From: Asaia siamensis
GTDB taxonomy: Bacteria; Pseudomonadota; Alphaproteobacteria; Acetobacterales; Acetobacteraceae
DNA: 64,000 nucleotides
Assembly (NCBI RefSeq): GCF_014635085.1
Contig: NZ_BMCH01000001.1
Span: 279,151-343,150, forward strand
Direction: 5' to 3'
The notes beneath the pieces are model-generated. The model was not told the origin of the DNA and made no database searches. It saw nothing but the letters and a program-made list of their open reading frames with translations. The position numbers were made by a program, and so were the translations under genes. Shown one piece after another: positions 1 through 64,000 of this stretch (positions are counted from its first letter, which is position 1; each line of letters begins with the position of its first letter).

Positions 1-1317
1 AGCGGCTTCTTTCAGCGTGCAGTCATGGTCCATGGCATGATGCGCGACTTTTGAGGCTGTGTCGTAGCCAATGGTGGGAGCGAGGGCCGTCACCAGCATG
101 ACGGATTCTGCCACATAGCGTTCGATGCGGGCGAGGTTTGGCTTGGTGCCTTCAATCAGGAAGGTGCGGAAATTCTCGCTGCCGTCATGCAGCAGGGTGA
201 TGCTCTGCATGATGTTCTGGATGATGAGCGGCTTGTAGACGTTCATTTCCAGCAGGCCACCGGCGCCGCCGAAACCCACCGCCACGTCATTGGCCATTAC
301 CTGCACGGCTAGCATGGCCAGCGCTTCGGCCTGGGTCGGGTTGACCTTGCCGGGCATGATGGACGAGCCGGGTTCGTTCTCGGGCAGATGCAGCTCGGCA
401 AAACCGGCACGCGGGCCGCATGAGAGCAGGCGGATATCGTTCGCGATCTTGTAAAGCGCGCCTGCTGTGGTGCGCAGCGCGCCAGAGAAATGCACGAGCG
501 CATCATGCGCGCCCTGCAGGGCGAACTTGTTCTCACCGCTGATAAAGGCGGCGTCGCTCAGGCGGGCGATTTCGGCGCAGGCGCGACCGGCAAAGGGGGC
601 ATCGGTATTGATGCCGGTGCCAAGCGCGGTGCCGCCAAGGGCGAGGGGGTAGAGACCCTTCTCGGCTTCCTGAATACGGGCGATGTTCTCGCGCAGCATT
701 CCGGCATAGCCGTGGAATTCCTGACCCAGCGTGACCGGCACGGCATCCTGCATATGGGTGCGGCCGATCTTGACGATGTCCTTCCACTCTTCAGCCTTGG
801 CCTCGATGGATTCTGCCAGACGGGTCAGGGCAGGGATCAGCCTGCGACGGCTGCCCAGCACGACGGCCACATGCATGGCGGTGGGGAAGTTGTCGTTGGA
901 GGACTGCGACATGTTGACGTGGTCGTTGGGATGAACCGGGCGCTTGCTGCCCAGAGCCTCGCCGGAAAGCTGGCAGGCGCGGTTCGAAATGACCTCATTG
1001 ATGTTCATGTTGAACTGGGTGCCTGAGCCGGTCATCCAGACATGAAGCGGGAACATGTCAGCGTGCTGACCGGCCAGGATTTCATCGCAGACTGTGGTGA
1101 TCAGCTTGTACTGCGTTTCGCCCAGGCGGCCGCTCTGGTGGTTGGCGCTCGCACAGGCGCGCTTGACGATGGCATAGGCCTCGATCATCTCGCGCGGCAT
1201 CAGCTCGCGGCCGATGCTGAAATAATGAAGCGAGCGCTGCGTTTGCGCGCCCCAGAGCTTGTCGGCCTGAATTTCGATTTCGCCGAGGCCGTCGCTCTCG
1301 ATCCGTGTGTCGGTCAT
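1..1317 (-). CDS. fumC: Class II fumarate hydratase (partial, C-terminus beyond the left edge)
   Basis: Fumarase C interconverts fumarate and L-malate in the cytosolic TCA cycle without an Fe-S cluster. The reading frame opens with [16 protein letters not shown] and continues to the WGAQTQRS segment typical of FumC N-termini. The superfamily signature [13 protein letters not shown] is encoded near 330-370. The last visible residues, CTLKEAA, are part of the conserved C-terminal segment, so only about 20-25 residues are missing. The start codon lies one base from the malic enzyme stop, so the two are probably co-transcribed, linking fumarate, malate and pyruvate. Confidence 0.96.
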
Positions 1318-1318
1318 G

Positions 1319-2971
1319 TCAGATCTTCTCATAAGCACAATAATCGGGCGTCCAGACGAGAGACTGGATGCGCTCATGCAGTTCCTCGTCGCTGAATGCA
1401 GGACATACGCCATCTTCGCGCGCCTGTCTGGCGGAAGCTTCTGCCACAGCCAGTGCGACTTTTCGCATTTGCGTGACCGGGGGCAGCAGATTGCCGTCCG
1501 GATTGCTGCGCAACGGCGAGAGCGAGGCAAGGCCGCGTGCGGCAGCCATGAACATGGAATCGGTCACGCGTGTGGCGCCGGTTGCCAGCAGGCAGAGCCC
1601 GAGACCGGGAAAGATATAGGCGTTGTTCGTCTGGTCGACGCGATGGGTGCGGCCATGCAGATCGAGCGGCGGGAAGGGGCTGCCGGTGCTGACCAGCGCA
1701 CGCTCGTCAGACCACGCCATGATATCTTCCGGTGTGGCTTCCGAATGCGAGGTCGGGTTCGAAAGCGGGAAGATGATCGGGCGTTTGCAGTTCTTGGCCA
1801 TCTCACGCACGATGGACTCGGTAAACAGGCCCTTTACCCCCGACACGCCAATCAGAATGCTGGCCTTTGTCTCGCGGATGACGGTCTCCAGGTCGATGTC
1901 ACGATCGCCCCAGTCCTTGCGGGCAAAGAGTTCCTGACCGGCATTGCTTCCCTTGCGTCCCTCAACCAGCAGTCCCTTGCGGTCGAGCAGATAGAAGCGC
2001 GCCAGCGCCTCTTCTTCCGTGGCACCTTCATCACGCATGACCTGCAGCAGCAGATTGGCAATGCCGACACCCGCCGAACCGGCGCCGAGCATGACGATGG
2101 TTTCGTCTTTCAGCTTGCCGTCATGGGCGGCATTGGCGCTCAGAATAGCCGCGGTGGTGACGGCAGCCGTGCCCTGAATGTCGTCATTGAACGTGCAGAG
2201 CCGGTCGCGATAGCGCTCAAGAATGGGGGCTGCGTTGACGCCGCTGAAATCTTCCCAATGCAGGGCGATATGGGGCCAGCGTGTCTGAACGGCGGTCACG
2301 AAACGCTCGATGAAGGCGTCGTATTCTGCACCGCGTATGCGCTCATGGCGCCAGCCGATATAGGCGGGGTTCTGCAGCAGGTCTTCGTTATTGGTGCCGG
2401 TGTCGAGCAGGATCGGCAGGGTCTGGTCGGGCGAGATGCCTGCGCAGGTGGTGTAAAGCGAGAGTTTGCCAATGGGGATGCCCATGCCTCCCGCGCCCTG
2501 GTCGCCAAGGCCGAGAATACGCTCGCCATCGGTCACGACAATCACGCGCACATCGTCATAATCCGGGTTCGCGAGGACATCTTCCATCGACTCGCGCTCG
2601 GGATAACTCAGAAACAGCCCGCGCGGACGTTGCCAGATTTCGGAAAAACGCTGACAGGCCTCACCAACGGTGGGCGTATAGACCAGCGGCAGCATGGTAT
2701 CGATCTTGCGGGTCAGCAGGGCGTAGAACAGCGTTTCGTTCGTATCCTGCAATTCGCGCAGATGCACATGGCGGGCGAAGGGCGAGGGCAGGGCATCGAG
2801 AAATTTGAGGGCCGCCTCTACCTGCTCATCCAGCGACTGCACGGCGCGGGGCAGGAGGCCATGGAGTTCGAAGGCGTCACGTTCTTCCGCGCTGAAGGCC
2901 AAGCCCTTGTTCAGAAAGGGATGATTGAGCAGATCCTGCCCCGAAAGGGCTACGGTGAGCGTTTTGGTCAT
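1319..2971 (-). CDS. maeA: NAD-dependent malic enzyme (oxaloacetate-decarboxylating)
   Basis: Converts L-malate to pyruvate and CO2 with reduction of NAD. The protein has about 550 residues, close to E. coli MaeA. Family motifs visible are the N-terminal malic domain ([12 protein letters not shown]), the catalytic-domain stretch [19 protein letters not shown], and the NAD-binding [13 protein letters not shown]. The frame stays open 58 codons further upstream, but ATG 2971 is preferred because GGAG stands about nine bases before it and the family N-terminus begins here. It precedes fumC by one base. The cofactor preference (NAD rather than NADP) is inferred from overall similarity to the SfcA group, not from a tested residue. 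Confidence 0.94.
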
Positions 2972-3246
2972 TGGCCTGTCTCCAGACATGAGGCTGCGTT
3001 TCCACGGGAAAGCGCGGGCCGGGAAGTGAACCACAAGCCCCCCGAAGACGCGAGATCCCCTGAACCTAACGTGATCAGCCGCAAGCGCCGCGGGCCGTAT
3101 CTGCTGCCGGGGCGTCGTGCTGGCGTGGCAGCCGACAATGCGCACCGGAGCGCAGGTTCAGCATGGCGGATGTCGCCATGGATCGATATAAAAAGACACA
3201 AAACGCGCCTGGGTTGCGTCAGGCCTCGCTGACATGGCCGAGAGAC

Positions 3247-3269
3247 AGGTCAGCCCGGCAGGGCTGACC
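3247..3269 (-). terminator. Hairpin overlapping the stop codon of the P1 peptidase gene
   Basis: Perfect 9-bp inverted repeat GGTCAGCCC/GGGCTGACC around a GGCA loop. The minus-strand TGA stop at 3252-3250 lies inside one arm. No clear U-tract follows on the minus strand, so this may be a processing or stabilising hairpin rather than an intrinsic terminator. Confidence 0.4.
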
Positions 3270-4359
3270 AGAGTGGCGCGTTCATGCCGGGGGGCTGTGT
3301 CGCGCTATAGACGCCACGCGCGACGGCACGGGCCAGCACATCGGCGGCGATACTGCCAAGATGCGTGACGAGCAGTTCCCGCCCTGCATCCGGCACAGAT
3401 TTGTGCCCTGTCGCAAGAGCGAAAATGGTATCGCCATCGAAGGGGGAGTGGACCGGATGGATGGCGCGCGCCAGCCCGTCCTGCGCCATCATGGCAATGC
3501 GTTTCAGCTCTTCCTGTGTCAGGGCGGCATCGGTTGCGATACAGGCTAGCGTCGTGTTCGCTCGCGGTGCGGGGGCGAGTTTGGTGCCGCTCCAGTCTTC
3601 AGGCGCAATACGGGAGGTGGATACACCGAGTCCGCCGAATTCACGCCCCTGCTCGAACGGGGCTGCCCAGAAATGCTTCTCATGTGGCAGGGTGACGGAA
3701 CCCAGACTGTTGGTCGCAACGATAGCCGCGACAGTATAGCCGTCATGGCTCACCCAGGAGGCGCTCCCGATACCGCCCTTGAGCTGCCCGGCCATGGCGC
3801 CATAGCCGGCGCCAACTGTTCCGAGCGCCATGCTGCGCCGCGCCTGGCTGACGGCTTCGATGCCGAGTGCGCGATAGGGCGGGGTTTCACCCCATGACTT
3901 GTCGCCTCCATTATCGAGGTCATAGAGAATGGCCGCCGGGACAATCGGGGAAACCGGTATGTCCTTCACCCGGCGCATTGCGAATCCTCGCCCTCTGGCG
4001 CCAAGCCACGCTGCCACGCCATCGGCTGCGGCAAGCCCGTAGACCGAGCCGCCGGAGAGGGTGAGCGCATCGATTCGATGGACCAGATTCCAGCCATTCA
4101 GGGCGTCGGTCTCACGCGTGCCGGGGCCGCCGCCGCGCACATCGACCGCGCAAGGGGCGGGGCTGTCAGGCAGAATGACCGTCACCCCGGTGCGCGCGCC
4201 GGGGCTTTGCGCCTGTCCGACGCTCAGCCCTGTTACGTCGGTCAGGCTGTTTGTGGCGCCGACATGGCCTTCGGCCTGGGGCGGTGTGTCTGCCCGCGCG
4301 ACCCCGGAGAGAGGAATGCCAGCCGCCAGGCCGGAGAGCAGAAAATGACGACGCTTCAT
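3250..4359 (-). CDS. P1 family peptidase (DmpA/aminopeptidase-like), Tat-type signal
   Basis: A 369-residue Ntn-hydrolase-like protein of the DmpA/S58 family, known for aminopeptidase activity on N-terminal D- or L-residues and beta-peptides. The N-terminus MKRRHFLLSGLAAGIP resembles a twin-arginine signal followed by a cleavable A-x-A region, which suggests periplasmic export. The mature part shows TDVTGLSVGQAQ, the glycine-rich DVRGGGPGTRETD segment and TLSGGSVYGL, all typical of P1 peptidases. The self-cleavage Gly-Ser of the family is probably in NSLGSVTL. It is not obviously in an operon. Substrate is unknown. Confidence 0.87.
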   Translation of the reverse strand: MKRRHFLLSGLAAGIPLSGVARADTPPQAEGHVGATNSLTDVTGLSVGQAQSPGARTGVTVILPDSPAPCAVDVRGGGPGTRETDALNGWNLVHRIDALTLSGGSVYGLAAADGVAAWLGARGRGFAMRRVKDIPVSPIVPAAILYDLDNGGDKSWGETPPYRALGIEAVSQARRSMALGTVGAGYGAMAGQLKGGIGSASWVSHDGYTVAAIVATNSLGSVTLPHEKHFWAAPFEQGREFGGLGVSTSRIAPEDWSGTKLAPAPRANTTLACIATDAALTQEELKRIAMMAQDGLARAIHPVHSPFDGDTIFALATGHKSVPDAGRELLVTHLGSIAADVLARAVARGVYSATQPPGMNAPLWSALPG

Positions 4360-4739
4360 GAGTGATCAGACTGAAATGAGGGGAGCGGGAAAATTGGCTG
4401 CGACGAGTGCCTGCTCCCTATCATGCCTTGTAAAAGCCCTGAGGAGAAAGAGCTTCAGGTGAGGAGTGAAGCAGTCTTTGCCTCGGGTGAGGTGACCTGT
4501 CTGACCGGAGCAATCAGGGAAGGGGCGCTCGTAATAACGGCTACAGGCATGCGGGTGTCGGTTTCATGAGGGGGGGGGGGGGATGCGCAAACTTGGCGCT
4601 CGCAGGCTCTCCATCATGTGTCCCGGCGAACGGGTCAAACGGCACGTAAAGTAAAGGCGCCTCGCGACGGGAGGATCCGTTGGCGGGCGCCTTTTGGGGG
4701 GCTTCGCAATGCCTCGGGGGAGAGGCTGCCCTTGCGGGC
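4360..4739. other. Intergenic region with a 13-G homopolymer and the ODC terminator
   Basis: No coding region is supported in these 380 bases. They hold a run of thirteen consecutive G residues at 4570-4582 and, nearer the ornithine decarboxylase gene, an intrinsic terminator described separately. The rest shows no convincing promoter or RNA gene. Confidence 0.6.
4653..4694 (-). terminator. Intrinsic terminator of the ornithine decarboxylase gene
   Basis: Perfect 9-bp arms AAAGGCGCC and GGCGCCTTT enclose a loop that contains a smaller ACGG/CCGT stem. On the minus strand the outer stem is followed by a T-rich stretch (TTTACTTT), as expected for a Rho-independent terminator about 45 bases after the decarboxylase stop. 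Confidence 0.7.
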
Positions 4740-5873
4740 TTAGATGTAGTGTTCGCTCAGCGGCGCAAAGCCATTGAAGCCGGTCGAGCAATAGGTGGTG
4801 ACATAAGCACCGGTGGTCAGCAATTCGATGCGGTCGCCGGAATTCAGCGCATGGGGCAGCTGAACGCGGTTCTTTTCATACATGATGTCCACGCCATCGC
4901 AGCTCGGTCCGGCGACAACGGTTTCACCCGTGGGCAGGCCATCATGCGGCGTGCGGAAACGATAGCGGATCGCTTCGCCTTCCGTCTCCGCCAGACCGCC
5001 GAAGCGACCGATATCGAGATAGACCCAGCGCGGGTCGCTTTCCTTGCCGCCGCGACGGCTGACAAGCACGACTTCCGTCGAGACCACACCGGCTTCAGCA
5101 ACCATGAAGCGGCCCGGCTCGATCAGCATCTGCGGCAGGGCATTGCCGAAATGCTCGGTCATGGCGCGGCCGATAGCGAGGCCGAACTGCTCGATCTCGG
5201 GGATATCGTCGCGATAGCGCACCGGGAAACCGCCGCCGAGATTGACCATCTTCAGGTCGATGCCAGCTGCCGACAGGTCGGTGAAAAGCATGGCGACCTT
5301 GGCAATGGCGGCTTCATAAGCCGCCGTGCTGGTCTGCTGGCTGCCGACATGGAAGGAGAGACCATAAGGCTCAAGCCCGAGATCGACGGCCTGAAGCAGA
5401 AGATCCTTCGCATGAGCGATGGTCGTGCCGAACTTGCGCGAAAGCGGCCAGTCGGCACCCTCGTTCTCGACTGCGAGACGGCAGAAGACGCGCGCGCCCG
5501 GAGCATGTTCGGCAAGCTTGGCCAGCTCTTCTTCGCTGTCGAAAACGAAGAGATCGACGCCCAGGCCAAAGGCTTCGCGAATGGCAGAGACCTTCTTGAC
5601 GGTATTGCCGAAAGAGATCTGGCTGGCCTGCGCACCGGCAGCCATGCACTGGTGAATTTCGCCAATGGAGGCGGCGTCAAAAGACGAGCCGAGGCGCACC
5701 AGACGCTCCAGAATAGGCGCAGCCGGGTTGGCTTTTACGGCATAATAGATCTGTGCCAGCGGAAGGGCATCGCGCAGGGCATGATAGCGCTCTTCGACGT
5801 GGTCGACATCAACGACCAGGCAAGGGGTAGCCGGCTGCTGCTCGGCAAGATAGCGGACGATTTTCGGAGTCAT
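4740..5873 (-). CDS. Ornithine decarboxylase, alanine-racemase-fold (type III PLP)
   Basis: Decarboxylates L-ornithine (possibly also lysine) to putrescine, the entry to polyamine synthesis. The 377-residue protein has the eukaryotic-like fold III arrangement: YYAVKAN with the PLP lysine near residue 46, SFHVGSQ, the phosphate-binding GGGFPVRY, EPGRFMVAEAG, and the C-terminal GPSCDGVDIM carrying the cysteine that acts across the dimer interface. The length is that of compact bacterial ODCs. A GGGAGGA ribosome site precedes ATG 5873. The gene is monocistronic, with its own terminator and a structured 5' region. Related diaminopimelate or arginine decarboxylases are longer and differ at the substrate loop. 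Confidence 0.92.
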   Translation of the reverse strand: MTPKIVRYLAEQQPATPCLVVDVDHVEERYHALRDALPLAQIYYAVKANPAAPILERLVRLGSSFDAASIGEIHQCMAAGAQASQISFGNTVKKVSAIREAFGLGVDLFVFDSEEELAKLAEHAPGARVFCRLAVENEGADWPLSRKFGTTIAHAKDLLLQAVDLGLEPYGLSFHVGSQQTSTAAYEAAIAKVAMLFTDLSAAGIDLKMVNLGGGFPVRYRDDIPEIEQFGLAIGRAMTEHFGNALPQMLIEPGRFMVAEAGVVSTEVVLVSRRGGKESDPRWVYLDIGRFGGLAETEGEAIRYRFRTPHDGLPTGETVVAGPSCDGVDIMYEKNRVQLPHALNSGDRIELLTTGAYVTTYCSTGFNGFAPLSEHYI

Positions 5874-6305
5874 GAGTCACTCCTCCCGAAATCCGCCCGA
5901 ATCTCCACGGGCGGAATTGTTGCGAAACGGTCGAACGGACCGGCGATCAGGACGAGGCTGGTTGCTCGAAAAAGAGCAGGATCAGCCCGATTGCCAGAAC
6001 GCTTGACGTCGTTGCGTAACCTACAGAGGGCCAGTGGCACGTGCGTTGCTGCGTGGGGCGCATATGGGACCAAACCCCCCCTCATGCAACTAAAAAATGA
6101 ACCCCGATTTCTTTTTCTGCACTGGATGCATGGTCACGTCCCCTCAACGCGAAACGTGGTGCAACGTTTCCGCCGCCAGAGCGTCATGCTGGTATCAATT
6201 GCCTCGTGTAACTATAGAGGGGCTGCGACAGATCGTGCGTCTCGGGGTGCAGCGTCAATGCATGGCGGGGGCAGGGATCAGGCCAATAAGAGGAAGGAAC
6301 ACTGC
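5874..6305. other. Divergent intergenic region between ODC and yihY
   Basis: These 432 bases separate two divergently transcribed genes and must carry both promoters. Apart from the ODC leader hairpin I see no gene. A 71-codon minus-strand frame covers most of the ODC leader but has no recognisable protein signature. No confident -35/-10 pair stands out. Confidence 0.5.
5892..5915 (-). promoter_or_regulatory. Hairpin just upstream of the ODC ribosome binding site
   Basis: Perfect 8-bp stem TCCGCCCG/CGGGCGGA with an 8-base loop, ending about four bases before the GGGAGGA Shine-Dalgarno of the decarboxylase. It lies at the end of a roughly 200-base leader that also carries a small open frame (6085-5870) overlapping the ODC ATG as ATGA. 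Ornithine decarboxylase genes of alphaproteobacteria are known to have a speF leader motif. Whether this leader belongs to it cannot be settled by eye. Confidence 0.4.
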
Positions 6306-7469
6306 GTGGACGAAACCTCCACCCCACGAAGCCAGATGTCACAGGAAGCGGCAGAATCGGGCGGCGCGGTCGAAGCGCAGAAAGTCTCCGACGATCACGC
6401 GGCGCATGGCAGCACAGCTGCAGCCACGTCAGAGGGGGATGCTGTCGAGGCGCTTGGTCGTGAGGCGCCGGGCACAGGGGCCAGGAGTCCCATCCACATG
6501 CCTTTCGGCGGGTGGAAGCTGGTTTTGCGCCAGACGCTGAGCAATCTCGGGTCGAGTCAGACGAGTCTCTCTGCCGCAGGCTGCGCCTTCTACGCTACGC
6601 TCTCACTTTTCCCGGCCATCACGTCGCTTATCTCTGTCTATGGGCTGATTTTTGACCTTCAGACGGTCGAGCCTCAGCTCAATGTGCTGCGCAGCCTGCT
6701 GCCCCCGACGGCTTTCGAGCTGATCGCTTCGCAGATTCATACGCTTATCGGACAGCCTCATGCCTCGCTGACGGTGGGGCTGATCTTCTCCATCTCGATC
6801 GCGCTCTGGTCTGCGTCGGCCAGCACCAAATCGGTGCTATCGGCCCTCAATCTTGCTTATGATGTTCTTGAGACGCGCGGTTTTTTCCGTTTCCAGTTTC
6901 TGGCACTGGGCGTCACGTTCGGAGCGGTAATTGGTGCGTGCCTCACTCTGGCACTCATGGTCGCCTTCCCGGCACTGGTTGATTACCTGCCCGATCTGCT
7001 GAATCGCTTCGGCCTGCGTAATCTGCCACCCGAGATCCTGTATCTCACCGATTATCTCATGAGCTACAGCACGCGCTATATCGTGCATTTCGGCGCCCCC
7101 GCCCTGATGCTGCTCTTCGTCTTCGTGGCGGTTACGCTGCTCTTCCGCTACGGCCCCTGCCGCGACAAGCCCGACTGGCGCTGGATCGTTCCCGGTTCAC
7201 TTGTCTCGACCCTGCTATGGGTTCTGACCTCGCTGGCTTTCTCCTACTACGTCAGCCACTTCGCGAGCTATGGCTCGACCTATGGGCCCCTTGGTGCGGT
7301 GGCAGCTATCATGATGTGGTTCTTCGTCGGAACCTATGTCGTGCTTTTCGGCGCCGAACTGAATGCTGGCCTTGAAGACCGTATAAAAGGCTTTAATCCC
7401 AAAGTGCCCGGTCTGACGCGCGTCCAGGCAGCTCCCGAACCCGCCGAGGCCGCAACCTCCGAGGTCTGA
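6306..7469 (+). CDS. YihY/BrkB family inner membrane protein
   Basis: A 387-residue protein of the YihY/virulence factor BrkB family, sometimes loosely annotated as ribonuclease BN. Its molecular function is not established. Residues 1-60 are a hydrophilic, Ala/Glu-rich cytoplasmic tail. About six membrane segments follow, with the family hallmarks AAGCAFYATLSLFPAI near residue 90 and GSTYGPLGAVAAIMMW near residue 325. I chose GTG 6306 because AGGAAGGAA lies at the proper distance; ATG 6336 is the alternative. The gene ends in a shared bidirectional terminator facing rlpA. Confidence 0.88.
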   Translation: MDETSTPRSQMSQEAAESGGAVEAQKVSDDHAAHGSTAAATSEGDAVEALGREAPGTGARSPIHMPFGGWKLVLRQTLSNLGSSQTSLSAAGCAFYATLSLFPAITSLISVYGLIFDLQTVEPQLNVLRSLLPPTAFELIASQIHTLIGQPHASLTVGLIFSISIALWSASASTKSVLSALNLAYDVLETRGFFRFQFLALGVTFGAVIGACLTLALMVAFPALVDYLPDLLNRFGLRNLPPEILYLTDYLMSYSTRYIVHFGAPALMLLFVFVAVTLLFRYGPCRDKPDWRWIVPGSLVSTLLWVLTSLAFSYYVSHFASYGSTYGPLGAVAAIMMWFFVGTYVVLFGAELNAGLEDRIKGFNPKVPGLTRVQAAPEPAEAATSEV

Positions 7470-7498
7470 GGCGCAGAGCAGAGGCTGCAAAACACGAA

Positions 7499-7529
7499 AA
7501 GGGCGTGAGACTGAGAGGTCCACGCCCTT
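7499..7529. terminator. Bidirectional terminator between yihY and rlpA
   Basis: Perfect 9-bp arms AAGGGCGTG/CACGCCCTT separated by 13 bases, placed between two convergent genes. The minus-strand copy is followed by TTTTCGTGTTTT. The plus-strand copy has only a short CTTCTT tail. Confidence 0.7.
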
Positions 7530-7580
7530 CTTGATGTTCAGACGATAGCGATCTCTTCGTTCGAGGCGCTGTCGTCGCTT

Positions 7581-8222
7581 TTATTTGTGGTGGCGGGGGT
7601 GGCGCGTTGCCCGGGCCTTGCTGGCATGGGGGGTGACAACGGGTGTGACCGCATCAAGGGCCTGCTCGTTGGTATCCTCAGCCTCGGCTTCGGCCACTTC
7701 GAGCGGCTGGTCTTCTGTGATAGTCGTATCGGACGGAATGGGGGCGAGCTTCACATGCGCCGTGCCACTGCCCAGCATGCCGATCTCGGCGGCGGCGGCA
7801 TGAGACAGATCAATAATACGGCTGTTGAACGGCCCGCGATCATTGACGGTCACGATGACAGACTGCCCCGTATCTTCGTTTTGCACCAGAACCTTCGAAC
7901 CCAATGGCAGGGTGGGGTGCGCTGCGGTTAAGGCGTGGCTATCAAGCCTCTCGCCGCTGCTGGTGCGATGTCCGGCAAGGCGCTTACCGTACCAGCTGGC
8001 AACGCCATGCTCTGACCACGCCAATACATTATGGCTGGCGAGGGCGATACTACGGGCATGACGGGCGAGGGCCATCTTGACCGAGGCGGCCCAGGGAGCG
8101 TGTTCTGAAGAGGGGGCGGTGACCGTTGTAACATCGGTCTTGTTGGCCGCATGGGCGCTGTGCTTCGGCGCAAACGCCGTGCAAAGCAGTGCCAGACCTC
8201 CGATTCGGGCGCGGATACGCAT
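7581..8222 (-). CDS. rlpA: Septal ring lytic transglycosylase RlpA family protein
   Basis: A secreted double-psi beta-barrel protein that in characterised homologues cleaves denuded peptidoglycan strands at the division site. From ATG 8222 the product is about 213 residues and begins with a Sec signal ending in an A-H-A cleavage site. The RlpA core follows: GVASWYGKRLAGHRTSSGE, then ALTAAHPTLPLGSKV and VNDRGPF. These supply the Glu, His and Asp thought to be catalytic. There is no SPOR domain and no lipobox. The C-terminus is an acidic then basic low-complexity tail. An upstream ATG (8276) in frame would spoil the signal peptide, so 8222 is preferred. Confidence 0.86.
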   Translation of the reverse strand: MRIRARIGGLALLCTAFAPKHSAHAANKTDVTTVTAPSSEHAPWAASVKMALARHARSIALASHNVLAWSEHGVASWYGKRLAGHRTSSGERLDSHALTAAHPTLPLGSKVLVQNEDTGQSVIVTVNDRGPFNSRIIDLSHAAAAEIGMLGSGTAHVKLAPIPSDTTITEDQPLEVAEAEAEDTNEQALDAVTPVVTPHASKARATRHPRHHK

Positions 8223-8377
8223 TTTTTTGCGTTCCGTGGATCTGAAAGTACGCATTCTGCTTTTTGGCGATTTCACGACAGCTGACAGCCTTTTGCTCAG
8301 TAACTCCGAACGATCGAATGCCCTGACAAGCCAGGACGGCGAAACGCGACCCTAACACGATAAGCCCTGAACGCGAA

Positions 8378-8456
8378 ATCGTGAGGTGCGGCAGGGTCAT
8401 TCGACATGGCCCCATCCCCGCTGACGGGGGTGCCCTGCCTCATGGTCAATCACGAT
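8378..8456. other. Long imperfect hairpin between rlpA and aroQ
   Basis: Three nested complementary pairs lie in order: ATCGTGA/TCACGAT (8378-8384 with 8450-8456), GGCAGGG/CCCTGCC (8390-8396 with 8433-8439) and CCCCG/CGGGG (8416-8420 with 8425-8429). Together they can fold into a stem-loop of about 80 bases in the 329-base gap upstream of aroQ. No T-tract follows. It could be a structured leader of the aroQ-acc operon or a small RNA; the rest of the gap shows nothing. Confidence 0.4.
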
Positions 8457-8551
8457 AAAAACGGAGAAACGCGGCAGGAATGAGGCGTAATCTGCCTGAC
8501 ACAAGCAGGAAGGCTTTTACGCCCCAAGCGAAAGTGCTACGGGCTGCTCTC

Positions 8552-9007
8552 ATGATTCGCCCGATGATTGCCGTACTTAACGGCCCCAACCTCAACATGC
8601 TCGGTATGCGCCAGCCGGAGATATACGGCCATGCGACCCTGGACGACCTTGAACAGGTCTGCATCCAGGCTGCCGAGCAGCTCGACGTCGCCATCGATTT
8701 TCGCCAGACGAATATCGAAGGCGAGCTCGTTTCCTGGATACAGGAATGCCGGGGGCGGGCGCGTGGTATCGTGATCAATCCGGCGGCTTATGGCCATACG
8801 TCCATCGCACTTCTGGATGCGCTTCTCGCAACAGGACTGCCGACGGTCGAGGTCCATATCTCCAATATCCATCGCCGCGATGCCTTTCGCCATCACACCT
8901 ATACCTCTCAGGCCGCTATTGGCGTAATCTGCGGGTTTGGTGTGCGAGGCTATGCCATGGCATTGCGCGCACTTTATGACATGATCGAAGACGAGGACGA
9001 ACGATGA
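8552..9007 (+). CDS. aroQ: Type II 3-dehydroquinate dehydratase
   Basis: Catalyses the third shikimate step, trans-dehydration of 3-dehydroquinate, as a cytosolic dodecamer. The protein is about 151 residues (147 if ATG 8564 is used), the usual size. Motifs: VLNGPNLNMLGMRQPEIYG with the catalytic flexible-loop region, RQTNIEGELV, INPAAYGHTSIAL and VEVHISNIHRRDAFRHH. Neither candidate ATG has a strong ribosome site. Its stop overlaps the accB start as ATGA, so it heads the aroQ-accB-accC operon, an arrangement common in proteobacteria. Confidence 0.95.
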   Translation: MIRPMIAVLNGPNLNMLGMRQPEIYGHATLDDLEQVCIQAAEQLDVAIDFRQTNIEGELVSWIQECRGRARGIVINPAAYGHTSIALLDALLATGLPTVEVHISNIHRRDAFRHHTYTSQAAIGVICGFGVRGYAMALRALYDMIEDEDER

Positions 9008-9453
9008 GCCGTATGCTCGTGGACGCAGATGCCATCCGGGCATTGGCTGACATTCTGACCGAAACTGGTCTGACCGAAATCGAGGTTGCCGAGAAGGACA
9101 ACCGCATCCGCGTGGTGCGTAGCGCTGGCGGTCAGATCGTTCATGCCGCCGCTCCGGCGCCTGTCGCTGCAGCGCCTGTTGCCGCTGCCGCTCCGGCACC
9201 TGTCGATGCCGCCAATCACCCCGGCGCCGTCAGCAGCCCGATGGTCGGCATTGCCTATCTGACGCCAGACCCGTCGGCCCCGCCTTTCGTGCATGAAGGC
9301 CAGGTTGTGACGGCCGGTCAGACCATCATGCTGATCGAGGCCATGAAGACCTTCAACCAGATCAAGGCGCCCCGCAGTGGTACGCTGACGCGCTTCCTGG
9401 TGGCCAGCGGTGACCCGGTTGAATTCGGCGAAGCTCTCGCCATCATTGAATAA
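9004..9453 (+). CDS. accB: Biotin carboxyl carrier protein of acetyl-CoA carboxylase
   Basis: Carries the biotin that shuttles CO2 between AccC and AccAD in the first committed step of fatty acid synthesis. The 149-residue protein has an N-terminal segment, an Ala/Pro-rich linker (about residues 45-75), and the C-terminal biotinyl domain. That domain includes the thumb-containing segment AYLTPDPSAPPFV and the biotinylation motif EAMKTFN, whose Lys is modified. It overlaps aroQ by four bases and lies 26 bases before accC, ensuring matched expression of carrier and carboxylase. Confidence 0.97.
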   Translation: MSRMLVDADAIRALADILTETGLTEIEVAEKDNRIRVVRSAGGQIVHAAAPAPVAAAPVAAAAPAPVDAANHPGAVSSPMVGIAYLTPDPSAPPFVHEGQVVTAGQTIMLIEAMKTFNQIKAPRSGTLTRFLVASGDPVEFGEALAIIE

Positions 9454-9479
9454 GCATCACTGACTGAGTCTGGGGCCAG

Positions 9480-10826
9480 ATGTTTTCCAAGATCCTGATC
9501 GCCAATCGCGGCGAAATCGCGCTTCGCATCCTGCGCGCCTGCCGTGAACTGGGCATCGCAACGGTTGCCGTGCACTCCACGGCAGATGCCGACGCCATGC
9601 ATGTCCGACTGGCGGATGAGGCGGTGTGCATCGGGCCGCCATCCTCGCGTGAATCCTACCTCAACGTTGCGGCCATTCTCTCGGCCGCCACGATCACCGG
9701 CGCAGAGGCCATTCATCCCGGTTACGGCTTCCTGTCGGAAAACGCCGATTTTGCCGAGACGGTCGAAGAACATGGCTTCGTGTTCATCGGTCCGACCGCT
9801 CATCATATCCGTACGATGGGCGACAAGATCATGGCCAAGACGACCATGCGCGAGCTGGGTGTGCCCCTCGTGCCGGGTTCGGACGGCGCTTTGCGCGATC
9901 TCGCCGCTGCCCGTGAGGTGGCAGCGAAGGTTGGTTATCCGGTGCTGATCAAGGCTGCCGCTGGCGGCGGCGGTCGCGGTATGAAGGTGGCCCAGAGCGA
10001 AGCCGAGATCGAGGAAGCCTGGACAGTCGCTCGTACCGAGGCCCGCGCGGCGTTTGGTAATGACGAGGTCTATCTCGAGAAATATCTCGACAAGCCGCGT
10101 CATATCGAACTGCAGATCATGGCCGACACACATGGCAATGTCGTGCATTTCGGCGAGCGCGATTGCTCCTTGCAGCGTCGTCACCAGAAGCTGCTCGAAG
10201 AGGCAGGTTCACCTGTGCTGACCGCTGAAGAGCGCGATGCGATCGGTGAGACCGCAACGTCAGCGCTCAAGAAGATGGGTTATCGCAATGCAGGTACGCT
10301 GGAGTTCCTGTATCAGGATGGCCAGTTCTGCTTCATCGAGATGAACACCCGTCTCCAGGTCGAGCATCCTGTGACCGAGATGGTCTGCGATGTCGATCTG
10401 GTGCGTGAGCAGATCCGTGTCGCAGCCGGTGAGGCCCTGGGTTACGAGCAGTCGGACGTGACCTTCAGCGGTCATGCCATCGAGTGCCGTATCAATGCGG
10501 AAGATCCGGAAACCTTCATGCCGAACCCCGGCACGATCAAGGTTTTCCATGCACCGGGCGGTCTGGGTGTGCGTATCGACAGCGCCATCTATGCCGGATA
10601 TCGCGTGCCACCCTATTACGACAGCATGATTGCCAAGCTGATCGTTCATGCGCCTACGCGTGCCGAGGCGATTGCCCGTATGCAGCGCGCGCTGGATGAA
10701 TGCGTGGTCGATGGCGTGAAGACCGTCATTCCGCTTCATCGCAAGATCCTGGCTGACCCGCAGTTCCAGAAGGGTGACTACACGATTCATTGGCTGGAAA
10801 AATTCGTCGACTCGCTCAAGAGCTGA
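9480..10826 (+). CDS. accC: Biotin carboxylase subunit of acetyl-CoA carboxylase
   Basis: ATP-dependent carboxylation of biotin on AccB. The 448-residue protein has the full ATP-grasp architecture: [16 protein letters not shown] at the N-terminus, [16 protein letters not shown], the glycine-rich loop [12 protein letters not shown] near residue 160, and the active-site stretch [15 protein letters not shown] near residue 285. The C-terminal domain is standard. It is third in the aroQ-accB-accC operon, and the NIPSNAP gene follows after 24 bases. Confidence 0.98.
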
Positions 10827-10850
10827 GAAAAACAACAAGGAAAAGTCCCG

Positions 10851-11420
10851 ATGTCCGCCAGCGTTGAAACCTTTGTTCTCACCTGCCGATCGGGCAGCGT
10901 TCCCCAGGTTGTAGCGGCGCTTGAAGCGCATCTCGTGGGGCGCGCAGGCTTTCTGGGATGCTGGACAACCGAACTCGGCAATCTCAATGAGGTTGTCGTG
11001 ATGTTCAGCCCCACCCCGGCCGATCTGGTCTGGCCGGGTGATGAGGTCGGCGTAGAGCGTATCGACCATCATGGCTGGACCCTGATTGCCGATACAAAGC
11101 CGGCTCCCGGCACCTATGGCGGCGCCTATGAGTTCCGCATCTATGACGTTCTCCCCGGCCATGAAGCCGATGTAGCGGCCCTTATGGAAGCCGCCGTCCC
11201 GGCCCGCGCGACGATTTCTCCTGCCTATGCTGTCATGATGTCCAGTGACGGGCCGTCGCGTCTTGCGCATTTCTGGCCTTATGGCGATCTCGCTGAGCGT
11301 GCCGAGAAAAGAAAGGAAGCCGTGACCTCTGGTGCCTGGCCGCCGAAAGGCATCCTGCCTATGCTGGGAACGATGCGTAACGCCATTCTGACTCCGGTCG
11401 CTTACTCGCCGAGTATCTGA
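10851..11420 (+). CDS. NIPSNAP family protein
   Basis: A 189-residue protein made of two ferredoxin-like alpha/beta repeats. The second (from about residue 100) carries the NIPSNAP signature YEFRIYDVLPGHEADV and later LAHFWPYGDLAERAEKRKEA. NIPSNAP domains resemble antibiotic-biosynthesis-monooxygenase dimers; bacterial members mostly lack a known reaction. It lies 24 bases after accC and before a terminator, so it is probably the last gene of the acc operon. A link to lipid synthesis is only inferred from position. Confidence 0.78.
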   Translation: MSASVETFVLTCRSGSVPQVVAALEAHLVGRAGFLGCWTTELGNLNEVVVMFSPTPADLVWPGDEVGVERIDHHGWTLIADTKPAPGTYGGAYEFRIYDVLPGHEADVAALMEAAVPARATISPAYAVMMSSDGPSRLAHFWPYGDLAERAEKRKEAVTSGAWPPKGILPMLGTMRNAILTPVAYSPSI

Positions 11421-11433
11421 GTTTCGTTCCGGG

Positions 11434-11466
11434 AAAGAGGCTCTGCCCGGGCAGAGCGGCCTCTTT
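11434..11466. terminator. Terminator at the end of the aroQ-acc-NIPSNAP operon
   Basis: Outer arms AAAGAGG/CCTCTTT enclose the palindrome CTCTGCCCGGGCAGAG. The plus strand continues TTTCTC. It sits 14 bases after the NIPSNAP stop, in a gap where the S41 protease gene converges. Confidence 0.6.
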
Positions 11467-11489
11467 CTCAGGCATACCCGTCTGAAAGG

Positions 11490-11554
11490 ATGAAAGGGGA
11501 AGGCCCCTTTCCGGGGTTCGGAGCAGAGCCCCAAGGGGCGCTGCCTCCCGCTTC
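11490..11554. repeat. GC-rich nested inverted-repeat element
   Basis: Between the two convergent genes lies a stretch of short self-complementary G/C blocks, including GGAAGG/CCTTTCC and GCCCC-AA-GGGGC. It recalls GC-rich intergenic repeats of acetic acid bacteria, but only one copy is visible in this window, so its repeat nature is inferred. Confidence 0.3.
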
Positions 11555-11556
11555 TT

Positions 11557-14500
11557 TTACCTGGGTCTGGCTTCAGCCTGTCCAGAGAATGGCTCGGGCA
11601 CGAGGGGAGAGACCGGCTGTTTTTCGAGCAGGGTCTGTAATGTCTCCAGCGCCTTGTCGAGCTGCTGGTCCTGCCCATTAAAGGTGGCGACCGGCATGTT
11701 CTCGACCGTGACGTCAGGCTCGACGCCATGGTTCTCGACCAGCCAATGGCCTTTCATATCGAAATAGGGGCGTTCTGCCGTGCGGGGCAGGCCGTTATCG
11801 ACAAGGCGGTCGCTATCGGAGAGCCATACACCGGCACCGGCCGTGCGGGCGCCAATGAGCGGGCCGATCCCGAGAGATTTTATGCCTTGCGAGAAGGTCT
11901 CGCCATCCGAATAGGTGAATTCGTCGCAAAGCACGACGATATGGCCACGGAATGTCTGCTGCATGTTGCCCTGAGGCGTTCTGCCGTGGTCGGACCAGAA
12001 CATCCAGACCTTGCGCAGCAATTCCGACAAGACCCATGAATCGATGTTGCCGCCCAGATTGCGCCGGACATCGATCACGAGCCCGTCTTTCTCGGTTTGG
12101 GCAAAGAAGTCCCGGGTGAAGCGGGCCATGTCATCCTTGCCCATGGCGCGCAGATGCACGTAGCCGATATGGCCATGGCTTGCGGTCGCGACATAACGAG
12201 CGCGTTCGCTTTCCCAGGCGCGAAGACGAAGCGCTGCATCCTGTTTGGCGCCGATCGGAGAAACCACGATCTGAAAGACACGGTCCTTGCGCTTGAGGGC
12301 AAGGAGCACCTGACGATTGGCCTGATTGGCCAGAAGGGCAGTCAGATCAGGTTGGTCCGCAAGGTTCTGCCCGTTGAGCGCGGTAATGAGATCGCCCGGC
12401 TGCACATCGAGATCGGGCGCAGCGAGGGGCGAGCGGTCTTCGGGCAGATTGGGATCGCCCTCATAGAGGCGATCGATCAGAAAGCCGCCGGGCTGGCGCG
12501 TGAGATGGGCGCCAAGGCTTGCGATCAGCACGGCATTATCGCGTGTAAGGGGTTCCGCCGGGCGGAACTGGGAGTGCAGGGCGTTGAGTTCGCCCATCAT
12601 CTGGCCCAGCAGATCATCCAGATCGGAGCGGTCGCCCAGTCGTGAGAGCAACGGGCGATAGCGGTCGCGCATGGCAGGCCAGTCAACGCCATGCAGAGAC
12701 GGATCGTAGAAATGATCGCGATGCAGGCGCCAGGCATCGTTGAACAGACCCTGCCACTCGGCACCCGGATCGACACGCAGGCGCAAGCCGTCGAGCGCGA
12801 TTGTCGTGTCCGTGCTGTTCACGCCGGAAAGACTGGATGCAGCAGGCACGAGCTGAATTTTTGGAGCACGCTTTTCCTTGCCTGAGACCAGCATGAGGGT
12901 CTTTCCGTCAGGGGTAAGAGCCACATCGCGCAGACCGGAAGCAAAGTCATTGGGCTTGGTTTCACCGGGCCCGATCTTGAGCACTTTCAGGACCAGATCG
13001 TCGTCCTTGCTGGCAAGCTGATCGGGCTTATGGGCCAGGAGGTAGAGAAACTCCGGCCCGATTTCGATCTTGCTGAAATCACCCGCCGGGATCGGCAGTT
13101 GATAAAGCCGTGTGGCTAGACCGGCAGCCTCCAGCATCAGAGGCTTTTTCGAAGGCGTGGTCGCCGTCTTGTCGGCGGTCTGCGTCGGCGCGGGCTGATC
13201 GAGTTCGGTGCGCGGCGCGAAGGGGAAATGCGCGTCTTTCTGCAAGGCGAGCGCAAAGACACCGGTGCGTGGCGCATAAACCGGCGCTGGATTGCGGTCG
13301 CCCCAGGGGCCGCCATTATTGAGGGTGAAAAGCCGGTCTGACAAAAACCACAGGAACTTGTTATCCGGGCTGAAACGCGGCGCATAGGATTCGTAGTCGG
13401 GGGTGGTCGCCCAGACGATCTCGCCCGTATCGAGCGGATAGAGCGCGATCTGCCGCCTTGTGGTCTCGCCGCGTGCTCTGGCAAAGGCCAGGATACGTCC
13501 GTCTTTCGACCAGGTAAGGGAGTCGTACTCGCTGCGCCCGTCCAGTCGGGCATCGTCGATCATCTTGTCGGTATGTGCTGCGACATCATAGAGAAACAGC
13601 CGCCCGGCAATATCGGTATGGGCGAGATGGGCGCCATCAGGCGAAATCCATAGCCCCATCGGCTCGCTTTTCGATCCATGGGTGAGTTGTGTGCCCTCGA
13701 CGCTTCCTGAACTCGGGAACACCCATAGCTCGGACTCTCCACCCTTATCGCTGAACGCATAAAGACTTTTGCCATCGGGCGAGAGGGAGGCGTGACGCAG
13801 GCGCGTGCTTGCGGCGCTGGCCAGGGTCACGCGCCGCAACGGGCCGGGCGAGGCAAGGGCGACATGGCCGCGCAAGGTCAGCGCAACCTGTTTCCCGTTC
13901 GCGGCGAGGCTGGTTTCGGTGAGATAGGCGAAGGGATTATCCAGCCAGAGCGGGCGCCTCGCAGCACGGTCGCTGGCGATGTCGATCGGAAGGATGGCGT
14001 CGCTGTTGTTCTGCAAATTGAAATGACAGAGATCAGCGCCAAGTTGATAGACGATGTCGTTGCCGCTCAGGCTGGCCTGTCTGACGCTGAAATCGTCATG
14101 ATGGGTGAGTTGGTGCCCGTCACTTCCGTCGAGTGCGAAGCTCCAGAGATTGTCGCGGCCATCCTTGTCGCTCACGACGATCAGACGGTCATTCCAGAGC
14201 ATGGGGCGACGCAGATTGGCATCCTGCGGCCCAATACGCTCTGCCTCCACACCGCCCTTGAGGCGGTATCGCCAGAGCTGTGCCATGGCGCCACCCCGGT
14301 AGAGCCGCAGATGGTCGTGGCTGACAGCGGTGCCAAAGCGAATGAAATAAAGCCACTGCCCATCTGCGCTCAGAACCGCATCATTGGCATCGGCCAGGGG
14401 ATAAATGTGTCGTGTGCCACTGACCGGATGGATTGCAACGACAATGCGGCTCAGTCCTGGACCGGTTGCAGGGGCCGTGCTGTAGAGAATTCCCGCTTTC

Positions 14501-14853
14501 TTGTCCCAGCCGATGGGCATCACGTTCTGGTTTTCAAACGTCACGCGCCGCGGCGTGCCCCCTTCGATCGGCATGACGTAGATTTCTGTCGGACCATCGT
14601 AATCGGCCAGAAATGCAACCTGCCTGCCATCGGGCGACAGAATGGGGTGCGGGTCCGTGCCGATGGGCGCCGTCAGCCGGCTCGCGCTCCCGCCTTTCAG
14701 CGGAACCTGCCAGACAGATTGTTCGTCGTCGAAGGCAATCGTCGTTCCTGCAAGGGAAGGGTCACGCAGATAGCCCGGCGCGGCGTGGGCGGAGAATGGC
14801 GCAAGGCTCAGCAGGGCAACGCCGGCGAGAAGCGGGGAAAAACGCATGAACAT
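11557..14853 (-). CDS. Periplasmic tricorn-like S41 peptidase with beta-propeller and PDZ
   Basis: A 1098-residue homologue of archaeal tricorn protease, here with an N-terminal Sec signal (MFMRFSPLLAGVALLSLAP, A-H-A cleavage). Order: TolB/WD-like propeller repeats over roughly residues 25-520 (recurrent LSPDG, ISPDG and TPDGK units), a helical tricorn core near 700-790 (DAWRLHRDHFYDPSLHGVDW, ELNALHSQF), a PDZ-like segment near 840 (DVQPGDLITALNGQ), and the S41 catalytic domain. The nucleophile is probably the Ser of TYSDGETFSQG, and the conserved VENHGVEPDV follows. Its role is presumably terminal degradation of peptides in the periplasm. It follows ccmAB on the same strand by 66 bases, so read-through is possible. 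Confidence 0.9.
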   Translation of the reverse strand: MFMRFSPLLAGVALLSLAPFSAHAAPGYLRDPSLAGTTIAFDDEQSVWQVPLKGGSASRLTAPIGTDPHPILSPDGRQVAFLADYDGPTEIYVMPIEGGTPRRVTFENQNVMPIGWDKKAGILYSTAPATGPGLSRIVVAIHPVSGTRHIYPLADANDAVLSADGQWLYFIRFGTAVSHDHLRLYRGGAMAQLWRYRLKGGVEAERIGPQDANLRRPMLWNDRLIVVSDKDGRDNLWSFALDGSDGHQLTHHDDFSVRQASLSGNDIVYQLGADLCHFNLQNNSDAILPIDIASDRAARRPLWLDNPFAYLTETSLAANGKQVALTLRGHVALASPGPLRRVTLASAASTRLRHASLSPDGKSLYAFSDKGGESELWVFPSSGSVEGTQLTHGSKSEPMGLWISPDGAHLAHTDIAGRLFLYDVAAHTDKMIDDARLDGRSEYDSLTWSKDGRILAFARARGETTRRQIALYPLDTGEIVWATTPDYESYAPRFSPDNKFLWFLSDRLFTLNNGGPWGDRNPAPVYAPRTGVFALALQKDAHFPFAPRTELDQPAPTQTADKTATTPSKKPLMLEAAGLATRLYQLPIPAGDFSKIEIGPEFLYLLAHKPDQLASKDDDLVLKVLKIGPGETKPNDFASGLRDVALTPDGKTLMLVSGKEKRAPKIQLVPAASSLSGVNSTDTTIALDGLRLRVDPGAEWQGLFNDAWRLHRDHFYDPSLHGVDWPAMRDRYRPLLSRLGDRSDLDDLLGQMMGELNALHSQFRPAEPLTRDNAVLIASLGAHLTRQPGGFLIDRLYEGDPNLPEDRSPLAAPDLDVQPGDLITALNGQNLADQPDLTALLANQANRQVLLALKRKDRVFQIVVSPIGAKQDAALRLRAWESERARYVATASHGHIGYVHLRAMGKDDMARFTRDFFAQTEKDGLVIDVRRNLGGNIDSWVLSELLRKVWMFWSDHGRTPQGNMQQTFRGHIVVLCDEFTYSDGETFSQGIKSLGIGPLIGARTAGAGVWLSDSDRLVDNGLPRTAERPYFDMKGHWLVENHGVEPDVTVENMPVATFNGQDQQLDKALETLQTLLEKQPVSPLVPEPFSGQAEARPR

Positions 14854-14919
14854 CTTCCGTAGCGAATGGGAGCCTTGTTAGAGAACGTGAACGGGCTGAA
14901 AATTCAAGCCCTCATCCCC

Positions 14920-15591
14920 TCACGAACTTGCTGCTTTCAGGCCGCTTCCGGCAGCGAAGGGGCAGAGCACGAGCGCCAGCGCGAGGAATGCACCGAGAAA
15001 ATCGAGTTCGGGGCCGAAGCTGCGCCCGTTCGTTGCTGCATCGGCAGAAGCTGCCCCGAAGATCAGAACCGGGGTCGCGAGCGGCAGGATGAGCAAGGGC
15101 AGAAGCACGCCACCTCGACGGGCGCCAAGCACCAGTGCGGCGGCCATGCCACCCAGAAGAGAGAGAAGCGGCGTGCCAAGTGCCAGCCCTGCAAGAAGAG
15201 GTAGGGTATCCCCAGGGGCACTGCCGAGCATCAGACTGAGCGGTATGGCGGCAAAGAGCAACGGAAGCCCGGTGGTCAGCCAGTGGGAGATGATCTTGGC
15301 CAAGGCGACGAAAGCGGGAGAGAGGCCAAGGAGAAGGAGATGGTCGAGCCCGCCATCTTCCAGATCGGCGCTGAAAAGTCGGTCAAGCGGCAACAGCGTG
15401 GCGAGCAGGGCACAGACCCAAATAATGCCGGGCGCCATGCGGTGCAGCAAGGCAGGCGAGGGACCTAGTGCCAGTGGGAAGAGACTGCCGCACAGTACGA
15501 AAAACAGCAGCGCAGCCAGGGTATCTGCACCATGTCGCAGCGCAAGGCGCAGCTCGCGCCCTATGAGGGCTAGAAACAGGCTCATATCCAT
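14920..15591 (-). CDS. ccmB: Heme exporter protein B, permease of the CcmAB complex
   Basis: Membrane subunit of the ABC complex of the System I cytochrome c maturation pathway. It works with CcmA to release holo-CcmE. The 223-residue protein has six strongly hydrophobic segments and the family stretch LFSADLEDGGLDHLLL near residue 75. Its start overlaps the end of ccmA by ten bases. The remaining ccm genes (C to H) are not in the window. Confidence 0.92.
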   Translation of the reverse strand: MDMSLFLALIGRELRLALRHGADTLAALLFFVLCGSLFPLALGPSPALLHRMAPGIIWVCALLATLLPLDRLFSADLEDGGLDHLLLLGLSPAFVALAKIISHWLTTGLPLLFAAIPLSLMLGSAPGDTLPLLAGLALGTPLLSLLGGMAAALVLGARRGGVLLPLLILPLATPVLIFGAASADAATNGRSFGPELDFLGAFLALALVLCPFAAGSGLKAASS

Positions 15592-16223
15592 GTCGAGCCC
15601 TCCTGCGGTGTCAGCACGAAGCGACGTGACTCTGGCAGAGGTAGCACCACATGGGTGGTCGCGATAATCATGCCGCCAGCTGCGCGATGGGCAGCCATCA
15701 GGGTGCCGAGCGTTGCGATGGCGTTGTCATCGAGGCCAAGACTGGGCTCATCGAGCAGCCAGAGCGGGGCCTGACGCAACATCACGCGCGCGAAAGCCCC
15801 GCGTCGTTTTTGCCCGGCAGAGAGAAGTCGGGTTGGCAGATCGGCCAGTGCCAGCAGATCGAGCGCCTCAAGAGCGTCGTCACAGGTGCCGCCACCGATG
15901 CCTGCCTCAAGAGCAAGATTTTCCCGCAGGGTCAGGCCGGGTTTGAGTGCATCAAGATGGCCGAGATAGGCGATATCCAGCGCCTGTTCCGGCGTTCCTC
16001 CCTTGCGCCCCTCAAAGGTGAAGCTTCCCCCCTGAAACGGGCAGAGCCCGGCAAGCACGCGAAGCAGGGTCGACTTGCCAGCACCATTGGGGCCGGTCAG
16101 GAGAAGTGCCTCGCCACGGTCGAGAGCAAGGCTGACCTGATCGAGCACCAGCCGCCCTCCGCGGATCACGGTTATGTCATGAACGAGCAGCCAAGGCGCT
16201 GGAGACGAGGGAAAACCTGACAT
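15582..16223 (-). CDS. ccmA: Heme ABC exporter ATP-binding protein CcmA
   Basis: ATPase of the cytochrome c maturation exporter. The 213-residue protein has Walker A GPNGAGKSTLL near residue 40, the variant signature LLSAGQKRR typical of CcmA, and Walker B LWLLDEPSLGLDD. It is translationally coupled to ccmB. It is divergent from acnA over a 116-base gap that must contain both promoters; no clear consensus boxes are visible there. Confidence 0.93.
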   Translation of the reverse strand: MSGFPSSPAPWLLVHDITVIRGGRLVLDQVSLALDRGEALLLTGPNGAGKSTLLRVLAGLCPFQGGSFTFEGRKGGTPEQALDIAYLGHLDALKPGLTLRENLALEAGIGGGTCDDALEALDLLALADLPTRLLSAGQKRRGAFARVMLRQAPLWLLDEPSLGLDDNAIATLGTLMAAHRAAGGMIIATTHVVLPLPESRRFVLTPQEGSTWI

Positions 16224-16339
16224 TGTGCAGAAATAACATCTTCCTGAGAGAGTTTCATTCGACTCTGTGCGAATAAGGGTCGAGACTGTATAGAAGGGCC
16301 AGCCCTGAGGGGCCAGTTGACAAGGCAGGAGGACAAGCC

Positions 16340-19033
16340 ATGAGAACCGTCGGACGGGATTCCCTGGGCGTGATGCGGGATCTGGAGGTTGATGGCCGAA
16401 AGTACCACATATTCTCTCTGCCGGATGCGGCGGCCAGGCTGGGCAATCTGTCCCGACTGCCGGTCAGCCTCAAGGTTCTGCTCGAAAATGTGCTGCGTTT
16501 CGAAGACGGGCTGAGCTACCGCACGGAAGATGCCCAGGCGATCGTCGATTGGACCGCTAAAGGTCATTCCGATCAGGAAGTGCCGTTCAAACCGGCGCGT
16601 ATCCTCATGCAGGATTTCACGGGCGTTCCCGCCGTGGTCGATCTCGCCGCCATGCGCGATGGCATCATTGCCCTCGATGGTGACCCGGAGAAGGTGAACC
16701 CGCTGGTGCCGGTCGATCTCGTGATCGATCACTCGGTCATGGTCGATGTGGCAGGCAGTGCCGATGCGCTGGAACGCAACGTCGAGATCGAGTTCGAGCG
16801 CAATGGCGAGCGTTACGCCTTCCTGCGCTGGGGGCAGACCGCTTTCGAGAACTTCCGTGTCGTGCCGCCGGGTGCCGGTATCTGCCACCAGGTGAACCTC
16901 GAATATCTGGCGCAGGCCGTCTGGACCGGCAAGGTCGATGGCAAGGAATACGCCTATCCCGACACGCTTTATGGCACAGACAGCCACACCACCATGGTGA
17001 ATGGCATGGGTGTGCTTGGCTGGGGTGTGGGCGGCATCGAGGCAGAGGCTGCCATGCTTGGCCAGCCTATCGCCATGCTCATCCCTGACGTGATCGGTGT
17101 GCGCCTTGACGGTGTGCTGCCAGAGGGCGCAACCGCGACCGATCTGGTGCTGACCATCACCGAAATGCTGCGCGCTGAGGGCGTGGTTGGCAAGTTCGTC
17201 GAGTTCTTCGGCCCGGCCCTCGATCATCTGCCGGTGGCCGATCGTTCGACCATCGCCAACATGGCACCGGAATATGGCGCAACCTGCGGCTTCTTCCCGG
17301 TCGATGCGCTGACGCTGGATTATCTGCATCAGACAGGCCGCGACGAGCATCGCATCCGCCTGACCGAAGCCTATCTGCGTGCCCAGGGCATGTTCCGCGA
17401 TGCAGACACCCCCGAGCCTGTATTCTCGAAGGTGCTGTCGCTTGATCTGTCGACCATAATTCCCTCGCTGGCAGGCCCGAAGCGTCCACAGGATCGCGTC
17501 GCGCTGACCAATGCGACCTCGGCTTTCGAGGAAGCTCTGACCACCACGCTGGGCGTCAAGCCTGACGATGTGCGCAAGCGCGCCATCGTGGCCGGTTCGG
17601 ATTACGATATCGGCCATGGTGATGTGGTGATTGCTGCCATCACCTCCTGCACCAATACCTCGAACCCGGCGGTTCTCGTGGCTGCCGGTCTGGTGGCCCG
17701 CAAGGCGCGTGCGCTCGGTCTCAAGCCCAAGCCCTGGGTCAAGACCTCGCTGGCTCCCGGCTCGCAGGTGGTGACGGATTATCTCGACAAGGCGGGTCTC
17801 AGCGCCGATCTCGACGCGCTTGGCTTTGAGACAGTCGGTTATGGCTGCACGACCTGCATCGGCAATTCCGGCCCCATCGCCCAGCCGATCGTGGATGCGA
17901 TCGAGGGGAATGGCCTTGTCGCCACGTCGGTACTGTCGGGTAATCGTAACTTCGAAGGGCGTATCTCGCCCAACGTGCGTGCCAATTATCTCGCCAGCCC
18001 GCCGCTCGTGGTGGCCTATGCCCTTCTCGGGACACTGCGCAAGGACATCACAAAAGAGCCGCTTGGTGTCTCGAAGGATGGCAAGGAAATCTTCCTGCGC
18101 GATATCTGGCCGACCAATGAAGAGATTGCTGCGCTCATCAAGTATTCCGTCACCCGCGAAAGCTTTGTCGAGCGTTATGGCAGCATCTCGAAGGGAACCA
18201 GCCAGTGGCAGGCTCTCGCCGTGGCCAGTGATGCCCGTACCTTCGCCTGGTCGGACAGCTCGACCTACATCCAGAAGCCGCCCTATTTCGAGGGGCTGAC
18301 CAAGGAGCCGGGCGACACGCATGACATCGAGAATGCCCGCATTCTCGCGCTGCTGGGCGACAATATCACCACTGACCATATCTCTCCGGCAGGCGCCATC
18401 AAGCCGTCTTCACCGGCGGGCAAGTTCCTGAGCGAGCATCAGGTAGCGGTTGCGGATTACAACTCCTACGGGTCGCGTCGTGGCAATGACCGCGTGATGG
18501 TGCGCGGTACTTTTGCCAATATCCGTATCCGCAACGAGATGCTCCCGGGTGTCGAGGGCGGCATGTCGAAATACCTGCCCGATGGCACTGTCGCCTCGAT
18601 CTATGATGTGGCGCATCGCTATCAGCAGGATGGCACGCCGCTGGTGGTGTTCGGTGGCCGTGAATACGGCATGGGTTCGTCGCGCGACTGGGCCGCGAAG
18701 GGTACCAAGCTGCTGGGCATCAAGGCGGTAATCGCCGAGAGCTTCGAGCGTATCCATCGTTCCAATCTGGTGGGCATGGGCGTGTTGCCGCTGACCTTCC
18801 AGGAAGGCACGACGCGCAAGACACTCGGCCTCGACGGCTCCGAAACGATTTCGCTGGGTGGGCTCGAGTCCATCACCCCGCGCATGACCGTTCCCATGAC
18901 GATCACGCGTTCCGGTGGTGAAACGGAGCAGGTCGAGCTTCTTTGCCGAATCGATACGCTTGATGAAGTCGCCTATTACAGGCATGGAGGAATTCTTCCT
19001 TATGTCCTGCGTGGGATGACCGACACTGACTGA
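16340..19033 (+). CDS. acnA: Aconitate hydratase A
   Basis: Isomerises citrate to isocitrate through cis-aconitate in the TCA cycle, with a [4Fe-4S] cluster. The 897-residue protein matches the AcnA/IRP1 length. Cluster ligands are the Cys in TSCTNTSNP (about residue 437) and the pair in GYGCTTCIGNSG (about 503 and 506). Other landmarks are YGTDSHTTM, SVLSGNRNFEGR and GGREYGMGSSRDWAAKG in the C-terminal swivel domain. AGGAGG lies about 8 bases before the ATG. Its end overlaps the start of an amino acid importer gene, an unusual partnership. Confidence 0.98.
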   Translation: MRTVGRDSLGVMRDLEVDGRKYHIFSLPDAAARLGNLSRLPVSLKVLLENVLRFEDGLSYRTEDAQAIVDWTAKGHSDQEVPFKPARILMQDFTGVPAVVDLAAMRDGIIALDGDPEKVNPLVPVDLVIDHSVMVDVAGSADALERNVEIEFERNGERYAFLRWGQTAFENFRVVPPGAGICHQVNLEYLAQAVWTGKVDGKEYAYPDTLYGTDSHTTMVNGMGVLGWGVGGIEAEAAMLGQPIAMLIPDVIGVRLDGVLPEGATATDLVLTITEMLRAEGVVGKFVEFFGPALDHLPVADRSTIANMAPEYGATCGFFPVDALTLDYLHQTGRDEHRIRLTEAYLRAQGMFRDADTPEPVFSKVLSLDLSTIIPSLAGPKRPQDRVALTNATSAFEEALTTTLGVKPDDVRKRAIVAGSDYDIGHGDVVIAAITSCTNTSNPAVLVAAGLVARKARALGLKPKPWVKTSLAPGSQVVTDYLDKAGLSADLDALGFETVGYGCTTCIGNSGPIAQPIVDAIEGNGLVATSVLSGNRNFEGRISPNVRANYLASPPLVVAYALLGTLRKDITKEPLGVSKDGKEIFLRDIWPTNEEIAALIKYSVTRESFVERYGSISKGTSQWQALAVASDARTFAWSDSSTYIQKPPYFEGLTKEPGDTHDIENARILALLGDNITTDHISPAGAIKPSSPAGKFLSEHQVAVADYNSYGSRRGNDRVMVRGTFANIRIRNEMLPGVEGGMSKYLPDGTVASIYDVAHRYQQDGTPLVVFGGREYGMGSSRDWAAKGTKLLGIKAVIAESFERIHRSNLVGMGVLPLTFQEGTTRKTLGLDGSETISLGGLESITPRMTVPMTITRSGGETEQVELLCRIDTLDEVAYYRHGGILPYVLRGMTDTD

Positions 19034-19796
19034 CAACGCCGAGCCCGTTCTCGACGCCAGAAACATCACCAAAAGCTTTGGGCGACATGTCGTGCTTCAC
19101 GACATGTCGCTTTGCGTTGAGCGAGGGGAGCTGGTCTCGATCATCGGCCCTTCGGGCTGTGGGAAATCGACCTTTCTCCGCTGCCTCAATTTTCTGGAAA
19201 TTCCGGATTCCGGCGTGCTTCGCATCGAAGACGTCGAAATCACCAAACAGACCGGCCATGGCTGGAATCGTGCCCAGGAGCGGCGCGCCCATGCGCTGCG
19301 TGCGCATGTCGGCATGGTGTTTCAGTCTTTCAATCTTTTTGCCCATCGCACGGTGCTGGATAACGTGATGGTGGCGCCCCGTTCGGTGAAGGGGCTGTCG
19401 CAGCCGGAAGTCGAACCGCTGGCACGGGCGCTTCTGGCCAAGGTCGGGCTTGAAGGGATGGCAGACCGATACCCCTCGACTCTCTCAGGTGGTCAGCAGC
19501 AGCGTGCGGCCATTGCACGCGCCCTGGCCATGAAGCCGGCAGTGATGCTTTATGACGAGCCAACTTCCGCGCTCGATCCTGAGCTGGCGGAAGAGGTGCT
19601 ACAGGTCATGCGCCGTCTCGATGACGAGGGCATGACCCAGATCGTCGTGACCCACGACATGCGTTTTGCCCGCGCGGCATCGGATCGCGTTCTTTATGTC
19701 GAGGCTGGCCATATCGTTGAGAGTGGCGACCCGGATGTGCTTTTTGCAAATCCGCAGGATCCCAGAACACGTCGTTTCCTGAGGACGCTGCTGTGA
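19026..19796 (+). CDS. Polar amino acid ABC transporter ATP-binding protein (probable CTG start)
   Basis: ATPase of a GlnQ/HisP-type importer, with Walker A GPSGCGKST, the Q-loop region FQSFNLFAHRTVLDN, signature LSGGQQQR, Walker B VMLYDEPTSALDPE and H-loop VTHDMRFAR. An in-frame stop at 19017-19019 blocks upstream extension. The first ATG/GTG/TTG is GTG 19092, which would delete the first strand and the A-loop aromatic in ITKSFG. The only codon giving a full-length protein (256 residues) is CTG 19026, inside the end of acnA, with GGGA nine bases before it. The stop overlaps the next gene as GTGA. Confidence 0.88.
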   Translation: MTDNAEPVLDARNITKSFGRHVVLHDMSLCVERGELVSIIGPSGCGKSTFLRCLNFLEIPDSGVLRIEDVEITKQTGHGWNRAQERRAHALRAHVGMVFQSFNLFAHRTVLDNVMVAPRSVKGLSQPEVEPLARALLAKVGLEGMADRYPSTLSGGQQQRAAIARALAMKPAVMLYDEPTSALDPELAEEVLQVMRRLDDEGMTQIVVTHDMRFARAASDRVLYVEAGHIVESGDPDVLFANPQDPRTRRFLRTLL

Positions 19797-21415
19797 CTTT
19801 CCGCCTGTCTGCCGGAGCTGCTGCGCGACAGCGCGCCTCGGGCCTTGTCCCGCGTGCTGTTTTTGCGCTCAGTCTCGTTGTTCTTTGCCTCTTTTCCCCT
19901 GTGGGAGCCGTCGCAGCGCCGGATGCCGCTGCACCTGCGCCGTCCGCGAGTGCCCCAAGCAGGGATGTGGGGCTGCCCGAGTTGAGCTGGGCATCGGACG
20001 GCGAAGCCAATGTGCCGTATGTTTTTCATGATCCTGCAGATCTGAACCATCTGGAAGGGTTCGAATATGACATGGTGCAGGAGATTGCGCGTCGCCTGCA
20101 TCGCAAAGCCCGCTTCGTGCAGAATGACTGGGATGGTCTGATCCCCGGGCTGCAACGCGGCATGTATCAGATGGTGGTCGATGGCATCGAAATGACGCCC
20201 GATCACCTTCAGGCCGCTCTGTTTTCACGCCCCTATTACGTTACGGGTGATCGCATCGTGGTGCGGCGCGACCGAATGGATCTGAACAGTTTTGCGGCTC
20301 TGCGTGGCCATGTGGTCGGGACCATCAAGGAGACTTTGGCGGAGCGTCTGCTTCAGCGCGAAGCCAGCATCACCGTGCGCTCCTATGAGGAAGAGACCTA
20401 CGCTTTTTCGGATCTGCGTAATGGCAGGCTCGATGCCCTTCTGCTCGATGGGCCGATCGCGCTCTATTACGCTGGCATCACCGACGACCTTGAGATTGTC
20501 GGCCCGCCTGTGGGCCAGACCCGTTATGGCATCGCCTTCAAACAGGGCAGTACCGCGCTTCACGACGAGGTTGATCGCGCTCTCGGTGCGATGATGCAGG
20601 ACGGGACATTGCAGATCCTGCTGGCACGCTGGAATCTCTGGACGCCGGAAATGGCAGAGATGACGGGCGACCATGTTCAGCGCGACGTGAAGCCGGATGA
20701 GTGGCTGCGCTACCGAAATGCCATGCGTGCCCAGACGGGCTGGCTTGGCCAGTTGAAGCGCTATATCGGCTTCCTGCCCGATATTGGCGAGGCCGCGATC
20801 CTGACGCTTGTCGTCTCGGCGCTGTCGATGGTTATTGCCGTGAGTCTCGGGTTGGCGCTGGCGCTTGGGCGTCATTATGGTCCCGGCTGGCTGCGCTGGA
20901 TCACCGGGCTTTATATCGAGATCGTGCGCGGAACGCCGCTTCTGATCCAGATCCTGTTCATCTTCTATGGCCTGCCAGGAATGGGCATCAAGCTCTCGCC
21001 TTTTTTCGCCGGTGTGCTGGCGCTGGGGCTGAATTACGCTGCGTATGAGGCCGAGAATTACAGGGCGGGCCTGTCTTCCGTGCCGCGTGGCCAGATGGAA
21101 GCAGCCATCGCGCTCAACATGACGCATCGTCAGGCGTTACGTCTGGTCATTATTCCTCAGGCTTTCCGCACGGTTCTGCCGGTGATGACCAATGACTTCA
21201 TCGCGCTCCTGAAGGATTCGTCGCTTGTGAGCGTGATCACGCTTACCGAACTGACGAAGACCTATATCCGGCTTTCCTCGACCTATTATGACTATATCGG
21301 CACAGGTCTTCTGATCGGAGGCGCTTATCTGCTTCTCGGTCTGCCTTTCGTCCGTTTTGCCCGTCATGTCGAGCGCAGGCTGGGACGCAGCCTGATGCGC
21401 TCGGGGCATCACTAG
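19793..21415 (+). CDS. Fused amino acid binding protein and permease of an ABC importer
   Basis: A 540-residue fusion. After an N-terminal signal/anchor (to about residue 42) comes a type 3 solute-binding domain (about 65-290: LEGFEYDMVQEIARRL, DWDGLIPGLQRGMYQMVVDGIEMTP, DALLLDGPIALYY). A BPD_transp_1 permease domain follows (about 320-530) with HisMQ-type helices, the GTPLLIQILFIFYGLPG stretch and the EAA-like MEAAIALNMTHRQALRLVIIPQA. It pairs with the preceding ATPase to form a complete importer in two genes. The probable substrates are polar or basic amino acids; the ligand cannot be read from sequence. It starts at GTG 19793. Confidence 0.92.
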   Translation: MTFRLSAGAAARQRASGLVPRAVFALSLVVLCLFSPVGAVAAPDAAAPAPSASAPSRDVGLPELSWASDGEANVPYVFHDPADLNHLEGFEYDMVQEIARRLHRKARFVQNDWDGLIPGLQRGMYQMVVDGIEMTPDHLQAALFSRPYYVTGDRIVVRRDRMDLNSFAALRGHVVGTIKETLAERLLQREASITVRSYEEETYAFSDLRNGRLDALLLDGPIALYYAGITDDLEIVGPPVGQTRYGIAFKQGSTALHDEVDRALGAMMQDGTLQILLARWNLWTPEMAEMTGDHVQRDVKPDEWLRYRNAMRAQTGWLGQLKRYIGFLPDIGEAAILTLVVSALSMVIAVSLGLALALGRHYGPGWLRWITGLYIEIVRGTPLLIQILFIFYGLPGMGIKLSPFFAGVLALGLNYAAYEAENYRAGLSSVPRGQMEAAIALNMTHRQALRLVIIPQAFRTVLPVMTNDFIALLKDSSLVSVITLTELTKTYIRLSSTYYDYIGTGLLIGGAYLLLGLPFVRFARHVERRLGRSLMRSGHH

Positions 21416-21514
21416 GAAATTCTGTTACAAAAGGGCACGTAAAAAGTAACCTGATTGCGGTGCCGGGCTCGTGTCAGAGGGGCCTCTGTTCCGTGGTCCC
21501 CCTGCTTGTCGGCA

Positions 21515-22099
21515 TCAGAAAACCGAGTCGGCAGAGTGTGTGGCTTCCTCCGGCTTTTTCATTGCGGCGATGGCATAGAGATAGCTTGCAGCTGTTGCTG
21601 CGGCGATTGCACAGACCTGCAACCCGGATGGTGTAAAGAGGTAGGCGAGGTAGCAAAGGACAGTGCGCAGGATGAAGTGAATGAATCCAGCCCTGTCATC
21701 GGCGCCCCAGCCATGGGGGACCCATACCATCCCGGACAGAATGGCAAGGCCCAGCACGAGCAAGGCAGGGTTATGTGCCGCACGGGCTGCCAGGATGACA
21801 AAGGGGATCAACAGCCCTGTGACGGTTATGAAGCGCATGAAGAGCTGCAGAATTGGATTATGCCGATTGTCTGGCTTGAGACCGGTATTCCCACGCATTC
21901 TGTCGATGAGAAGGGCAAGGGGCACCGGGATTGACGGGACGAAAAACACGGCGATCAGAGGCAGTCTCGCCCCCATGAGAAAGCTCGCCACCGCAAGCGT
22001 TGCCCATGAAATCAGCCCCGCAACCGGCATGGCCGTCGTGCATCCTTGCAGATACTCCCTGCGCAACGCGGAAAGAGGTCTCTCTGATTCGTTCGACAT
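21515..22099 (-). CDS. Uncharacterised multi-pass membrane protein
   Basis: A product of 194 residues with about six hydrophobic segments and a hydrophilic start (MSNESERPLSALRREYLQG). A distinctive motif, WVPHGWGADDRAGFIHF, lies between predicted helices near residue 140, and its His/Asp/Arg content suggests a functional site. ATG 22099 is preferred over one ten codons upstream because GGGGAA stands eight bases before it. I do not recognise the family with confidence. It is convergent with the fused permease gene and follows the AAA cassette on the same strand. Confidence 0.7.
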   Translation of the reverse strand: MSNESERPLSALRREYLQGCTTAMPVAGLISWATLAVASFLMGARLPLIAVFFVPSIPVPLALLIDRMRGNTGLKPDNRHNPILQLFMRFITVTGLLIPFVILAARAAHNPALLVLGLAILSGMVWVPHGWGADDRAGFIHFILRTVLCYLAYLFTPSGLQVCAIAAATAASYLYAIAAMKKPEEATHSADSVF

Positions 22100-22303
22100 G
22101 GCATGTTCCCCGCGCTGCAAGGAGAGCATTCTGCCTCTCAGGACGACGGCGTCGAAGAGCGTTTCGCTACGAAAACGAGGGAGAAAGGATCACAATATCC
22201 CGATCATACAGGCTGCGGTCTGCCGGTCCTGACCGCCCTTCTGTGCCGCTGGGACGAATCCCGGCAGGCAAAAAAAGGATAGGCTCAAGAGATCAGGAAA
22301 GCT

Positions 22304-22323
22304 GAGGGGACCTCCAGCCCCTC
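22304..22323 (-). terminator. Possible terminator after the AAA cassette
   Basis: GAGGGG/CCCCTC arms with an 8-base loop, about 20 bases beyond the stop of the last cassette gene. The T-rich run follows only about 25 bases later (CCTTTTTTTG), so it is weak as an intrinsic terminator. Confidence 0.35.
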
Positions 22324-22342
22324 GAAGAGCCGGGGGATGATC

Positions 22343-23296
22343 TCAGGGGGCCGAAGGGTCGCGCGCCAGATCCGGGGAGACCGCCATATTGCCGACATCG
22401 CGCATCATGCTCTGGCGAAGGAGAGGGACCCAGCGCGACAGCCAGCGATCCGTCTTGCGGATAAACTCATCAGCCGCAGGGACTTGAGCGAGCGCGGCCT
22501 TATCCCAATAAGGAAGAGGCGCCAGAAGCTGGACCGTGCCCGGCTTTGTTGGAGCAAGCAGATAGGTGACGGCAGAGCTTCCCTTGGTGGCATCGGTTGC
22601 ACCGCTGCTCAGTATCCAGTTGGCGACGACAAACAGTGAAGGCATCGGGAAGCCAAGGGCACTCAGGCGCTTGAAGGCGATCTGGATCAACTCGTCAGAC
22701 GAAATTGCGCCATTTGGCCCCATTACGGCATTGGCGACAAAGGCGCATTCGTTCCGGCCATCCGGGCGGTCGGAGTAGATATGGGAGGCGTAATTCCGGT
22801 CGTCATGGCAATGGGACGTGGCAGCCTGAACGACATCCAGGGGAAGCTGCTCGGTTGCCGTGCGGGCAATCATAACTCCGGTGACAACGCCCCGATCGGT
22901 CCGTACCAGTATATTGATCAGCATAAGGCCGCCCGGGCCGAACTGCCCCGTCAGCACCGGATGCCACACACCAGCAGGCAAGGGCAGGGTGTGTCCGCCA
23001 AATGGGATCGTGCCGGTAAGTGCTGTCGTGATGTCAGGTGTTATCAGACGATTGGTGTTATCAACCGGGGCATCCGGTGCTGGTGCGCCCGATCCCGGAG
23101 CGGCGGGCTGATTATCAGCAGAGCTCGCACTCGGTGCGCCCGGGCGTTGCATTCCGGGTATGCGCTGCAGCCAAGGAGCGTGTGACAGCATCCACGGCAT
23201 TGGGAAAAACAGGCTCATGATCGTGAAGAAGACCATGAGGTAGATCATGGAACGCCAGACAGGAGCGCGGCGCCAGAGGCGGGTAAAGGCTGACAC
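22343..23296 (-). CDS. Bitopic membrane protein of unknown family (AAA cassette, third gene)
   Basis: The 317-residue product has one N-terminal membrane helix (about 15-37) after a basic start (RLWRRAPVWR), giving an N-in topology with a large periplasmic part. Residues 50-80 are an Ala/Pro/Ser-rich linker. The domain from about residue 85 starts TALTGTIPFGGHTLPLPAG, includes two cysteines about 25 residues apart (SHCHDD and NECAF) that could form a disulfide, and ends in an amphipathic tail. No catalytic motif is recognised. It lies 21 bases downstream of the AAA+ ATPase gene, so co-expression is likely. The function is unknown. Confidence 0.72.
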   Translation of the reverse strand: MSAFTRLWRRAPVWRSMIYLMVFFTIMSLFFPMPWMLSHAPWLQRIPGMQRPGAPSASSADNQPAAPGSGAPAPDAPVDNTNRLITPDITTALTGTIPFGGHTLPLPAGVWHPVLTGQFGPGGLMLINILVRTDRGVVTGVMIARTATEQLPLDVVQAATSHCHDDRNYASHIYSDRPDGRNECAFVANAVMGPNGAISSDELIQIAFKRLSALGFPMPSLFVVANWILSSGATDATKGSSAVTYLLAPTKPGTVQLLAPLPYWDKAALAQVPAADEFIRKTDRWLSRWVPLLRQSMMRDVGNMAVSPDLARDPSAP

Positions 23297-23317
23297 TGGT
23301 GATAATCCCGCCTGGGC

Positions 23318-24586
23318 TCAGGGTGCTAGACGCGCATTGAGGGATGCGGAATCATCCGCGATCTCGGCCTTGACGCCATCGCTTTCCATGACAAGGCGCA
23401 CGAGCTTGGCGTTGTTCTGTCGTGCAAGAATCAGGCTTTCGCTCACCATATCCTCGATCGAGCGGACAAGATCGCGTGCGGACGCGCCTGCGCCCAGCTT
23501 CTGCTGACGCTGCATCAATTGGAAGAGCAGATGGGCGTCGATACCGCCTGCCTCGACGTTGAGGCCATAGCCCTTGATCATTGCTTCGATTTCCAAGGCA
23601 GCAACGCGGGCAAGATCGAGATCGCGCAATTGGCGGAATACGAAGATCCGGTCGAGGCGGTTGAGCACCTCAGGGGCAAACCCGGCCTTGCGAAGGGCCT
23701 CAGTCGATTCCGCGCGCATTTTATCAGCATCATCATGAAGGCGATCCGCGATCTCGGTCAGGGCTTCGGTCGCGATGTTAGACGTCAGCATGAAGATGGC
23801 GCGTGTGGTCGAAATCTGGGCGCCAGTCGATGCCTCGGTTACGTGACCGTCGTTCCACGCCGTCAGGAATTTCTTGAAGACGTCAGGATGAGCTTTCTCG
23901 ATCTCGTCCAGAAGAACGATCGCATCGGGCTTCTCCTGCAATCCGCCTGTCAGCTTGCCGAAACTGTCCGAGCCGACATAGCCCTTTGGCGAGCCGAAAA
24001 GCATGGTGGCTGCGTGAGGGCTCGACATCTGCGTCATATCGAAATGAAGGAGCGGGCGATCCATCTGACGGGCAATCTGCTTGGCAAGGTAGGTTTTGCC
24101 AGTGCCTGGCGGCCCTGCGAGAAGGAAGATACCCACGGGTTTGTTGCGGACGGTAAGCGCCAGCCTGCGTCGAAGCTGCTGGGCGATATCCTCGCAGACC
24201 TGGTCCTGCCCGACCACTTTTGCCCTCAGGCCGGCCGCAAGCTCTTCTGCATTGATGGCGACCTCTTTCTGCTCCTGTGCGAGCAGATCCTCAAGGGCGA
24301 CGCGGTTTGTCAGGCGGGCCAGAATATCCATAACGAAACCTTTGCGACGGCGGAGCCCCTTGCGGGCAAGTTTTGCGGAACGAACTTCATAAAGAAGCCC
24401 GGAAATGGTGAGGAGAGCGGTCAGACCGACGATGGGAGGATACGCGTCACGCGCCCAGGAAAGGAAGTGAATCAGCATCCCGCCCGAAAGATGCAACGAC
24501 ACGGCCGCCTGGATGCTGGCGAGGATGAGAAAGATCACCATCATGACGGGCATGAGGCGATTGAGGGCGGGCATCAGCGCTTTCAT
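23318..24586 (-). CDS. Membrane-anchored ClpB-like AAA+ ATPase (AAA cassette, second gene)
   Basis: A 422-residue protein. Two N-terminal membrane helices (about 12-32 and 48-66) are followed by a basic stretch (KLARKGLRRRKG) and a single AAA_2 module like the D2 ring of ClpB/ClpA. It has Walker A GPPGTGKT (158-165), the aromatic pore loop KGYVGSD (about 201-207), Walker B IVLLDEIEKAHPDV (about 223-236), sensor LTSN (267-270) and the arginine-finger box PEVLNRLDRIF. There is no Clp N-domain, M-domain or LGF/IGF-type protease-docking loop, so it looks like a protein-remodelling motor fixed to the inner membrane and not a ClpP partner. It overlaps the preceding gene by four bases. Confidence 0.84.
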   Translation of the reverse strand: MKALMPALNRLMPVMMVIFLILASIQAAVSLHLSGGMLIHFLSWARDAYPPIVGLTALLTISGLLYEVRSAKLARKGLRRRKGFVMDILARLTNRVALEDLLAQEQKEVAINAEELAAGLRAKVVGQDQVCEDIAQQLRRRLALTVRNKPVGIFLLAGPPGTGKTYLAKQIARQMDRPLLHFDMTQMSSPHAATMLFGSPKGYVGSDSFGKLTGGLQEKPDAIVLLDEIEKAHPDVFKKFLTAWNDGHVTEASTGAQISTTRAIFMLTSNIATEALTEIADRLHDDADKMRAESTEALRKAGFAPEVLNRLDRIFVFRQLRDLDLARVAALEIEAMIKGYGLNVEAGGIDAHLLFQLMQRQQKLGAGASARDLVRSIEDMVSESLILARQNNAKLVRLVMESDGVKAEIADDSASLNARLAP

Positions 24587-25224
24587 TGTACGATAACGTC
24601 CAGAACGATCTGCTGGTCAAGGCGGGCCAGAGTGGGAAGAACCTGGGGGCCGAGCGCGGTCAGGATTCCCGTTTGCAGACCGCCTGCCGGGGGTGGGGTT
24701 ATGGGGGTGATTGTGACTTCACCTGCAAGATAGATCGGCAGGACAACCGCCTGAAGTTCGGGTTTCAGCATCAGTTTTTGCGTTATGCCCCCTGAAGTGA
24801 TCGACACTGTCTGTCCCGGTATCCCGGCAATCTGGGCAATCGGCATCCTGACGAGCCGCATGCGCCGGTTTTTCACTGCGGCAAGAATCTCTGTTTTCTG
24901 CTGGCCGTCGAAACCCGACCGGGCGAGCGCCGCAGGAGCCTGCCCCGCTCCAATGAGCGCGAACTGCGCCCCAAGATGGATGGCATCGGCCCGTATCTGG
25001 GGTTCGGCAGCTTCAACGGGGCCCGCTGCACGCGAAGGCTGAAGCCCGGCAGCTGAGCCTGAGGATGCGCTATGCCAGTAAGCACCGCCCATACACGCCA
25101 TCACGATAGCCGAAGCCATGACGAGCTTGGGCACCATGCTGCCGCGCTCGTGGGCATGCTGATGGCGTCCGCCATCATCGCCGTGAGTGAGCGGTTTGAG
25201 TTGTGGCTCGGGCGTATCGTTCAT
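24583..25224 (-). CDS. Bitopic membrane protein of unknown family (AAA cassette, first gene)
   Basis: A protein of 213 residues from ATG 25224 (a TTG directly precedes it). The N-terminal 30 residues are hydrophilic and His-rich (DDGGRHQHAHERG). One helix (about 33-50) follows, then a periplasmic domain with a small beta-rich C-terminal half containing GIPGQTVSITSGGITQKLML and PITPPPAGGLQTG. No family or active site is recognised. Its stop overlaps the start of the AAA+ gene (24583-24586), implying translational coupling. It is divergent from rimP. Confidence 0.72.
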   Translation of the reverse strand: MNDTPEPQLKPLTHGDDGGRHQHAHERGSMVPKLVMASAIVMACMGGAYWHSASSGSAAGLQPSRAAGPVEAAEPQIRADAIHLGAQFALIGAGQAPAALARSGFDGQQKTEILAAVKNRRMRLVRMPIAQIAGIPGQTVSITSGGITQKLMLKPELQAVVLPIYLAGEVTITPITPPPAGGLQTGILTALGPQVLPTLARLDQQIVLDVIVQ

Positions 25225-25273
25225 CAATGCAACTGTGGCAGGATCGAAACCTCCCCCGCAAGAGGGGTGTTAC

Positions 25274-25390
25274 ATGGCGAGTGTAATCAAAAGTTACGAG
25301 GCCCTGGGTCTGCGACTGCTTCTCCGGAGAGGTGGCGTCACTCATGTGGCGTGGCCATCCGGCGCCTGCATGGGACGAGTCTTGCAATGA
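25274..25390 (+). CDS. Possible 38-codon leader ORF upstream of rimP
   Basis: The frame MASVIKSYEALGLRLLLRRG... starts at an ATG preceded by AGAGGGG at good spacing and ends in ATGA at 25387-25390. It lies in the leader region between the divergent AAA cassette and rimP. There is no homology I can name, and codon use gives no strong support. It may be a leader peptide or chance. Confidence 0.22.
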   Translation: MASVIKSYEALGLRLLLRRGGVTHVAWPSGACMGRVLQ

Positions 25391-25444
25391 GCGCTGGATT
25401 GGCCTAGACAGACGTAATTCCTTTCATCTTTCGTCTTATCGGGG

Positions 25445-25470
25445 GGTGGCCTTGACGGGCCGCCTTTTTT
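25445..25470 (+). terminator. Attenuator-like intrinsic terminator immediately before rimP
   Basis: The stem GGTGGCC/GGCCGCC (one G-U pair) has a 6-base loop TTGACG and six consecutive T residues. The T-tract ends only three bases before the TTG start of rimP. In this position it is better read as a conditional terminator in the operon leader than as the end of an upstream gene, since no plus-strand gene precedes it. rimP leaders with terminators are known in gammaproteobacteria. Confidence 0.65.
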
Positions 25471-25473
25471 GTC

Positions 25474-26100
25474 TTGGCTAATGAAATTCCCAGCCTGAAC
25501 GGTCTTGAAGCGCGTATCGCGCAGCAGATCGAGCCGACTCTGACCGATCTCGGCTACGAGATCGTGCGTCTGAGCGTCCTGGGGCGTGAGACCCCGACCA
25601 TCCAGATCATGGCCGACCGTGCTGACGGCTCGCTGATCGGGATCGAGGATTGCGAGCAGATCAGCCACGCCGTTGGTGCCGTGCTCGACGTCGATGATCC
25701 GATCCCCGGCGCCTGGACACTTGAAGTGTCCTCCGCTGGCATTGATCGTCCGCTGACGCGCCTCAAGGATTGGGACCGCTTTGCTGGTCATCTCGTCAAG
25801 GCCGAACTCGATCTGCCGCTCAATGGCCGCAAGCGTTTTTCCGGCATTATTACCGGCACGCGTGAAAATGCCGCAGTGATCCGTCTGGATGATGGCGAAG
25901 AGGCTGTCCTGCCGATCGAGACCATCCGCAAGGCGCGTCTGGTGCTCACCGATGCTCTGATCGAGGCCAGTGCGGCCATGATGGGCATTGCGTCGGAAGA
26001 CGAAGGGGCAGAAGAAGATGATGCCACGCGTCGCAAGACGCCGAAGCTCAACCCTGCCAAGCCGGGTAAAGGTTCCAGACCCGGACGCAAGACGCACTGA
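25474..26100 (+). CDS. rimP: Ribosome maturation factor RimP
   Basis: Assists 30S subunit maturation and is the usual first gene of the nusA-infB operon. The 208-residue protein shows the RimP N-terminal domain ([23 protein letters not shown]), the junction [11 protein letters not shown] and the SH3-like C-terminal domain ([26 protein letters not shown]). An Asp/Glu then Lys/Arg-rich tail follows. A stop at 25453-25455 limits the frame, and TTG 25474 is the only standard start. There is no Shine-Dalgarno because the terminator T-tract occupies that position. Confidence 0.93.
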
Positions 26101-26167
26101 GTTTTTCGCCTATTCCGTTTCTGCCGTTCCGCGCGGTTTCGCGCTCCGTATTTGAGGATTTCGTCTG

Positions 26168-27712
26168 ATGGACACCTCCGTTACCCGTCCTGAGCTGCTT
26201 CTGGTGGCAGACGCTGTTTCGCGTGAAAAGAATATCGATCGTGAAGAAGTTCTGGAGGCGATGGAACAGGCCATCCAGAAGGCCGGACGTGCGAAATACG
26301 GTCATGAAAAGGACATTCGCGCGACCATCGACCGTCGCTCCGGTGAAGTGCGCCTGTCGCGCTGGACCGAGGTTGTCGAGACCGTCGAGAATGAAGATAC
26401 GCAGATTCCTCACGCCATCGCGCTGAAGTTCCAGCCCGAGATCAAGATTGGCGAGCATCTGGTCGACCCGCTGCCGCCGATCGATTTCGGACGCATTGCG
26501 GCCCAGACTGCCAAGCAGGTTATCGTTCAGCGCGTGCGCGAATATGAGCGCAAGAAGCAGTACAACGAATTCAAGGACCGCGTAGGCGAGATCGTCAACG
26601 GTACCGTCAAGCGCACCGAATACGGCAACCTCATGGTCGAGATCGGCCATACCGAGGCTCTGCTGCGTCGCGATGAGCTGATCCCCCGCGAGTCGTTCCG
26701 CAACTCGGATCGCGTGCGTGCCTATATCTATGATGTGCGCGACGAGACGCGTGGCCCGCAGATCTTCCTGAGCCGCACGCATCCGGCCTTCCTTGCCAAG
26801 CTGTTCGCGCAGGAAGTCCCCGAGATCTATGATGGCATCATCGAGATCAAGGCGGTTGCCCGTGATCCGGGTTCGCGCGCCAAGATGGCCGTCATCTCCA
26901 AGGACGCTTCGATCGATCCTGTCGGCGCCTGCGTCGGTATGCGCGGCTCGCGCGTGCAGGCCGTTGTTGCCGAACTGCAGGGCGAAAAGATTGATATCAT
27001 CCCCTGGAGCCCGCAGGCTGCGACTTTTGTCGTGAATGCTCTGGCACCTGCCGAAGTGACCAAGGTGGTCATGGATGAGGAAGCTGGTCGCGTCGAAGTC
27101 GTCGTGCCGAACGAGCAGCTTTCGCTGGCCATCGGTCGTCGCGGTCAGAACGTGCGCCTGGCAAGCCAGTTGACGCGCTGGGATATCGATATTCTTACCG
27201 AGGCCGAAGAATCGGAGCGTCGTCAGGAAGAGTTCCGCAAGCGTACACAGCTCTTCGTCGATGCGCTCGATGTCGATGACGTGATCGCAGGTCTGTTGGT
27301 GACCGAAGGGTTCCACACCATCGAAGAGCTGGCTTACGCCGATCCCGACGAGCTGCATGCCATCGAGGGTTTCGATGAGAGTGTTGCCGAAGAGCTGATG
27401 CGTCGCGCCGAGGAATTCCTCGTGCAGAAGGAGCAGGAGCTGGACGACAAGCGTCGCGGACTCGGCGTTGAAGACTCAATTGCCGAGCTGGGCGTGTTTA
27501 CCAATGCCATGCTGGTGACGCTGGGTGAGAAGGGCGTGAAAAGCCTTGATGATCTGGCCGATCTTGCTGGTGACGAGCTTGTCGAAATGCTCGGCGATGA
27601 CAATATCGATGAAGACGCTGCTAATGAGATCATCATGGCGGCACGTGCTCACTGGTTCGATGGAGAAGCGGATGCCGAGTCCCCCGAGGAAGGGGAGGCT
27701 TCCGACGTCTGA
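26168..27712 (+). CDS. nusA: Transcription termination/antitermination protein NusA
   Basis: RNA polymerase-binding elongation factor acting in pausing, termination and antitermination. The 514-residue protein has the RNAP-binding N-terminal domain (1-125), an S1 domain (about 133-200, VGEIVNGTVKRTEYGNLMVEIG), two KH domains with VGMRGSRVQAVVAEL and IGRRGQNVRLASQL, and C-terminal helix-hairpin-helix repeats with an acidic tail (EGFHTIEELAYADPDEL). TTTGAGGA provides the ribosome site. It may also control this operon through the leader terminator before rimP, which is inference. Confidence 0.98.
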   Translation: MDTSVTRPELLLVADAVSREKNIDREEVLEAMEQAIQKAGRAKYGHEKDIRATIDRRSGEVRLSRWTEVVETVENEDTQIPHAIALKFQPEIKIGEHLVDPLPPIDFGRIAAQTAKQVIVQRVREYERKKQYNEFKDRVGEIVNGTVKRTEYGNLMVEIGHTEALLRRDELIPRESFRNSDRVRAYIYDVRDETRGPQIFLSRTHPAFLAKLFAQEVPEIYDGIIEIKAVARDPGSRAKMAVISKDASIDPVGACVGMRGSRVQAVVAELQGEKIDIIPWSPQAATFVVNALAPAEVTKVVMDEEAGRVEVVVPNEQLSLAIGRRGQNVRLASQLTRWDIDILTEAEESERRQEEFRKRTQLFVDALDVDDVIAGLLVTEGFHTIEELAYADPDELHAIEGFDESVAEELMRRAEEFLVQKEQELDDKRRGLGVEDSIAELGVFTNAMLVTLGEKGVKSLDDLADLAGDELVEMLGDDNIDEDAANEIIMAARAHWFDGEADAESPEEGEASDV

Positions 27713-28394
27713 GTTTCACGAAACAGGGGCGCAGGATATACTCTCGTCAAACAATCTCGATCCGATCGAGCTGGATGACGAGAAAGGCCCGCAGCGACGC
27801 TGCATCGTCACTCGAGAGAGTGGAAATCCCGATGTCATGCTGCGTTTCGTCATCTCGCCCGATGGCCTGGTGGTTCCCGATCTGGCAGCGAAGCTGCCGG
27901 GGCGGGGAATCTGGTTGAGTGCCAAGCGGGATGTGCTAGAAACCGCGCGGACGCGTCATGTCTTTTCAAGGGCAGCGCGTCAGCCGGTAAAGGTACCTGA
28001 GGATATTGCGCAGGTACTGGTTTCAGGAATAGAAGCGCGGCTGGTGCAGGGGCTCGGTCTCGCGCGCCGGGCCGGTCAGGCTCTCTGTGGGTTTGTTAAG
28101 TGTCGCGAATGGATTGCCGGCGGCAAGGCTGGTCTGGTGATCCAGGGATCGGGCGGAAGCCCGGATGAGTTGCGGCGTCTGATATCGGGAAACAACAAAC
28201 TTCCGATGCTGACGTTACCGGCCCAGATGCTTGCGACGGCATTCGGACGGGAACATGCGGTCTATGTTGTGATAGCGCCTGGGGCGCTCGCGCAGCGTCT
28301 GATGGCTGAGCATGAACGATTTTTGGGGCTGACCGATGGGTTGGTTCCTGAGCCGCTGACAGAGCGGCTCGCACGGGAACAGGCAGGTATATGA
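27672..28394 (+). CDS. YlxR (DUF448) and L7Ae-like RNA-binding fusion protein
   Basis: A 240-residue protein combining two RNA-binding modules usually encoded as separate adjacent genes in Firmicutes. Around residues 35-105 is a YlxR domain with RRCIVTRESG and LPGRGIWLSAKR. From about residue 125 comes an L7Ae/Gadd45-like segment (GLGLARRAGQALCGF, AGKAGLVIQGSGGS). The start at ATG 27672 overlaps nusA by 41 bases and has GGAGAAG before it. The stop overlaps infB as ATGA. The position between nusA and infB is conserved in alphaproteobacteria. Confidence 0.88.
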   Translation: MPSPPRKGRLPTSEFHETGAQDILSSNNLDPIELDDEKGPQRRCIVTRESGNPDVMLRFVISPDGLVVPDLAAKLPGRGIWLSAKRDVLETARTRHVFSRAARQPVKVPEDIAQVLVSGIEARLVQGLGLARRAGQALCGFVKCREWIAGGKAGLVIQGSGGSPDELRRLISGNNKLPMLTLPAQMLATAFGREHAVYVVIAPGALAQRLMAEHERFLGLTDGLVPEPLTERLAREQAGI

Positions 28395-31189
28395 GCGAAG
28401 GCAACGAACGGAACCAGGGCACTCAGGCTCAGGGCGGCCAGACAGAGGGCCAGAATGTCCAGGATCAGGGCGCCCAGGCTCAGGGTGACCAGGGTAAGGG
28501 ACGTCTGTCCCTGCGTCCGGGCGGGCGCATGGAACTCGGGCGGACGGTAGACGCAGGATCGGTGCGTCAGAGCTTCAGCCATGGCCGCTCGAAAGTGGTC
28601 CAGGTCGAAGTGCGTAAGAAGCGCGAAACAAACGAGCGCAAGGATGGCCGCGGGGCAGCGGGTGGTCGTGGCGGCCGCGCCGGTGCTGGTCGCGCCCTGA
28701 CGCCGGCTGAACTCGCGATTCGTCAGCGCGTGCTCGAAGAGCAGCGCAAGGAAGCCGCTCGCGAAGCGGCTCGCGCTGAAGAAGAAAAGATCCGCATTCT
28801 CTCCGCAGCTGAAGAAGCAAAGCGTGAAGAAGAGGCGCGTGCCGAAGCTGCAGCGCGTGAGGCCGAACTGGCCCGCGAAGCGGAAGAGCATGAGCGCCAG
28901 ATGGCGGCAGCAGCCGAAGATCGTGCCAAGCAGGAAGCTCTTGAAGAGCAGCGCAAGGCGCGTGTAGCTGAGCGTGAGCGCGAAGAAGCCGCTCGCCGTG
29001 CCCCGCTCGATGCCGCCGAGACGGCACGTCGCTCCGGTGGTGTGCAGCTGGCTGCACCAATGGAGCGTCTGCGTCCGCTGGCCGAGCGTGCTGTCATGGC
29101 CCCGCGCCCTGTCACACCCAAGCCGGCCCCTGCCGCCAGCCCCGCAGCGGCTGCGGCACCGCGTAACGAGACGCTGCACCTCCGTCGTGGTGGCGAGACG
29201 GAAGATGATCGTCGCGCTGGCCCGCGTCGTGCTCCGGCAGTGCCGCCGCGTCGTGGCGCACCGGCGGCGCCCAAGAAGAGCGGTGATTCGCGTCGTTCGG
29301 GCCGCATCGACGTGCGTGCCGCCATTGAAGGCGATGACGACAAGACGCGTTCGCTCGCTTCGGTTCGTCGTCAGCGTGATCGTGAGCGTCGCCAGGCCGA
29401 ACTCGAGCGTCTGCGTGCCGATCAGGTCCGCGTTGTGCGTGACGTGATCCTGCCCGAGTCCATCTCGGTCGCCGAACTGGCCAACCGTATGGCGCTGCGT
29501 CAGGCTGAAGTCGTCAAGGCTCTCATGAAAATGGGCGTCATGGCGACCGCAACCCAGCTGATCGATGCCGATACGGCAGAGCTGGTCATCAGTGAGTTCG
29601 GCCATCGTGTCCGTCGTGTCGCCGAGAGCGACGTCGAGCTGGGCATCGAGGGTGTGGACGACCGCGAAGACGAACTGCAGCCCCGCGCTCCGGTCGTTAC
29701 GGTCATGGGCCATGTCGATCACGGCAAGACCTCGCTGCTCGACGCGCTGCGCACCACCGATGTGGCCGCTGGCGAAGCCGGTGGCATCACCCAGCATATC
29801 GGCGCCTATCAGGTGACGGTACCGAGCGGTGCAAAGATCACCTTCGTTGATACGCCAGGCCATGAAGCGTTTACCTCCATGCGTGCCCGTGGTGCCTCTG
29901 TCACCGACGTGGTCGTTCTGGTCGTTGCGGCAGATGACGGCGTGATGCCGCAGACGATTGAAGCCATCAAGCATGCCAAGGCTGCCGATGCGCCGATCAT
30001 CGTTGCCATCAACAAGATCGACAAGCCGGGTGCAAACCCCGACCGTGTCCGTCAGGCGCTCCTCAGCCACGAGATCGTGGTCGAAGCCCTGGGCGGTGAC
30101 GTGCAGGATGTCGAGGTTTCGGCGCTGAAGCGTACGGGTCTGGACAAGCTGGAAGAAGCCATTCTGCTTCAGGCAGAAGTGCTCGACCTCAAGGCGAATC
30201 CGAACCGTGTGGCCGAAGGGTCCGTCATCGAAAGCCGTCTCGACCGTGGTCGCGGTCCGGTGGCGACTGTGCTGGTCCAGAAGGGTACGCTCAACCGCTC
30301 CGATATCGTGGTGGCTGGCGCCGAGTGGGGGCGCGTGCGCGCCATGCTCGACGACAAGGGCCGTCAGCTCAAGGAAGCTGGCCCCTCCATGCCGGTCGAA
30401 CTGCTTGGCATCACCGGTGTTCCGGGTGCTGGCGAGCCGTTCGTGGTTGTCGAAAACGAGAACCGTGCCCGCGAGATCTGCGAGTTCCGTCAGCGTCGCC
30501 AGCGTGACAAGATGGCCGCAGGTCGTGCCGCAGCCCGTGGTACACTCGACCAGATGCTGGCCCGTATCCAGGCTGGTGAGCAGAAGGAAGTGGCTCTGCT
30601 CATCAAGGCTGACGTGCAGGGTTCTGCCGAGGCGATCGAGGCTTCCGTGCTCAAGCTCGAGCATGAGGAAGTGCGCATCCGCGTGCTGAACGCTTCTGTC
30701 GGTCAGATCACGGAAAGCGACATCCAGCTTGCCAAGGCATCCAACGCCATCATCGTCGCCTTCAACGTGCGTGCAACGACGCAGGCACGTGAGATGGCGC
30801 AGCGTGAAGACGTGGATATCCGCTACTACTCGATCATCTATCAGGTGACCGACGATGTGGAGCAGCTGGTCAAGGGCAAGGTTGCGCCCAAGCATCGCGA
30901 GAAGTTCCTGGGCTACGCCGAGATCCGCCAGGTGTTCAACATCACCAAGGTTGGCAAGGTTGCGGGCTGCTATGTCACGGAGGGCGTGGTCAAGCGCGGC
31001 TGCGGCGTGCGTCTGCTGCGTGACAACGTGGTGATCCATGAAGGCGATCTGAGCCAGCTCAAGCGCTTCAAGGACGACGTCAAGGAAGTGGCTCGCAACT
31101 ACGAATGCGGTCTGTCCTTTGCCGGTTACAACGACCTGCGCGAAGGCGATGTCGTCGAGTGCTTCGAGATGGAAGTGATCCCTGCATGA
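28391..31189 (+). CDS. infB: Translation initiation factor IF-2
   Basis: The GTPase that delivers fMet-tRNA to the 30S subunit and drives subunit joining. The protein has 932 residues. A long charged, Ala/Arg/Glu-rich N-terminal extension (1 to about 330) includes an IF2 assembly segment ([22 protein letters not shown]) and a coiled-coil-like EER/AREA region. An IF2_N domain ([19 protein letters not shown]) follows, then the G domain with [20 protein letters not shown] and NKIDKP, and domains II-IV to the C-terminus. It overlaps both its neighbours by four bases. Confidence 0.98.
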
Positions 31190-31614
31190 GGGGATCGCGT
31201 TCCAAGGTTCCGGGGTTCTCAGGCCCCGGCGACGCCGCCGGCGGACCGTCGCAGCGTCAGTTGAGAATGTCCGAAGAGGTCCGTCGTGTCCTCTCGGAGA
31301 TTTTCGCGCGCACTGAGTTCCGCGACCCTGAACTGGTCGACGTGCGTGTGACGGTGACGGAGGTGCGTATTTCGCCCGACTTCCGTCACGCCACAGCGTT
31401 CGTATGCCGTCTGGGTCGGAGTGACGTCGAGGAAATCCTTCCTGCGCTGAAGCGTGTCGCCCCTTTCCTGCGGACAGGGCTGTCCAAGACACTGCGTTCG
31501 CGCATGGTGCCAGAGATCCATTTCCAGCCCGATACGGCTCTGGAACACGCAATGGACATGGACGCGCTCATGCGCACACCCGAGGTCAAGCGCGACCTCG
31601 AATCAAAAGACTGA
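31186..31614 (+). CDS. rbfA: 30S ribosome-binding factor A
   Basis: A cold-adaptation and 16S rRNA 5'-end maturation factor. From ATG 31186, overlapping the infB stop as ATGA, it encodes 142 residues. The KH-like RbfA core is visible as [62 protein letters not shown] and a short C-terminal tail. The frame opens further upstream inside infB, but the overlapping start agrees with the operon pattern. Confidence 0.95.
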
Positions 31615-31629
31615 ACGGAGCGACCCATC

Positions 31630-32583
31630 ATGGGACGCAAGAAAGGGCAGGATATCGACGGCTGGCTGGTCGTCGATAAGGGCCTGCATATCGGCTCCAC
31701 CGATGTCGTGAACAAGGCGCGTCGCCTGTTCGATGCGAAGAAGGCCGGTCATGGTGGCACACTCGACCCCCTCGCGACGGGTATTCTGCCTGTTGCTTTC
31801 GGTCAGGCCACCAAGACAATTCCCTACATCATGGATGCGACCAAGCGTTATCGCTTCACGCTTTTCCTGGGCGAATCCCGCACGACGGACGATCGTGAAG
31901 GGGAGGTGGTTGCCACGAGCGCACACCGTCCATCGGATGAGGAACTGCGCGCGGCGCTCCCGGCGCTGACGGGTGACATCATGCAGGTCCCACCTGTCTA
32001 TTCGGCGTTGAAGGTCGATGGTGAGCGCTCCTATGATCTCGCCCGTGCTGGCAAACCGCCCGAACTGCCCCCGCGCCCGGCGCGTGTTGACTCCATCGTT
32101 CTGGTCGAACGCCCTGATCGCGATCACGCGATTTTCGAGGTTCAATCGGGCAAGGGCGTCTATATGCGCAGCCTCGCCCGAGACATTGCCCTGGCCTGTG
32201 GAACTGTCGGGCATATCGCTGTCCTGCGTCGGACCAAATGCGGTCCGTTCGAGGAGAAACATGCGATAACACTGGACAAGCTGATCCAAAATGACGACAA
32301 GGCCGATGCACTTTCAGCGTTTCTGCGCCCGGTCTCGACCGCGCTGGCCGACATCCCGGCTCTGGCCGTGACCGACGCAGAAGCACAGGCCTTGCGCTTC
32401 GGTCAGAGCCTCGCTCTGACAGACCGCCTCGATCTGATGCTGACAATGCAGGATGGCGACATTCTGCAGGCCCAGGAGGGGGGGTGTCTTGTCGGGTTGT
32501 GCCGCGTCCAGGAGGGCCGTCTCAAGCCGATACGGATATTCGAGTCGTTTAAATACGGAGACAGAGATGTCGATTACAGCTGA
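31630..32583 (+). CDS. truB: tRNA pseudouridine(55) synthase
   Basis: Forms pseudouridine 55 in the T-loop of tRNAs. The 317-residue protein opens [17 protein letters not shown] and carries the catalytic motif [19 protein letters not shown], in which Asp is the nucleophile. [18 protein letters not shown] and [17 protein letters not shown] are also typical. A small PUA-like C-terminal region is present. Its last 17 bases overlap rpsO, so the two are translationally linked. Confidence 0.97.
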
Positions 32584-32836
32584 ACGCCGCACGGCGCTTA
32601 TCGAAGAATACAAGACCAATCCGACCGATACCGGGTCACCGGAAGTCCAGGTTGCCCTGCTGAGCGAGCGCATCGTCAACCTGACGGGCCATCTGCAGAC
32701 GCACAAGAAGGACTTCCACTCCCGTCGTGGTCTCCTGATGCTCGTCGGTCAGCGTCGTGGCCTGCTTGACTACCTCAAGCGCAAGGACCAGGGCCGCTAC
32801 CAGACCCTTATCGAGCGTCTCGGCCTGCGCCGCTAA
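32567..32836 (+). CDS. rpsO: 30S ribosomal protein S15
   Basis: Primary 16S rRNA-binding protein of the platform and part of bridge B4. The 89-residue protein is of standard length and contains [34 protein letters not shown] and the C-terminal [12 protein letters not shown]. The start lies within truB at ATG 32567, preceded by GGAGACAGAG. In E. coli S15 represses its own mRNA by a pseudoknot; a comparable site would lie inside truB here and was not identified. Confidence 0.98.
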
Positions 32837-32844
32837 CATGCTCG

Positions 32845-32894
32845 GGCGGAGCGCCTCGTCTCCGCCACTGCCCGCCGTCCTTCTGGCGGCGGGC
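32845..32894 (+). promoter_or_regulatory. Tandem hairpins in the rpsO-pnp intergenic region
   Basis: Two adjacent perfect stems lie just after rpsO: GGCGGAG/CTCCGCC (32845-32851 with 32860-32866) and GCCCGCCG/CGGCGGGC (32870-32877 with 32887-32894). No T-tract follows. In E. coli this junction carries a terminator and, before pnp, an RNase III-cleaved hairpin used in PNPase autoregulation; an analogous processing role is inferred. Confidence 0.5.
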
Positions 32895-33080
32895 CAACAG
32901 GCTGCGCCTTTGAACGTTGAAGCTGGAGACAGAACCGGCCTTCGGCGTTTCAGGCCACATGGTGACATGCCGGTCCGATCCCGGTCGTTCTTGCCATGCC
33001 GTCCGAAACGCTGCCAGCCAGTCAGGGCCCGTTCCCTCCTTCTCCCCGTTCCCGGTGACAAGCCGCATTCTCAGGACTGA

Positions 33081-35237
33081 ATGATGTTCAACTACTTCCG
33101 CAAGGAAATCGACTGGGCAGGCCGCCCGCTCGTCATCGAAACCGGCAAGATTGCCCGTCAGGCTGACGGTGCTGTTGTCGTGACCTACGGCGACACGGTT
33201 GTGCTTTGCACGGCCGTTGGCGCAAAGAGTGTCAAGCCGGGTCAGGACTTCTTCCCGCTGACGGTCAACTATCAGGAAAAGGCTTACGCAGCTGGCCGTA
33301 TCCCGGGTGGCTTCTTCAAGCGCGAAGGGCGTCCTTCCGAGAGCGAAACCCTGATTTCGCGTCTGATCGACCGTCCGATCCGTCCGCTCTTCCCGGATAA
33401 CTTCCGCAACGAAGTGCAGGTCACGGCGACTGTTCTCAGCCATGACATGGAGAACGACCCCGGTCTGGTCGCGCTCATCGGCTGCTCGGCTGCCCTGACG
33501 CTTTCTGGTATTCCTTTCTATGGTCCGGTCGGCGTTGCTCGCGTTGGCATCATCGACGGTCGTACGGTCATCAACCCGACCGTTGCCGAGATGAAGGAAA
33601 GCGCCCTCGACCTGGTTGTTGCCGGTACGACCGAAGGCGTGCTGATGGTTGAATCCGAGGCTTCCGAGCTTTCGGAAGAAGTGATGCTCGACGCCGTCAC
33701 CGCCGGTCATGCCGCATTCCAGCCGGTTATCGATGCGATCATCGATCTTGCCGAGCATGCTGCAAAGCAGCCCTGGAATCTCGAAGGCCCGACCAAGGAG
33801 CAGATCGCTCTGCGCAAGCGCGTGGAAAAGATCGGCACCAAGCTCATGGCCGATGCCTACAAGGAAAAGGCAAAGCAGGCGCGTTACGAGAAGATCGCCA
33901 TCGCCAAGGGGCGCATCATCGAAGGGCTTCTTGAAGAAGGTCTCGACGTCGATTCTGCCAAGCCGATGCTCAAGGAGCTCGAGGCTCAGGTCGTTCGTGG
34001 CGCCATTCTGAAGACCGGCCAGCGTATCGATGGTCGCGACACCAAGACGGTCCGTCCGATCGTGTCCGAAGTCGGCATCCTGCCGCGCGCTCATGGTTCC
34101 GCGCTGTTCACCCGTGGTGAGACGCAGGCTCTGGTCGTTGCCACGCTCGGCACGACGCAGGACGAGCAGATCATTGATGCGCTTGAGGGCGAATACCGCT
34201 CCAACTTCATGCTGCACTACAACTTCCCTCCCTATTCGGTCGGTGAGTGTGGTCGCATGGGCAGCCCGGGCCGTCGTGAAATCGGTCATGGCAAGCTGGC
34301 CTGGCGCGCTCTTCACCCGCTGCTGCCGGGCAAGGACCGTTTCCCGTACACCGTGCGTATCGTGTCTGAAATCACCGAGAGCAACGGCTCTTCGTCGATG
34401 GCAACCGTCTGCGGCTCGTCTCTGGCCCTCATGGATGCCGGCGTGCCGCTGCCGCGCCCTGTTGCCGGTATCGCCATGGGTCTGATCAAGGAAGATCGCG
34501 GCTACGCCGTTCTTTCCGACATTCTCGGCGACGAAGATCATCTCGGCGACATGGATTTCAAGGTGGCCGGTACGGAAGCGGGCATCACCGCGCTTCAGAT
34601 GGACATCAAGATCACCTCGATCACGCCTGAAATCATGAAGGTTGCGCTCGAGCAGGCCCGTGATGGCCGTCTGCACATCCTCGGCGAAATGGCGAAGGCG
34701 ATCGACGAAGGCCGTGAAGGCGTGTCGCGCAATGCGCCGAAGATCACGACCATGACCATCGCCAAGGAAAAGATCCGCGATGTGATCGGTTCGGGTGGCA
34801 AGGTCATTCGCGAGATCGTCGAGTTCTCGGGTGCCAAGGTTGATATCAACGACGAAGGCGTGATCACCATCGCGGCCTCGAATGACGAGCAGGCCCAGAA
34901 GGCCATCTCGCGCATCGAAGGTATCGTGGCAGAGCCGGAAATCGGTCGCATCTACGATGGCAAGGTCGTCAAGACCGCCGATTTCGGCGCGTTCGTGAAC
35001 TTCCTCGGCCCGCGCGACGGTCTGGTGCATATCTCCGAGCTGAGCGATGCCCGCGTGGCCAAGACCACGGATGTCGTCAAGCAGGGTGACGCCGTGAAGG
35101 TGAAGGTTGTCGGCTTCGACGACCGCGGCAAGGTAAAGCTCTCGATGCGTGTCGTCGACCAGCAGACGGGCGCCGATATCTCGGAAAGCGTCGGCGCAAA
35201 GCCGTCCCGTCCGTCCAGACAGCGTGACGCTGACTGA
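33081..35237 (+). CDS. pnp: Polyribonucleotide nucleotidyltransferase (PNPase)
   Basis: 3'-5' phosphorolytic exoribonuclease of the RNA degradosome. The protein is 718 residues (717 if ATG 33084 is used): two RNase PH domains separated by a helical domain, then KH (about 555-615, [21 protein letters not shown]) and S1 (about 625-690, [20 protein letters not shown]). The second RNase PH domain holds the [11 protein letters not shown]-like segment and the catalytic-site stretch containing [13 protein letters not shown]. It is the last gene of the operon and is followed by a hairpin. Confidence 0.98.
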
Positions 35238-35253
35238 CCTGCCGTTTCATGAG

Positions 35254-35275
35254 GGGGCGGTGCAAAAGCCGCCCC
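35254..35275 (+). terminator. Hairpin downstream of pnp
   Basis: 7-bp stem GGGGCGG/CCGCCCC with an 8-base loop, 16 bases after the pnp stop. There is no T-tract, so it may protect the 3' end rather than stop transcription by itself. Confidence 0.45.
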
Positions 35276-35296
35276 ACTCGGAGTACAACATAGATT

Positions 35297-36727
35297 ATGA
35301 TGTCGATTGATACCGTCCGCATGGCTGGCCGGGATGTTCTTCCCCTTGTTGAAGGTGGGAAGGGCGTTTCGGTCTCGACTGGTATTTCTGCCGGGCATTG
35401 GGCCGCCGCTGGTGGCGTAGGCACCGTTTCTGCCGTCAATGCCGACAGTTATGATAAAGATGGCAACCGCATTCCGCAGACCTATTCAGGCCGCACGCGG
35501 CGCGAACGGCATGAAGAGCTGATTCGCTACGCCATCGAAGGCGGTATCACCCAGGTCAGGATTGCCCGCGAGATCGCAGGCAGCAACGGCATGATCAACG
35601 CCAATCTTCTTTGGGAGATGGGTGGCGCCGAGTTGGTGATCGAGGGCATTCTCGAACAGGCTCCCGGACTGATCGACGGTCTCACCTGCGGCGCAGGCAT
35701 GCCCTATCGTCTTTCCGAAATCGCGGCGCGTCATAACGTTCATTACTATCCGATCGTCTCCTCCGCGCGTGCCTTCAACGCGCTGTGGAAGCGCGCCTAT
35801 CACAAGACGGCCGAGCTTCTGGGCGCGGTCGTTTATGAAGATCCGTGGCGTGCCGGTGGGCATAACGGGTTGTCGAACACCGAAAACCCGCTGCACCCGG
35901 AAGATCCGTATCCGCGCGTTGCTGCGCTGCGCAAGGCGATGAACCAGTTCGGTCTCGAAACCGTGCCGATCATCATGGCCGGCGGCGTGTGGTGGCTCGA
36001 GGAATGGGCGCACTGGTTCAATAATCCGGAAATCGGCCCGATCGTGTTCCAGTTCGGCACACGACCGCTTCTGACGCAGGAAAGCCCGATTCCGGATGCC
36101 TGGAAACGCCGCCTGCGCCAGCTGCATGAAGGCGATGTCTATCTCAATCGCTTCTCGCCAACGGGGTTCTATTCCTCGGCGGTGAATAACAGCTTCATGA
36201 TGAATCTGCGTGGCCGCTCGGAACGCCAGGTGGCGTATAGCAGCGAGCCGGTGGGTGAGCACGACACGCCCCATGGCATCGGTGCGCGCAAGCGCGAGGT
36301 GTTCATGACCGCAGCCGATCGCGCTCATGTTCTGGCCTGGGAGGCCGCAGGTTATACCGAGGCCATGCGCACGCCGGACTCGACCCTCGTGTTCGTGACC
36401 CCGGAAGAGAGCCGCGTGATCGTGGCCGAGCAGGTTGCCTGCATGGGCTGCCTGTCTGAATGCCGCTTCTCCAACTGGAGCCAGCGCGGGCCGAATTACA
36501 CCAATGGTGCCAAAGCTGACCCGCGTTCCTTCTGTATTCAGAAGAGCCTGCAGGACATCGCGCATGTCGATGACAGTGCCGGTCAGGCACTGGCCGATCA
36601 GGTTGTTGATAATAACCTGATGTTTGGTGGCACCAATGCATGGCGTTTCGGAAGCGATCCGTTTTATGCTGCTGGCTTCACGCCGACAGTCAGACAACTG
36701 GTCGAGCAGATCATGACGGGGCGCTGA
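35297..36727 (+). CDS. NPD-like flavin-dependent oxidoreductase (nitronate monooxygenase family)
   Basis: A 476-residue TIM-barrel protein of the FMN-binding 2-nitropropane dioxygenase/enoyl reductase superfamily. Supporting stretches are GGKGVSVSTGISAGHWAAAGG, EGGITQVRIAREIAG, GLTCGAGMPYRL, YEDPWRAGGHNG, ETVPIIMAGGVWW and PIVFQFGTRPLLTQESP. It is longer than classical NMOs (about 320-380). The extra C-terminal part has the cysteine pattern C382-x2-C385-x3-C389 with C413 later, possibly a metal or Fe-S site. The substrate is unknown, so a nitronate monooxygenase name would over-claim. It ends in a strong terminator. Confidence 0.8.
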   Translation: MMSIDTVRMAGRDVLPLVEGGKGVSVSTGISAGHWAAAGGVGTVSAVNADSYDKDGNRIPQTYSGRTRRERHEELIRYAIEGGITQVRIAREIAGSNGMINANLLWEMGGAELVIEGILEQAPGLIDGLTCGAGMPYRLSEIAARHNVHYYPIVSSARAFNALWKRAYHKTAELLGAVVYEDPWRAGGHNGLSNTENPLHPEDPYPRVAALRKAMNQFGLETVPIIMAGGVWWLEEWAHWFNNPEIGPIVFQFGTRPLLTQESPIPDAWKRRLRQLHEGDVYLNRFSPTGFYSSAVNNSFMMNLRGRSERQVAYSSEPVGEHDTPHGIGARKREVFMTAADRAHVLAWEAAGYTEAMRTPDSTLVFVTPEESRVIVAEQVACMGCLSECRFSNWSQRGPNYTNGAKADPRSFCIQKSLQDIAHVDDSAGQALADQVVDNNLMFGGTNAWRFGSDPFYAAGFTPTVRQLVEQIMTGR

Positions 36728-36740
36728 GCGCCCCCTTTTT
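36718..36740 (+). terminator. Intrinsic terminator with the stop codon in its loop
   Basis: Perfect 7-bp stem GGGGCGC/GCGCCCC followed by CTTTTT. The three-base loop is exactly the TGA stop (36725-36727) of the NPD-like gene, so termination and translation stop coincide. Confidence 0.8.
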
Positions 36741-36758
36741 GCAAAGGAGCGTTGCGGC

Positions 36759-38777
36759 ATGATGAAGACGCATTCCCGTCTTTCTGCCTCTCGCCCTTTT
36801 GCTTCTCTGATTACCTCCGCTACCAACCATCTTGCGCGTTATGCCATCACGCTCTCCCCCGAACAGCTCAGCCTGTATGAGGGAGGACGTGCGGCTCTTG
36901 TTACGGCGCTGGCGCTGGCGCCGTCACTGTTCTTCGACCAGCCCGTCCTGGCCTGGATCGCCTTCGCCTGTTTCTGGGCCTGTCTGATCGATCCGGGCGG
37001 TCCCGACCGCGAACGTTTTCAGGTTCTCGGTGGGTTCACGCTTGCCGGGACGGCGCTGGTTTTCATTGTCTCCGCCCTGAGCGTCTTCGGCTCTCTTGCG
37101 ACCTTGCCCCTGGTGGCTCTGATTGGTCTGGGCTGCGGGCTGGCGCGCGTCTTTTCTCCTGCGGTCATGCAGCTCTGGGTACTGGCGGGCTGCGCTGCTG
37201 TCGCGGCGACGGGATTCCCCTCTGAGCCGGTGAGGGCTGCCGAGATAGCCGGTCTGTTCTTTGCAGGCGGCGCTCTTGCCACGCTGTTCTGCCTCGTACT
37301 GTGGCGGCAGCAGCCCTATGCGCCTGCACGGCGCAGCATTGCCGCAACCTATTATATCCTCGACCTGATGGCACGTGAGCTTGCAGCGGGGCGGCTGCGT
37401 GAAACGGTGCATCGCCAGGCAGCGCGCAACGCCATCGAGCGTGCCCGTGGATTGCTGACGGTGCTCGATGCACGACACGGCAATTTCCGGCTCAGGCGCC
37501 GCATGGAAGCAGCCCTGACGGCCGCCGAGCGTGTCTTTACGGCGCTTCTGGCGCTTGAACACCAGGCAGAGGCCGGGCCTCTCGCGCCTGAGTTGCGCAA
37601 TCTGCTCGCTCGTCTCGGGATGGCCTGCCATGAATGCATGCGTCAGGCGGCCCGACCCGAACCCGATTTCAGAATTCTCGGGCAGCTGGCCCAGACATTG
37701 GATCGCAAGGCGCGTATCGGGGGCGTGGTACATGCCATGCCGATTATTGCCTGTGCCGAGGCGTTCGAGCGCATGATCGCGGCGTTCTCGCGCCGCCATC
37801 AGGAGGCGGAGGCAGCGCAGGGCGCTGCTCTGAGAGTGCTTACACCTGCGATATGGCGTCATGCCTGTCGTCTTTCCCTCGCCTTGACCCTGACGCAGAT
37901 CGTCTGTCTCTACGGGGGGGAGGGATTTTCCTACTGGGCGTTGATCGCCGCCCTGCTCGTGATGCAGCCCGCAGGCAATGTCACGCTGGTGCGCAGCGTC
38001 GAGCGTGTGATCGGCAGTGTCGGCGGCAGTCTTCTGGCCGCGCTTTGTGCACTGGTCCTGCCAGGCAAATCGGCCCTTCTGGTCGTCGCAGTCTTCATGT
38101 CGCTCGCCGCCATCGCCACGAGGGCGGTCAATTACACCATGCTGGTGTTTTTCCTGACCGGCCTTGTCGTGGTGATTGCCGAGGCCGTGATGCCGGGGGG
38201 CGGCATTATCTGGGCGAGAGTGCTGGATAATCTGATCGGCAGCGGTATCGCCCTGTTCTGTGTGCTGCTGCTCTGGCCTCAGCGCAGCGATGCCGATCGT
38301 GACGGGCTGGTGAAGCGCGCCATTGAGGCGAATTTCCGCTATGCGAGCCTTGTTCTGCACGGCGACCGTCTGCCGGGTGAGACGGACAAGGCGCAGCGTG
38401 AGGCAGGCATGACCACGATTGCGGCCGAATTCTCACGCGGGGGGCTGCCACTTTTCGGCGGGTTGGCCGTGCAGCTGCATGACGGCGATTTTCTGATTCG
38501 TCAGGAAACGCTGAAAGCGTTGCGTCGGCTGAGTGGCGAGATGACGCTTTACCGCTTCGATATGCAGAATGGCCTTCGGGATCCGAATGCAGACGAGGCG
38601 GCCCGTTTCGAAGGATGGAGCGAGGCGCTCACCAGAGGCGAGGCCCTGCCGGAAATCATCTCTCTGTTGCGTGACGAGGCGCTGCTTCTGCGTCTGGCGC
38701 GCCGCCACCCCGCTTCAGATCAGGCAGAGTTCCGAGAGGCTGCGACGCAGGGCGGGCGGCAGATCCTCGATACCTGA
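36759..38777 (+). CDS. FUSC family inner membrane protein (aromatic acid exporter-like)
   Basis: A 672-residue protein of the FUSC/YccS/AaeB group, in which some members export aromatic carboxylic acids or fusaric acid. Two blocks of hydrophobic helices (about 45-190 and 370-510) are separated by a soluble helical domain (about 200-350) and followed by a cytoplasmic tail. This is the typical two-repeat arrangement. AAGGAG precedes ATG 36759. Its last 63 bases overlap the convergent DUF1489 gene. No membrane-fusion partner is adjacent, so export is inferred from family only. Confidence 0.86.
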   Translation: MMKTHSRLSASRPFASLITSATNHLARYAITLSPEQLSLYEGGRAALVTALALAPSLFFDQPVLAWIAFACFWACLIDPGGPDRERFQVLGGFTLAGTALVFIVSALSVFGSLATLPLVALIGLGCGLARVFSPAVMQLWVLAGCAAVAATGFPSEPVRAAEIAGLFFAGGALATLFCLVLWRQQPYAPARRSIAATYYILDLMARELAAGRLRETVHRQAARNAIERARGLLTVLDARHGNFRLRRRMEAALTAAERVFTALLALEHQAEAGPLAPELRNLLARLGMACHECMRQAARPEPDFRILGQLAQTLDRKARIGGVVHAMPIIACAEAFERMIAAFSRRHQEAEAAQGAALRVLTPAIWRHACRLSLALTLTQIVCLYGGEGFSYWALIAALLVMQPAGNVTLVRSVERVIGSVGGSLLAALCALVLPGKSALLVVAVFMSLAAIATRAVNYTMLVFFLTGLVVVIAEAVMPGGGIIWARVLDNLIGSGIALFCVLLLWPQRSDADRDGLVKRAIEANFRYASLVLHGDRLPGETDKAQREAGMTTIAAEFSRGGLPLFGGLAVQLHDGDFLIRQETLKALRRLSGEMTLYRFDMQNGLRDPNADEAARFEGWSEALTRGEALPEIISLLRDEALLLRLARRHPASDQAEFREAATQGGRQILDT

Positions 38778-39137
38778 GACGGCGCTCCCACCGCCCAGAT
38801 CGGGTGGGGCGTCCTCCGGCTTGAGGTAGCGCCAGCCCTGAAACGGACGCATGGCCCGTGGATGCACGGGGATGATGTCGTCTGTTACCAGGATATGCGT
38901 GCCGAGCTGCCCATCGGGTCTGGTGAAGGGGCGAAACCCGACGATGGGCTGACGGCACAGAACAAGCCCACCCATGACACGATAGAGCGAGCCCTGTCCG
39001 CTGATCTCATCGGCCTGTTTCGGCATGGTGCGGGTACGGATCACGCCATATCCCTCGACGCGCTCGCCGCGCTGCATCCAGGCGGCAAGTTCATCGAGTG
39101 TGGTGCATCCAACCACCAGTTTGATCATGTTGAGCAA
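38715..39137 (-). CDS. DUF1489 family protein
   Basis: A 140-residue protein of an alphaproteobacterial family of unknown function. Diagnostic stretches are MIKLVVGC near the start, GQGSLYRVMGGLVLCRQPIVGF and the C-terminal RPFQGWRYLKPEDAPPDL. The start is taken as TTG 39137 (MLNMIKL); ATG 39128 is the alternative. It lies two bases after the nucleoside hydrolase stop on the same strand and overlaps the 3' end of the convergent FUSC gene by 63 bases. Confidence 0.85.
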   Translation of the reverse strand: MLNMIKLVVGCTTLDELAAWMQRGERVEGYGVIRTRTMPKQADEISGQGSLYRVMGGLVLCRQPIVGFRPFTRPDGQLGTHILVTDDIIPVHPRAMRPFQGWRYLKPEDAPPDLGGGSAVSGIEDLPPALRRSLSELCLI

Positions 39138-39139
39138 TA

Positions 39140-40225
39140 TCAGTGCTTACCCATGAAGCCTTGCGCCCAGTCGGCATAGTCTTTCTTGAACCGGGCGGTG
39201 TCGATGGCCTGGATGATACGCACCTTGCGCACGCCCATCCCCCTGGGGGCGAGGGAGTCGGGCCAGACATAGGCATGGCCATAGCCGATGCCCTTGCTGA
39301 TCTCGACATCCATGTAGGCATCCTGTGCCTTGGTCACGAGTGCCGGATCGGCCACAATGGCGCTCGTGACCTCGTCCCACATCGCAAGCGGCACGTTGTA
39401 TTTCACCAGATAATCGGTGACCGGCGTCTTGTGGTTGTGTGCGATAGCGGCGACTTCGTCTTTCGACAGCACGACATCGTTGGAGACATTGGCCACCGAA
39501 GTGATGCGTGGCCAGGGTGCGGTGAGGGTGATATGCGCCGCTTCCGGATCGAAGATCAGGTTGAAATCCGAGCCGTTATCGGCATTTCCCGTGACGGACA
39601 TCATCGACAGATCAAGATACCCGCCCATGAAGACGAGCTGCTTGGCCGTGCTGGCAAAGCTCGGGTCGAGCCTGATGGCGAGTGCGAGATTGGTCATTGG
39701 CCCCGCTTCAATAATCGTCACCTCATGCGGATGGGCATGAACCTGCTGGATCATGAACAGGGCGGCCGGAATACCCTGCGGCTGGAGCGTGGGGGCACCA
39801 TCGGGCGTTGTGGCGACGGCGGGTTGCGTGTCAGGCGTATTGCTCATCGAACCCAGGCCGCCCCAGGCCCCTTTCCAGGGAAGGGTGCCGAATTGCTGCT
39901 CGCGCAGGCGGGTAAGGGCCACTGTATTGACCAGAGGCTGAGTCGCCCCGTCGAATACCGGCACATCGCGATGGCCGGAAATCTCGAGGAAACGACGGAT
40001 GCGCGCGCTCTCGGCATTCTCCCAGTCATCACCCGCCACCACTGTCAGGCCGAGCACCCGGAGTTTCGGGTTGTTCAGCAGCGGGATGACGGATTGGATG
40101 TTTGAGCCACCCGGGCCGAGATAGTCATTATCGGCAATGACGAGTTCCGGTCCTGAGGAAGCCCCGGCATGGGCTGAACCGATCGTAAGGGCGGCAAGAG
40201 CCAGACTGGCAAGGAAACGACGCAT
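39140..40225 (-). CDS. Secreted nucleoside hydrolase-like protein
   Basis: A 361-residue protein with a Sec signal (MRRFLASLALAALTIGSAHA) and the inosine/uridine-preferring nucleoside hydrolase fold, shown by VTIIEAGPMTNLALAIRLDP, LVFMGGYLD and DFNLIFDPEAAHITLTA. The Asn-Asp pair in NGSDFNLIFDPEA and the MWDE segment are consistent with the active site. The N-terminal calcium-binding motif, normally DTDxGxDD, reads DNDYLGPGG here, so one or two metal ligands are replaced. It is probably a periplasmic hydrolase of nucleosides or related glycosides; the altered motif leaves the substrate open. Confidence 0.85.
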   Translation of the reverse strand: MRRFLASLALAALTIGSAHAGASSGPELVIADNDYLGPGGSNIQSVIPLLNNPKLRVLGLTVVAGDDWENAESARIRRFLEISGHRDVPVFDGATQPLVNTVALTRLREQQFGTLPWKGAWGGLGSMSNTPDTQPAVATTPDGAPTLQPQGIPAALFMIQQVHAHPHEVTIIEAGPMTNLALAIRLDPSFASTAKQLVFMGGYLDLSMMSVTGNADNGSDFNLIFDPEAAHITLTAPWPRITSVANVSNDVVLSKDEVAAIAHNHKTPVTDYLVKYNVPLAMWDEVTSAIVADPALVTKAQDAYMDVEISKGIGYGHAYVWPDSLAPRGMGVRKVRIIQAIDTARFKKDYADWAQGFMGKH

Positions 40226-40371
40226 GGAAAGCTCTTACTCCGAGAAGGGGGAAGGGTTCCCCCGTTACTCGTTTCTAGCTGATCGGTGTCGCAAGGGAAG
40301 CAGGCGTTTGCGCCTTTGGGCCGCAGCCTTGCGGAAAAACAAACGCTGCGCCGTTCAGGGTTGTCGTCGCC

Positions 40372-41529
40372 CTAGAGGACGAGTGCCCCGAGCAGGGCTT
40401 CAAGCCTGATACGCCCTTCATCGGTCGCAATCAGGCGTTGCTCGGTGAGCGTCAGATAGTCTTCCTCGAGCGCACCTTCGAGAATGCGTGCATCGACGCA
40501 TTCCTGCATCCTGCGGCCAGTACGTTCTTCAAACCAGTCAAGCGCGATCCCTTCACGCAGGCGCAGGCCCATCAGCAGGGCTTCGCGTCCGCGCTCTTCG
40601 GAGGAAAGCGGGGTTTCATCGGTTGAGCCGCTCCCGCGCTGCTCGACCCGATCCGCCCAGATTTCCGGCGCCCTGTGGCGGCGTGTGGCCATGAGCGCGC
40701 CATCAAGCGTCAGGCGCCCATGCGCACCCGGGCCGATGCCGATATAATCCTGATAGCGCCAGTAGGTCAGGTTGTGACGACTCTCCGCGCCGGGGCGGGC
40801 GTAGTTCGAGATCTCATAATCCTGCAGCCCGTAGAGGCCGGCAATCTCGGCGGTCTTTTCGTAAAGAAGGGCTGCATCGTCTTCTTCAGGCAGGACGAAA
40901 CGCCCTTGCCGGTAAAGCCCTTCAAACTTCGTTCCCTGCTCGATGGTCAGCTGATAGAGCGAGAGATGATCGGAGGCGAGATCGAGCGCCCGACGCAATT
41001 CGGCCTCCCATGCGCTCAGTGTCTGGCCGGGGCGCGCATAGATGAGGTCAAAAGACAGCCGGGGAAACAGGGTGCGTGCGGTTTCGAGCGCGGCAATGGC
41101 CTGGGAAGCCGAATGCTCGCGCCCCAGAAAACGCAGATCTGTCTCATCCAGACTTTGTATGCCCAGAGAGACACGATTGACGCCGGCCTCACGAAACGCG
41201 GCGAGCTTGCCGCGCTCGACGCTGGTGGGATTGGCCTCGAGCGTGATTTCAAGATCCTCGGGCGCGTCGAAATGCTGGCGTGCATCCTCGATCAGCAACG
41301 CCACGGTCTCGGGCTGCATCAGGGAGGGGGTACCCCCACCGAAAAAGATCGAGCGCAAGGCCCGCCGCCCCGTGCGGGCGGCGTCAGAGGCGAGCTCCTG
41401 CCTCAGCGCTGTCGTGAAGCGCTGATGGGGAATCTCGTCCCGCACATGGGAGTTGAAGTCGCAATAGGGGCATTTCGCCAGACAGAATGGCCAATGCACA
41501 TAAAGCGAGAGCGGGGTGGGGTCGCTCAG
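40372..41529 (-). CDS. hemW: Heme chaperone HemW-like radical SAM protein (probable CTG start)
   Basis: A member of the HemN/HemW radical SAM group. HemW binds heme and is not a true coproporphyrinogen oxidase. The cluster motif is C-x3-C-x2-C in HWPFCLAKCPYCDFNSH, with FFGGGTPSLM, EANPTS, GVNRVSLGIQSLD and DLIYARPGQT following, and a C-terminal HemN_C region. The shortest standard start (GTG 41499) would remove the first strand, LSLYV. CTG 41529 restores MSDPTPLSLYVHWPFC, is preceded by GAGG at eight bases, and overlaps the kup stop as CTGA, like the ATGA junctions nearby. No ATG/GTG/TTG is available in between. Confidence 0.9.
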   Translation of the reverse strand: MSDPTPLSLYVHWPFCLAKCPYCDFNSHVRDEIPHQRFTTALRQELASDAARTGRRALRSIFFGGGTPSLMQPETVALLIEDARQHFDAPEDLEITLEANPTSVERGKLAAFREAGVNRVSLGIQSLDETDLRFLGREHSASQAIAALETARTLFPRLSFDLIYARPGQTLSAWEAELRRALDLASDHLSLYQLTIEQGTKFEGLYRQGRFVLPEEDDAALLYEKTAEIAGLYGLQDYEISNYARPGAESRHNLTYWRYQDYIGIGPGAHGRLTLDGALMATRRHRAPEIWADRVEQRGSGSTDETPLSSEERGREALLMGLRLREGIALDWFEERTGRRMQECVDARILEGALEEDYLTLTEQRLIATDEGRIRLEALLGALVL

Positions 41530-43514
41530 ATTGCGATCCTCACGCCCAGCTCGACCACGCGGTCTGGCGGAATGCGGAAGAACTCGGTGCTGGGGGTGGC
41601 ATTACGCACCATCAGCAGGAACAGCCACATGCGCCAGATCGAGAGTTTGGACAGGGTAGAGCGCACCACCAGCTCACGGGAGACGAAATAGGAGGCCTGT
41701 ATGGCATCGAACTCGACCCCGGCGGCATTCAGCTCTTCGAGTGCCTTGGGCAGGTTGGGCATTTCCATGAAGCCGTAGCGCACGATCACTCGATAGATGT
41801 TCGGTGCAAGTTCCTGCACCATGGCGCGATGGCCGCGCTCTGCTTCCGGCTGGTCGAGGTTCTGCACGGTGACGAACAGCACATGATCATGCAGCACCTT
41901 GTTGTGCTTGAGATTATGCAGCAGGCAGGTCGGCACCGTGTCGGGATTGGCGGTCAGGAACACGGCCATTCCCGGCACACGCACGGTGCGCGATTGCGGC
42001 AGTCGCGCGAGGAACGACGCCATGGGCAATGAGTCCGCTGCCTGACGGGCGCGGATAAGGCTGCGGCCACGCGCCCATGTTGTCATGAGGATCGTTGCCG
42101 ACACACCGATCGCGAGCGGCACCCAGCCCCCATCGGGAATTTTCAGCACATTGGCTGCAAAGAACGTGCCGTCACTGATCAGGAAGAACCCGAACACGAG
42201 ACCGGCCAGCGGCACGCTCCAGTTGAACACGCGGCGGAACACGACCATCGCCAGCACGGCGGTGCACATGAAGGTGCCGGTCACAGCAATGCCGTAAGCC
42301 GCGGCCAGAGCCGAGGACGAGCGGAAGGAGAGCACCAGCAGGATCGAGCCCAGAGCCAGCACCCAGTTGAAGACGGGCAGATAGATCTGCGCTTCTTCTT
42401 CTGCATTGGTGTGCATGATGCGCATGCGCGGCAGATACCCGAGCTGAATGAGCTGGCGGCAGAGAGAGAACCCGCCGGAGATACCGGCCTGGCTCGCAAT
42501 GACTGTTGCCATGGTGGCAAGCAGCAGAAGCGGGATCTGCGCCCAGCCGGGGGCCAGATGATAGAACGGGTTCTGCAGCGCGGCCGGGTTGCGAAGCAGC
42601 AATGCGCCCTGACCGAGATAGTTGAGCGTCAGTGAAGGCAGGACGAAGAACAGCCAGGCATAACGGATCGGGGCACGGCCGAAATGCCCCATATCGGCGT
42701 AGAGTGCCTCGGCACCTGTCACGGAGAGCACGACCGAGCCAAGCGCGATGAAGGCAAGCCAGCCGTGATAGAAGACAAACTGCGCGGCATAATAGGGCGA
42801 GAGGGCCATGAGAATGCCGGGCGTCTGCATGATGGAGTGAATGCCCATCACTGCCAGCGTCAGGAACCACACCATCATGATGGGGCCAAACGCGCGGCCG
42901 ATCTTGCCTGTGCCAAGAGCCTGCGCGCTGAAAAGCGCGATCAGGATGATGATCGCCACCGGGATGATGATATGCGAGGCCGAGGGCACAGAGACCTCGA
43001 TGCCCTCGATGGCTGAAAGCACCGAAACGGCAGGGGTGATGATGCCGTCACCGAAGAACAGGCAGGCGCCGCCGATGCCGACAATGCCGAAGATCCATCG
43101 GAATTTCGGTGATTTGCAGACGCGCTGGGCCAGTGACATGAGGGCGATAATTCCGCCCTCGCCATCATGATCGGCCCGCATCACCAGCATGACGTATTTG
43201 ATCGTCACAACCAGCATCAACGCCCAGAAGATCAGGCTTTCAATGCCCATGATCTCCCAGCTTTCTGCCGGGTGACGAATGGAACCGACGATCTGGACCG
43301 AGGCCTGAAAGGCGTAGAGCGGGCTCGTGCCGATATCGCCATAGACGACGCCCAGCACACCCAGAAGCCCCGCGAGGCCGACCGGTGCCTTCTTGTGCAG
43401 ATCTTCAGTCGCACCGAACTCACGGATTGAGCCGTGTCCGTCGGTCGCCGTCTTCGCACTGGCTGGTGCTGCGGCGTTTGTCGAACCTGGCAATCCGTCA
43501 GGCCTGTCTGTCAT
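41526..43514 (-). CDS. kup: KUP-type potassium uptake transporter
   Basis: A low-affinity K+:H+ symporter of the inner membrane. The 662-residue protein has a hydrophilic N-terminus (1-45), twelve predicted helices beginning at GLLGVLGVVYGDIGTSPLYA (the family signature), and a cytoplasmic C-terminal domain (about 490-662) with MAVFLTANPDTVPTCLLHNLKHNKV. The length is typical. It shares four bases with hemW. No regulator or riboswitch is evident upstream. Confidence 0.95.
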   Translation of the reverse strand: MTDRPDGLPGSTNAAAPASAKTATDGHGSIREFGATEDLHKKAPVGLAGLLGVLGVVYGDIGTSPLYAFQASVQIVGSIRHPAESWEIMGIESLIFWALMLVVTIKYVMLVMRADHDGEGGIIALMSLAQRVCKSPKFRWIFGIVGIGGACLFFGDGIITPAVSVLSAIEGIEVSVPSASHIIIPVAIIILIALFSAQALGTGKIGRAFGPIMMVWFLTLAVMGIHSIMQTPGILMALSPYYAAQFVFYHGWLAFIALGSVVLSVTGAEALYADMGHFGRAPIRYAWLFFVLPSLTLNYLGQGALLLRNPAALQNPFYHLAPGWAQIPLLLLATMATVIASQAGISGGFSLCRQLIQLGYLPRMRIMHTNAEEEAQIYLPVFNWVLALGSILLVLSFRSSSALAAAYGIAVTGTFMCTAVLAMVVFRRVFNWSVPLAGLVFGFFLISDGTFFAANVLKIPDGGWVPLAIGVSATILMTTWARGRSLIRARQAADSLPMASFLARLPQSRTVRVPGMAVFLTANPDTVPTCLLHNLKHNKVLHDHVLFVTVQNLDQPEAERGHRAMVQELAPNIYRVIVRYGFMEMPNLPKALEELNAAGVEFDAIQASYFVSRELVVRSTLSKLSIWRMWLFLLMVRNATPSTEFFRIPPDRVVELGVRIAI

Positions 43515-43642
43515 TTCTGTTCCAACTCATGGCAAGCACGCTGCGTCGCACACATAGATGTGAGCGATCACTGACATAAGGCCTGCCATACGATGGTTTT
43601 TCCGGCGACCGCAAGCACGCTATCGCAGTGGCTTTTGTGAAA

Positions 43643-44320
43643 TCAGGGTTTGGGACGGGTGCCGAAGATGGCGGTGCCGACACGGACGAGCGTGGCCCCG
43701 TGCGCGATGGCCGTTTCGAAGTCGGCAGACATCCCCATCGAACATTCGATTAATTCATGTTCATGTGCGAGCTGCGCCAGAAAAGCGAAATGGGGCGCCG
43801 GATCTTCCTCTTCAGGCGGAATGCACATCACGCCTTTCAGGGAGTCGCCGAAACGGGTCTTGCAAAGGGTGATGAACTGCGAAGCCTCGTGGCGAGGCAC
43901 GCCAGATTTCTGCGGCTCGTCGCCCGTATTCACCTGAACGAACAGATCAGGCAGCTGCCCGAGGCGGTCAGCAGCGCGTGACAGCGCATCGACCAGACCG
44001 GGGCGATCGACGGACTCGATGACATCGGCGAGACGACAGGCCTCCAGTGCCTTGTTCGTCTGCAGGCTGCCGATGATGTGCAGCTTCAGATCGGGCCAGT
44101 GTTCGCGCAGGGCCGGAAATTTTTCCCTGGCTTCCTGCACACGGTTTTCGCCGAAAATTCTCTGCCCGGCTGTCAGGGCTTCCTCGACGGCAGAGGCCGG
44201 GTGAAACTTGCTGACCGCGACCAGCCTGACGGCTTCTGCCGGGCGTCCGACGCGCACGCATTCATGCCCGATACGGGCGCGGATCTGATCGAGACGGGAA
44301 GAAAGCGTGTCGTTTGACAT
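43643..44320 (-). CDS. YggS family PLP homeostasis protein
   Basis: A 225-residue single-domain alanine-racemase-fold protein (YggS/PLPBP) that binds PLP and keeps B6 and amino acid pools balanced, with no known catalytic reaction. The PLP lysine is in VRLVAVSKFHPA (about residue 38). FGENRVQEAREKF, WHFIG-like LHIIGSLQTNK, and the C-terminal SMGMSADFETAIAHGATLVRVGTAIFG are diagnostic. It is divergent from the rRNA methyltransferase gene. Confidence 0.93.
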   Translation of the reverse strand: MSNDTLSSRLDQIRARIGHECVRVGRPAEAVRLVAVSKFHPASAVEEALTAGQRIFGENRVQEAREKFPALREHWPDLKLHIIGSLQTNKALEACRLADVIESVDRPGLVDALSRAADRLGQLPDLFVQVNTGDEPQKSGVPRHEASQFITLCKTRFGDSLKGVMCIPPEEEDPAPHFAFLAQLAHEHELIECSMGMSADFETAIAHGATLVRVGTAIFGTRPKP

Positions 44321-44398
44321 GGCCGGTTCCGTAAGTTGTTGCTGTTCGGATGCAGGAAGGGGTAGCGCGCCGCTTCGCGAAATGCCATTGGCAAGGCA

Positions 44399-45661
44399 AT
44401 GTCCAAAGCACCTTCACAGATTCCCGCCGATCCGACACGCGATCTGGCCTTCGATATTCTCTGCGGTGTCGTCGAGCATCGACGCATGCTGGAGACGACG
44501 CTCGACCGCAGCGCGCTGACCGATCCGCGCGACCGCGCCAGCGCGCATCGTCTGGCGGCTACCGTTCTGCGCCATATGGGCAGCATGACCGAGCTGCTTC
44601 AGCCGCTGCTGCGACGCGAGCCGCCTGCGCCCGTACGCTGCGCGTTGCTCATGGGGGTGGCACAGCTTCGTCATCTCGAAACCCCGCCTCATGCCGCTGT
44701 CGGCACCATCGTCTCGCTGCTGCGCCGCCGCGGGCTGGCGCCCTTTGCAGGGCTTGCCAATGCCGTTCTGCGCCGTGTCGCGCGTGATGGCGATGAACTG
44801 GCGGAAGGACTTGATGCCGATCGTCTGGACGTGCCTGCCTGGCTCTGGACCGCATGGGACAAGCGCGCGCGCGATATCGCGGTAGGCCTGCACCGTGAGG
44901 CACCCATCGATCTGACCCTTCGCCCCGGCGCTGCCGCTCCCGAGGGCGGTGAGGTCATGCCCAATGGCAGCCTACGTTTCGCGCCAGGTACGCGCGTGAC
45001 CGAACTGGAGGGCTTCGACGAGGGCGCTTTCTGGGTGCAGGATGCCGCTGCCACCATGCCGGCGCGTCTGCTGAACATTCAGCCCGGCCAGAGCGTGATC
45101 GATCTCTGTGCGGCACCGGGCGGCAAGACGGCCCAGCTGGCTGTGGCAGGCGCCGAGGTTATTGCGGTCGAACGCGAAGAAACGCGGGCGAAGCGTCTGA
45201 AACAGAATCTCGACCGGCTAGGGCTGGACGCGAAGGTCGTTATTGCCGATGCGCTCGTCTGGCAGCCTGAAGAAAAGGTCGATGCTGTCCTGCTCGATGC
45301 GCCGTGCTCTGCCACCGGCACGCTGCGCCGTCACCCCGATGTGCTCTGGGTCAAGCGCCCGCGTGATGTGCTGGCTCTGGCCAAGGATCAGGACCGTCTG
45401 ATCGACGCAGCGGGAGCCATGCTCAAGCCCGGCGGTGTGCTGCTTTATGCCGTCTGTTCGCTTCAGGATGAGGAAGGCCCGCAGCGCGTCGCCGCAGCTC
45501 TCAAGCGTGGCTGGGTGCTGGAGCCTTTCACAGCGGAAGACCTCGCCTCCATGCCCGAAGCCCTGACGAAACAGGGAACATTCCGTACACATCCCGGCAT
45601 GTGGGCCGAGCATGGCGGGATGGATGGATTTTTCGCGGCAAGGCTGCGCAAAAGCACCTGA
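44399..45661 (+). CDS. rsmB: 16S rRNA m5C967 methyltransferase-like protein (RsmB/Sun family)
   Basis: SAM-dependent rRNA cytosine-C5 methyltransferase. The 420-residue protein has an N-terminal NusB-like RNA-binding domain (about 12-140) and a Rossmann methyltransferase domain with the SAM motif IDLCAAPGGKTAQLA, the DAPCSATGTLRRHPD motif containing one key cysteine, and LYAVCSLQDEEG with the catalytic cysteine. An rpe gene follows after 31 bases. Confidence 0.92.
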   Translation: MSKAPSQIPADPTRDLAFDILCGVVEHRRMLETTLDRSALTDPRDRASAHRLAATVLRHMGSMTELLQPLLRREPPAPVRCALLMGVAQLRHLETPPHAAVGTIVSLLRRRGLAPFAGLANAVLRRVARDGDELAEGLDADRLDVPAWLWTAWDKRARDIAVGLHREAPIDLTLRPGAAAPEGGEVMPNGSLRFAPGTRVTELEGFDEGAFWVQDAAATMPARLLNIQPGQSVIDLCAAPGGKTAQLAVAGAEVIAVEREETRAKRLKQNLDRLGLDAKVVIADALVWQPEEKVDAVLLDAPCSATGTLRRHPDVLWVKRPRDVLALAKDQDRLIDAAGAMLKPGGVLLYAVCSLQDEEGPQRVAAALKRGWVLEPFTAEDLASMPEALTKQGTFRTHPGMWAEHGGMDGFFAARLRKST

Positions 45662-45692
45662 AACAGATCTGCGTTAGAAAAAAGGTAGGATA

Positions 45693-46367
45693 ATGCCCCA
45701 GCTGAAAACCCCCCTGATTGCCCCGAGCATTCTCAGTGCCGATTTTGCGTGTATGGGTGCAGAGGTCGAGGCCGTGGTGCGTGATGGGGCCGACTGGCTG
45801 CATCTCGATGTCATGGATGGGCATTTCGTACCGAACATGACCTTCGGCCCCGGCATGGTTGCCGCCCTGCGCAACCGAACGGACAAGCCCTTCGACGTGC
45901 ATCTCATGATCGAGCCCGCCGATGCGTTCATCGAGGCCTTTGCCAAGGCCGGGGCAGACCATATCCATGTTCATGTGGAAAACAATCCGCATGTGCATCG
46001 CACGCTTCAGCATATCCGTGCGCTCGGCAAGAAGCCGGGCATTGCCATCTGCCCCGGCACGCCGCCCGAGGCGCTCGAATATGTGCTCGATCTGGTCGAC
46101 ATCATTCTGGTGATGACGGTCAATCCGGGCTTTGGCGGGCAGAAATTCCTCGAGAGCCAGGTGCCCAAGATCCGCAAGCTGCGCCAGATGGCCGATGCGA
46201 CGGGCCGTGATATCCGCATCGGCGTGGATGGGGGGATCGACCTTACCACGGCGTCGCTCGCAACGGGCGCCGGTGCCGATATGATGGTCGCAGGGACTTC
46301 CATCTACGGTCAGGATGATTATGCTGCTGCAATCAACTCTTTGAGACAGGCGGGGAGCCTGTCCTGA
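45693..46367 (+). CDS. rpe: Ribulose-phosphate 3-epimerase
   Basis: Interconverts ribulose 5-phosphate and xylulose 5-phosphate in the pentose phosphate pathway, the main sugar route of acetic acid bacteria. The 224-residue TIM-barrel enzyme shows APSILSADF, WLHLDVMDGHFVPNMTFGP, DVHLMI, MTVNPGFGGQKF and GVDGGIDLTTA, with the metal-binding His and Asp residues in place. Confidence 0.97.
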   Translation: MPQLKTPLIAPSILSADFACMGAEVEAVVRDGADWLHLDVMDGHFVPNMTFGPGMVAALRNRTDKPFDVHLMIEPADAFIEAFAKAGADHIHVHVENNPHVHRTLQHIRALGKKPGIAICPGTPPEALEYVLDLVDIILVMTVNPGFGGQKFLESQVPKIRKLRQMADATGRDIRIGVDGGIDLTTASLATGAGADMMVAGTSIYGQDDYAAAINSLRQAGSLS

Positions 46368-46393
46368 TCTTCTGACCGAGGGAACCTACCGGC

Positions 46394-48205
46394 ATGTTCG
46401 GACGCTGGGCGCGTGAAGCTCGTCTTTCATTAGCCCGGCTTCCATCGAGCGTGCCGGGCATCGCCCGTGCGCCCGATCGTCCCGTTCATGCGATACGCGA
46501 TATCTGGCCGGGCAATCCTGACCATGGTGCGCTGCTGGTGAGCGGTGCGGCCCGTTTCGAAGGCCGCAACATTCCCCTGCGTGCGCATGACTGGGAATAT
46601 GCCGATCTGGCCCCTGTCACACGCGAATGGCTTCAGGGCTTCACCTGGCTGCGCGATCTGCGCGCACTCGGCAGCGACGAAGCCCGTCTCTATGCCCGCT
46701 CGATCGTCGGCAGCTGGCTCGATCAGCCACCCATCGACCCGCTGGTGCTCAATGCCCCTGCAACAGGGGCGCGACTGGCCTCCTGGCTCGGTCATTTCGA
46801 TTTCTTTGCATCTTCCGCAAGCGAGGCTTTCCGTCAGAAAGTGATGGATCGCCTTCTGGTCGAGGGACGCCTGATTTCCATCATGCTGCCTCTGGCCGAG
46901 CAGGGATGGCGCAACCTGACCGCTCTCAAGGGGCTGCTTGCTGTTGCGGTGGCGATCCCGTCGCAGACCGGGTTTCTGCACCGCTTTCACCGTTATCTCG
47001 ATCAGGAACTGGATCGTCTGACGCTGCCCGATGGGACGCTGCGCGAACGGAGTCCGCAGGCGCAGATGGAAGCCGCGCGCGAGCTTGCCGAAATCAGCGT
47101 GTTCATGCGTATGGCGCAGCTGTCACCCTCTGAGAAAGTACAGAACGCGCTCGCCCGTATCTGCCCGGTTCTGCGAGCCCTGCGTCATGGCGATGGCAGT
47201 CTGGCGTTGTTTCACGGCAGCAAGGAGCAGGATGACCGTCAGATAGACCGGATCATCCAGTACGGGGCACGTCAGCGTCTTCTGGCGTCATCCATGCCTG
47301 ATGGCGGGTTCTGGCGTATTTCAGTAGGCAAGGCGCTCCTGTTCGTCGATGGCGCGCCTCCTGCAGGCGCCCCCCATGACGGCAATGCCCATGCGGCGCC
47401 GCTTGCGCTGGAGTTCTCGCATGGCAGACAGCGTCTTTTCGTCAATTGTGGTGCCGCTTCGACCGGGATGTGGAAACAGGCGCTGCGCGAGACGGCTGCG
47501 CATAGCTCGCTGGTGGTTGAGGAAACCTCCTGCTGCGACTTTACCCCGGCGGGCACGATCGCCCGTCGCCCCGCCCATGTAACGCTTACCCATCAAAGCC
47601 AGGATGGTGCGCACTGGGTCGATGGTCAGCATGATGGCTGGTATCCCGGTTTCGGCGCCAGCTGGCGTCGTCGGCTCTATCTCGGCCCTACAGGAGAGGA
47701 TCTTCGTGGCGAGGAATGTGTCGATGGCGAACGCCGGGTGGCCTTTGCCCTGCGCTTTCATCTCCACCCCTCGGTTCAGGCCGAACTCGCCCCTGATGGG
47801 GACGAAGTGCTGATGCATGCAGGCGGGATGATCTGGCGCTTCCGGCAGGAGGGGGGCGTGCTCTCTCTGGAACGGAGTGTCTATGCAGGGGGTGAAAAGC
47901 CGGTAGCAAGCCATCAGATCGTCATTCGTCCGCCGGCGGCCGAGGTGACGGCAGTGTCGACCGGTAGCGATGCAGTGACAACATCGACTTCGCAGGAGCC
48001 CAAGGAGACCGAAGGGGCTCCTGAGGGCGAAACAATGCCTTCCTCCCAGCCGGGAGAGCCAGGCGAAGCCGGCGCGGGTGCGACTGCGGATACGCAGTCT
48101 CCGACGACTGCCAGCGCGCCTGCATTGCCGGAGCTCCCTCACAGGAACGAGCCTCTACCTGCAAGGCAGGTTGTGCAATGGGTCATGGAGCGCGTACCGG
48201 AATGA
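46394..48205 (+). CDS. Heparinase II/III family protein
   Basis: A 603-residue protein with an alpha/alpha-toroid-like N-terminal half (about 60-290) and a heparinase_II_III beta-sandwich C-terminal half (about 320-510; FVNCGAAS, AHSSLVVEE, RRLYLGPTGEDLRGEE). Such proteins are widespread beside rsmB in alphaproteobacteria and are thought to act on polyanionic envelope glycans; the substrate is unknown. No signal peptide is seen. Residues about 520-590 form a Thr/Ser/Glu/Pro-rich low-complexity tail. The stop overlaps the glycosyltransferase start as ATGA. Confidence 0.82.
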   Translation: MFGRWAREARLSLARLPSSVPGIARAPDRPVHAIRDIWPGNPDHGALLVSGAARFEGRNIPLRAHDWEYADLAPVTREWLQGFTWLRDLRALGSDEARLYARSIVGSWLDQPPIDPLVLNAPATGARLASWLGHFDFFASSASEAFRQKVMDRLLVEGRLISIMLPLAEQGWRNLTALKGLLAVAVAIPSQTGFLHRFHRYLDQELDRLTLPDGTLRERSPQAQMEAARELAEISVFMRMAQLSPSEKVQNALARICPVLRALRHGDGSLALFHGSKEQDDRQIDRIIQYGARQRLLASSMPDGGFWRISVGKALLFVDGAPPAGAPHDGNAHAAPLALEFSHGRQRLFVNCGAASTGMWKQALRETAAHSSLVVEETSCCDFTPAGTIARRPAHVTLTHQSQDGAHWVDGQHDGWYPGFGASWRRRLYLGPTGEDLRGEECVDGERRVAFALRFHLHPSVQAELAPDGDEVLMHAGGMIWRFRQEGGVLSLERSVYAGGEKPVASHQIVIRPPAAEVTAVSTGSDAVTTSTSQEPKETEGAPEGETMPSSQPGEPGEAGAGATADTQSPTTASAPALPELPHRNEPLPARQVVQWVMERVPE

Positions 48206-49359
48206 TCTGGCGCCGCAAGCGGGCTCCGAGCCGTGCCGGGGGAGAGGGCAGCAAACGCATTCTCGAAATCGCGAATGTCGATTTTGCCATGAAGCAGTTT
48301 CTGCATCCACTCATGCAGGCGCTGCGTGACGCCGGGCATCATGTGGAAGGTGGCTGTGCAGACGGGCCGCATCTTGCGACACTGCGTGAGGACGGGTTCG
48401 TGGTGCATGCGCTGCCAATGGCGCGTTCCTACTCACCCATTGCCCAGTTCCGGGCGCTTCGGGCCCTGATCCGGCTGATCCGGCGCATGCAGCCGGATCT
48501 CGTTCATGGCCATATGCCCATCAGCGGGCTGCTGGCGCGTGTGGCGGCGTGGTGGTGCGGCGTCCCCTGCATCGCCTATACCTGCCACGGCTTTCTGTTC
48601 AATCAGCCAGGCTCCTTCAAGCGTCGCGCCCTTTCTTTTGTTCTCGAATGGGCCGCCGGGCAGATTACCGATCGCTACATGACCGTCTCGCATGCAGAGG
48701 CGCGCGACGCACGAAGGCTGTATATTCATCGCGGGGCGCAAGGCATTGGCAATGGGCGCGATCCGGCGCGCTACAGGCCAGATGCCCAGGCGCGCGCGGA
48801 GATACGTCAGGCCCTCGGTCTGGGTGACGATCAGGTCGTGATCATCGCCGTGTCGCGTATCGTTCGGCACAAAGGCTACCCTGAATTGCTGCGCGCCATG
48901 GAGAGCGTTCCTGACGCCGTGCTCGTGATCGTCGGTGAGCGTCTGCCTTCAGATCATGGAGACATGATGGGGCAGGAATTCGCGCGTGCGACGGAAATTC
49001 TGGGGTCCCGTCTCAAATTGCTGGGCTATCGCGACGATACGCAGCGCGTGCTGGCGGCTGCCGATATCTTTACCCTGCCAAGCCATTTCGAGGGGCTGCC
49101 GATGTCGGTCATTGAGGCCATGCTGACCGGCCTGCCTGTTGTGGCAACCGATATTCGTGGCCCTGCCGAACAGATTGTGTCGGGAGAGTCCGGGCTTCTC
49201 GTGCCGCCGGGTCTCGCCGCGCCTCTGTCAGAGGCCTTGACGGAGCTGGTTCGCGATCCGTCGCGCCGTCAGGCGATGGGGGAGGCAGCCCGTGCGCGTG
49301 CTGTCGCTCTCTATGGCCAGAAGCGCGTGCTTGAGCGCGTGGTTGCCATTCTGAGCTGA
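48202..49359 (+). CDS. GT4-type glycosyltransferase
   Basis: A 385-residue GT-B enzyme. The N-terminal acceptor domain includes ILEIANVDFAMKQFLHPLMQAL and DLVHGHMPISGLLA. The C-terminal nucleotide-sugar domain shows AVSRIVRHKGYPELLRAM and the family retaining-GT signature LPSHFEGLPMSVIEAMLTGLPVVAT with the conserved E-x7-E. It probably transfers a sugar in capsule, exopolysaccharide or lipid-linked glycan assembly. It is coupled by ATGA to the heparinase-like gene. The TGA stop and the stop of the convergent regulator abut within TGATCA (49357-49362). Confidence 0.88.
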   Translation: MIWRRKRAPSRAGGEGSKRILEIANVDFAMKQFLHPLMQALRDAGHHVEGGCADGPHLATLREDGFVVHALPMARSYSPIAQFRALRALIRLIRRMQPDLVHGHMPISGLLARVAAWWCGVPCIAYTCHGFLFNQPGSFKRRALSFVLEWAAGQITDRYMTVSHAEARDARRLYIHRGAQGIGNGRDPARYRPDAQARAEIRQALGLGDDQVVIIAVSRIVRHKGYPELLRAMESVPDAVLVIVGERLPSDHGDMMGQEFARATEILGSRLKLLGYRDDTQRVLAAADIFTLPSHFEGLPMSVIEAMLTGLPVVATDIRGPAEQIVSGESGLLVPPGLAAPLSEALTELVRDPSRRQAMGEAARARAVALYGQKRVLERVVAILS

Positions 49360-49974
49360 TCAGAGCCAGCCATTCTGGCGGGCGATGCGGCTGGCCTCGA
49401 CACGGTTTCTGGCCCCGATCTTCTGGATGATGTCTGAAAAGCAGTTGCGAAGTGTGCCGGGCGACAGGTCGAACAGCGTTGCAATCTGTTCGCTCGAACG
49501 CCCTGACTCGACCAGTCGTAGAATGGCCCGATCGCGGGAATTGAGCGGATCATGGGCCGCGTCCCAGACCTGTTGCGCGAGGGTGGGGTCTATGGCCCGC
49601 CCGCCGCGGCCGACATTGCGCAAGGCTTCGGCAAGCTGGGCAAGAGGCGCATCTTTCAGGAGATAGCCTCTGACACCTGCATTGAGCGCCCGCTTCATAT
49701 AGCCTGCACGCGCGAAGGTGGTGACGATCACAACGACTGTATGCGCCTTGGTTGTATAAAGCTTTTCCGCCAGTTCGATGCCGCCGAGTTCAGGCATTTC
49801 GATATCGGTGAGAAGAATATCCGGGCGGAGTGTCTGCACAAGCGCGAGTGCGTCGCGCCCGTTGGTGGCTTTGCCGACGATCTCGAAATCGGGTTCCAGG
49901 GAGAGCATAGAGGCGAAGGCCTCCAGAAGCATGACCTGATCTTCAGCCAGAACAAGCCGCAGCTTCTGTCTCAT
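49360..49974 (-). CDS. NarL/DesR-type response regulator
   Basis: A 204-residue DNA-binding response regulator. The receiver domain (1-120) has the acidic pair near the start (LAEDQVM), the phosphoacceptor Asp in DILLTDIEMPELGG, and the lysine of YLLKDAPL. The C-terminal LuxR-type helix-turn-helix (about 135-200) reads LNSRDRAILRLVESGRSS and ATLFDLSPGTLRNCFSDIIQ. It is encoded four bases into the end of its kinase gene, so the pair is certain. Targets are unknown. Confidence 0.92.
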   Translation of the reverse strand: MRQKLRLVLAEDQVMLLEAFASMLSLEPDFEIVGKATNGRDALALVQTLRPDILLTDIEMPELGGIELAEKLYTTKAHTVVVIVTTFARAGYMKRALNAGVRGYLLKDAPLAQLAEALRNVGRGGRAIDPTLAQQVWDAAHDPLNSRDRAILRLVESGRSSEQIATLFDLSPGTLRNCFSDIIQKIGARNRVEASRIARQNGWL

Positions 49975-51065
49975 GGAGCATTCCCTAGCGTGACAAGGAG
50001 CGTCGTTCCATCGCGTTGAGGGGTGATGACAAGGCTGCCATCAAGCTCGACCAGGCGCGCACGCATGCCCATTATACCATTCCCCTCCCGGAATGAAAGG
50101 GTGATTTCCTCTCCGAGCTTTCGCGAACGGGTGTCGCGTATTTCGAGTTCTGCCTGATCGCGGGCATTGCGCCGGAAGGTGATGCTGCATGTCTCTGCCC
50201 CGGCATGGCGCAGGATATTGGTCAAGGCTTCGCGCAGCACCATGATCAGCACCGCTTCCGAGCGAGGAGGCATCAATGTGGTGTCACCGTTCACGGCGAC
50301 AGAAATGCCAGCGTCCTTGAGCGCAAGACAGCCGTCGGCCAGTTCCTGCTTCAGGCTGGTGAGGCGTATGGCCGAGACAGCGAGCCTCGTCTCGGCAAGC
50401 GCCTGACGCGTTTTCTCGCCGATTTCATGGAGTTCGCAGGCGGCCCCCTGCGGATTATCCGGGAGGTAACGCAGGGCGAGGTCTGCCTTGAGGGCAATCA
50501 GGGTCAGGGAGTGTCCGAGCGTATCGTGCAGATCACGGGCGAAACGCTCGCGTTCTGTCATGAGTGTCAGCGCCCTGATCTCCTCCTGCGCGGCCGCCAG
50601 AGCCTCGTTCTGTCTATGGAGATCCATCGATAGTCTGGTCGTGGTCAGAACGCCAAGCGCCACGATGAGAGTGATCAGACTGCCGATCAGTCCCTCATCA
50701 AAACGCCAGCTCAGGAAGCCATAAGCGGCAAGAATGGGGGCGAGGGCGCAAAAACGGGAAACACGCGAGCGTATGGCTCCGCAGGTAGCGGCTGCTGAGA
50801 TAAAGAAGATTCCCCAATATCCCCCGAATGGAATGAGCGCTGTGCCGATCAGGGCATAGACACCAGCCCGCAGACCAACCGTGAGAGCAAAGCGCCCCGG
50901 CAGGAAAGGCAGGACCAGAAAGAGCCCGGCGCCGCAAAGAAAAGCGATGACAGCGAGCGGTGTCGTGCCCCGTGCGAGCCAGGGCAGGGGATAAAGCAGA
51001 AGATAGAAGGCGAAGCTGAAGCGACGAACCAGCGCGGCACGGGTAAGGCCTTGCGTCTCGCTCAT
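49971..51065 (-). CDS. DesK/NarX-type membrane sensor histidine kinase
   Basis: The protein has 364 residues. Five or six N-terminal membrane helices (about 10-160) have no evident periplasmic sensor domain. A HisKA_3 dimerisation domain follows, with the phosphoaccepting His in ERFARDLHDTLGHSLTLIALK (about residue 185). The HATPase_c domain has EALTNILRHAGA and GNGIMGMRARL. This is the layout of DesK-like kinases that read membrane state. It overlaps both its regulator gene and the upstream membrane-protein gene by four bases. Confidence 0.92.
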   Translation of the reverse strand: MSETQGLTRAALVRRFSFAFYLLLYPLPWLARGTTPLAVIAFLCGAGLFLVLPFLPGRFALTVGLRAGVYALIGTALIPFGGYWGIFFISAAATCGAIRSRVSRFCALAPILAAYGFLSWRFDEGLIGSLITLIVALGVLTTTRLSMDLHRQNEALAAAQEEIRALTLMTERERFARDLHDTLGHSLTLIALKADLALRYLPDNPQGAACELHEIGEKTRQALAETRLAVSAIRLTSLKQELADGCLALKDAGISVAVNGDTTLMPPRSEAVLIMVLREALTNILRHAGAETCSITFRRNARDQAELEIRDTRSRKLGEEITLSFREGNGIMGMRARLVELDGSLVITPQRDGTTLLVTLGNAP

Positions 51066-51649
51066 GAAAGCACCTGTACGTCATGTGCGCCTGTGCGGAC
51101 GGGCTCAGGCGCTGTATCCCGAACCGCTCGGGGCGGGAGGCTGTTCATGAGACGCAGTACAGCGCCCAGCCAGCAGGATGTCGCGGTACCGAGTCCGGCA
51201 ACCAGCATGTGCCAGGGCTGAGGGAGCGCCAGAGAAAAAAGTGTGACGAGCAGAATGGCGAGGCCTGTACCGATATGAACAGGTTCTTTCATGGCCCGCC
51301 CCAATGGCAGGTAGGAGGCTCCGATTACGAGACCCGCGACGAGCAGCATGAGATCGGGTCTATGCAAAATCGATAACACTGTTCCCGCGGTCATCAGCAG
51401 TATGACACGCGCGCGCCTGGTGCGGGCCGCAAGAACACGATCAATGATAAATTCTGGCCGACCGAGATCGCGTGTGAGAAACCCCCAGGCAAGAGGAAGG
51501 GTGATGGCGGCAAGAAGGGTGGCACATATCCATAGAGGCCAATGCAGCACAGCAAGGCCCCGCATCCCCCAGGCGGCAGCAAAGGCAAGCCCGCCCAGAT
51601 CGGTCAGGGCATAGCGCCAGTATCGCGGGCGTTTGAAGAAGGCACCCAT
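51062..51649 (-). CDS. Uncharacterised membrane protein of the two-component operon
   Basis: A 195-residue protein with about six hydrophobic helices and short basic loops (RYWRYALTDLGG at the start, LAARTRRARVIL in the middle). I chose ATG 51649 because GGGAG stands eight bases before it; further in-frame ATGs (51664, 51712) lack a good site. The stop overlaps the kinase start as ATGA, so all three proteins are made together. It could be an accessory sensor or a transport-related partner. The family is not recognised. Confidence 0.72.
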   Translation of the reverse strand: MGAFFKRPRYWRYALTDLGGLAFAAAWGMRGLAVLHWPLWICATLLAAITLPLAWGFLTRDLGRPEFIIDRVLAARTRRARVILLMTAGTVLSILHRPDLMLLVAGLVIGASYLPLGRAMKEPVHIGTGLAILLVTLFSLALPQPWHMLVAGLGTATSCWLGAVLRLMNSLPPRAVRDTAPEPVRTGAHDVQVLS

Positions 51650-51718
51650 TTTTCGGTCTCCCATGATCGTCGTGTCACGCAGGCGATCATGGGAGAAGTT
51701 TCGATTCGGCAATAGTGT

Positions 51719-51747
51719 GCTGCGTCACCGCCGTGGCGTGACGCAGC
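51719..51747. promoter_or_regulatory. Large palindrome upstream of the two-component operon
   Basis: 10-bp perfect arms GCTGCGTCAC/GTGACGCAGC, extended by GCC/GGC with a single bulged C, lie 70 bases before the first gene of the operon and about 90 bases beyond the tyrS stop. A related GTCACGCAG half-site occurs at about 51674. There is no T-tract on either strand, so an operator for the response regulator is at least as likely as a terminator. Confidence 0.45.
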
Positions 51748-51836
51748 ATGACAGGAGGTTCATGCGCTGTGGCAGCAACCCAAACGGGCGCGAAAACAGC
51801 GTGTTACCTATATAGGCCGGACCTTGCGGGTAGGCG

Positions 51837-53093
51837 TCAGACCGGCCGCAGCAGAAGATGGCGCTTCTTGCCGGAAGAAAGCTTGAGAACGCCCTCAACC
51901 AGATCATCAGAGGTGATGACGCGGTTCTCATCCTGTATGGGCTCGTCGTTCAGGCGTGCGCCGCCACCACGGATCAGTCGTCGTGCTTCGCTGTTTGTCG
52001 CGACCAGGCCAGACTCACCAAAGAGGCGGAAAGCCGGAATTCCTGCTTCCAGATCGGCTTTTGGCAGATCGCGCGAGGGCAGATCGGTCGCCAGACCGCC
52101 TGCCTCGAAAGCCTGACGCGCCGTTTCTGCCGCTGCAAGAGCGGCTTCGCGCCCGTGGCAGATTGCCGTTGCTTCCGTGGCCAGGATTTTCTTGGCTTCG
52201 TTGATCGCAGCCCCTTCCAGGGCGCCAAGGCGCTCGCATTCCTCAACCGGCAGATCCGTGAAGAATTTGAGGAAGCGCCCGACATCGGCGTCTTCTGTGT
52301 TGCGCCAGAACTGCCAGTACTCGAACACTGGAAGCTTTTCCGCGCTTACCCAGGTCGCGCCATTGGCCGATTTGCCCATTTTGGCGCCGGATGACGTGGT
52401 GACCAGCGGCGTCGTCAGACCAAAGACCTGTTTGGAATCCGTGCGGCGTGCCAGATCGATACCGGCAACGATATTGCCCCATTGATCAGAGCCGCCCATT
52501 TGCAAAACTGCGCCATGACGACGGTTCAACTCGCGGAAATCATAGGATTGCAGGATCGAATAGTTGAATTCGAGAAAGGTCAGGCCCTGTTCGCGGTCGA
52601 GGCGCTGCCTGACGCTTTCAAAGGAGAGCATGCGGCTGATCGAGAAATGTACCCCAACATCCTGTAGCAGCTCGATATAGGAGAGGCGGTCGAGCCATTC
52701 GGCATTATTGGCCAGCATCGCATCGCTGGGGCCCGATCCGAAGCTCAGAAACTGGCGCAGACTGACCTCGATGCCAGCCAGATTATGCGCGAGCTTTTCG
52801 GGGCTCATCAGGGCGCGTGCTTCGTCGCGAAAGGACGGATCGCCGATCTTGGCCGTGCCGCCGCCCATCAGGGCAATAGGGCGATGGCCGTGGCGCTGCA
52901 TCAGGCGCAGCATCATGATGGAGAGGGCGTTGCCAACATGAAGCGAGTCGGCTGTCGGGTCAAAACCGATATAGCCTGTGACCGGACCAGCGCACAGGGC
53001 GTCATCAAGAGCGGCAAGGTCGGTGCATTGGAAAATATAGCCCCGAGCGTCAGCCTCTTTCAGAAAAGGACTTTTCAGCGCGTGCTCTGCCAT
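51837..53093 (-). CDS. tyrS: Tyrosyl-tRNA synthetase
   Basis: Class I aminoacyl-tRNA synthetase charging tRNA-Tyr. The 418-residue protein shows the HIGH-type motif as HVGN in TADSLHVGNALSIM, the tyrosine-binding GGSDQWGNI, the KMSKS-type loop as GAKMGKSANG, and a C-terminal S4-like RNA-binding domain (RRLIRGGGARLNDEPI). The length is normal. No T-box or other leader is visible. Confidence 0.97.
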   Translation of the reverse strand: MAEHALKSPFLKEADARGYIFQCTDLAALDDALCAGPVTGYIGFDPTADSLHVGNALSIMMLRLMQRHGHRPIALMGGGTAKIGDPSFRDEARALMSPEKLAHNLAGIEVSLRQFLSFGSGPSDAMLANNAEWLDRLSYIELLQDVGVHFSISRMLSFESVRQRLDREQGLTFLEFNYSILQSYDFRELNRRHGAVLQMGGSDQWGNIVAGIDLARRTDSKQVFGLTTPLVTTSSGAKMGKSANGATWVSAEKLPVFEYWQFWRNTEDADVGRFLKFFTDLPVEECERLGALEGAAINEAKKILATEATAICHGREAALAAAETARQAFEAGGLATDLPSRDLPKADLEAGIPAFRLFGESGLVATNSEARRLIRGGGARLNDEPIQDENRVITSDDLVEGVLKLSSGKKRHLLLRPV

Positions 53094-53198
53094 ATCGGTC
53101 TATCCACTATCATGAGGCGGGTTGAGGCTGGGGGTCGTAGCATGAAAAGAGCGCAAAGCCGACCGTGACCACCATAAAGCGGTGCGAAACCTCAATAA

Positions 53199-53225
53199 AA
53201 AAGGCGGGGAAAGCCCCCGCCTTTT
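53199..53225. terminator. Strong terminator of the alpha/beta hydrolase gene
   Basis: Perfect 11-bp arms AAAAGGCGGGG/CCCCGCCTTTT around a five-base loop. On the minus strand, downstream of the hydrolase, the stem runs into TTTTTTATTG. On the plus strand the tail is TTTTG, but no plus-strand gene precedes it. Confidence 0.85.
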
Positions 53226-53250
53226 GAAATATCTGCACCACTGGCACAGA

Positions 53251-53916
53251 TCAGTCTGCGGCAATCGCCAGGACACGGCGGTTGCGCATCACCGTCACAT
53301 GGTCTTCGAGCGCAGACGCAACTTTTTCGGCTTCGCTTGCGAAGATATGGTTGGCGCCCTCGAAGATGCGATAATCGACCTCGACATTCTTCTGGGTGTT
53401 CAGCTTGTCGACCAGCTTGCGAATGCCTGGCTCGGGGGCCATGTCATCCTTGTCGCCCGCGATCATCAGCCCGCCGCAGGGGCAGGGCGCCAGAAAGCCG
53501 AAATCATAGTCATTGGCCGGAGGCGCAACGCTGATCCAGCCGCTGATTTCCGGACGACGCATCAGAAGCTGCATGCCCACGAAGGCGCCGAAGGAATAAC
53601 CCGCAATCCAGAGCTCGCTGGAATTGGGATTGACCATCTGCATCCAGTCGAGAGCAGCGGCGGCATCTGAAATTTCGCCGATCCCGCCATCATAGCGCCC
53701 CTGCGAACGGCCTACGCCGCGCGAGTTGTAGCGCATGACCGAAAAACCCATTTTCTCGAACGACCGATACATCGTGTAGGTGATGCGGTTGTTCATGGTG
53801 CCGCCGTGAAGCGGATGTGGATGCAGAACCAGTGCGAGCGGCGCATTCGGCTCGTCAGAATGGTGGTAGCGACCCTCCAACCGGCCATCAGGGCCGGCGA
53901 ACATGACTTCAGGCAT
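53251..53916 (-). CDS. Alpha/beta hydrolase (short, peptidase/esterase-like)
   Basis: A 221-residue alpha/beta-hydrolase. It has the oxyanion-hole segment HPHPLHGGTMNNR, RYNSRGVGRSQGRYDGG, the nucleophile elbow GYSFG (about residue 100), an Asp region in AGDKDDMAPE and the catalytic His in EGANHIF. ATG 53916 is preferred over the TTG before it. Short relatives are widespread in alphaproteobacteria and of unknown substrate. It is divergent from the cysteine desulfurase operon. Confidence 0.86.
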   Translation of the reverse strand: MPEVMFAGPDGRLEGRYHHSDEPNAPLALVLHPHPLHGGTMNNRITYTMYRSFEKMGFSVMRYNSRGVGRSQGRYDGGIGEISDAAAALDWMQMVNPNSSELWIAGYSFGAFVGMQLLMRRPEISGWISVAPPANDYDFGFLAPCPCGGLMIAGDKDDMAPEPGIRKLVDKLNTQKNVEVDYRIFEGANHIFASEAEKVASALEDHVTVMRNRRVLAIAAD

Positions 53917-53919
53917 CAA

Positions 53920-54373
53920 AATGCTTCCGAATTGACCTCTTGCCCGCGATTTGAAGCCGGCAGAGGGATGTGTTTTTATTGTGAGAAATGAACCTGATCG
54001 CGCGAGGCTTGCACAAGAAGGGGCAAAAGACCCTCTGCGAAGCGGTTCATGATGAACGGCGCGGAAGCGTCAGCCGTACTGTACCGTGTGAACGGCTGGT
54101 CGAGGGTGAAAGCCACGAAGGGATTCGACAGGCGTTGAAACGCACATGGACAAGCTCCTCGACGGTGAGAGAATACCAGGCCGATATTCCCTGACGCGGC
54201 GCGGGCATTTTCCGGGGGGTAAAACGCCCACCGCAAACGACCGCCACGCCATCATTGGCGCAGTGTATAACGAGGCTGTAGGGTAAAATTCCACAGAAAT
54301 CGTCAAAGGGCGCGATTTCACCTGCGTGAGGTTTTGACTTGCACTTGTTCGGCCCAAACCGATTTATAGGCGC
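53920..54373. other. Divergent intergenic region before the cysteine desulfurase operon
   Basis: These 454 bases hold no gene I can support. Short frames exist on both strands (for example 53988-54194 plus and 54236-53976 minus) without recognisable signatures. Near the operon a TTGACT at about 54335 and a TATAGG ten bases before the start are suggestive, but their spacing is too long for a standard sigma-70 pair. Confidence 0.4.
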
Positions 54374-55477
54374 ATGACGGTTTATCTTGACGCGAATGCT
54401 ACCGAAATTCTGCGAGATGGCGCCATGGCAGCCATGCTGGATGCTGTGCGCCTTACAGGTAATCCCTCATCGGTACATGGGCCGGGCCGTGAGGCGCGCC
54501 GCCTGCTGGAAGCTGCCAGGGAAACGATTGGCCGTTTCTGGAATGCCGGGCCGGAACAGGTGGTTTTCACCTCTGGCGGTACCGAGGCCAATGCACTGGC
54601 AATTCATGCTTTCGGTGAGGGCAGGCGTCTGCTGATCGGCGCAACCGAGCATGATGCTGTGCGCATGGCCTCGCCCGATCATGAAGTTCTGCCAGTATTG
54701 TCCGATGGCAGTTTGTGCCTCCAAGCGCTCGAGACGGCGCTCCAGCGCGGTGGTCCGGCACTTGTCTGCGCCATGGCTGCCAATAATGAGACGGGTATCC
54801 TGCACCCCATCGAGACCGTCAGGATGTTGTGCACGCGATATGGCGCGCTGCTTCATGTCGATGCCGTGCAATTGGCGGGGCGCCATGTCGAAGGCGAGGC
54901 AAGATTGACGGTCGAGGGGCTGACCAGCCTCGCCATTTCCGGACACAAGGCGGGAGGCATCAAGGGCGCAGGGGCTCTTGTTCTCGGCGCCGAGGGACAT
55001 GTTGCGCCCATGCTGCGTGGTGGCGGACAGGAACGGGGGCGGCGTGGTGGCACACAGGCCCTGCCAGCCATTGCCTCAATGGCCGCTGCTTTCGAACTGG
55101 CTGCAGCGCAGGACTGGGCGCCTATTGCCGCCTTGCGCGACCGTGTCGATGAGGCGGCATTATCCTGCGGGGCGATAATAACCGGAGGGGGCGACCGCCC
55201 GCGCCTGCCCAATACGACATCGCTGATTTTGCACGGTGTTTCGGCCCAGACGCAGCTCATGATGCTCGATCTGGCAGGCTATGCGGTCTCGACCGGCTCG
55301 GCGTGCTCGTCCGGCAAGGTAACGGCTTCTCACGTGCTTCAGGCCATGGGGCTGGATGACGATGCCGCCTGTGCCATAAGGGTATCGCTTCCCTGGAATG
55401 CGACAGAAAGCCAGATTGACGGGTTTATTCTGGCCTATCGGGACATGGCGGGCCGTCTGGGGAAAAAAGCGGCATGA
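54374..55477 (+). CDS. Cysteine desulfurase family protein (first of a tandem pair)
   Basis: A 367-residue class V aminotransferase-fold enzyme. It opens MTVYLDANATEILRDGAM, keeps GNPSSVHGPGR, TSGGTEANALAIH, NNETGILHPIE, the PLP lysine in ISGHKAGGIKGAG and the active-site cysteine in [17 protein letters not shown]. It diverges from the classical IscS next door (GHKAGG instead of AHKFYG), so it may have a specialised partner. The two genes overlap by four bases. It probably supplies persulfide sulfur for Fe-S assembly or thio-tRNA. Confidence 0.9.
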   Translation: MTVYLDANATEILRDGAMAAMLDAVRLTGNPSSVHGPGREARRLLEAARETIGRFWNAGPEQVVFTSGGTEANALAIHAFGEGRRLLIGATEHDAVRMASPDHEVLPVLSDGSLCLQALETALQRGGPALVCAMAANNETGILHPIETVRMLCTRYGALLHVDAVQLAGRHVEGEARLTVEGLTSLAISGHKAGGIKGAGALVLGAEGHVAPMLRGGGQERGRRGGTQALPAIASMAAAFELAAAQDWAPIAALRDRVDEAALSCGAIITGGGDRPRLPNTTSLILHGVSAQTQLMMLDLAGYAVSTGSACSSGKVTASHVLQAMGLDDDAACAIRVSLPWNATESQIDGFILAYRDMAGRLGKKAA

Positions 55478-56622
55478 TCTATCTCGATAATCAGGCCACG
55501 ACGCGCTGCGACCCGGAAGTGGTATCGGCGATGTTGCCTTGGTTCAGTGAGCATTACGGGAACCCGCATAGCGAGGGCCACAAGGCGGGTGATCTGGCTG
55601 CCGAGGCGGTTGAAAACGCCCGTGCGGCCGTGGCGTCGCTGATCGGGGCCACACCGAGAGAGATTGTCTTCACCTCCGGAGCGACCGAGGCCAATAATCT
55701 CGCTATCAAGGGGGCCGCGCGCCATCTCGCACGTCAGGGAAGCGAACGCCGGCGGCTGATCACGGTAGCCACTGAACATAAATGCGTGCTCGAATCCGTG
55801 CGAGATCTTGCTGCAGAGGGTTTCGAGCCGGTCATCCTGCCTGTCTGTCGTGACGGGCTCGTGAGCGCACGGGATCTCTCTGTGGCGCTCGAGGTGCCGA
55901 CGGCGCTTGTCAGTATCATGAGCGTCAATAACGAGACCGGCGTTATTCAGAATATCGAAACCCTCTCGGCCCTGACCCGTCAGGCTGGGGCGCTGTTTCA
56001 TACCGACGCAGCCCAGGCTGCCGGGAAAATGAGCCTCACCTGTGCGTCGAGCGATCTGATGTCGCTTTCGGCTCATAAATTCTACGGGCCGAAAGGCATT
56101 GGCGCGCTTTATGTCAGACATAAGCCACGCACGCGCTTGCAGCCGCTTTTTTCTGGCGGTGGTCAGGAGCGTGGCCTTCGTTCCGGAACACTGCCAACGC
56201 CGTTGATCGTAGGGTTTGGTGAGGCAGCCCGGCTGGCCCAGAAAGCCCTGTCTGGGGAAGCGCCACGGCTTGAAGGCCTGCGCGCGCAATTGCTCGAGGG
56301 GCTCGAGCGCCTCTTTCCCGGCCTCGTGGTGAATGGTGCTCAGGCGCGGCGCATAGCAGGGGCGCTCAATCTGATGTTTCCGCCCGGCTATGCAGCGCGT
56401 GACATCATGGCGGCGTTGCCTGATATCGCCCTTTCAACGGGCTCGGCGTGCAGTTCGGCCGAGATCACGCCGTCTTATGTGCTGACCGCCATGGGGCTGG
56501 ATGCAAAAGACGCTGCACGATGCTTGCGTCTGTCGGTCGGACGCTTTACCTCCACGCCCGAGATCGTGCAGGCCCTCGAGGAATTCGGGTTGGCGGCACG
56601 CGAGGCCCGTCGTGCCTCGTAA
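55474..56622 (+). CDS. Cysteine desulfurase, IscS type
   Basis: A 382-residue PLP enzyme that takes sulfur from cysteine to form a protein persulfide. It shows [15 protein letters not shown], the nearly canonical PLP lysine motif [17 protein letters not shown], the [22 protein letters not shown] segment, and the reactive loop [17 protein letters not shown]. It overlaps the preceding paralogue by four bases and precedes a ferredoxin, an Isc-like setting, although no iscU, iscA or iscR gene is here. Confidence 0.94.
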
Positions 56623-56645
56623 CGAAGAAGCAGGGTGACAAGAAC

Positions 56646-56960
56646 ATGCCTCATATGATTTTCGTCGAGCAGGACGGCAGCCGCAAGGAAGTCGATGCCC
56701 CTATCGGCCTGTCCGTGCTCGAAATCGCGCATAAGCACGATATCGAACTCGAAGGCGCCTGCGAAGGCTCGCTGGCCTGCGCTACCTGTCACGTGGTGGT
56801 CGATCCGGAATGGGCAGACAAGCTCTCTGCGCCGACGGATGACGAAGAAGACATGCTCGATCTGGCTTTCGGGCTCGAAAAGACTTCCCGTCTGGGCTGC
56901 CAGATCGTTATGACGGAAGCGCTGGACGGTCTGGTCGTGCGTCTGCCCAAGGCGTCCTGA
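56646..56960 (+). CDS. Isc-type [2Fe-2S] ferredoxin
   Basis: A 104-residue adrenodoxin-type ferredoxin. Cluster ligands are C39, C45 and C48 in [16 protein letters not shown] and C85 in SRLGCQIVM. The preceding acidic helix and the [13 protein letters not shown] stretch are typical of Isc ferredoxins, which donate electrons during cluster assembly. It starts 23 bases after iscS, in the same operon. Confidence 0.94.
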
Positions 56961-57016
56961 GTACTGGCGGATCCCATATCGGGGTTCGCCCCTTTTTCAG
57001 ACAATAGAGAGATCTC

Positions 57017-58081
57017 ATGCGTATCCTAGTTGCCATGTCGGGAGGCGTGGACAGTTCTGTTGTGGCCGCGACCCTGAAACAGGAGGGGCATGAGGTCATT
57101 GGCGCCACGCTGCAGCTTTACGATCACGGACAGGCCGTCTCGAAGCCGGGCGCCTGCTGTGCGGGGCGCGATATCCTCGACGCACGCGCCGTAGCAGACA
57201 GGCTCGACATCCCGCATTATGTGATCGATGCCGAAGAGCGTTTCCGCAGCAGTGTGATGGCGAGCTTTGCTGACAGCTATGCGCGTGGCGAGACCCCTGT
57301 ACCCTGCGTTGCCTGCAACCAGGGTGTGAAATTTACCGATCTGCTCAGCATGGCGCGCGATCTGGGCTGCGAGGCCATGGCAACCGGCCATTATGTGCGT
57401 CGTGTCGAGGGCGAAGGGCGCGCAGAACTGCATCGCCCGGCCGATCTGTCACGCGACCAGTCATGGTTTCTGTTTGCGACCACGCAGGATCAGCTTGATT
57501 ATCTTCGCTTCCCGCTTGGCGATATGCCCAACAAGGAAGCGGTGCGTCAGAAAGCGCAGGAATTCGGTCTGGCCATTGCAGCCAAGCCCGACAGTCAGGA
57601 TATCTGCTTCGTGCCCTCAGGCACCTATGCGTCGGTGGTCGAGAAGCTGCGCCCCGAGACCAATGGTGCAGGCGAGATTGTCGATGAGACCGGGCGCGTG
57701 CTTGGCCAGCATGAGGGCATCGCCCGCTACACGGTCGGGCAGAGCAAGCGTCTGGGCGATATCCATACCAAGGATGGGCGGCGCCAGATCGTGAAGCGCA
57801 TCGACGCCACGACACGTCGTATCATCGTCGGGCCCAAGGAAAGTGCTGGTCGCATCGAGTTCGCGCTGCGTGACATGAACTGGCTGATCGAGCCGCTGCT
57901 CGAGGGCGTGCGCTGTCATGTGCAGATCAGGGCGCGTGAAGTCTCGCGTGAGGCTTGGGTCTATCCGCTTGCCGATGGCGCAAAGGTGGTGTTGGATGAG
58001 CCCGCCATGCCCGCGCCGGGTCAGGCCTGCGTGCTCTATCAGGGGAGCAGGGTGCTGGGCGGGGGCTTCATTCTTTCCTGA
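57017..58081 (+). CDS. mnmA: tRNA 2-thiouridylase MnmA
   Basis: ATP-dependent 2-thiolation of U34 in tRNA-Lys, -Glu and -Gln. The 354-residue protein has the PP-loop SGGVDSS, the segment VPCVACNQGVKF with the first catalytic cysteine, the tRNA-contacting DQSWFLF, and QDICFVPSG with the second cysteine. Sulfur is relayed from a cysteine desulfurase, and two such genes lie directly upstream, so source and user are encoded together. Confidence 0.96.
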   Translation: MRILVAMSGGVDSSVVAATLKQEGHEVIGATLQLYDHGQAVSKPGACCAGRDILDARAVADRLDIPHYVIDAEERFRSSVMASFADSYARGETPVPCVACNQGVKFTDLLSMARDLGCEAMATGHYVRRVEGEGRAELHRPADLSRDQSWFLFATTQDQLDYLRFPLGDMPNKEAVRQKAQEFGLAIAAKPDSQDICFVPSGTYASVVEKLRPETNGAGEIVDETGRVLGQHEGIARYTVGQSKRLGDIHTKDGRRQIVKRIDATTRRIIVGPKESAGRIEFALRDMNWLIEPLLEGVRCHVQIRAREVSREAWVYPLADGAKVVLDEPAMPAPGQACVLYQGSRVLGGGFILS

Positions 58082-58096
58082 GAGGAAGTGTCTGCC

Positions 58097-58756
58097 TTGG
58101 ATCGTCTCGTCATCGGTACGCGCCGCTATTCTTCCTGGTCTCTCCGTGGCTGGCTGGCGGTGCGTTGTGCCGGGCTGGATGTGCCCGATGAGGTGATTGC
58201 CCTGCGCGGCGCCGGGCAGACGAGCGAGATCCATGCCATCTCGCCCAATGCCCTGGTACCCTATCTCGAACATCGGGGTGCGAAGATCTGGGAAAGCCTT
58301 GCGATCTGCGAATATTGTGCTGAAATCGCGCCTTCACTCTGGCCGAGCGAACGCGTGGCCCGTGCGGCGGCACGCAGCATTGCCTCTGAGATGCATGCTG
58401 GTTTCAGGGCCTTACGTCAGGCCCTGCCCATGAATCTCGGCCGCGAAGGGCGTGTGCTGGCTGTCATGCCGGATGAGGCGCAGCGTGATATCGAGACAAT
58501 CGACCGTCTGTGGAGCGTAACGCGTGGACAATTCGGCGCTTCCGGCCCGTATCTGTTCGGGGCCGATTTCACCAATGCCGACATCATGTTTGCGCCGGTC
58601 GTATCGCGCTTCACCTCCTACGGGATCGTGCTGTCACCCGTTGCCGATGCGTATCGCACCGCCGTGCTCGATCACCCTCTGATGCAGGAATGGCAGCGCC
58701 TTGCCGCGCTTGAGCCCGTTGAATGGCAGCTCGACCGCTATGAAAGTATTGCCTGA
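58097..58756 (+). CDS. Glutathione S-transferase family protein
   Basis: A product of about 219 residues with a thioredoxin-like N-terminal domain (RLVIGTRRYSSWSLRGWLAVR, with VPYLEHRGAKIWESLAICEY carrying the cis-Pro and glutathione-binding Glu-Ser) and an all-helical C-terminal domain (YLFGADFTNADIMFAPVVSRF). TTG 58097 is chosen because AGAGGAAG stands about ten bases before it; GTG 58088 is too close to that site. It lies 15 bases downstream of mnmA and before a terminator. The substrate is unknown. Confidence 0.85.
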   Translation: MDRLVIGTRRYSSWSLRGWLAVRCAGLDVPDEVIALRGAGQTSEIHAISPNALVPYLEHRGAKIWESLAICEYCAEIAPSLWPSERVARAAARSIASEMHAGFRALRQALPMNLGREGRVLAVMPDEAQRDIETIDRLWSVTRGQFGASGPYLFGADFTNADIMFAPVVSRFTSYGIVLSPVADAYRTAVLDHPLMQEWQRLAALEPVEWQLDRYESIA

Positions 58757-58763
58757 GACTTTG

Positions 58764-58792
58764 CGGAACCCGGGGTAGTTCCCGGGTTTCCG
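58764..58792 (+). terminator. Terminator after the GST gene
   Basis: A CGGAACCCGGG / CCCGGGTTTCCG stem with one bulged T and a six-base loop, followed by TTGTGTCT. It closes the desulfurase-ferredoxin-mnmA-GST block. Confidence 0.6.
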
Positions 58793-59098
58793 TTGTGTCT
58801 GACCGGGAGGAGCGGGGTCATCGTTTCTCCCCTCGACCGACCGGTCTGGAATTACGGTATTGCCAGATCAGGGCTTTATGGTCCTTCATCCAGTATCGTG
58901 AAAATCAGATCAATAAACTGCGGTTGTCAGCATTCTGTTGTGTGGGCAACAGAGACTTGCCGGTTACGATGTGGGATTATTATTTCGTCGAGAAATAAAG
59001 CCTGCTCGAAATTTATATGATATTTTTATTTCACTCGCTTGTTGGCGGAAATTCTTTATTCAGTCAGGGTCGGCGAGCGCTATTTTTTCAATTCAGAC

Positions 59099-59126
59099 TT
59101 GGCGAACGTTGCGCGTCCAGTTATAA
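59099..59126 (+). promoter_or_regulatory. Candidate sigma-70 promoter for dksA
   Basis: TTGGCG and TTATAA are separated by 16 bases, about 115 bases before the dksA start and directly downstream of the AT-rich stretch. Only the pattern supports it. Confidence 0.35.
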
Positions 59127-59242
59127 GCCGCGCCAAACGAGCCATGCCGACATGCTCAGGATACGGGTTCGGCCCAAGTTCCCATCCAGAAGGCAATGCG
59201 GGGCGGCGCGGCCCAAGCGACTTGCGTTAAGGACAGACGTGC

Positions 59243-59656
59243 ATGATCACGCTCCCACCGGATTATCGGCCCTCTGACGAAGAAGAATTCATGAATCCGC
59301 TTCATGTGGAGTTCTTTAAACAGAAGTTGCTCCGCTGGCGCAATGATCTGCTCAAGGAAGCCAATCTGACGCTTGCCAGTCTTTCCGAAGGCGGCATTCA
59401 TGAAGCCGATGTGACCGACCGTGCGAGCGTCGAAACCGATCGCGCCCTTGAGCTGCGCACCCGGGACCGCGCCCGCAAGCTGATCGGCAAGATCAATCTG
59501 GCCCTTCAGCGCGTCGAGAACGGGTCTTACGGCTATTGTGAGGAAACCGGCGAGCCCATCGGCCTGAAGCGCCTTGAAGCACGTCCCATCGCGACCATGA
59601 CGATTGAAGCGCAGGAGCGTCATGAGCGTATGGAAAAAATTCACCGCGACGACTGA
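59243..59656 (+). CDS. dksA: RNA polymerase-binding transcription factor DksA
   Basis: Binds the RNAP secondary channel and, with ppGpp, reshapes transcription during starvation. The protein has 137 residues. An N-terminal helix (LPPDYRPSDEEEFMNPLHVEFF) precedes the coiled coil with the acidic tip region (HEADVTDRASVETDRALELR), the zinc-finger remnant YGYCEETGEPIGLKRLEARP and a C-terminal helix. Only one finger cysteine remains, and a classical four-cysteine zinc site is absent. This is the form common in alphaproteobacteria. AAGGAC precedes the ATG. Confidence 0.95.
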   Translation: MITLPPDYRPSDEEEFMNPLHVEFFKQKLLRWRNDLLKEANLTLASLSEGGIHEADVTDRASVETDRALELRTRDRARKLIGKINLALQRVENGSYGYCEETGEPIGLKRLEARPIATMTIEAQERHERMEKIHRDD

Positions 59657-59724
59657 TTCTTTTGAAAAAAAGCGCTTTCGGGGCTTGCAGCTTTCGGGCT
59701 GAGAAGCTACGAAGCGCTCCAGTT

Positions 59725-59799
<75 letters not shown>

Positions 59800-59826
59800 C
59801 TTTCCCTGAAAGAAAAAAATACTCAG

Positions 59827-59857
59827 ACAACCAGCCCGGTCGGCTAGGTTGTTTTTT
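59827..59857 (+). terminator. Terminator of tRNA-Thr
   Basis: Arms ACAACC/GGTTGT with an inner AGCC/GGCT stem and a CGGTC loop, followed by six T residues. It is a clear intrinsic terminator for the tRNA transcript. Confidence 0.88.
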
Positions 59858-59919
59858 GTCGTTTGTGCTTCTTGCGGCAGGTTATGCTTCGCCGGAGCGA
59901 GGCACAACCCATTGTCAGC

Positions 59920-60720
59920 TCAGAGAATGCCGCCCGAGATCGGCAGGGTCACGCCCGTGATATAGCTCGAATCCTCGCTCAGCAGGAAAGCGACTGTTCC
60001 AGGAATTTCCTCGATATCGCCAAGGCGACGCATCGGCACGCCAGCCACCATTTCGACCTTCACCTTCTCGGGGTCGGTTGAGAAATACTGGGTGTTGGTT
60101 GCGGCCTGAAGCTCGGTCTGGCGGTCCCACATGAAGCCGGGGCCCATCAGGGCAGGGGCAATTCCGTTGACACGGATATTATGCGGGGCGAGATCCTTCG
60201 AGGCTACCTGCGTGAGGCCAACCACACCGAATTTCGATGAGCCATAGGCAGCCATGTTGGGCGGACCCTGCAGGCCAGCCATGCTGGCCGTATTCACGAT
60301 GCTGCCCGAGCGGCGCTCGACCATGCGGCGCGACACGGCGCGCAACACGTGAAAGGCCCCCACGAGATCGATATTCACGACGCGCTGGAAATCCTCGACC
60401 GGATAATCCTGAACCGGCGCGAAGGCTCCCTGATAACCGGCATTGTTGAACAGGAAATCGATCGGTCCGACCGTTTTCTCGGCGTATTCCACGGCTTCTT
60501 CGACGCTGGCGTAGTTCGTGACATCGCAGACAACCGTCTTCACCTTCACGCCGTGCTCGGCAAAGCCCTTGGCAACGTCATCGAGCTTGGCCTGATCGAG
60601 ATCAAGCAGCACTACATGGCTGCCTTCCTTTGCAAGGCGTCGGGCAACGGCCAAGCCGATATTCCCTGCGGCACCAGTCACAAGGGCGGTCTTGCCTGCG
60701 AAGCGTTTCGTATCACTCAT
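59920..60720 (-). CDS. Xylitol dehydrogenase-like short-chain dehydrogenase
   Basis: A 266-residue classical SDR with the cofactor motif TGAAGNIGLAVARRLA, an Asp in VVLLDLD favouring NAD, NNAG, and the catalytic Ser/Tyr/Lys in NTASMAG and AAYGSSK. The stretches FLFNNAGYQGAFAPVQDYP and GPGFMWDRQTELQA, with YFSTDPEKV, closely recall Gluconobacter xylitol dehydrogenase, which oxidises xylitol to xylulose. ATG 60720 has AAGGA upstream; a nine-codon extension is possible. It belongs with the neighbouring SDR on the same strand. Confidence 0.88.
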   Translation of the reverse strand: MSDTKRFAGKTALVTGAAGNIGLAVARRLAKEGSHVVLLDLDQAKLDDVAKGFAEHGVKVKTVVCDVTNYASVEEAVEYAEKTVGPIDFLFNNAGYQGAFAPVQDYPVEDFQRVVNIDLVGAFHVLRAVSRRMVERRSGSIVNTASMAGLQGPPNMAAYGSSKFGVVGLTQVASKDLAPHNIRVNGIAPALMGPGFMWDRQTELQAATNTQYFSTDPEKVKVEMVAGVPMRRLGDIEEIPGTVAFLLSEDSSYITGVTLPISGGIL

Positions 60721-60849
60721 TGATTGTTTTTCCTTCGAGGCCTGCACCAGATCGACGATCCCGCGCAGGCAAAACGGCGCCGTCCCGCAAGGAGGCGGCG
60801 GGCATTATCTGCTAACTATCCAGAAGCCTTTCGGTCGCATCGGCCTGGA

Positions 60850-61641
60850 TCAAAGTGTCTTGAGCATGCCGCCATCGACGAAATAGGACGATCCTACGCT
60901 GTACGAGGCCTTGTCCGAGCACAGGAAGACAAAGAAATTGGCCAGTTCTTCCGGTGAGCCGAAGCGCTTGATGGGGGCATGTTCGTCAGCCACTGACTGC
61001 AGATAGCCTTCCCAGTCGCCGCCGCTCTCGCTTGTGAGTTGCTTGGCGGTCTTTACCCAGTCGGGCGTCAGGATCAGGCCCGGATTGACGCAATTCACCC
61101 GGATATTGTCCTTGATCACTTCGGTGGCGAGCGTTTTGGAGAACATCATCAATGCGGCCTTGGTGACGTTATAGATCGGCTCGTACCACAGAGGCTGTGC
61201 GGCGCAGATCGAGGCGTTGTGGATGATGGCACCACCACCTCGTGTTTTCATGCCCGGCACGAGACCGCGTGCCAGGCGCACCGCCGCCATCACATGCAGC
61301 TCCCAGTAGAACTGCCATTTGTCATCGGGCGCTTCCATGATCGTCTCGTTCGAGCCGGTGCCTGCATTGTTGATCAGGATATCCGCGCCACCAAAGGCCT
61401 CGTCGATCTGGCGAACCACGCTCTCGACACCCTCGCCCGTTGCGACATCGGCAGAAATAGGCAGGCAGCGCACGCCATGGGTTTCGGCCAGCTGGCGGGC
61501 AGCGCTTTCCAGCCTATCCTTGTCGCGGGCAACCATGACGATATGGGCGCCCTCACGGGCCAGGCCCTCGGCCACAGCCAGACCAATTCCGACGCTACCG
61601 CCTGTTACGACCGCTACCTTGTTTTTCAGGTCCAGATCCAT
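60850..61641 (-). CDS. Short-chain dehydrogenase/reductase, substrate unknown
   Basis: A 263-residue classical SDR with TGGSVGIGLAVAEGLA at the cofactor site, NNAGTGSN, the catalytic Ser in IIHNASICA and the Tyr/Lys in YNVTKAALMMF, and the C-terminal SSYFVDGGM. ATG 61641 has a perfect AAAGGAG, so the longer open frame upstream is not used. It precedes the xylitol dehydrogenase-like gene with a 129-base gap, suggesting paired roles in polyol or sugar oxidation. That pairing is inference. Confidence 0.86.
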   Translation of the reverse strand: MDLDLKNKVAVVTGGSVGIGLAVAEGLAREGAHIVMVARDKDRLESAARQLAETHGVRCLPISADVATGEGVESVVRQIDEAFGGADILINNAGTGSNETIMEAPDDKWQFYWELHVMAAVRLARGLVPGMKTRGGGAIIHNASICAAQPLWYEPIYNVTKAALMMFSKTLATEVIKDNIRVNCVNPGLILTPDWVKTAKQLTSESGGDWEGYLQSVADEHAPIKRFGSPEELANFFVFLCSDKASYSVGSSYFVDGGMLKTL

Positions 61642-62327
61642 CTTATCGCTCCTTTGTGAGACTAAGGTGGCCCGAAACGGCCCACCGGATGACTGCGACT
61701 GAACGGGGATATTCGTCTTTGCAAAAGGGGGGAGGGCGAACACGATGAAGTGTCATCGAACACGCCACAGTGAGGTGGCCAGAAAGCGTTCCTGATCGAG
61801 CTGTCAAAAAGTGTTTTTGCGCTGAAACAGCGAATTTTACCTGACGCACCATTGGAGAGCCCCTTGGTGAGCGGATGGGAGTCATTTGCCTTCTAGGGGC
61901 AGTGGCACGCCCGGGCGGCGGGCGATGCAGAGGCAGAAAGAGCATGCTTTCGGGGAAGGCTTCCAACGGTCCGACGATCGGGCGTGCTCTGTCAACGGAG
62001 GCCTATGGTGTCTGGGCAGCGGTGGGATGGGTTGTCCTGCCTCGTATATGGCTGACAGGAAGATGGCCAAGGCGTCCTTCAAGTACACGCTCTCGGAAAG
62101 AGAGTGTCTCTTGCGGCGGTGCCGATGGCAGAGGGAGGGGATGCCCTCTGTCGCTGACAGCCAGTCGCTGGGGTGCGACGGCACGAAATGTCGCGATCGC
62201 TCCCGCTCGCGTTTACCTGCCCAGCCTTGAAGGCAAGCTGCTTGCCGGTGCGGGCTTGCTGAGCAGCTTCTGGATCGCGCAAACAGCAGAAAACAGGGTC
62301 TGACAAACAGACTCGCAGGCAAGGTGT
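61642..62327. other. Long gap between the SDR gene and metF
   Basis: I cannot support any gene in these 686 bases. Overlapping open frames of 70-147 codons occur on both strands (about 61880-62320), but none has recognisable composition or motifs. Small hairpins are present, for example CTCTC-GGAAA-GAGAG near 62090. A leader element for metF is possible, but no known SAM, SAH or cobalamin riboswitch core could be matched by eye. Confidence 0.5.
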
Positions 62328-63269
62328 ATGATGGCTGAAATAGACGCCGTAATTCCCGGAATGATCAGCGAGCCGATATCGGATTGGGCAGCGCGGAGTA
62401 CCGGAAGTCCTCCCGGGGTTTCTTTTGAGTTTTTTCCGCCCAAGACCGGTCAGGCTACTGAAAATCTCATCGACGTCGCTATGAGGCTTGCCCGCTACAC
62501 GCCGGAATTCATGTCCATGACCTATGGCGCTGGCGGCGCGGCTCAGGAGCGCACCCGTGTTGTTGCGTCAGCGCTGCAGGCGCGGGTTGCCACGCCCATT
62601 GCCGCGCATCTGACCTGTGTCGGGGCAGCGCGCCGCGAGGTTGACGCGGTTGCCGAGGCGCTCTGGCAGGACGGCATACGTTCCATCGTGGCGCTGCGTG
62701 GCGACGTACCTGATGGAGGTGCCTATATCCCTCACGACGAGGGGTATCGAGATGCAGCAGAACTGGTGGCGGGGTTGCAGCAGGCGCATGATTTCGAGAT
62801 TTCGGTTGCGGCCTATCCGGAGCCTCATCCCGACAGCCGGGGCGAAAAAGAGGATCTCGCTTATCTGCGTCGGAAATGGGAAGCTGGCGCGACACGTGCC
62901 CTGACGCAGTTCTTCTTCGAGCCGGAGCCCTTTCTGCGTCTGCGCGACCGTGTTGCTGCAGCGGGTATCGGTATTGACCTCGTGCCCGGTATTTTGCCTG
63001 TTGGGACTATGGCCCAGACGCGCAAATTTGCCACGCAATGCGGCACGACCCTGCCGCCCTGGCTTGAGAGCCGCTTTGTCGGGCTCGATAAAGACCCCGT
63101 GACGACAGGGATGGTCAGCACGGCGCTTGCCGCTTCACTGTGTTTCGAACTTCAACGCGAAGGGGTGGCCGATTTTCATTTCTATACCCTCAACCGTGCC
63201 GAACCGAGCATCGCGCTCTGCGCGCTTCTGGGGCGGGTTCCGGTTGCAGTGGAAGAGGCGCATGCCTGA
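62328..63269 (+). CDS. metF: Methylenetetrahydrofolate reductase
   Basis: FAD-dependent reduction of 5,10-methylene-THF to 5-methyl-THF for methionine synthesis. The 313-residue TIM-barrel protein shows VSFEFFPPKT near the start, MSMTYGAGGAAQERT, AHLTCVGA, ALRGDVPDGG, the substrate-binding VAAYPEPHPDS, ALTQFFFEPEPF and GILPVGTMAQ. ATG 62328 or the next ATG can serve. It stands alone, without metH or the ArsR-type regulator seen beside it in some relatives. Confidence 0.95.
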   Translation: MMAEIDAVIPGMISEPISDWAARSTGSPPGVSFEFFPPKTGQATENLIDVAMRLARYTPEFMSMTYGAGGAAQERTRVVASALQARVATPIAAHLTCVGAARREVDAVAEALWQDGIRSIVALRGDVPDGGAYIPHDEGYRDAAELVAGLQQAHDFEISVAAYPEPHPDSRGEKEDLAYLRRKWEAGATRALTQFFFEPEPFLRLRDRVAAAGIGIDLVPGILPVGTMAQTRKFATQCGTTLPPWLESRFVGLDKDPVTTGMVSTALAASLCFELQREGVADFHFYTLNRAEPSIALCALLGRVPVAVEEAHA

Positions 63270-63329
63270 AATGTCATCGACGCGTGGCAGAGTGCTCATT
63301 ATGCAAATTCAAGGCAGGAGATCGTGATC

Positions 63330-63602
63330 ATGACCCCCATTTCAACGCGCGCTACCAGTGTCGGGGCCTTGCTGATGGTTTGTCTTGCCCTTGCCGGGTG
63401 TGGGGGAAAGCCTCCCAGACAGGAGCGAACGGGTATGGCCAATCCGGCATCGGTCTATTGCAAGGAGCAGGGTGGCAAGCTTGAGATCAGACATGAGAAA
63501 GAGGGAGAGGTCGGTTATTGTCACCTCCCTTATGGGCGTATTGTCGAAGAATGGGTGTTGTGGCGGGCCGGTCATCACGCGGCGCATGCGCCTGTGCCAT
63601 GA
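63330..63602 (+). CDS. DUF333 lipoprotein
   Basis: A 90-residue protein with a lipoprotein signal (VGALLMVCLALAGC, lipobox LAGC) followed by the DUF333 domain MANPASVYCKEQGGKLEI, GYCHLPYGRIVEEWVLWR. Two cysteines in the domain are conserved in the family and may pair. DUF333 proteins are sometimes called putative hemolysins without experimental basis. AGGAG lies nine bases before ATG 63330; the GTG six bases earlier is too close to it. Confidence 0.87.
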   Translation: MTPISTRATSVGALLMVCLALAGCGGKPPRQERTGMANPASVYCKEQGGKLEIRHEKEGEVGYCHLPYGRIVEEWVLWRAGHHAAHAPVP

Positions 63603-63613
63603 AGTCTGCCGCT

Positions 63614-63637
63614 CCAGACCGTCATATGGCGGTCTGG
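63614..63637 (+). terminator. Hairpin after the DUF333 gene
   Basis: 8-bp arms CCAGACCG/CGGTCTGG around an 8-base loop, twelve bases after the stop. No T-tract follows, so the terminator role is uncertain. The remaining roughly 200 bases to the next gene show nothing else. Confidence 0.4.
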
Positions 63638-63847
63638 CGGGTGAAGTGCCGAGGATGTGAAGAGCGGCGTTGAACAGCAGCGCGCGGCAATCGTTAAAGA
63701 TATGGGGGCAGGCGCTCCCGCGCCGTGAATGTTTTAGCTCCCGGGCTTTCCAAGCTTGGAAGCAGTCAATCGCCTAGGCCCGCTCCGGTGTCTGGGCCAT
63801 GTGACAGAGGCGTTCCGGCAGGTTTTTTTGACGTTATGAGGGAATGA

Positions 63848-64000
63848 ATGCCCGCCCCCAACTTGCCCGGCCATCTGGTTACCACCCCGCAGATTTCTGT
63901 ACGCGGTGTCATTTTCGATATGGATGGACTGCTTCTCGACAGTGAGACACTGGCGATGGAGGCCCTGATCTGTGCCGGGCGCGATCTCGGTTACGATCTG
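63848..64000 (+). CDS. HAD family hydrolase (partial, cut by right edge)
   Basis: Only the first 51 codons are visible. The frame reads MPAPNLPGHLVTTPQISVRG and then VIFDMDGLLLDSETL, which is HAD motif I (DxDG with the nucleophilic Asp) followed by the beta-phosphoglucomutase/phosphatase-like LLLDSE segment. GAGGGA precedes the ATG. The exact substrate class cannot be told from this fragment. Confidence 0.88.
   Translation, partial: MPAPNLPGHLVTTPQISVRGVIFDMDGLLLDSETLAMEALICAGRDLGYDL

Follow-up and report, generated by a model that had tools for sequence, protein, structure and literature searches.

A three-gene cassette in the window (the whole 64,000-nucleotide stretch of Asaia siamensis DNA that was analysed) encodes an HSP100 D2-type ATPase with an N-terminal membrane anchor (gene B) between two bitopic proteins (genes A and C), and in several lineages of Acetobacteraceae A and motor motifs of B have been lost together while C was kept. 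With a probability slightly below even (about 0.45), we propose that the cassette forms an inner-membrane threading machine with FtsH-like extraction, in which A would act on the motor's pathway and C would be docked by its anchor.

Gene organization and motor module

Reading of the open reading frames confirmed the earlier note's description of three genes on the same strand (Table 1). A and B overlap by 4 bases (ATGA; end of A at 24583, start of B at 24586), and 21 bases separate the end of B (23318) from the start of C (23296). A TTG one codon before the listed ATG is an alternative start for A. The promoter scan found 0 candidates against 1.0 in shuffles, and the terminator scan found 4 against 2.9.

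Table 1. Features of the cassette, in positions of the window
Feature	Position	Strand	Description	Basis
Gene A	24583..25224	-	Bitopic protein, 213 aa counted from ATG at 25224	ORF reading, hydropathy, family profile
Gene B	23318..24586	-	Membrane-anchored AAA_2 (HSP100 D2-type) ATPase, 422 aa	Pfam, NCBIfam, motifs, tree
Gene C	22343..23296	-	Bitopic protein, 317 aa	ORF reading, alignment, genome search
B N-terminal membrane hairpin	24377..24556	-	Residues 11-70	Hydropathy; second helix under scan threshold
B Walker A	24092..24115	-	GPPGTGKT, residues 158-165	Motif reading
B pore loop	23972..23986	-	KGYVG, residues 201-205	Motif reading
B Walker B	23888..23917	-	VLLDEIEKAH, residues 224-233	Motif reading
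B arginine-finger box	23642..23662	-	NRLDRIF, residues 309-315	Motif reading
C anchor motif	23252..23278	-	LWRRAPVWR, residues 7-15; conserved, juxtamembrane, membrane helix next	Alignment, pattern scan
C cysteine-bounded segment	22745..22810	-	Residues 163-184, bounded by two invariant cysteines; presumed periplasmic domain	43-row C alignment

B matched PF07724 (AAA_2) in Pfam at 125.4 bits (E 3e-36; gathering score 27), and this score together with the Walker A and B boxes, sensor 1 (LTSN) and the arginine finger places it in the AAA_2/HSP100 D2 superfamily; the sensor-2 stretch reads GASARDL. All elements previously ascribed to this module, the Walker boxes, the GYVG pore loop and the arginine-finger box, were located. 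ClpP partners have an [LIV]G[FL] loop that follows sensor 1 and precedes the arginine finger. A tripeptide of the form [LIVM]G[FLM] was absent from this interval in 7 of the 7 B proteins tested, and neither a Clp N-domain nor a protease domain was found in the 422 residues of B among the Pfam matches listed (25 of 39), so that the claimed lack of an N-domain and of a protease-docking loop held.

Membrane helices were sought by a simple hydropathy scan with a threshold of 1.6. The first helix of the window B passed (2.39, residues 11-29) and the second peaked at 1.43 (residues 50-68); two segments were detected in 5 of the 7 B proteins scanned, with the first only in the window B and the second only in the B of locus L128. 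The two N-terminal helices proposed before are thus borne out for the first helix of the window B and for both in most B proteins scanned, the second in the window remaining under the threshold.

The best NCBIfam match of B was the ClpB model TIGR03346 (B residues 85-403), at 169 bits against a cut-off of 1232.1 and over profile positions 533-848 of 853 only. Scores also fell short of the cut-offs for ClpA (TIGR02639, 164.7 against 993.15 bits), TssH/ClpV (TIGR03345, 145.5 against 884.95) and FtsH (TIGR01241, 21 against 600). In the tree, B formed a clade separate from ten Clp-type D2 rings with a support of 100/100; TssH fell on the Clp side on a long branch, its placement being unsure. These results agree with the view that B is unlike ClpAP, ClpB, FtsH and ClpV. 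Torsin (PF06309) scored 27.4 bits against a gathering score of 27 over residues 105-187, overlapping the far stronger AAA_2 match, and the best PHROG, phrog_4871 'ATP-dependent protease' (203 bits), covered the AAA module and C-terminus only.

Bitopic partners A and C

A has a short N-terminal tail, one membrane helix at about residues 30-48 and a C-terminal domain at about residues 120-213. A single N-terminal membrane segment was detected in both the window A (1.64) and the window C (1.73), as predicted earlier for each flanking protein; the C of L137 had none at 1.6. The outer domain of C is probably periplasmic, because the N-termini of stand-alone copies read by eye as a signal peptide or lipobox and two cysteines are invariant across the 43-row C alignment (built without L129, L130, L133 and L134). 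The proposal of periplasmic domains in both partners is therefore favoured for C, and the charges flanking the A helix are indecisive for topology.

C is modular, with its anchor kept while the outer domain can differ. A strict pattern for the LWxRAPxWR-like anchor was found after B in 44 of 48 Acetobacteraceae loci and 11 of 19 other loci, and the anchor was present even with a different or missing outer domain (L129, L132, L034). In loci outside Acetobacteraceae, C carries a long Pro/Ala/Thr-rich stretch past the helix, as judged by eye.

A and C each define a protein family for which the searched libraries gave no convincing match. The window A and C had no Pfam or NCBIfam match; in Pfam, 49 members of the A alignment gave none and 43 members of the C alignment gave one weak DUF6611 match in one member (E 0.0061). 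Nine C-position proteins from outside Acetobacteraceae yielded only two weak matches, both under the cut-off, and PDB profile searches returned nothing for C and four chance-level matches for A (best E 0.5). PHROGs and PADLOC likewise gave no match for A or C from the window or from L128. No component of a described secretion or conjugation system was recognized in Pfam, NCBIfam, PHROGs or PADLOC. Unusual L,D-transpeptidases have been reported in Acetobacteraceae (PMC10727944); this identity was rejected for C because its alignments contain no invariant histidine.

Distribution and genomic setting

Searches of 200 Acetobacteraceae genomes found B in at least 47, C in at least 55 and A in at least 43, these being lower bounds because scoring in each genome was confined to its few best candidates; a decayed B (G070) was missed by the search and found by reading beside C. 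One sequence scan comprised the best 80 matches. All 43 genomes with A lie within the 47 with B. Outside Acetobacteraceae, profiles built from Acetobacteraceae alone placed A immediately before B and C immediately after it in 11 of 15 loci, and 4 of 15 lacked A. The A-B-C order is conserved and the cassette recurs across proteobacteria, with a patchy spread outside Acetobacteraceae. The neighbourhood survey suggested in the earlier note thus showed that the three genes travel together. Loci in which B has neither A nor a C domain (e.g., L126, L131, L159 and L160) were a minority of those seen, and outside the main group B can also occur without A and with a C-position protein carrying another outer domain.

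The location beside rimP reported before was found in 27 of the 37 Acetobacteraceae loci examined, the remaining loci having different neighbours. A plasmid or conjugation origin was considered and rejected on matches in a plasmid collection. Among the matches to B listed (60 of 2125 records), the best was a Microvirga orphan (49.7% identity) with no annotated transfer gene in the 41 kb read around it; the other 59, at about 29-40%, bore Clp, ClpK or TssH-type names, 'hypothetical protein' or no listed feature, and the C of the window or of L128 had no match there. Literature searches turned up no description of such a cassette, and keyword searches within PMC12041372 and PMC8602642 gave no relevant passage.

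It is very improbable that the cassette is an anti-phage defence module. Its patchy spread outside Acetobacteraceae and the matches of B to the AAA parts of PADLOC PDC-M37B (E 4.5e-24, 83 bits) and DolB (E 1.8e-22, 78 bits) would suit such a role; however, these matches cover the AAA module only and lie below the score of the ClpB model, A and C lack PADLOC matches, and the cassette adjoins rimP in most acetic acid bacteria examined.

Coupled loss of A and motor motifs

In the 43 Acetobacteraceae B proteins encoded beside A, Walker A, Walker B, sensor 1 and the arginine-finger box were all kept, and the pore loop was GYVG in 42 and KGFVG in the other one. Five genomes carry B without A (G061, G116, G136, G158 and G070), and in all five the pore aromatic of B was lost and the Walker A and Walker B boxes were altered. 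The decay was uneven: the Walker A lysine was kept in 5 of 5, and the G158 B retains the arginine finger and both Walker B acidic residues in swapped order. C was retained with its anchor in 5 of 5. The two partners claimed for B both travel with it but are not equal, A being gone where the motor has decayed and C staying. The joint loss of motor parts and A in several lineages suggests that they work together, and its recurrence with C retained hints at which of the two partners relies on ATP-driven threading.

The small size of all five A-less genomes (1.9-2.3 Mb) makes genome reduction a confounder; nevertheless, five equally small genomes (G029, G032, G046, G118 and G170) keep A and the motor motifs. 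In G101, B is intact and A truncated. On a NusA+RimP tree of 29 rows, made up of the window and 28 of the remaining 47 Acetobacteraceae genomes with B, the label needs 4 changes, of which the starred branches force 3. A shuffle control, in which 127-129 of 500 shuffles were as low, showed no clustering of the label; this is compatible with scattered losses and adds no proof.

Comparison with four relatives gave dN/dS of 0.016-0.042 for B, 0.059-0.204 for C and 0.126-0.324 for A, ratios that are rough because dS exceeds 1. These values, like the conserved gene order, speak against a chance arrangement. The single motor-decayed pair that was compared differs mostly at third positions, with C more conserved (61.2%) than B (51.9%), the reverse of four motor-intact pairs. 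Such conservation, and the persistence of B as a full-length ORF with C in the five motor-decayed genomes, would fit a B that is mainly a membrane platform stabilising C, with its ATPase an added control tied to A. We regard this regulatory scaffold as quite unlikely overall: motor motifs are almost always kept where A is present, and intact-versus-decayed pairs were mixed (G029-G116, C 57.1 vs B 53.3%; G101-G158, C 42.6 vs B 51.0%).

The ATPase cycle of B might alternatively be passed across the membrane to A and C, which would remodel a periplasmic target such as a peptidoglycan passage or an outer-membrane part. GspA-GspB and TonB-type systems are precedents for such force transducers. The much faster evolution of A and C than of B, as is often seen in envelope-facing parts, is consistent with this reading, as are the Pro/Ala/Thr-rich stretch of C in outside loci and its exchangeable outer domains. 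The near-invariant GYVG of motor-intact B proteins, however, points to polypeptide threading, and neither A nor C matched a known cell-wall-binding or secretion family, so force transduction is considered unlikely.

Discussion

In the threading machine that we favour, the N-terminal helices of B would tether its ring, presumably a hexamer, to the cytoplasmic side of the inner membrane, and the ring would thread polypeptide via the GYVG pore. In HSP100 motors the first ring of ClpB lies on the substrate-entry side, and the membrane anchor of B occupies this position; by this polarity and the analogy with FtsH, inward pulling is therefore most likely, with inner-membrane or envelope substrates drawn to the cytoplasm and released unfolded. 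Neither a built-in nor a ClpP-docked protease would take part. A could be a bitopic adaptor or target, possibly exposed to the periplasm, on the motor's own pathway, and would need an active motor. C would dock on the membrane part of B via the LWxRAPxWR anchor and present an exchangeable periplasmic domain, which may be useful even with a dead motor.

The opposite direction, in which B would drive the export of a dedicated substrate by way of A and C or alongside them, is improbable. It would fit a periplasm-facing C, and perhaps A, but the anchor lies on the HSP100 substrate-intake side and no common substrate gene was seen by eye beside the cassette, whose neighbours vary by lineage.

If the threading reading is true, a membrane-fixed HSP100 with two dedicated membrane-anchored partners would provide a route besides FtsH for removing or remodelling inner-membrane proteins. 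The repeated disappearance of A together with motor motifs, while C stays, yields a direct prediction for genetic work in tractable acetic acid bacteria. More tentatively, and with a probability clearly below even, the cassette may represent an undescribed inner-membrane HSP100 class, in which a fixed motor serves interchangeable bitopic modules on an LWxRAPxWR-like anchor and has repeatedly become a dead-motor scaffold once A was lost. Such a class would be a natural system in which to tell apart the motor and scaffold functions of an AAA+ ring in the bacterial envelope.

HSP100 motors are usually soluble, and ClpB has an N- and an M-domain besides its two AAA+ rings. B shares the motor module, pore loop and arginine finger of the second ring of ClpB and ClpA, but it is a single ring with a membrane anchor, without N- or M-domain or a detected ClpP loop, and in a clade of its own. 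TssH/ClpV of type VI secretion has the HSP100 D2 module in common with B, which scores far under its curated cut-off, and groups on the Clp side of the tree. FtsH resembles B in having an N-terminal membrane anchor ahead of one AAA+ ring and in its bitopic partners HflK/HflC; in contrast, B belongs to another AAA subfamily and lacks a protease domain such as the C-terminal zinc protease of FtsH, and for A and C no family match was found. A further likeness is offered by Torsin with LAP1/LULL1, a ClpB-related single AAA+ protein at a membrane with bitopic partners, although torsins are eukaryotic ER-lumenal proteins whereas B carries a two-helix N-terminal anchor.

Layout and genomic site of the cassette

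Reading of the open reading frames of the window confirmed three same-strand genes at the positions that an earlier note had claimed: A, encoding a small bitopic protein; B, encoding a membrane-anchored AAA_2 ATPase; and C, encoding a second bitopic protein. The claimed site beside rimP held for 27 of the 37 family loci examined. A gene for a DUF7010 membrane protein (E 1.2e-12, Pfam) lies between C and the importer in the window; among the 37 family loci it has matches in L052 and, as two pieces, in L055.

Coordinates of the cassette genes and related features (window positions, or locus:positions)
Feature	Position	Strand	Remark
Gene A	24583-25224	minus	overlaps B by four bases
Gene B	23318-24586	minus	middle gene
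Gene C	22343-23296	minus	starts 21 bases after B
DUF7010 gene	21515-22129
Truncated A of G101	L068:6371-6847
Tandem C-position frames	L129:4900-6100		C-like anchor
Orphan B and short ORF behind it, Microvirga plasmid	L034:19752-21192
Stand-alone C-domain copies, Acetobacteraceae	L163:6229-7872; L166:5713-8006; L165:4928-6919; L169:6125-7069; L174:5205-6050

Distribution of the cassette

Counts within the family, class, phylum, named genomes and outside groups showed that acetic acid bacteria commonly carry the cassette, which elsewhere is rare and scattered. In the window's family, searches whose counts are lower bounds found B in 47/200 genomes (E up to 1e-60), C in 55/200 and A in 43/200. 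All 43 A genomes fell within the 47 B genomes when the lists were compared by eye, and B was found without A in G061, G116, G136 and G158. C was present in all 47 B genomes and in G011, G038, G049, G063, G070, G076, G081 and G156; reading of the G070 locus revealed a decayed B next to C, the G049 locus is cut by a contig end, and in the remaining six the C-like domain belongs to other proteins. Sampling of the class yielded B in 2/385 genomes, namely the window's own and another member of the same family, and sampling of the phylum in 1/299, again the window's own. Of the best 80 loci kept from the named-genome scan, 54 fell within or close to the Acetobacteraceae group, 11 had a protein of ordinary Clp length and neither A nor C, and the 15 others had 50-61% identity (outside loci) and came from Burkholderia, Collimonas, Dyella, Allorhizobium, Mesorhizobium, Variovorax and several MAGs, one labelled Roseomonas. 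Searches within three outside groups gave 1/245, 3/249 and 2/147 genomes, the query's own included each time.

The same gene set outside the family

To avoid circularity, profiles were built from Acetobacteraceae-group rows only (39 for A, 37 for C) and searched against all 2285 six-frame ORFs from the 15 outside loci and the Microvirga plasmid locus (L034). At E<=0.01 the A profile matched 11 ORFs and no more, every one immediately upstream of B (E 3e-18 to 1.5e-9). In these 11 loci the C profile matched ORFs immediately downstream of B (E 1e-28 to 5e-8). When the two halves of each family were compared profile against profile, the probability was 98.7 for A and 99.8 for C. The proposal that the three genes travel together was borne out on both sides of B in 11/15 outside loci and not in four that lack A, the A profile having no match in L126, L129, L131 and L132. 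Weaker C matches were found in L129 (1e-6, 1.5e-4), L034 (1e-5) and L132 (2e-4), of which L034 and L132 have, by reading, only the anchor motif in common with C.

Behind the orphan B of L034 (~50% identity) comes a short ORF that has a C-like anchor but lacks an outer domain. In L159 and L160, from Hyphomicrobiales-order genomes, B is preceded by a small membrane protein of a different kind (161 aa); integrase-like and zeta-toxin-like genes stand close by in L160 (by eye).

Partner proteins A and C

The A and C proteins of the window had no match in Pfam or NCBIfam, and neither profile found a credible PDB chain (the A profile came closest, at E 0.5). Scanned with Pfam, the 49 A alignment members had no match and the 43 C members a single weak DUF6611 match (E 0.0061), in one protein.

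C is modular, with a shared anchor and differing outer domains. By strict pattern, LWxRAxxWR plus a membrane helix follows B in 44/48 family loci and 11/19 others, several of the misses being near variants by eye. The anchor is also present in L129, L132 and the Microvirga locus, where the outer domain behind it either differs or is missing. By eye, the C-terminal end of the L126 C-position protein appears to resemble those of L129 and L132 (GDxV ... C.YVP or CHLVP). L129 carries two tandem C-position frames; its outer domain is by eye closer to those of L126 and L132 than to the window's C. The 43-row C alignment and a 15-row one with three stand-alone copies share two invariant cysteines. 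Some stand-alone copies are in tandem, and neither A nor B was seen beside any of the copies. Since their N-termini read by eye as signal peptides, with a lipobox in L174, the C domain is placed in the periplasm; the periplasmic location claimed for both flanking proteins is therefore supported for C, and A would share it.

Coupled loss of A and motor motifs

Motifs were compared in 48 family B proteins, 47 from the genome search and that of G070. Walker A, Walker B, sensor 1 and the arginine-finger box were kept in 43/43 B proteins sitting with A, and the pore loop was GYVG in 42 and KGFVG in one (G048). In the five genomes with B and no A, the pore aromatic was gone in all, the Walker A threonine was replaced in all while the Walker A lysine was kept, and both Walker B (aspartate lost in G116, G136 and G061, glutamate lost in G061 and G070, two acids swapped in G158) and sensor 1 (asparagine retained by G116 alone) were altered; of the five, only G158 retains the arginine-finger arginine. 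The B-to-rimP space of ~290-350 bases leaves no room for A in any of the five. All five have C with its anchor, and no break interrupts the reading frame of their decayed B genes. Four changes of the A/motor state are needed on a tree of 29 NusA+RimP rows, and starred branches force three of them; the changes were read as losses because A is present outside the family. Same-genus relatives with intact B are G029 for G116 and G101 for G158.

In the one decayed pair compared (G136 vs G061), third-position changes prevail and identity is 61.2% for C and 51.9% for B, whereas B is better conserved than C in four motor-intact pairs. Intact-versus-decayed pairs gave a mixed order (G029-G116, B 53.3%, C 57.1%; G101-G158, B 51.0%, C 42.6%). 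Against coupled loss, G101 pairs a truncated A with a B whose motor motifs are intact, which may represent the beginning of such a decay; the B and C frames of G126 are broken; and all five genomes with B and no A are small, although A and the motifs persist in other 1.9-2.2 Mb genomes (G029, G032, G046, G118, G170). In the alignment, the B of G126 begins out of frame, and the C-terminal end of the G165 B is missing from its frame. These breaks, in B of L036 (G126) and L048 (G165) and in C of L036, may represent either decay or assembly error.

Proposed mechanism

Given HSP100 ring polarity, the membrane anchor of B would be on the substrate-entry side of the ring. Together with the retained threading pore and the lack of both a protease and a docking loop, this suggests that B most likely extracts or remodels membrane-associated substrates. 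The coupled loss suggests that A acts on the motor's pathway, and the anchor, with the retention of C beside a dead motor, is consistent with C docking on the membrane part of B. Literature searches for such a cassette found no description among the papers covered.

Comparison of B with known AAA+ motors

The B motor is a member of the AAA_2 superfamily (E 3e-36, Pfam). The protease-docking tripeptide was found in none of the 7 B proteins tested, in agreement with its claimed absence. In a tree of 20 B rings and 10 second rings of Clp, ClpE and TssH, a 100/100 branch sets the B proteins apart; long branches make the places of the TssH and Microvirga rows themselves unsure. Torsin was a borderline Pfam match, on score alone. 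The top NCBIfam matches were the second rings of ClpB and ClpA, yet B scores 169 bits against a cut-off of 1232.1 for ClpB and 164.7 against 993.15 for ClpA. As the earlier note had proposed, the motor is unlike ClpB, ClpA, TssH and FtsH, B falling below the curated cut-offs of all four.
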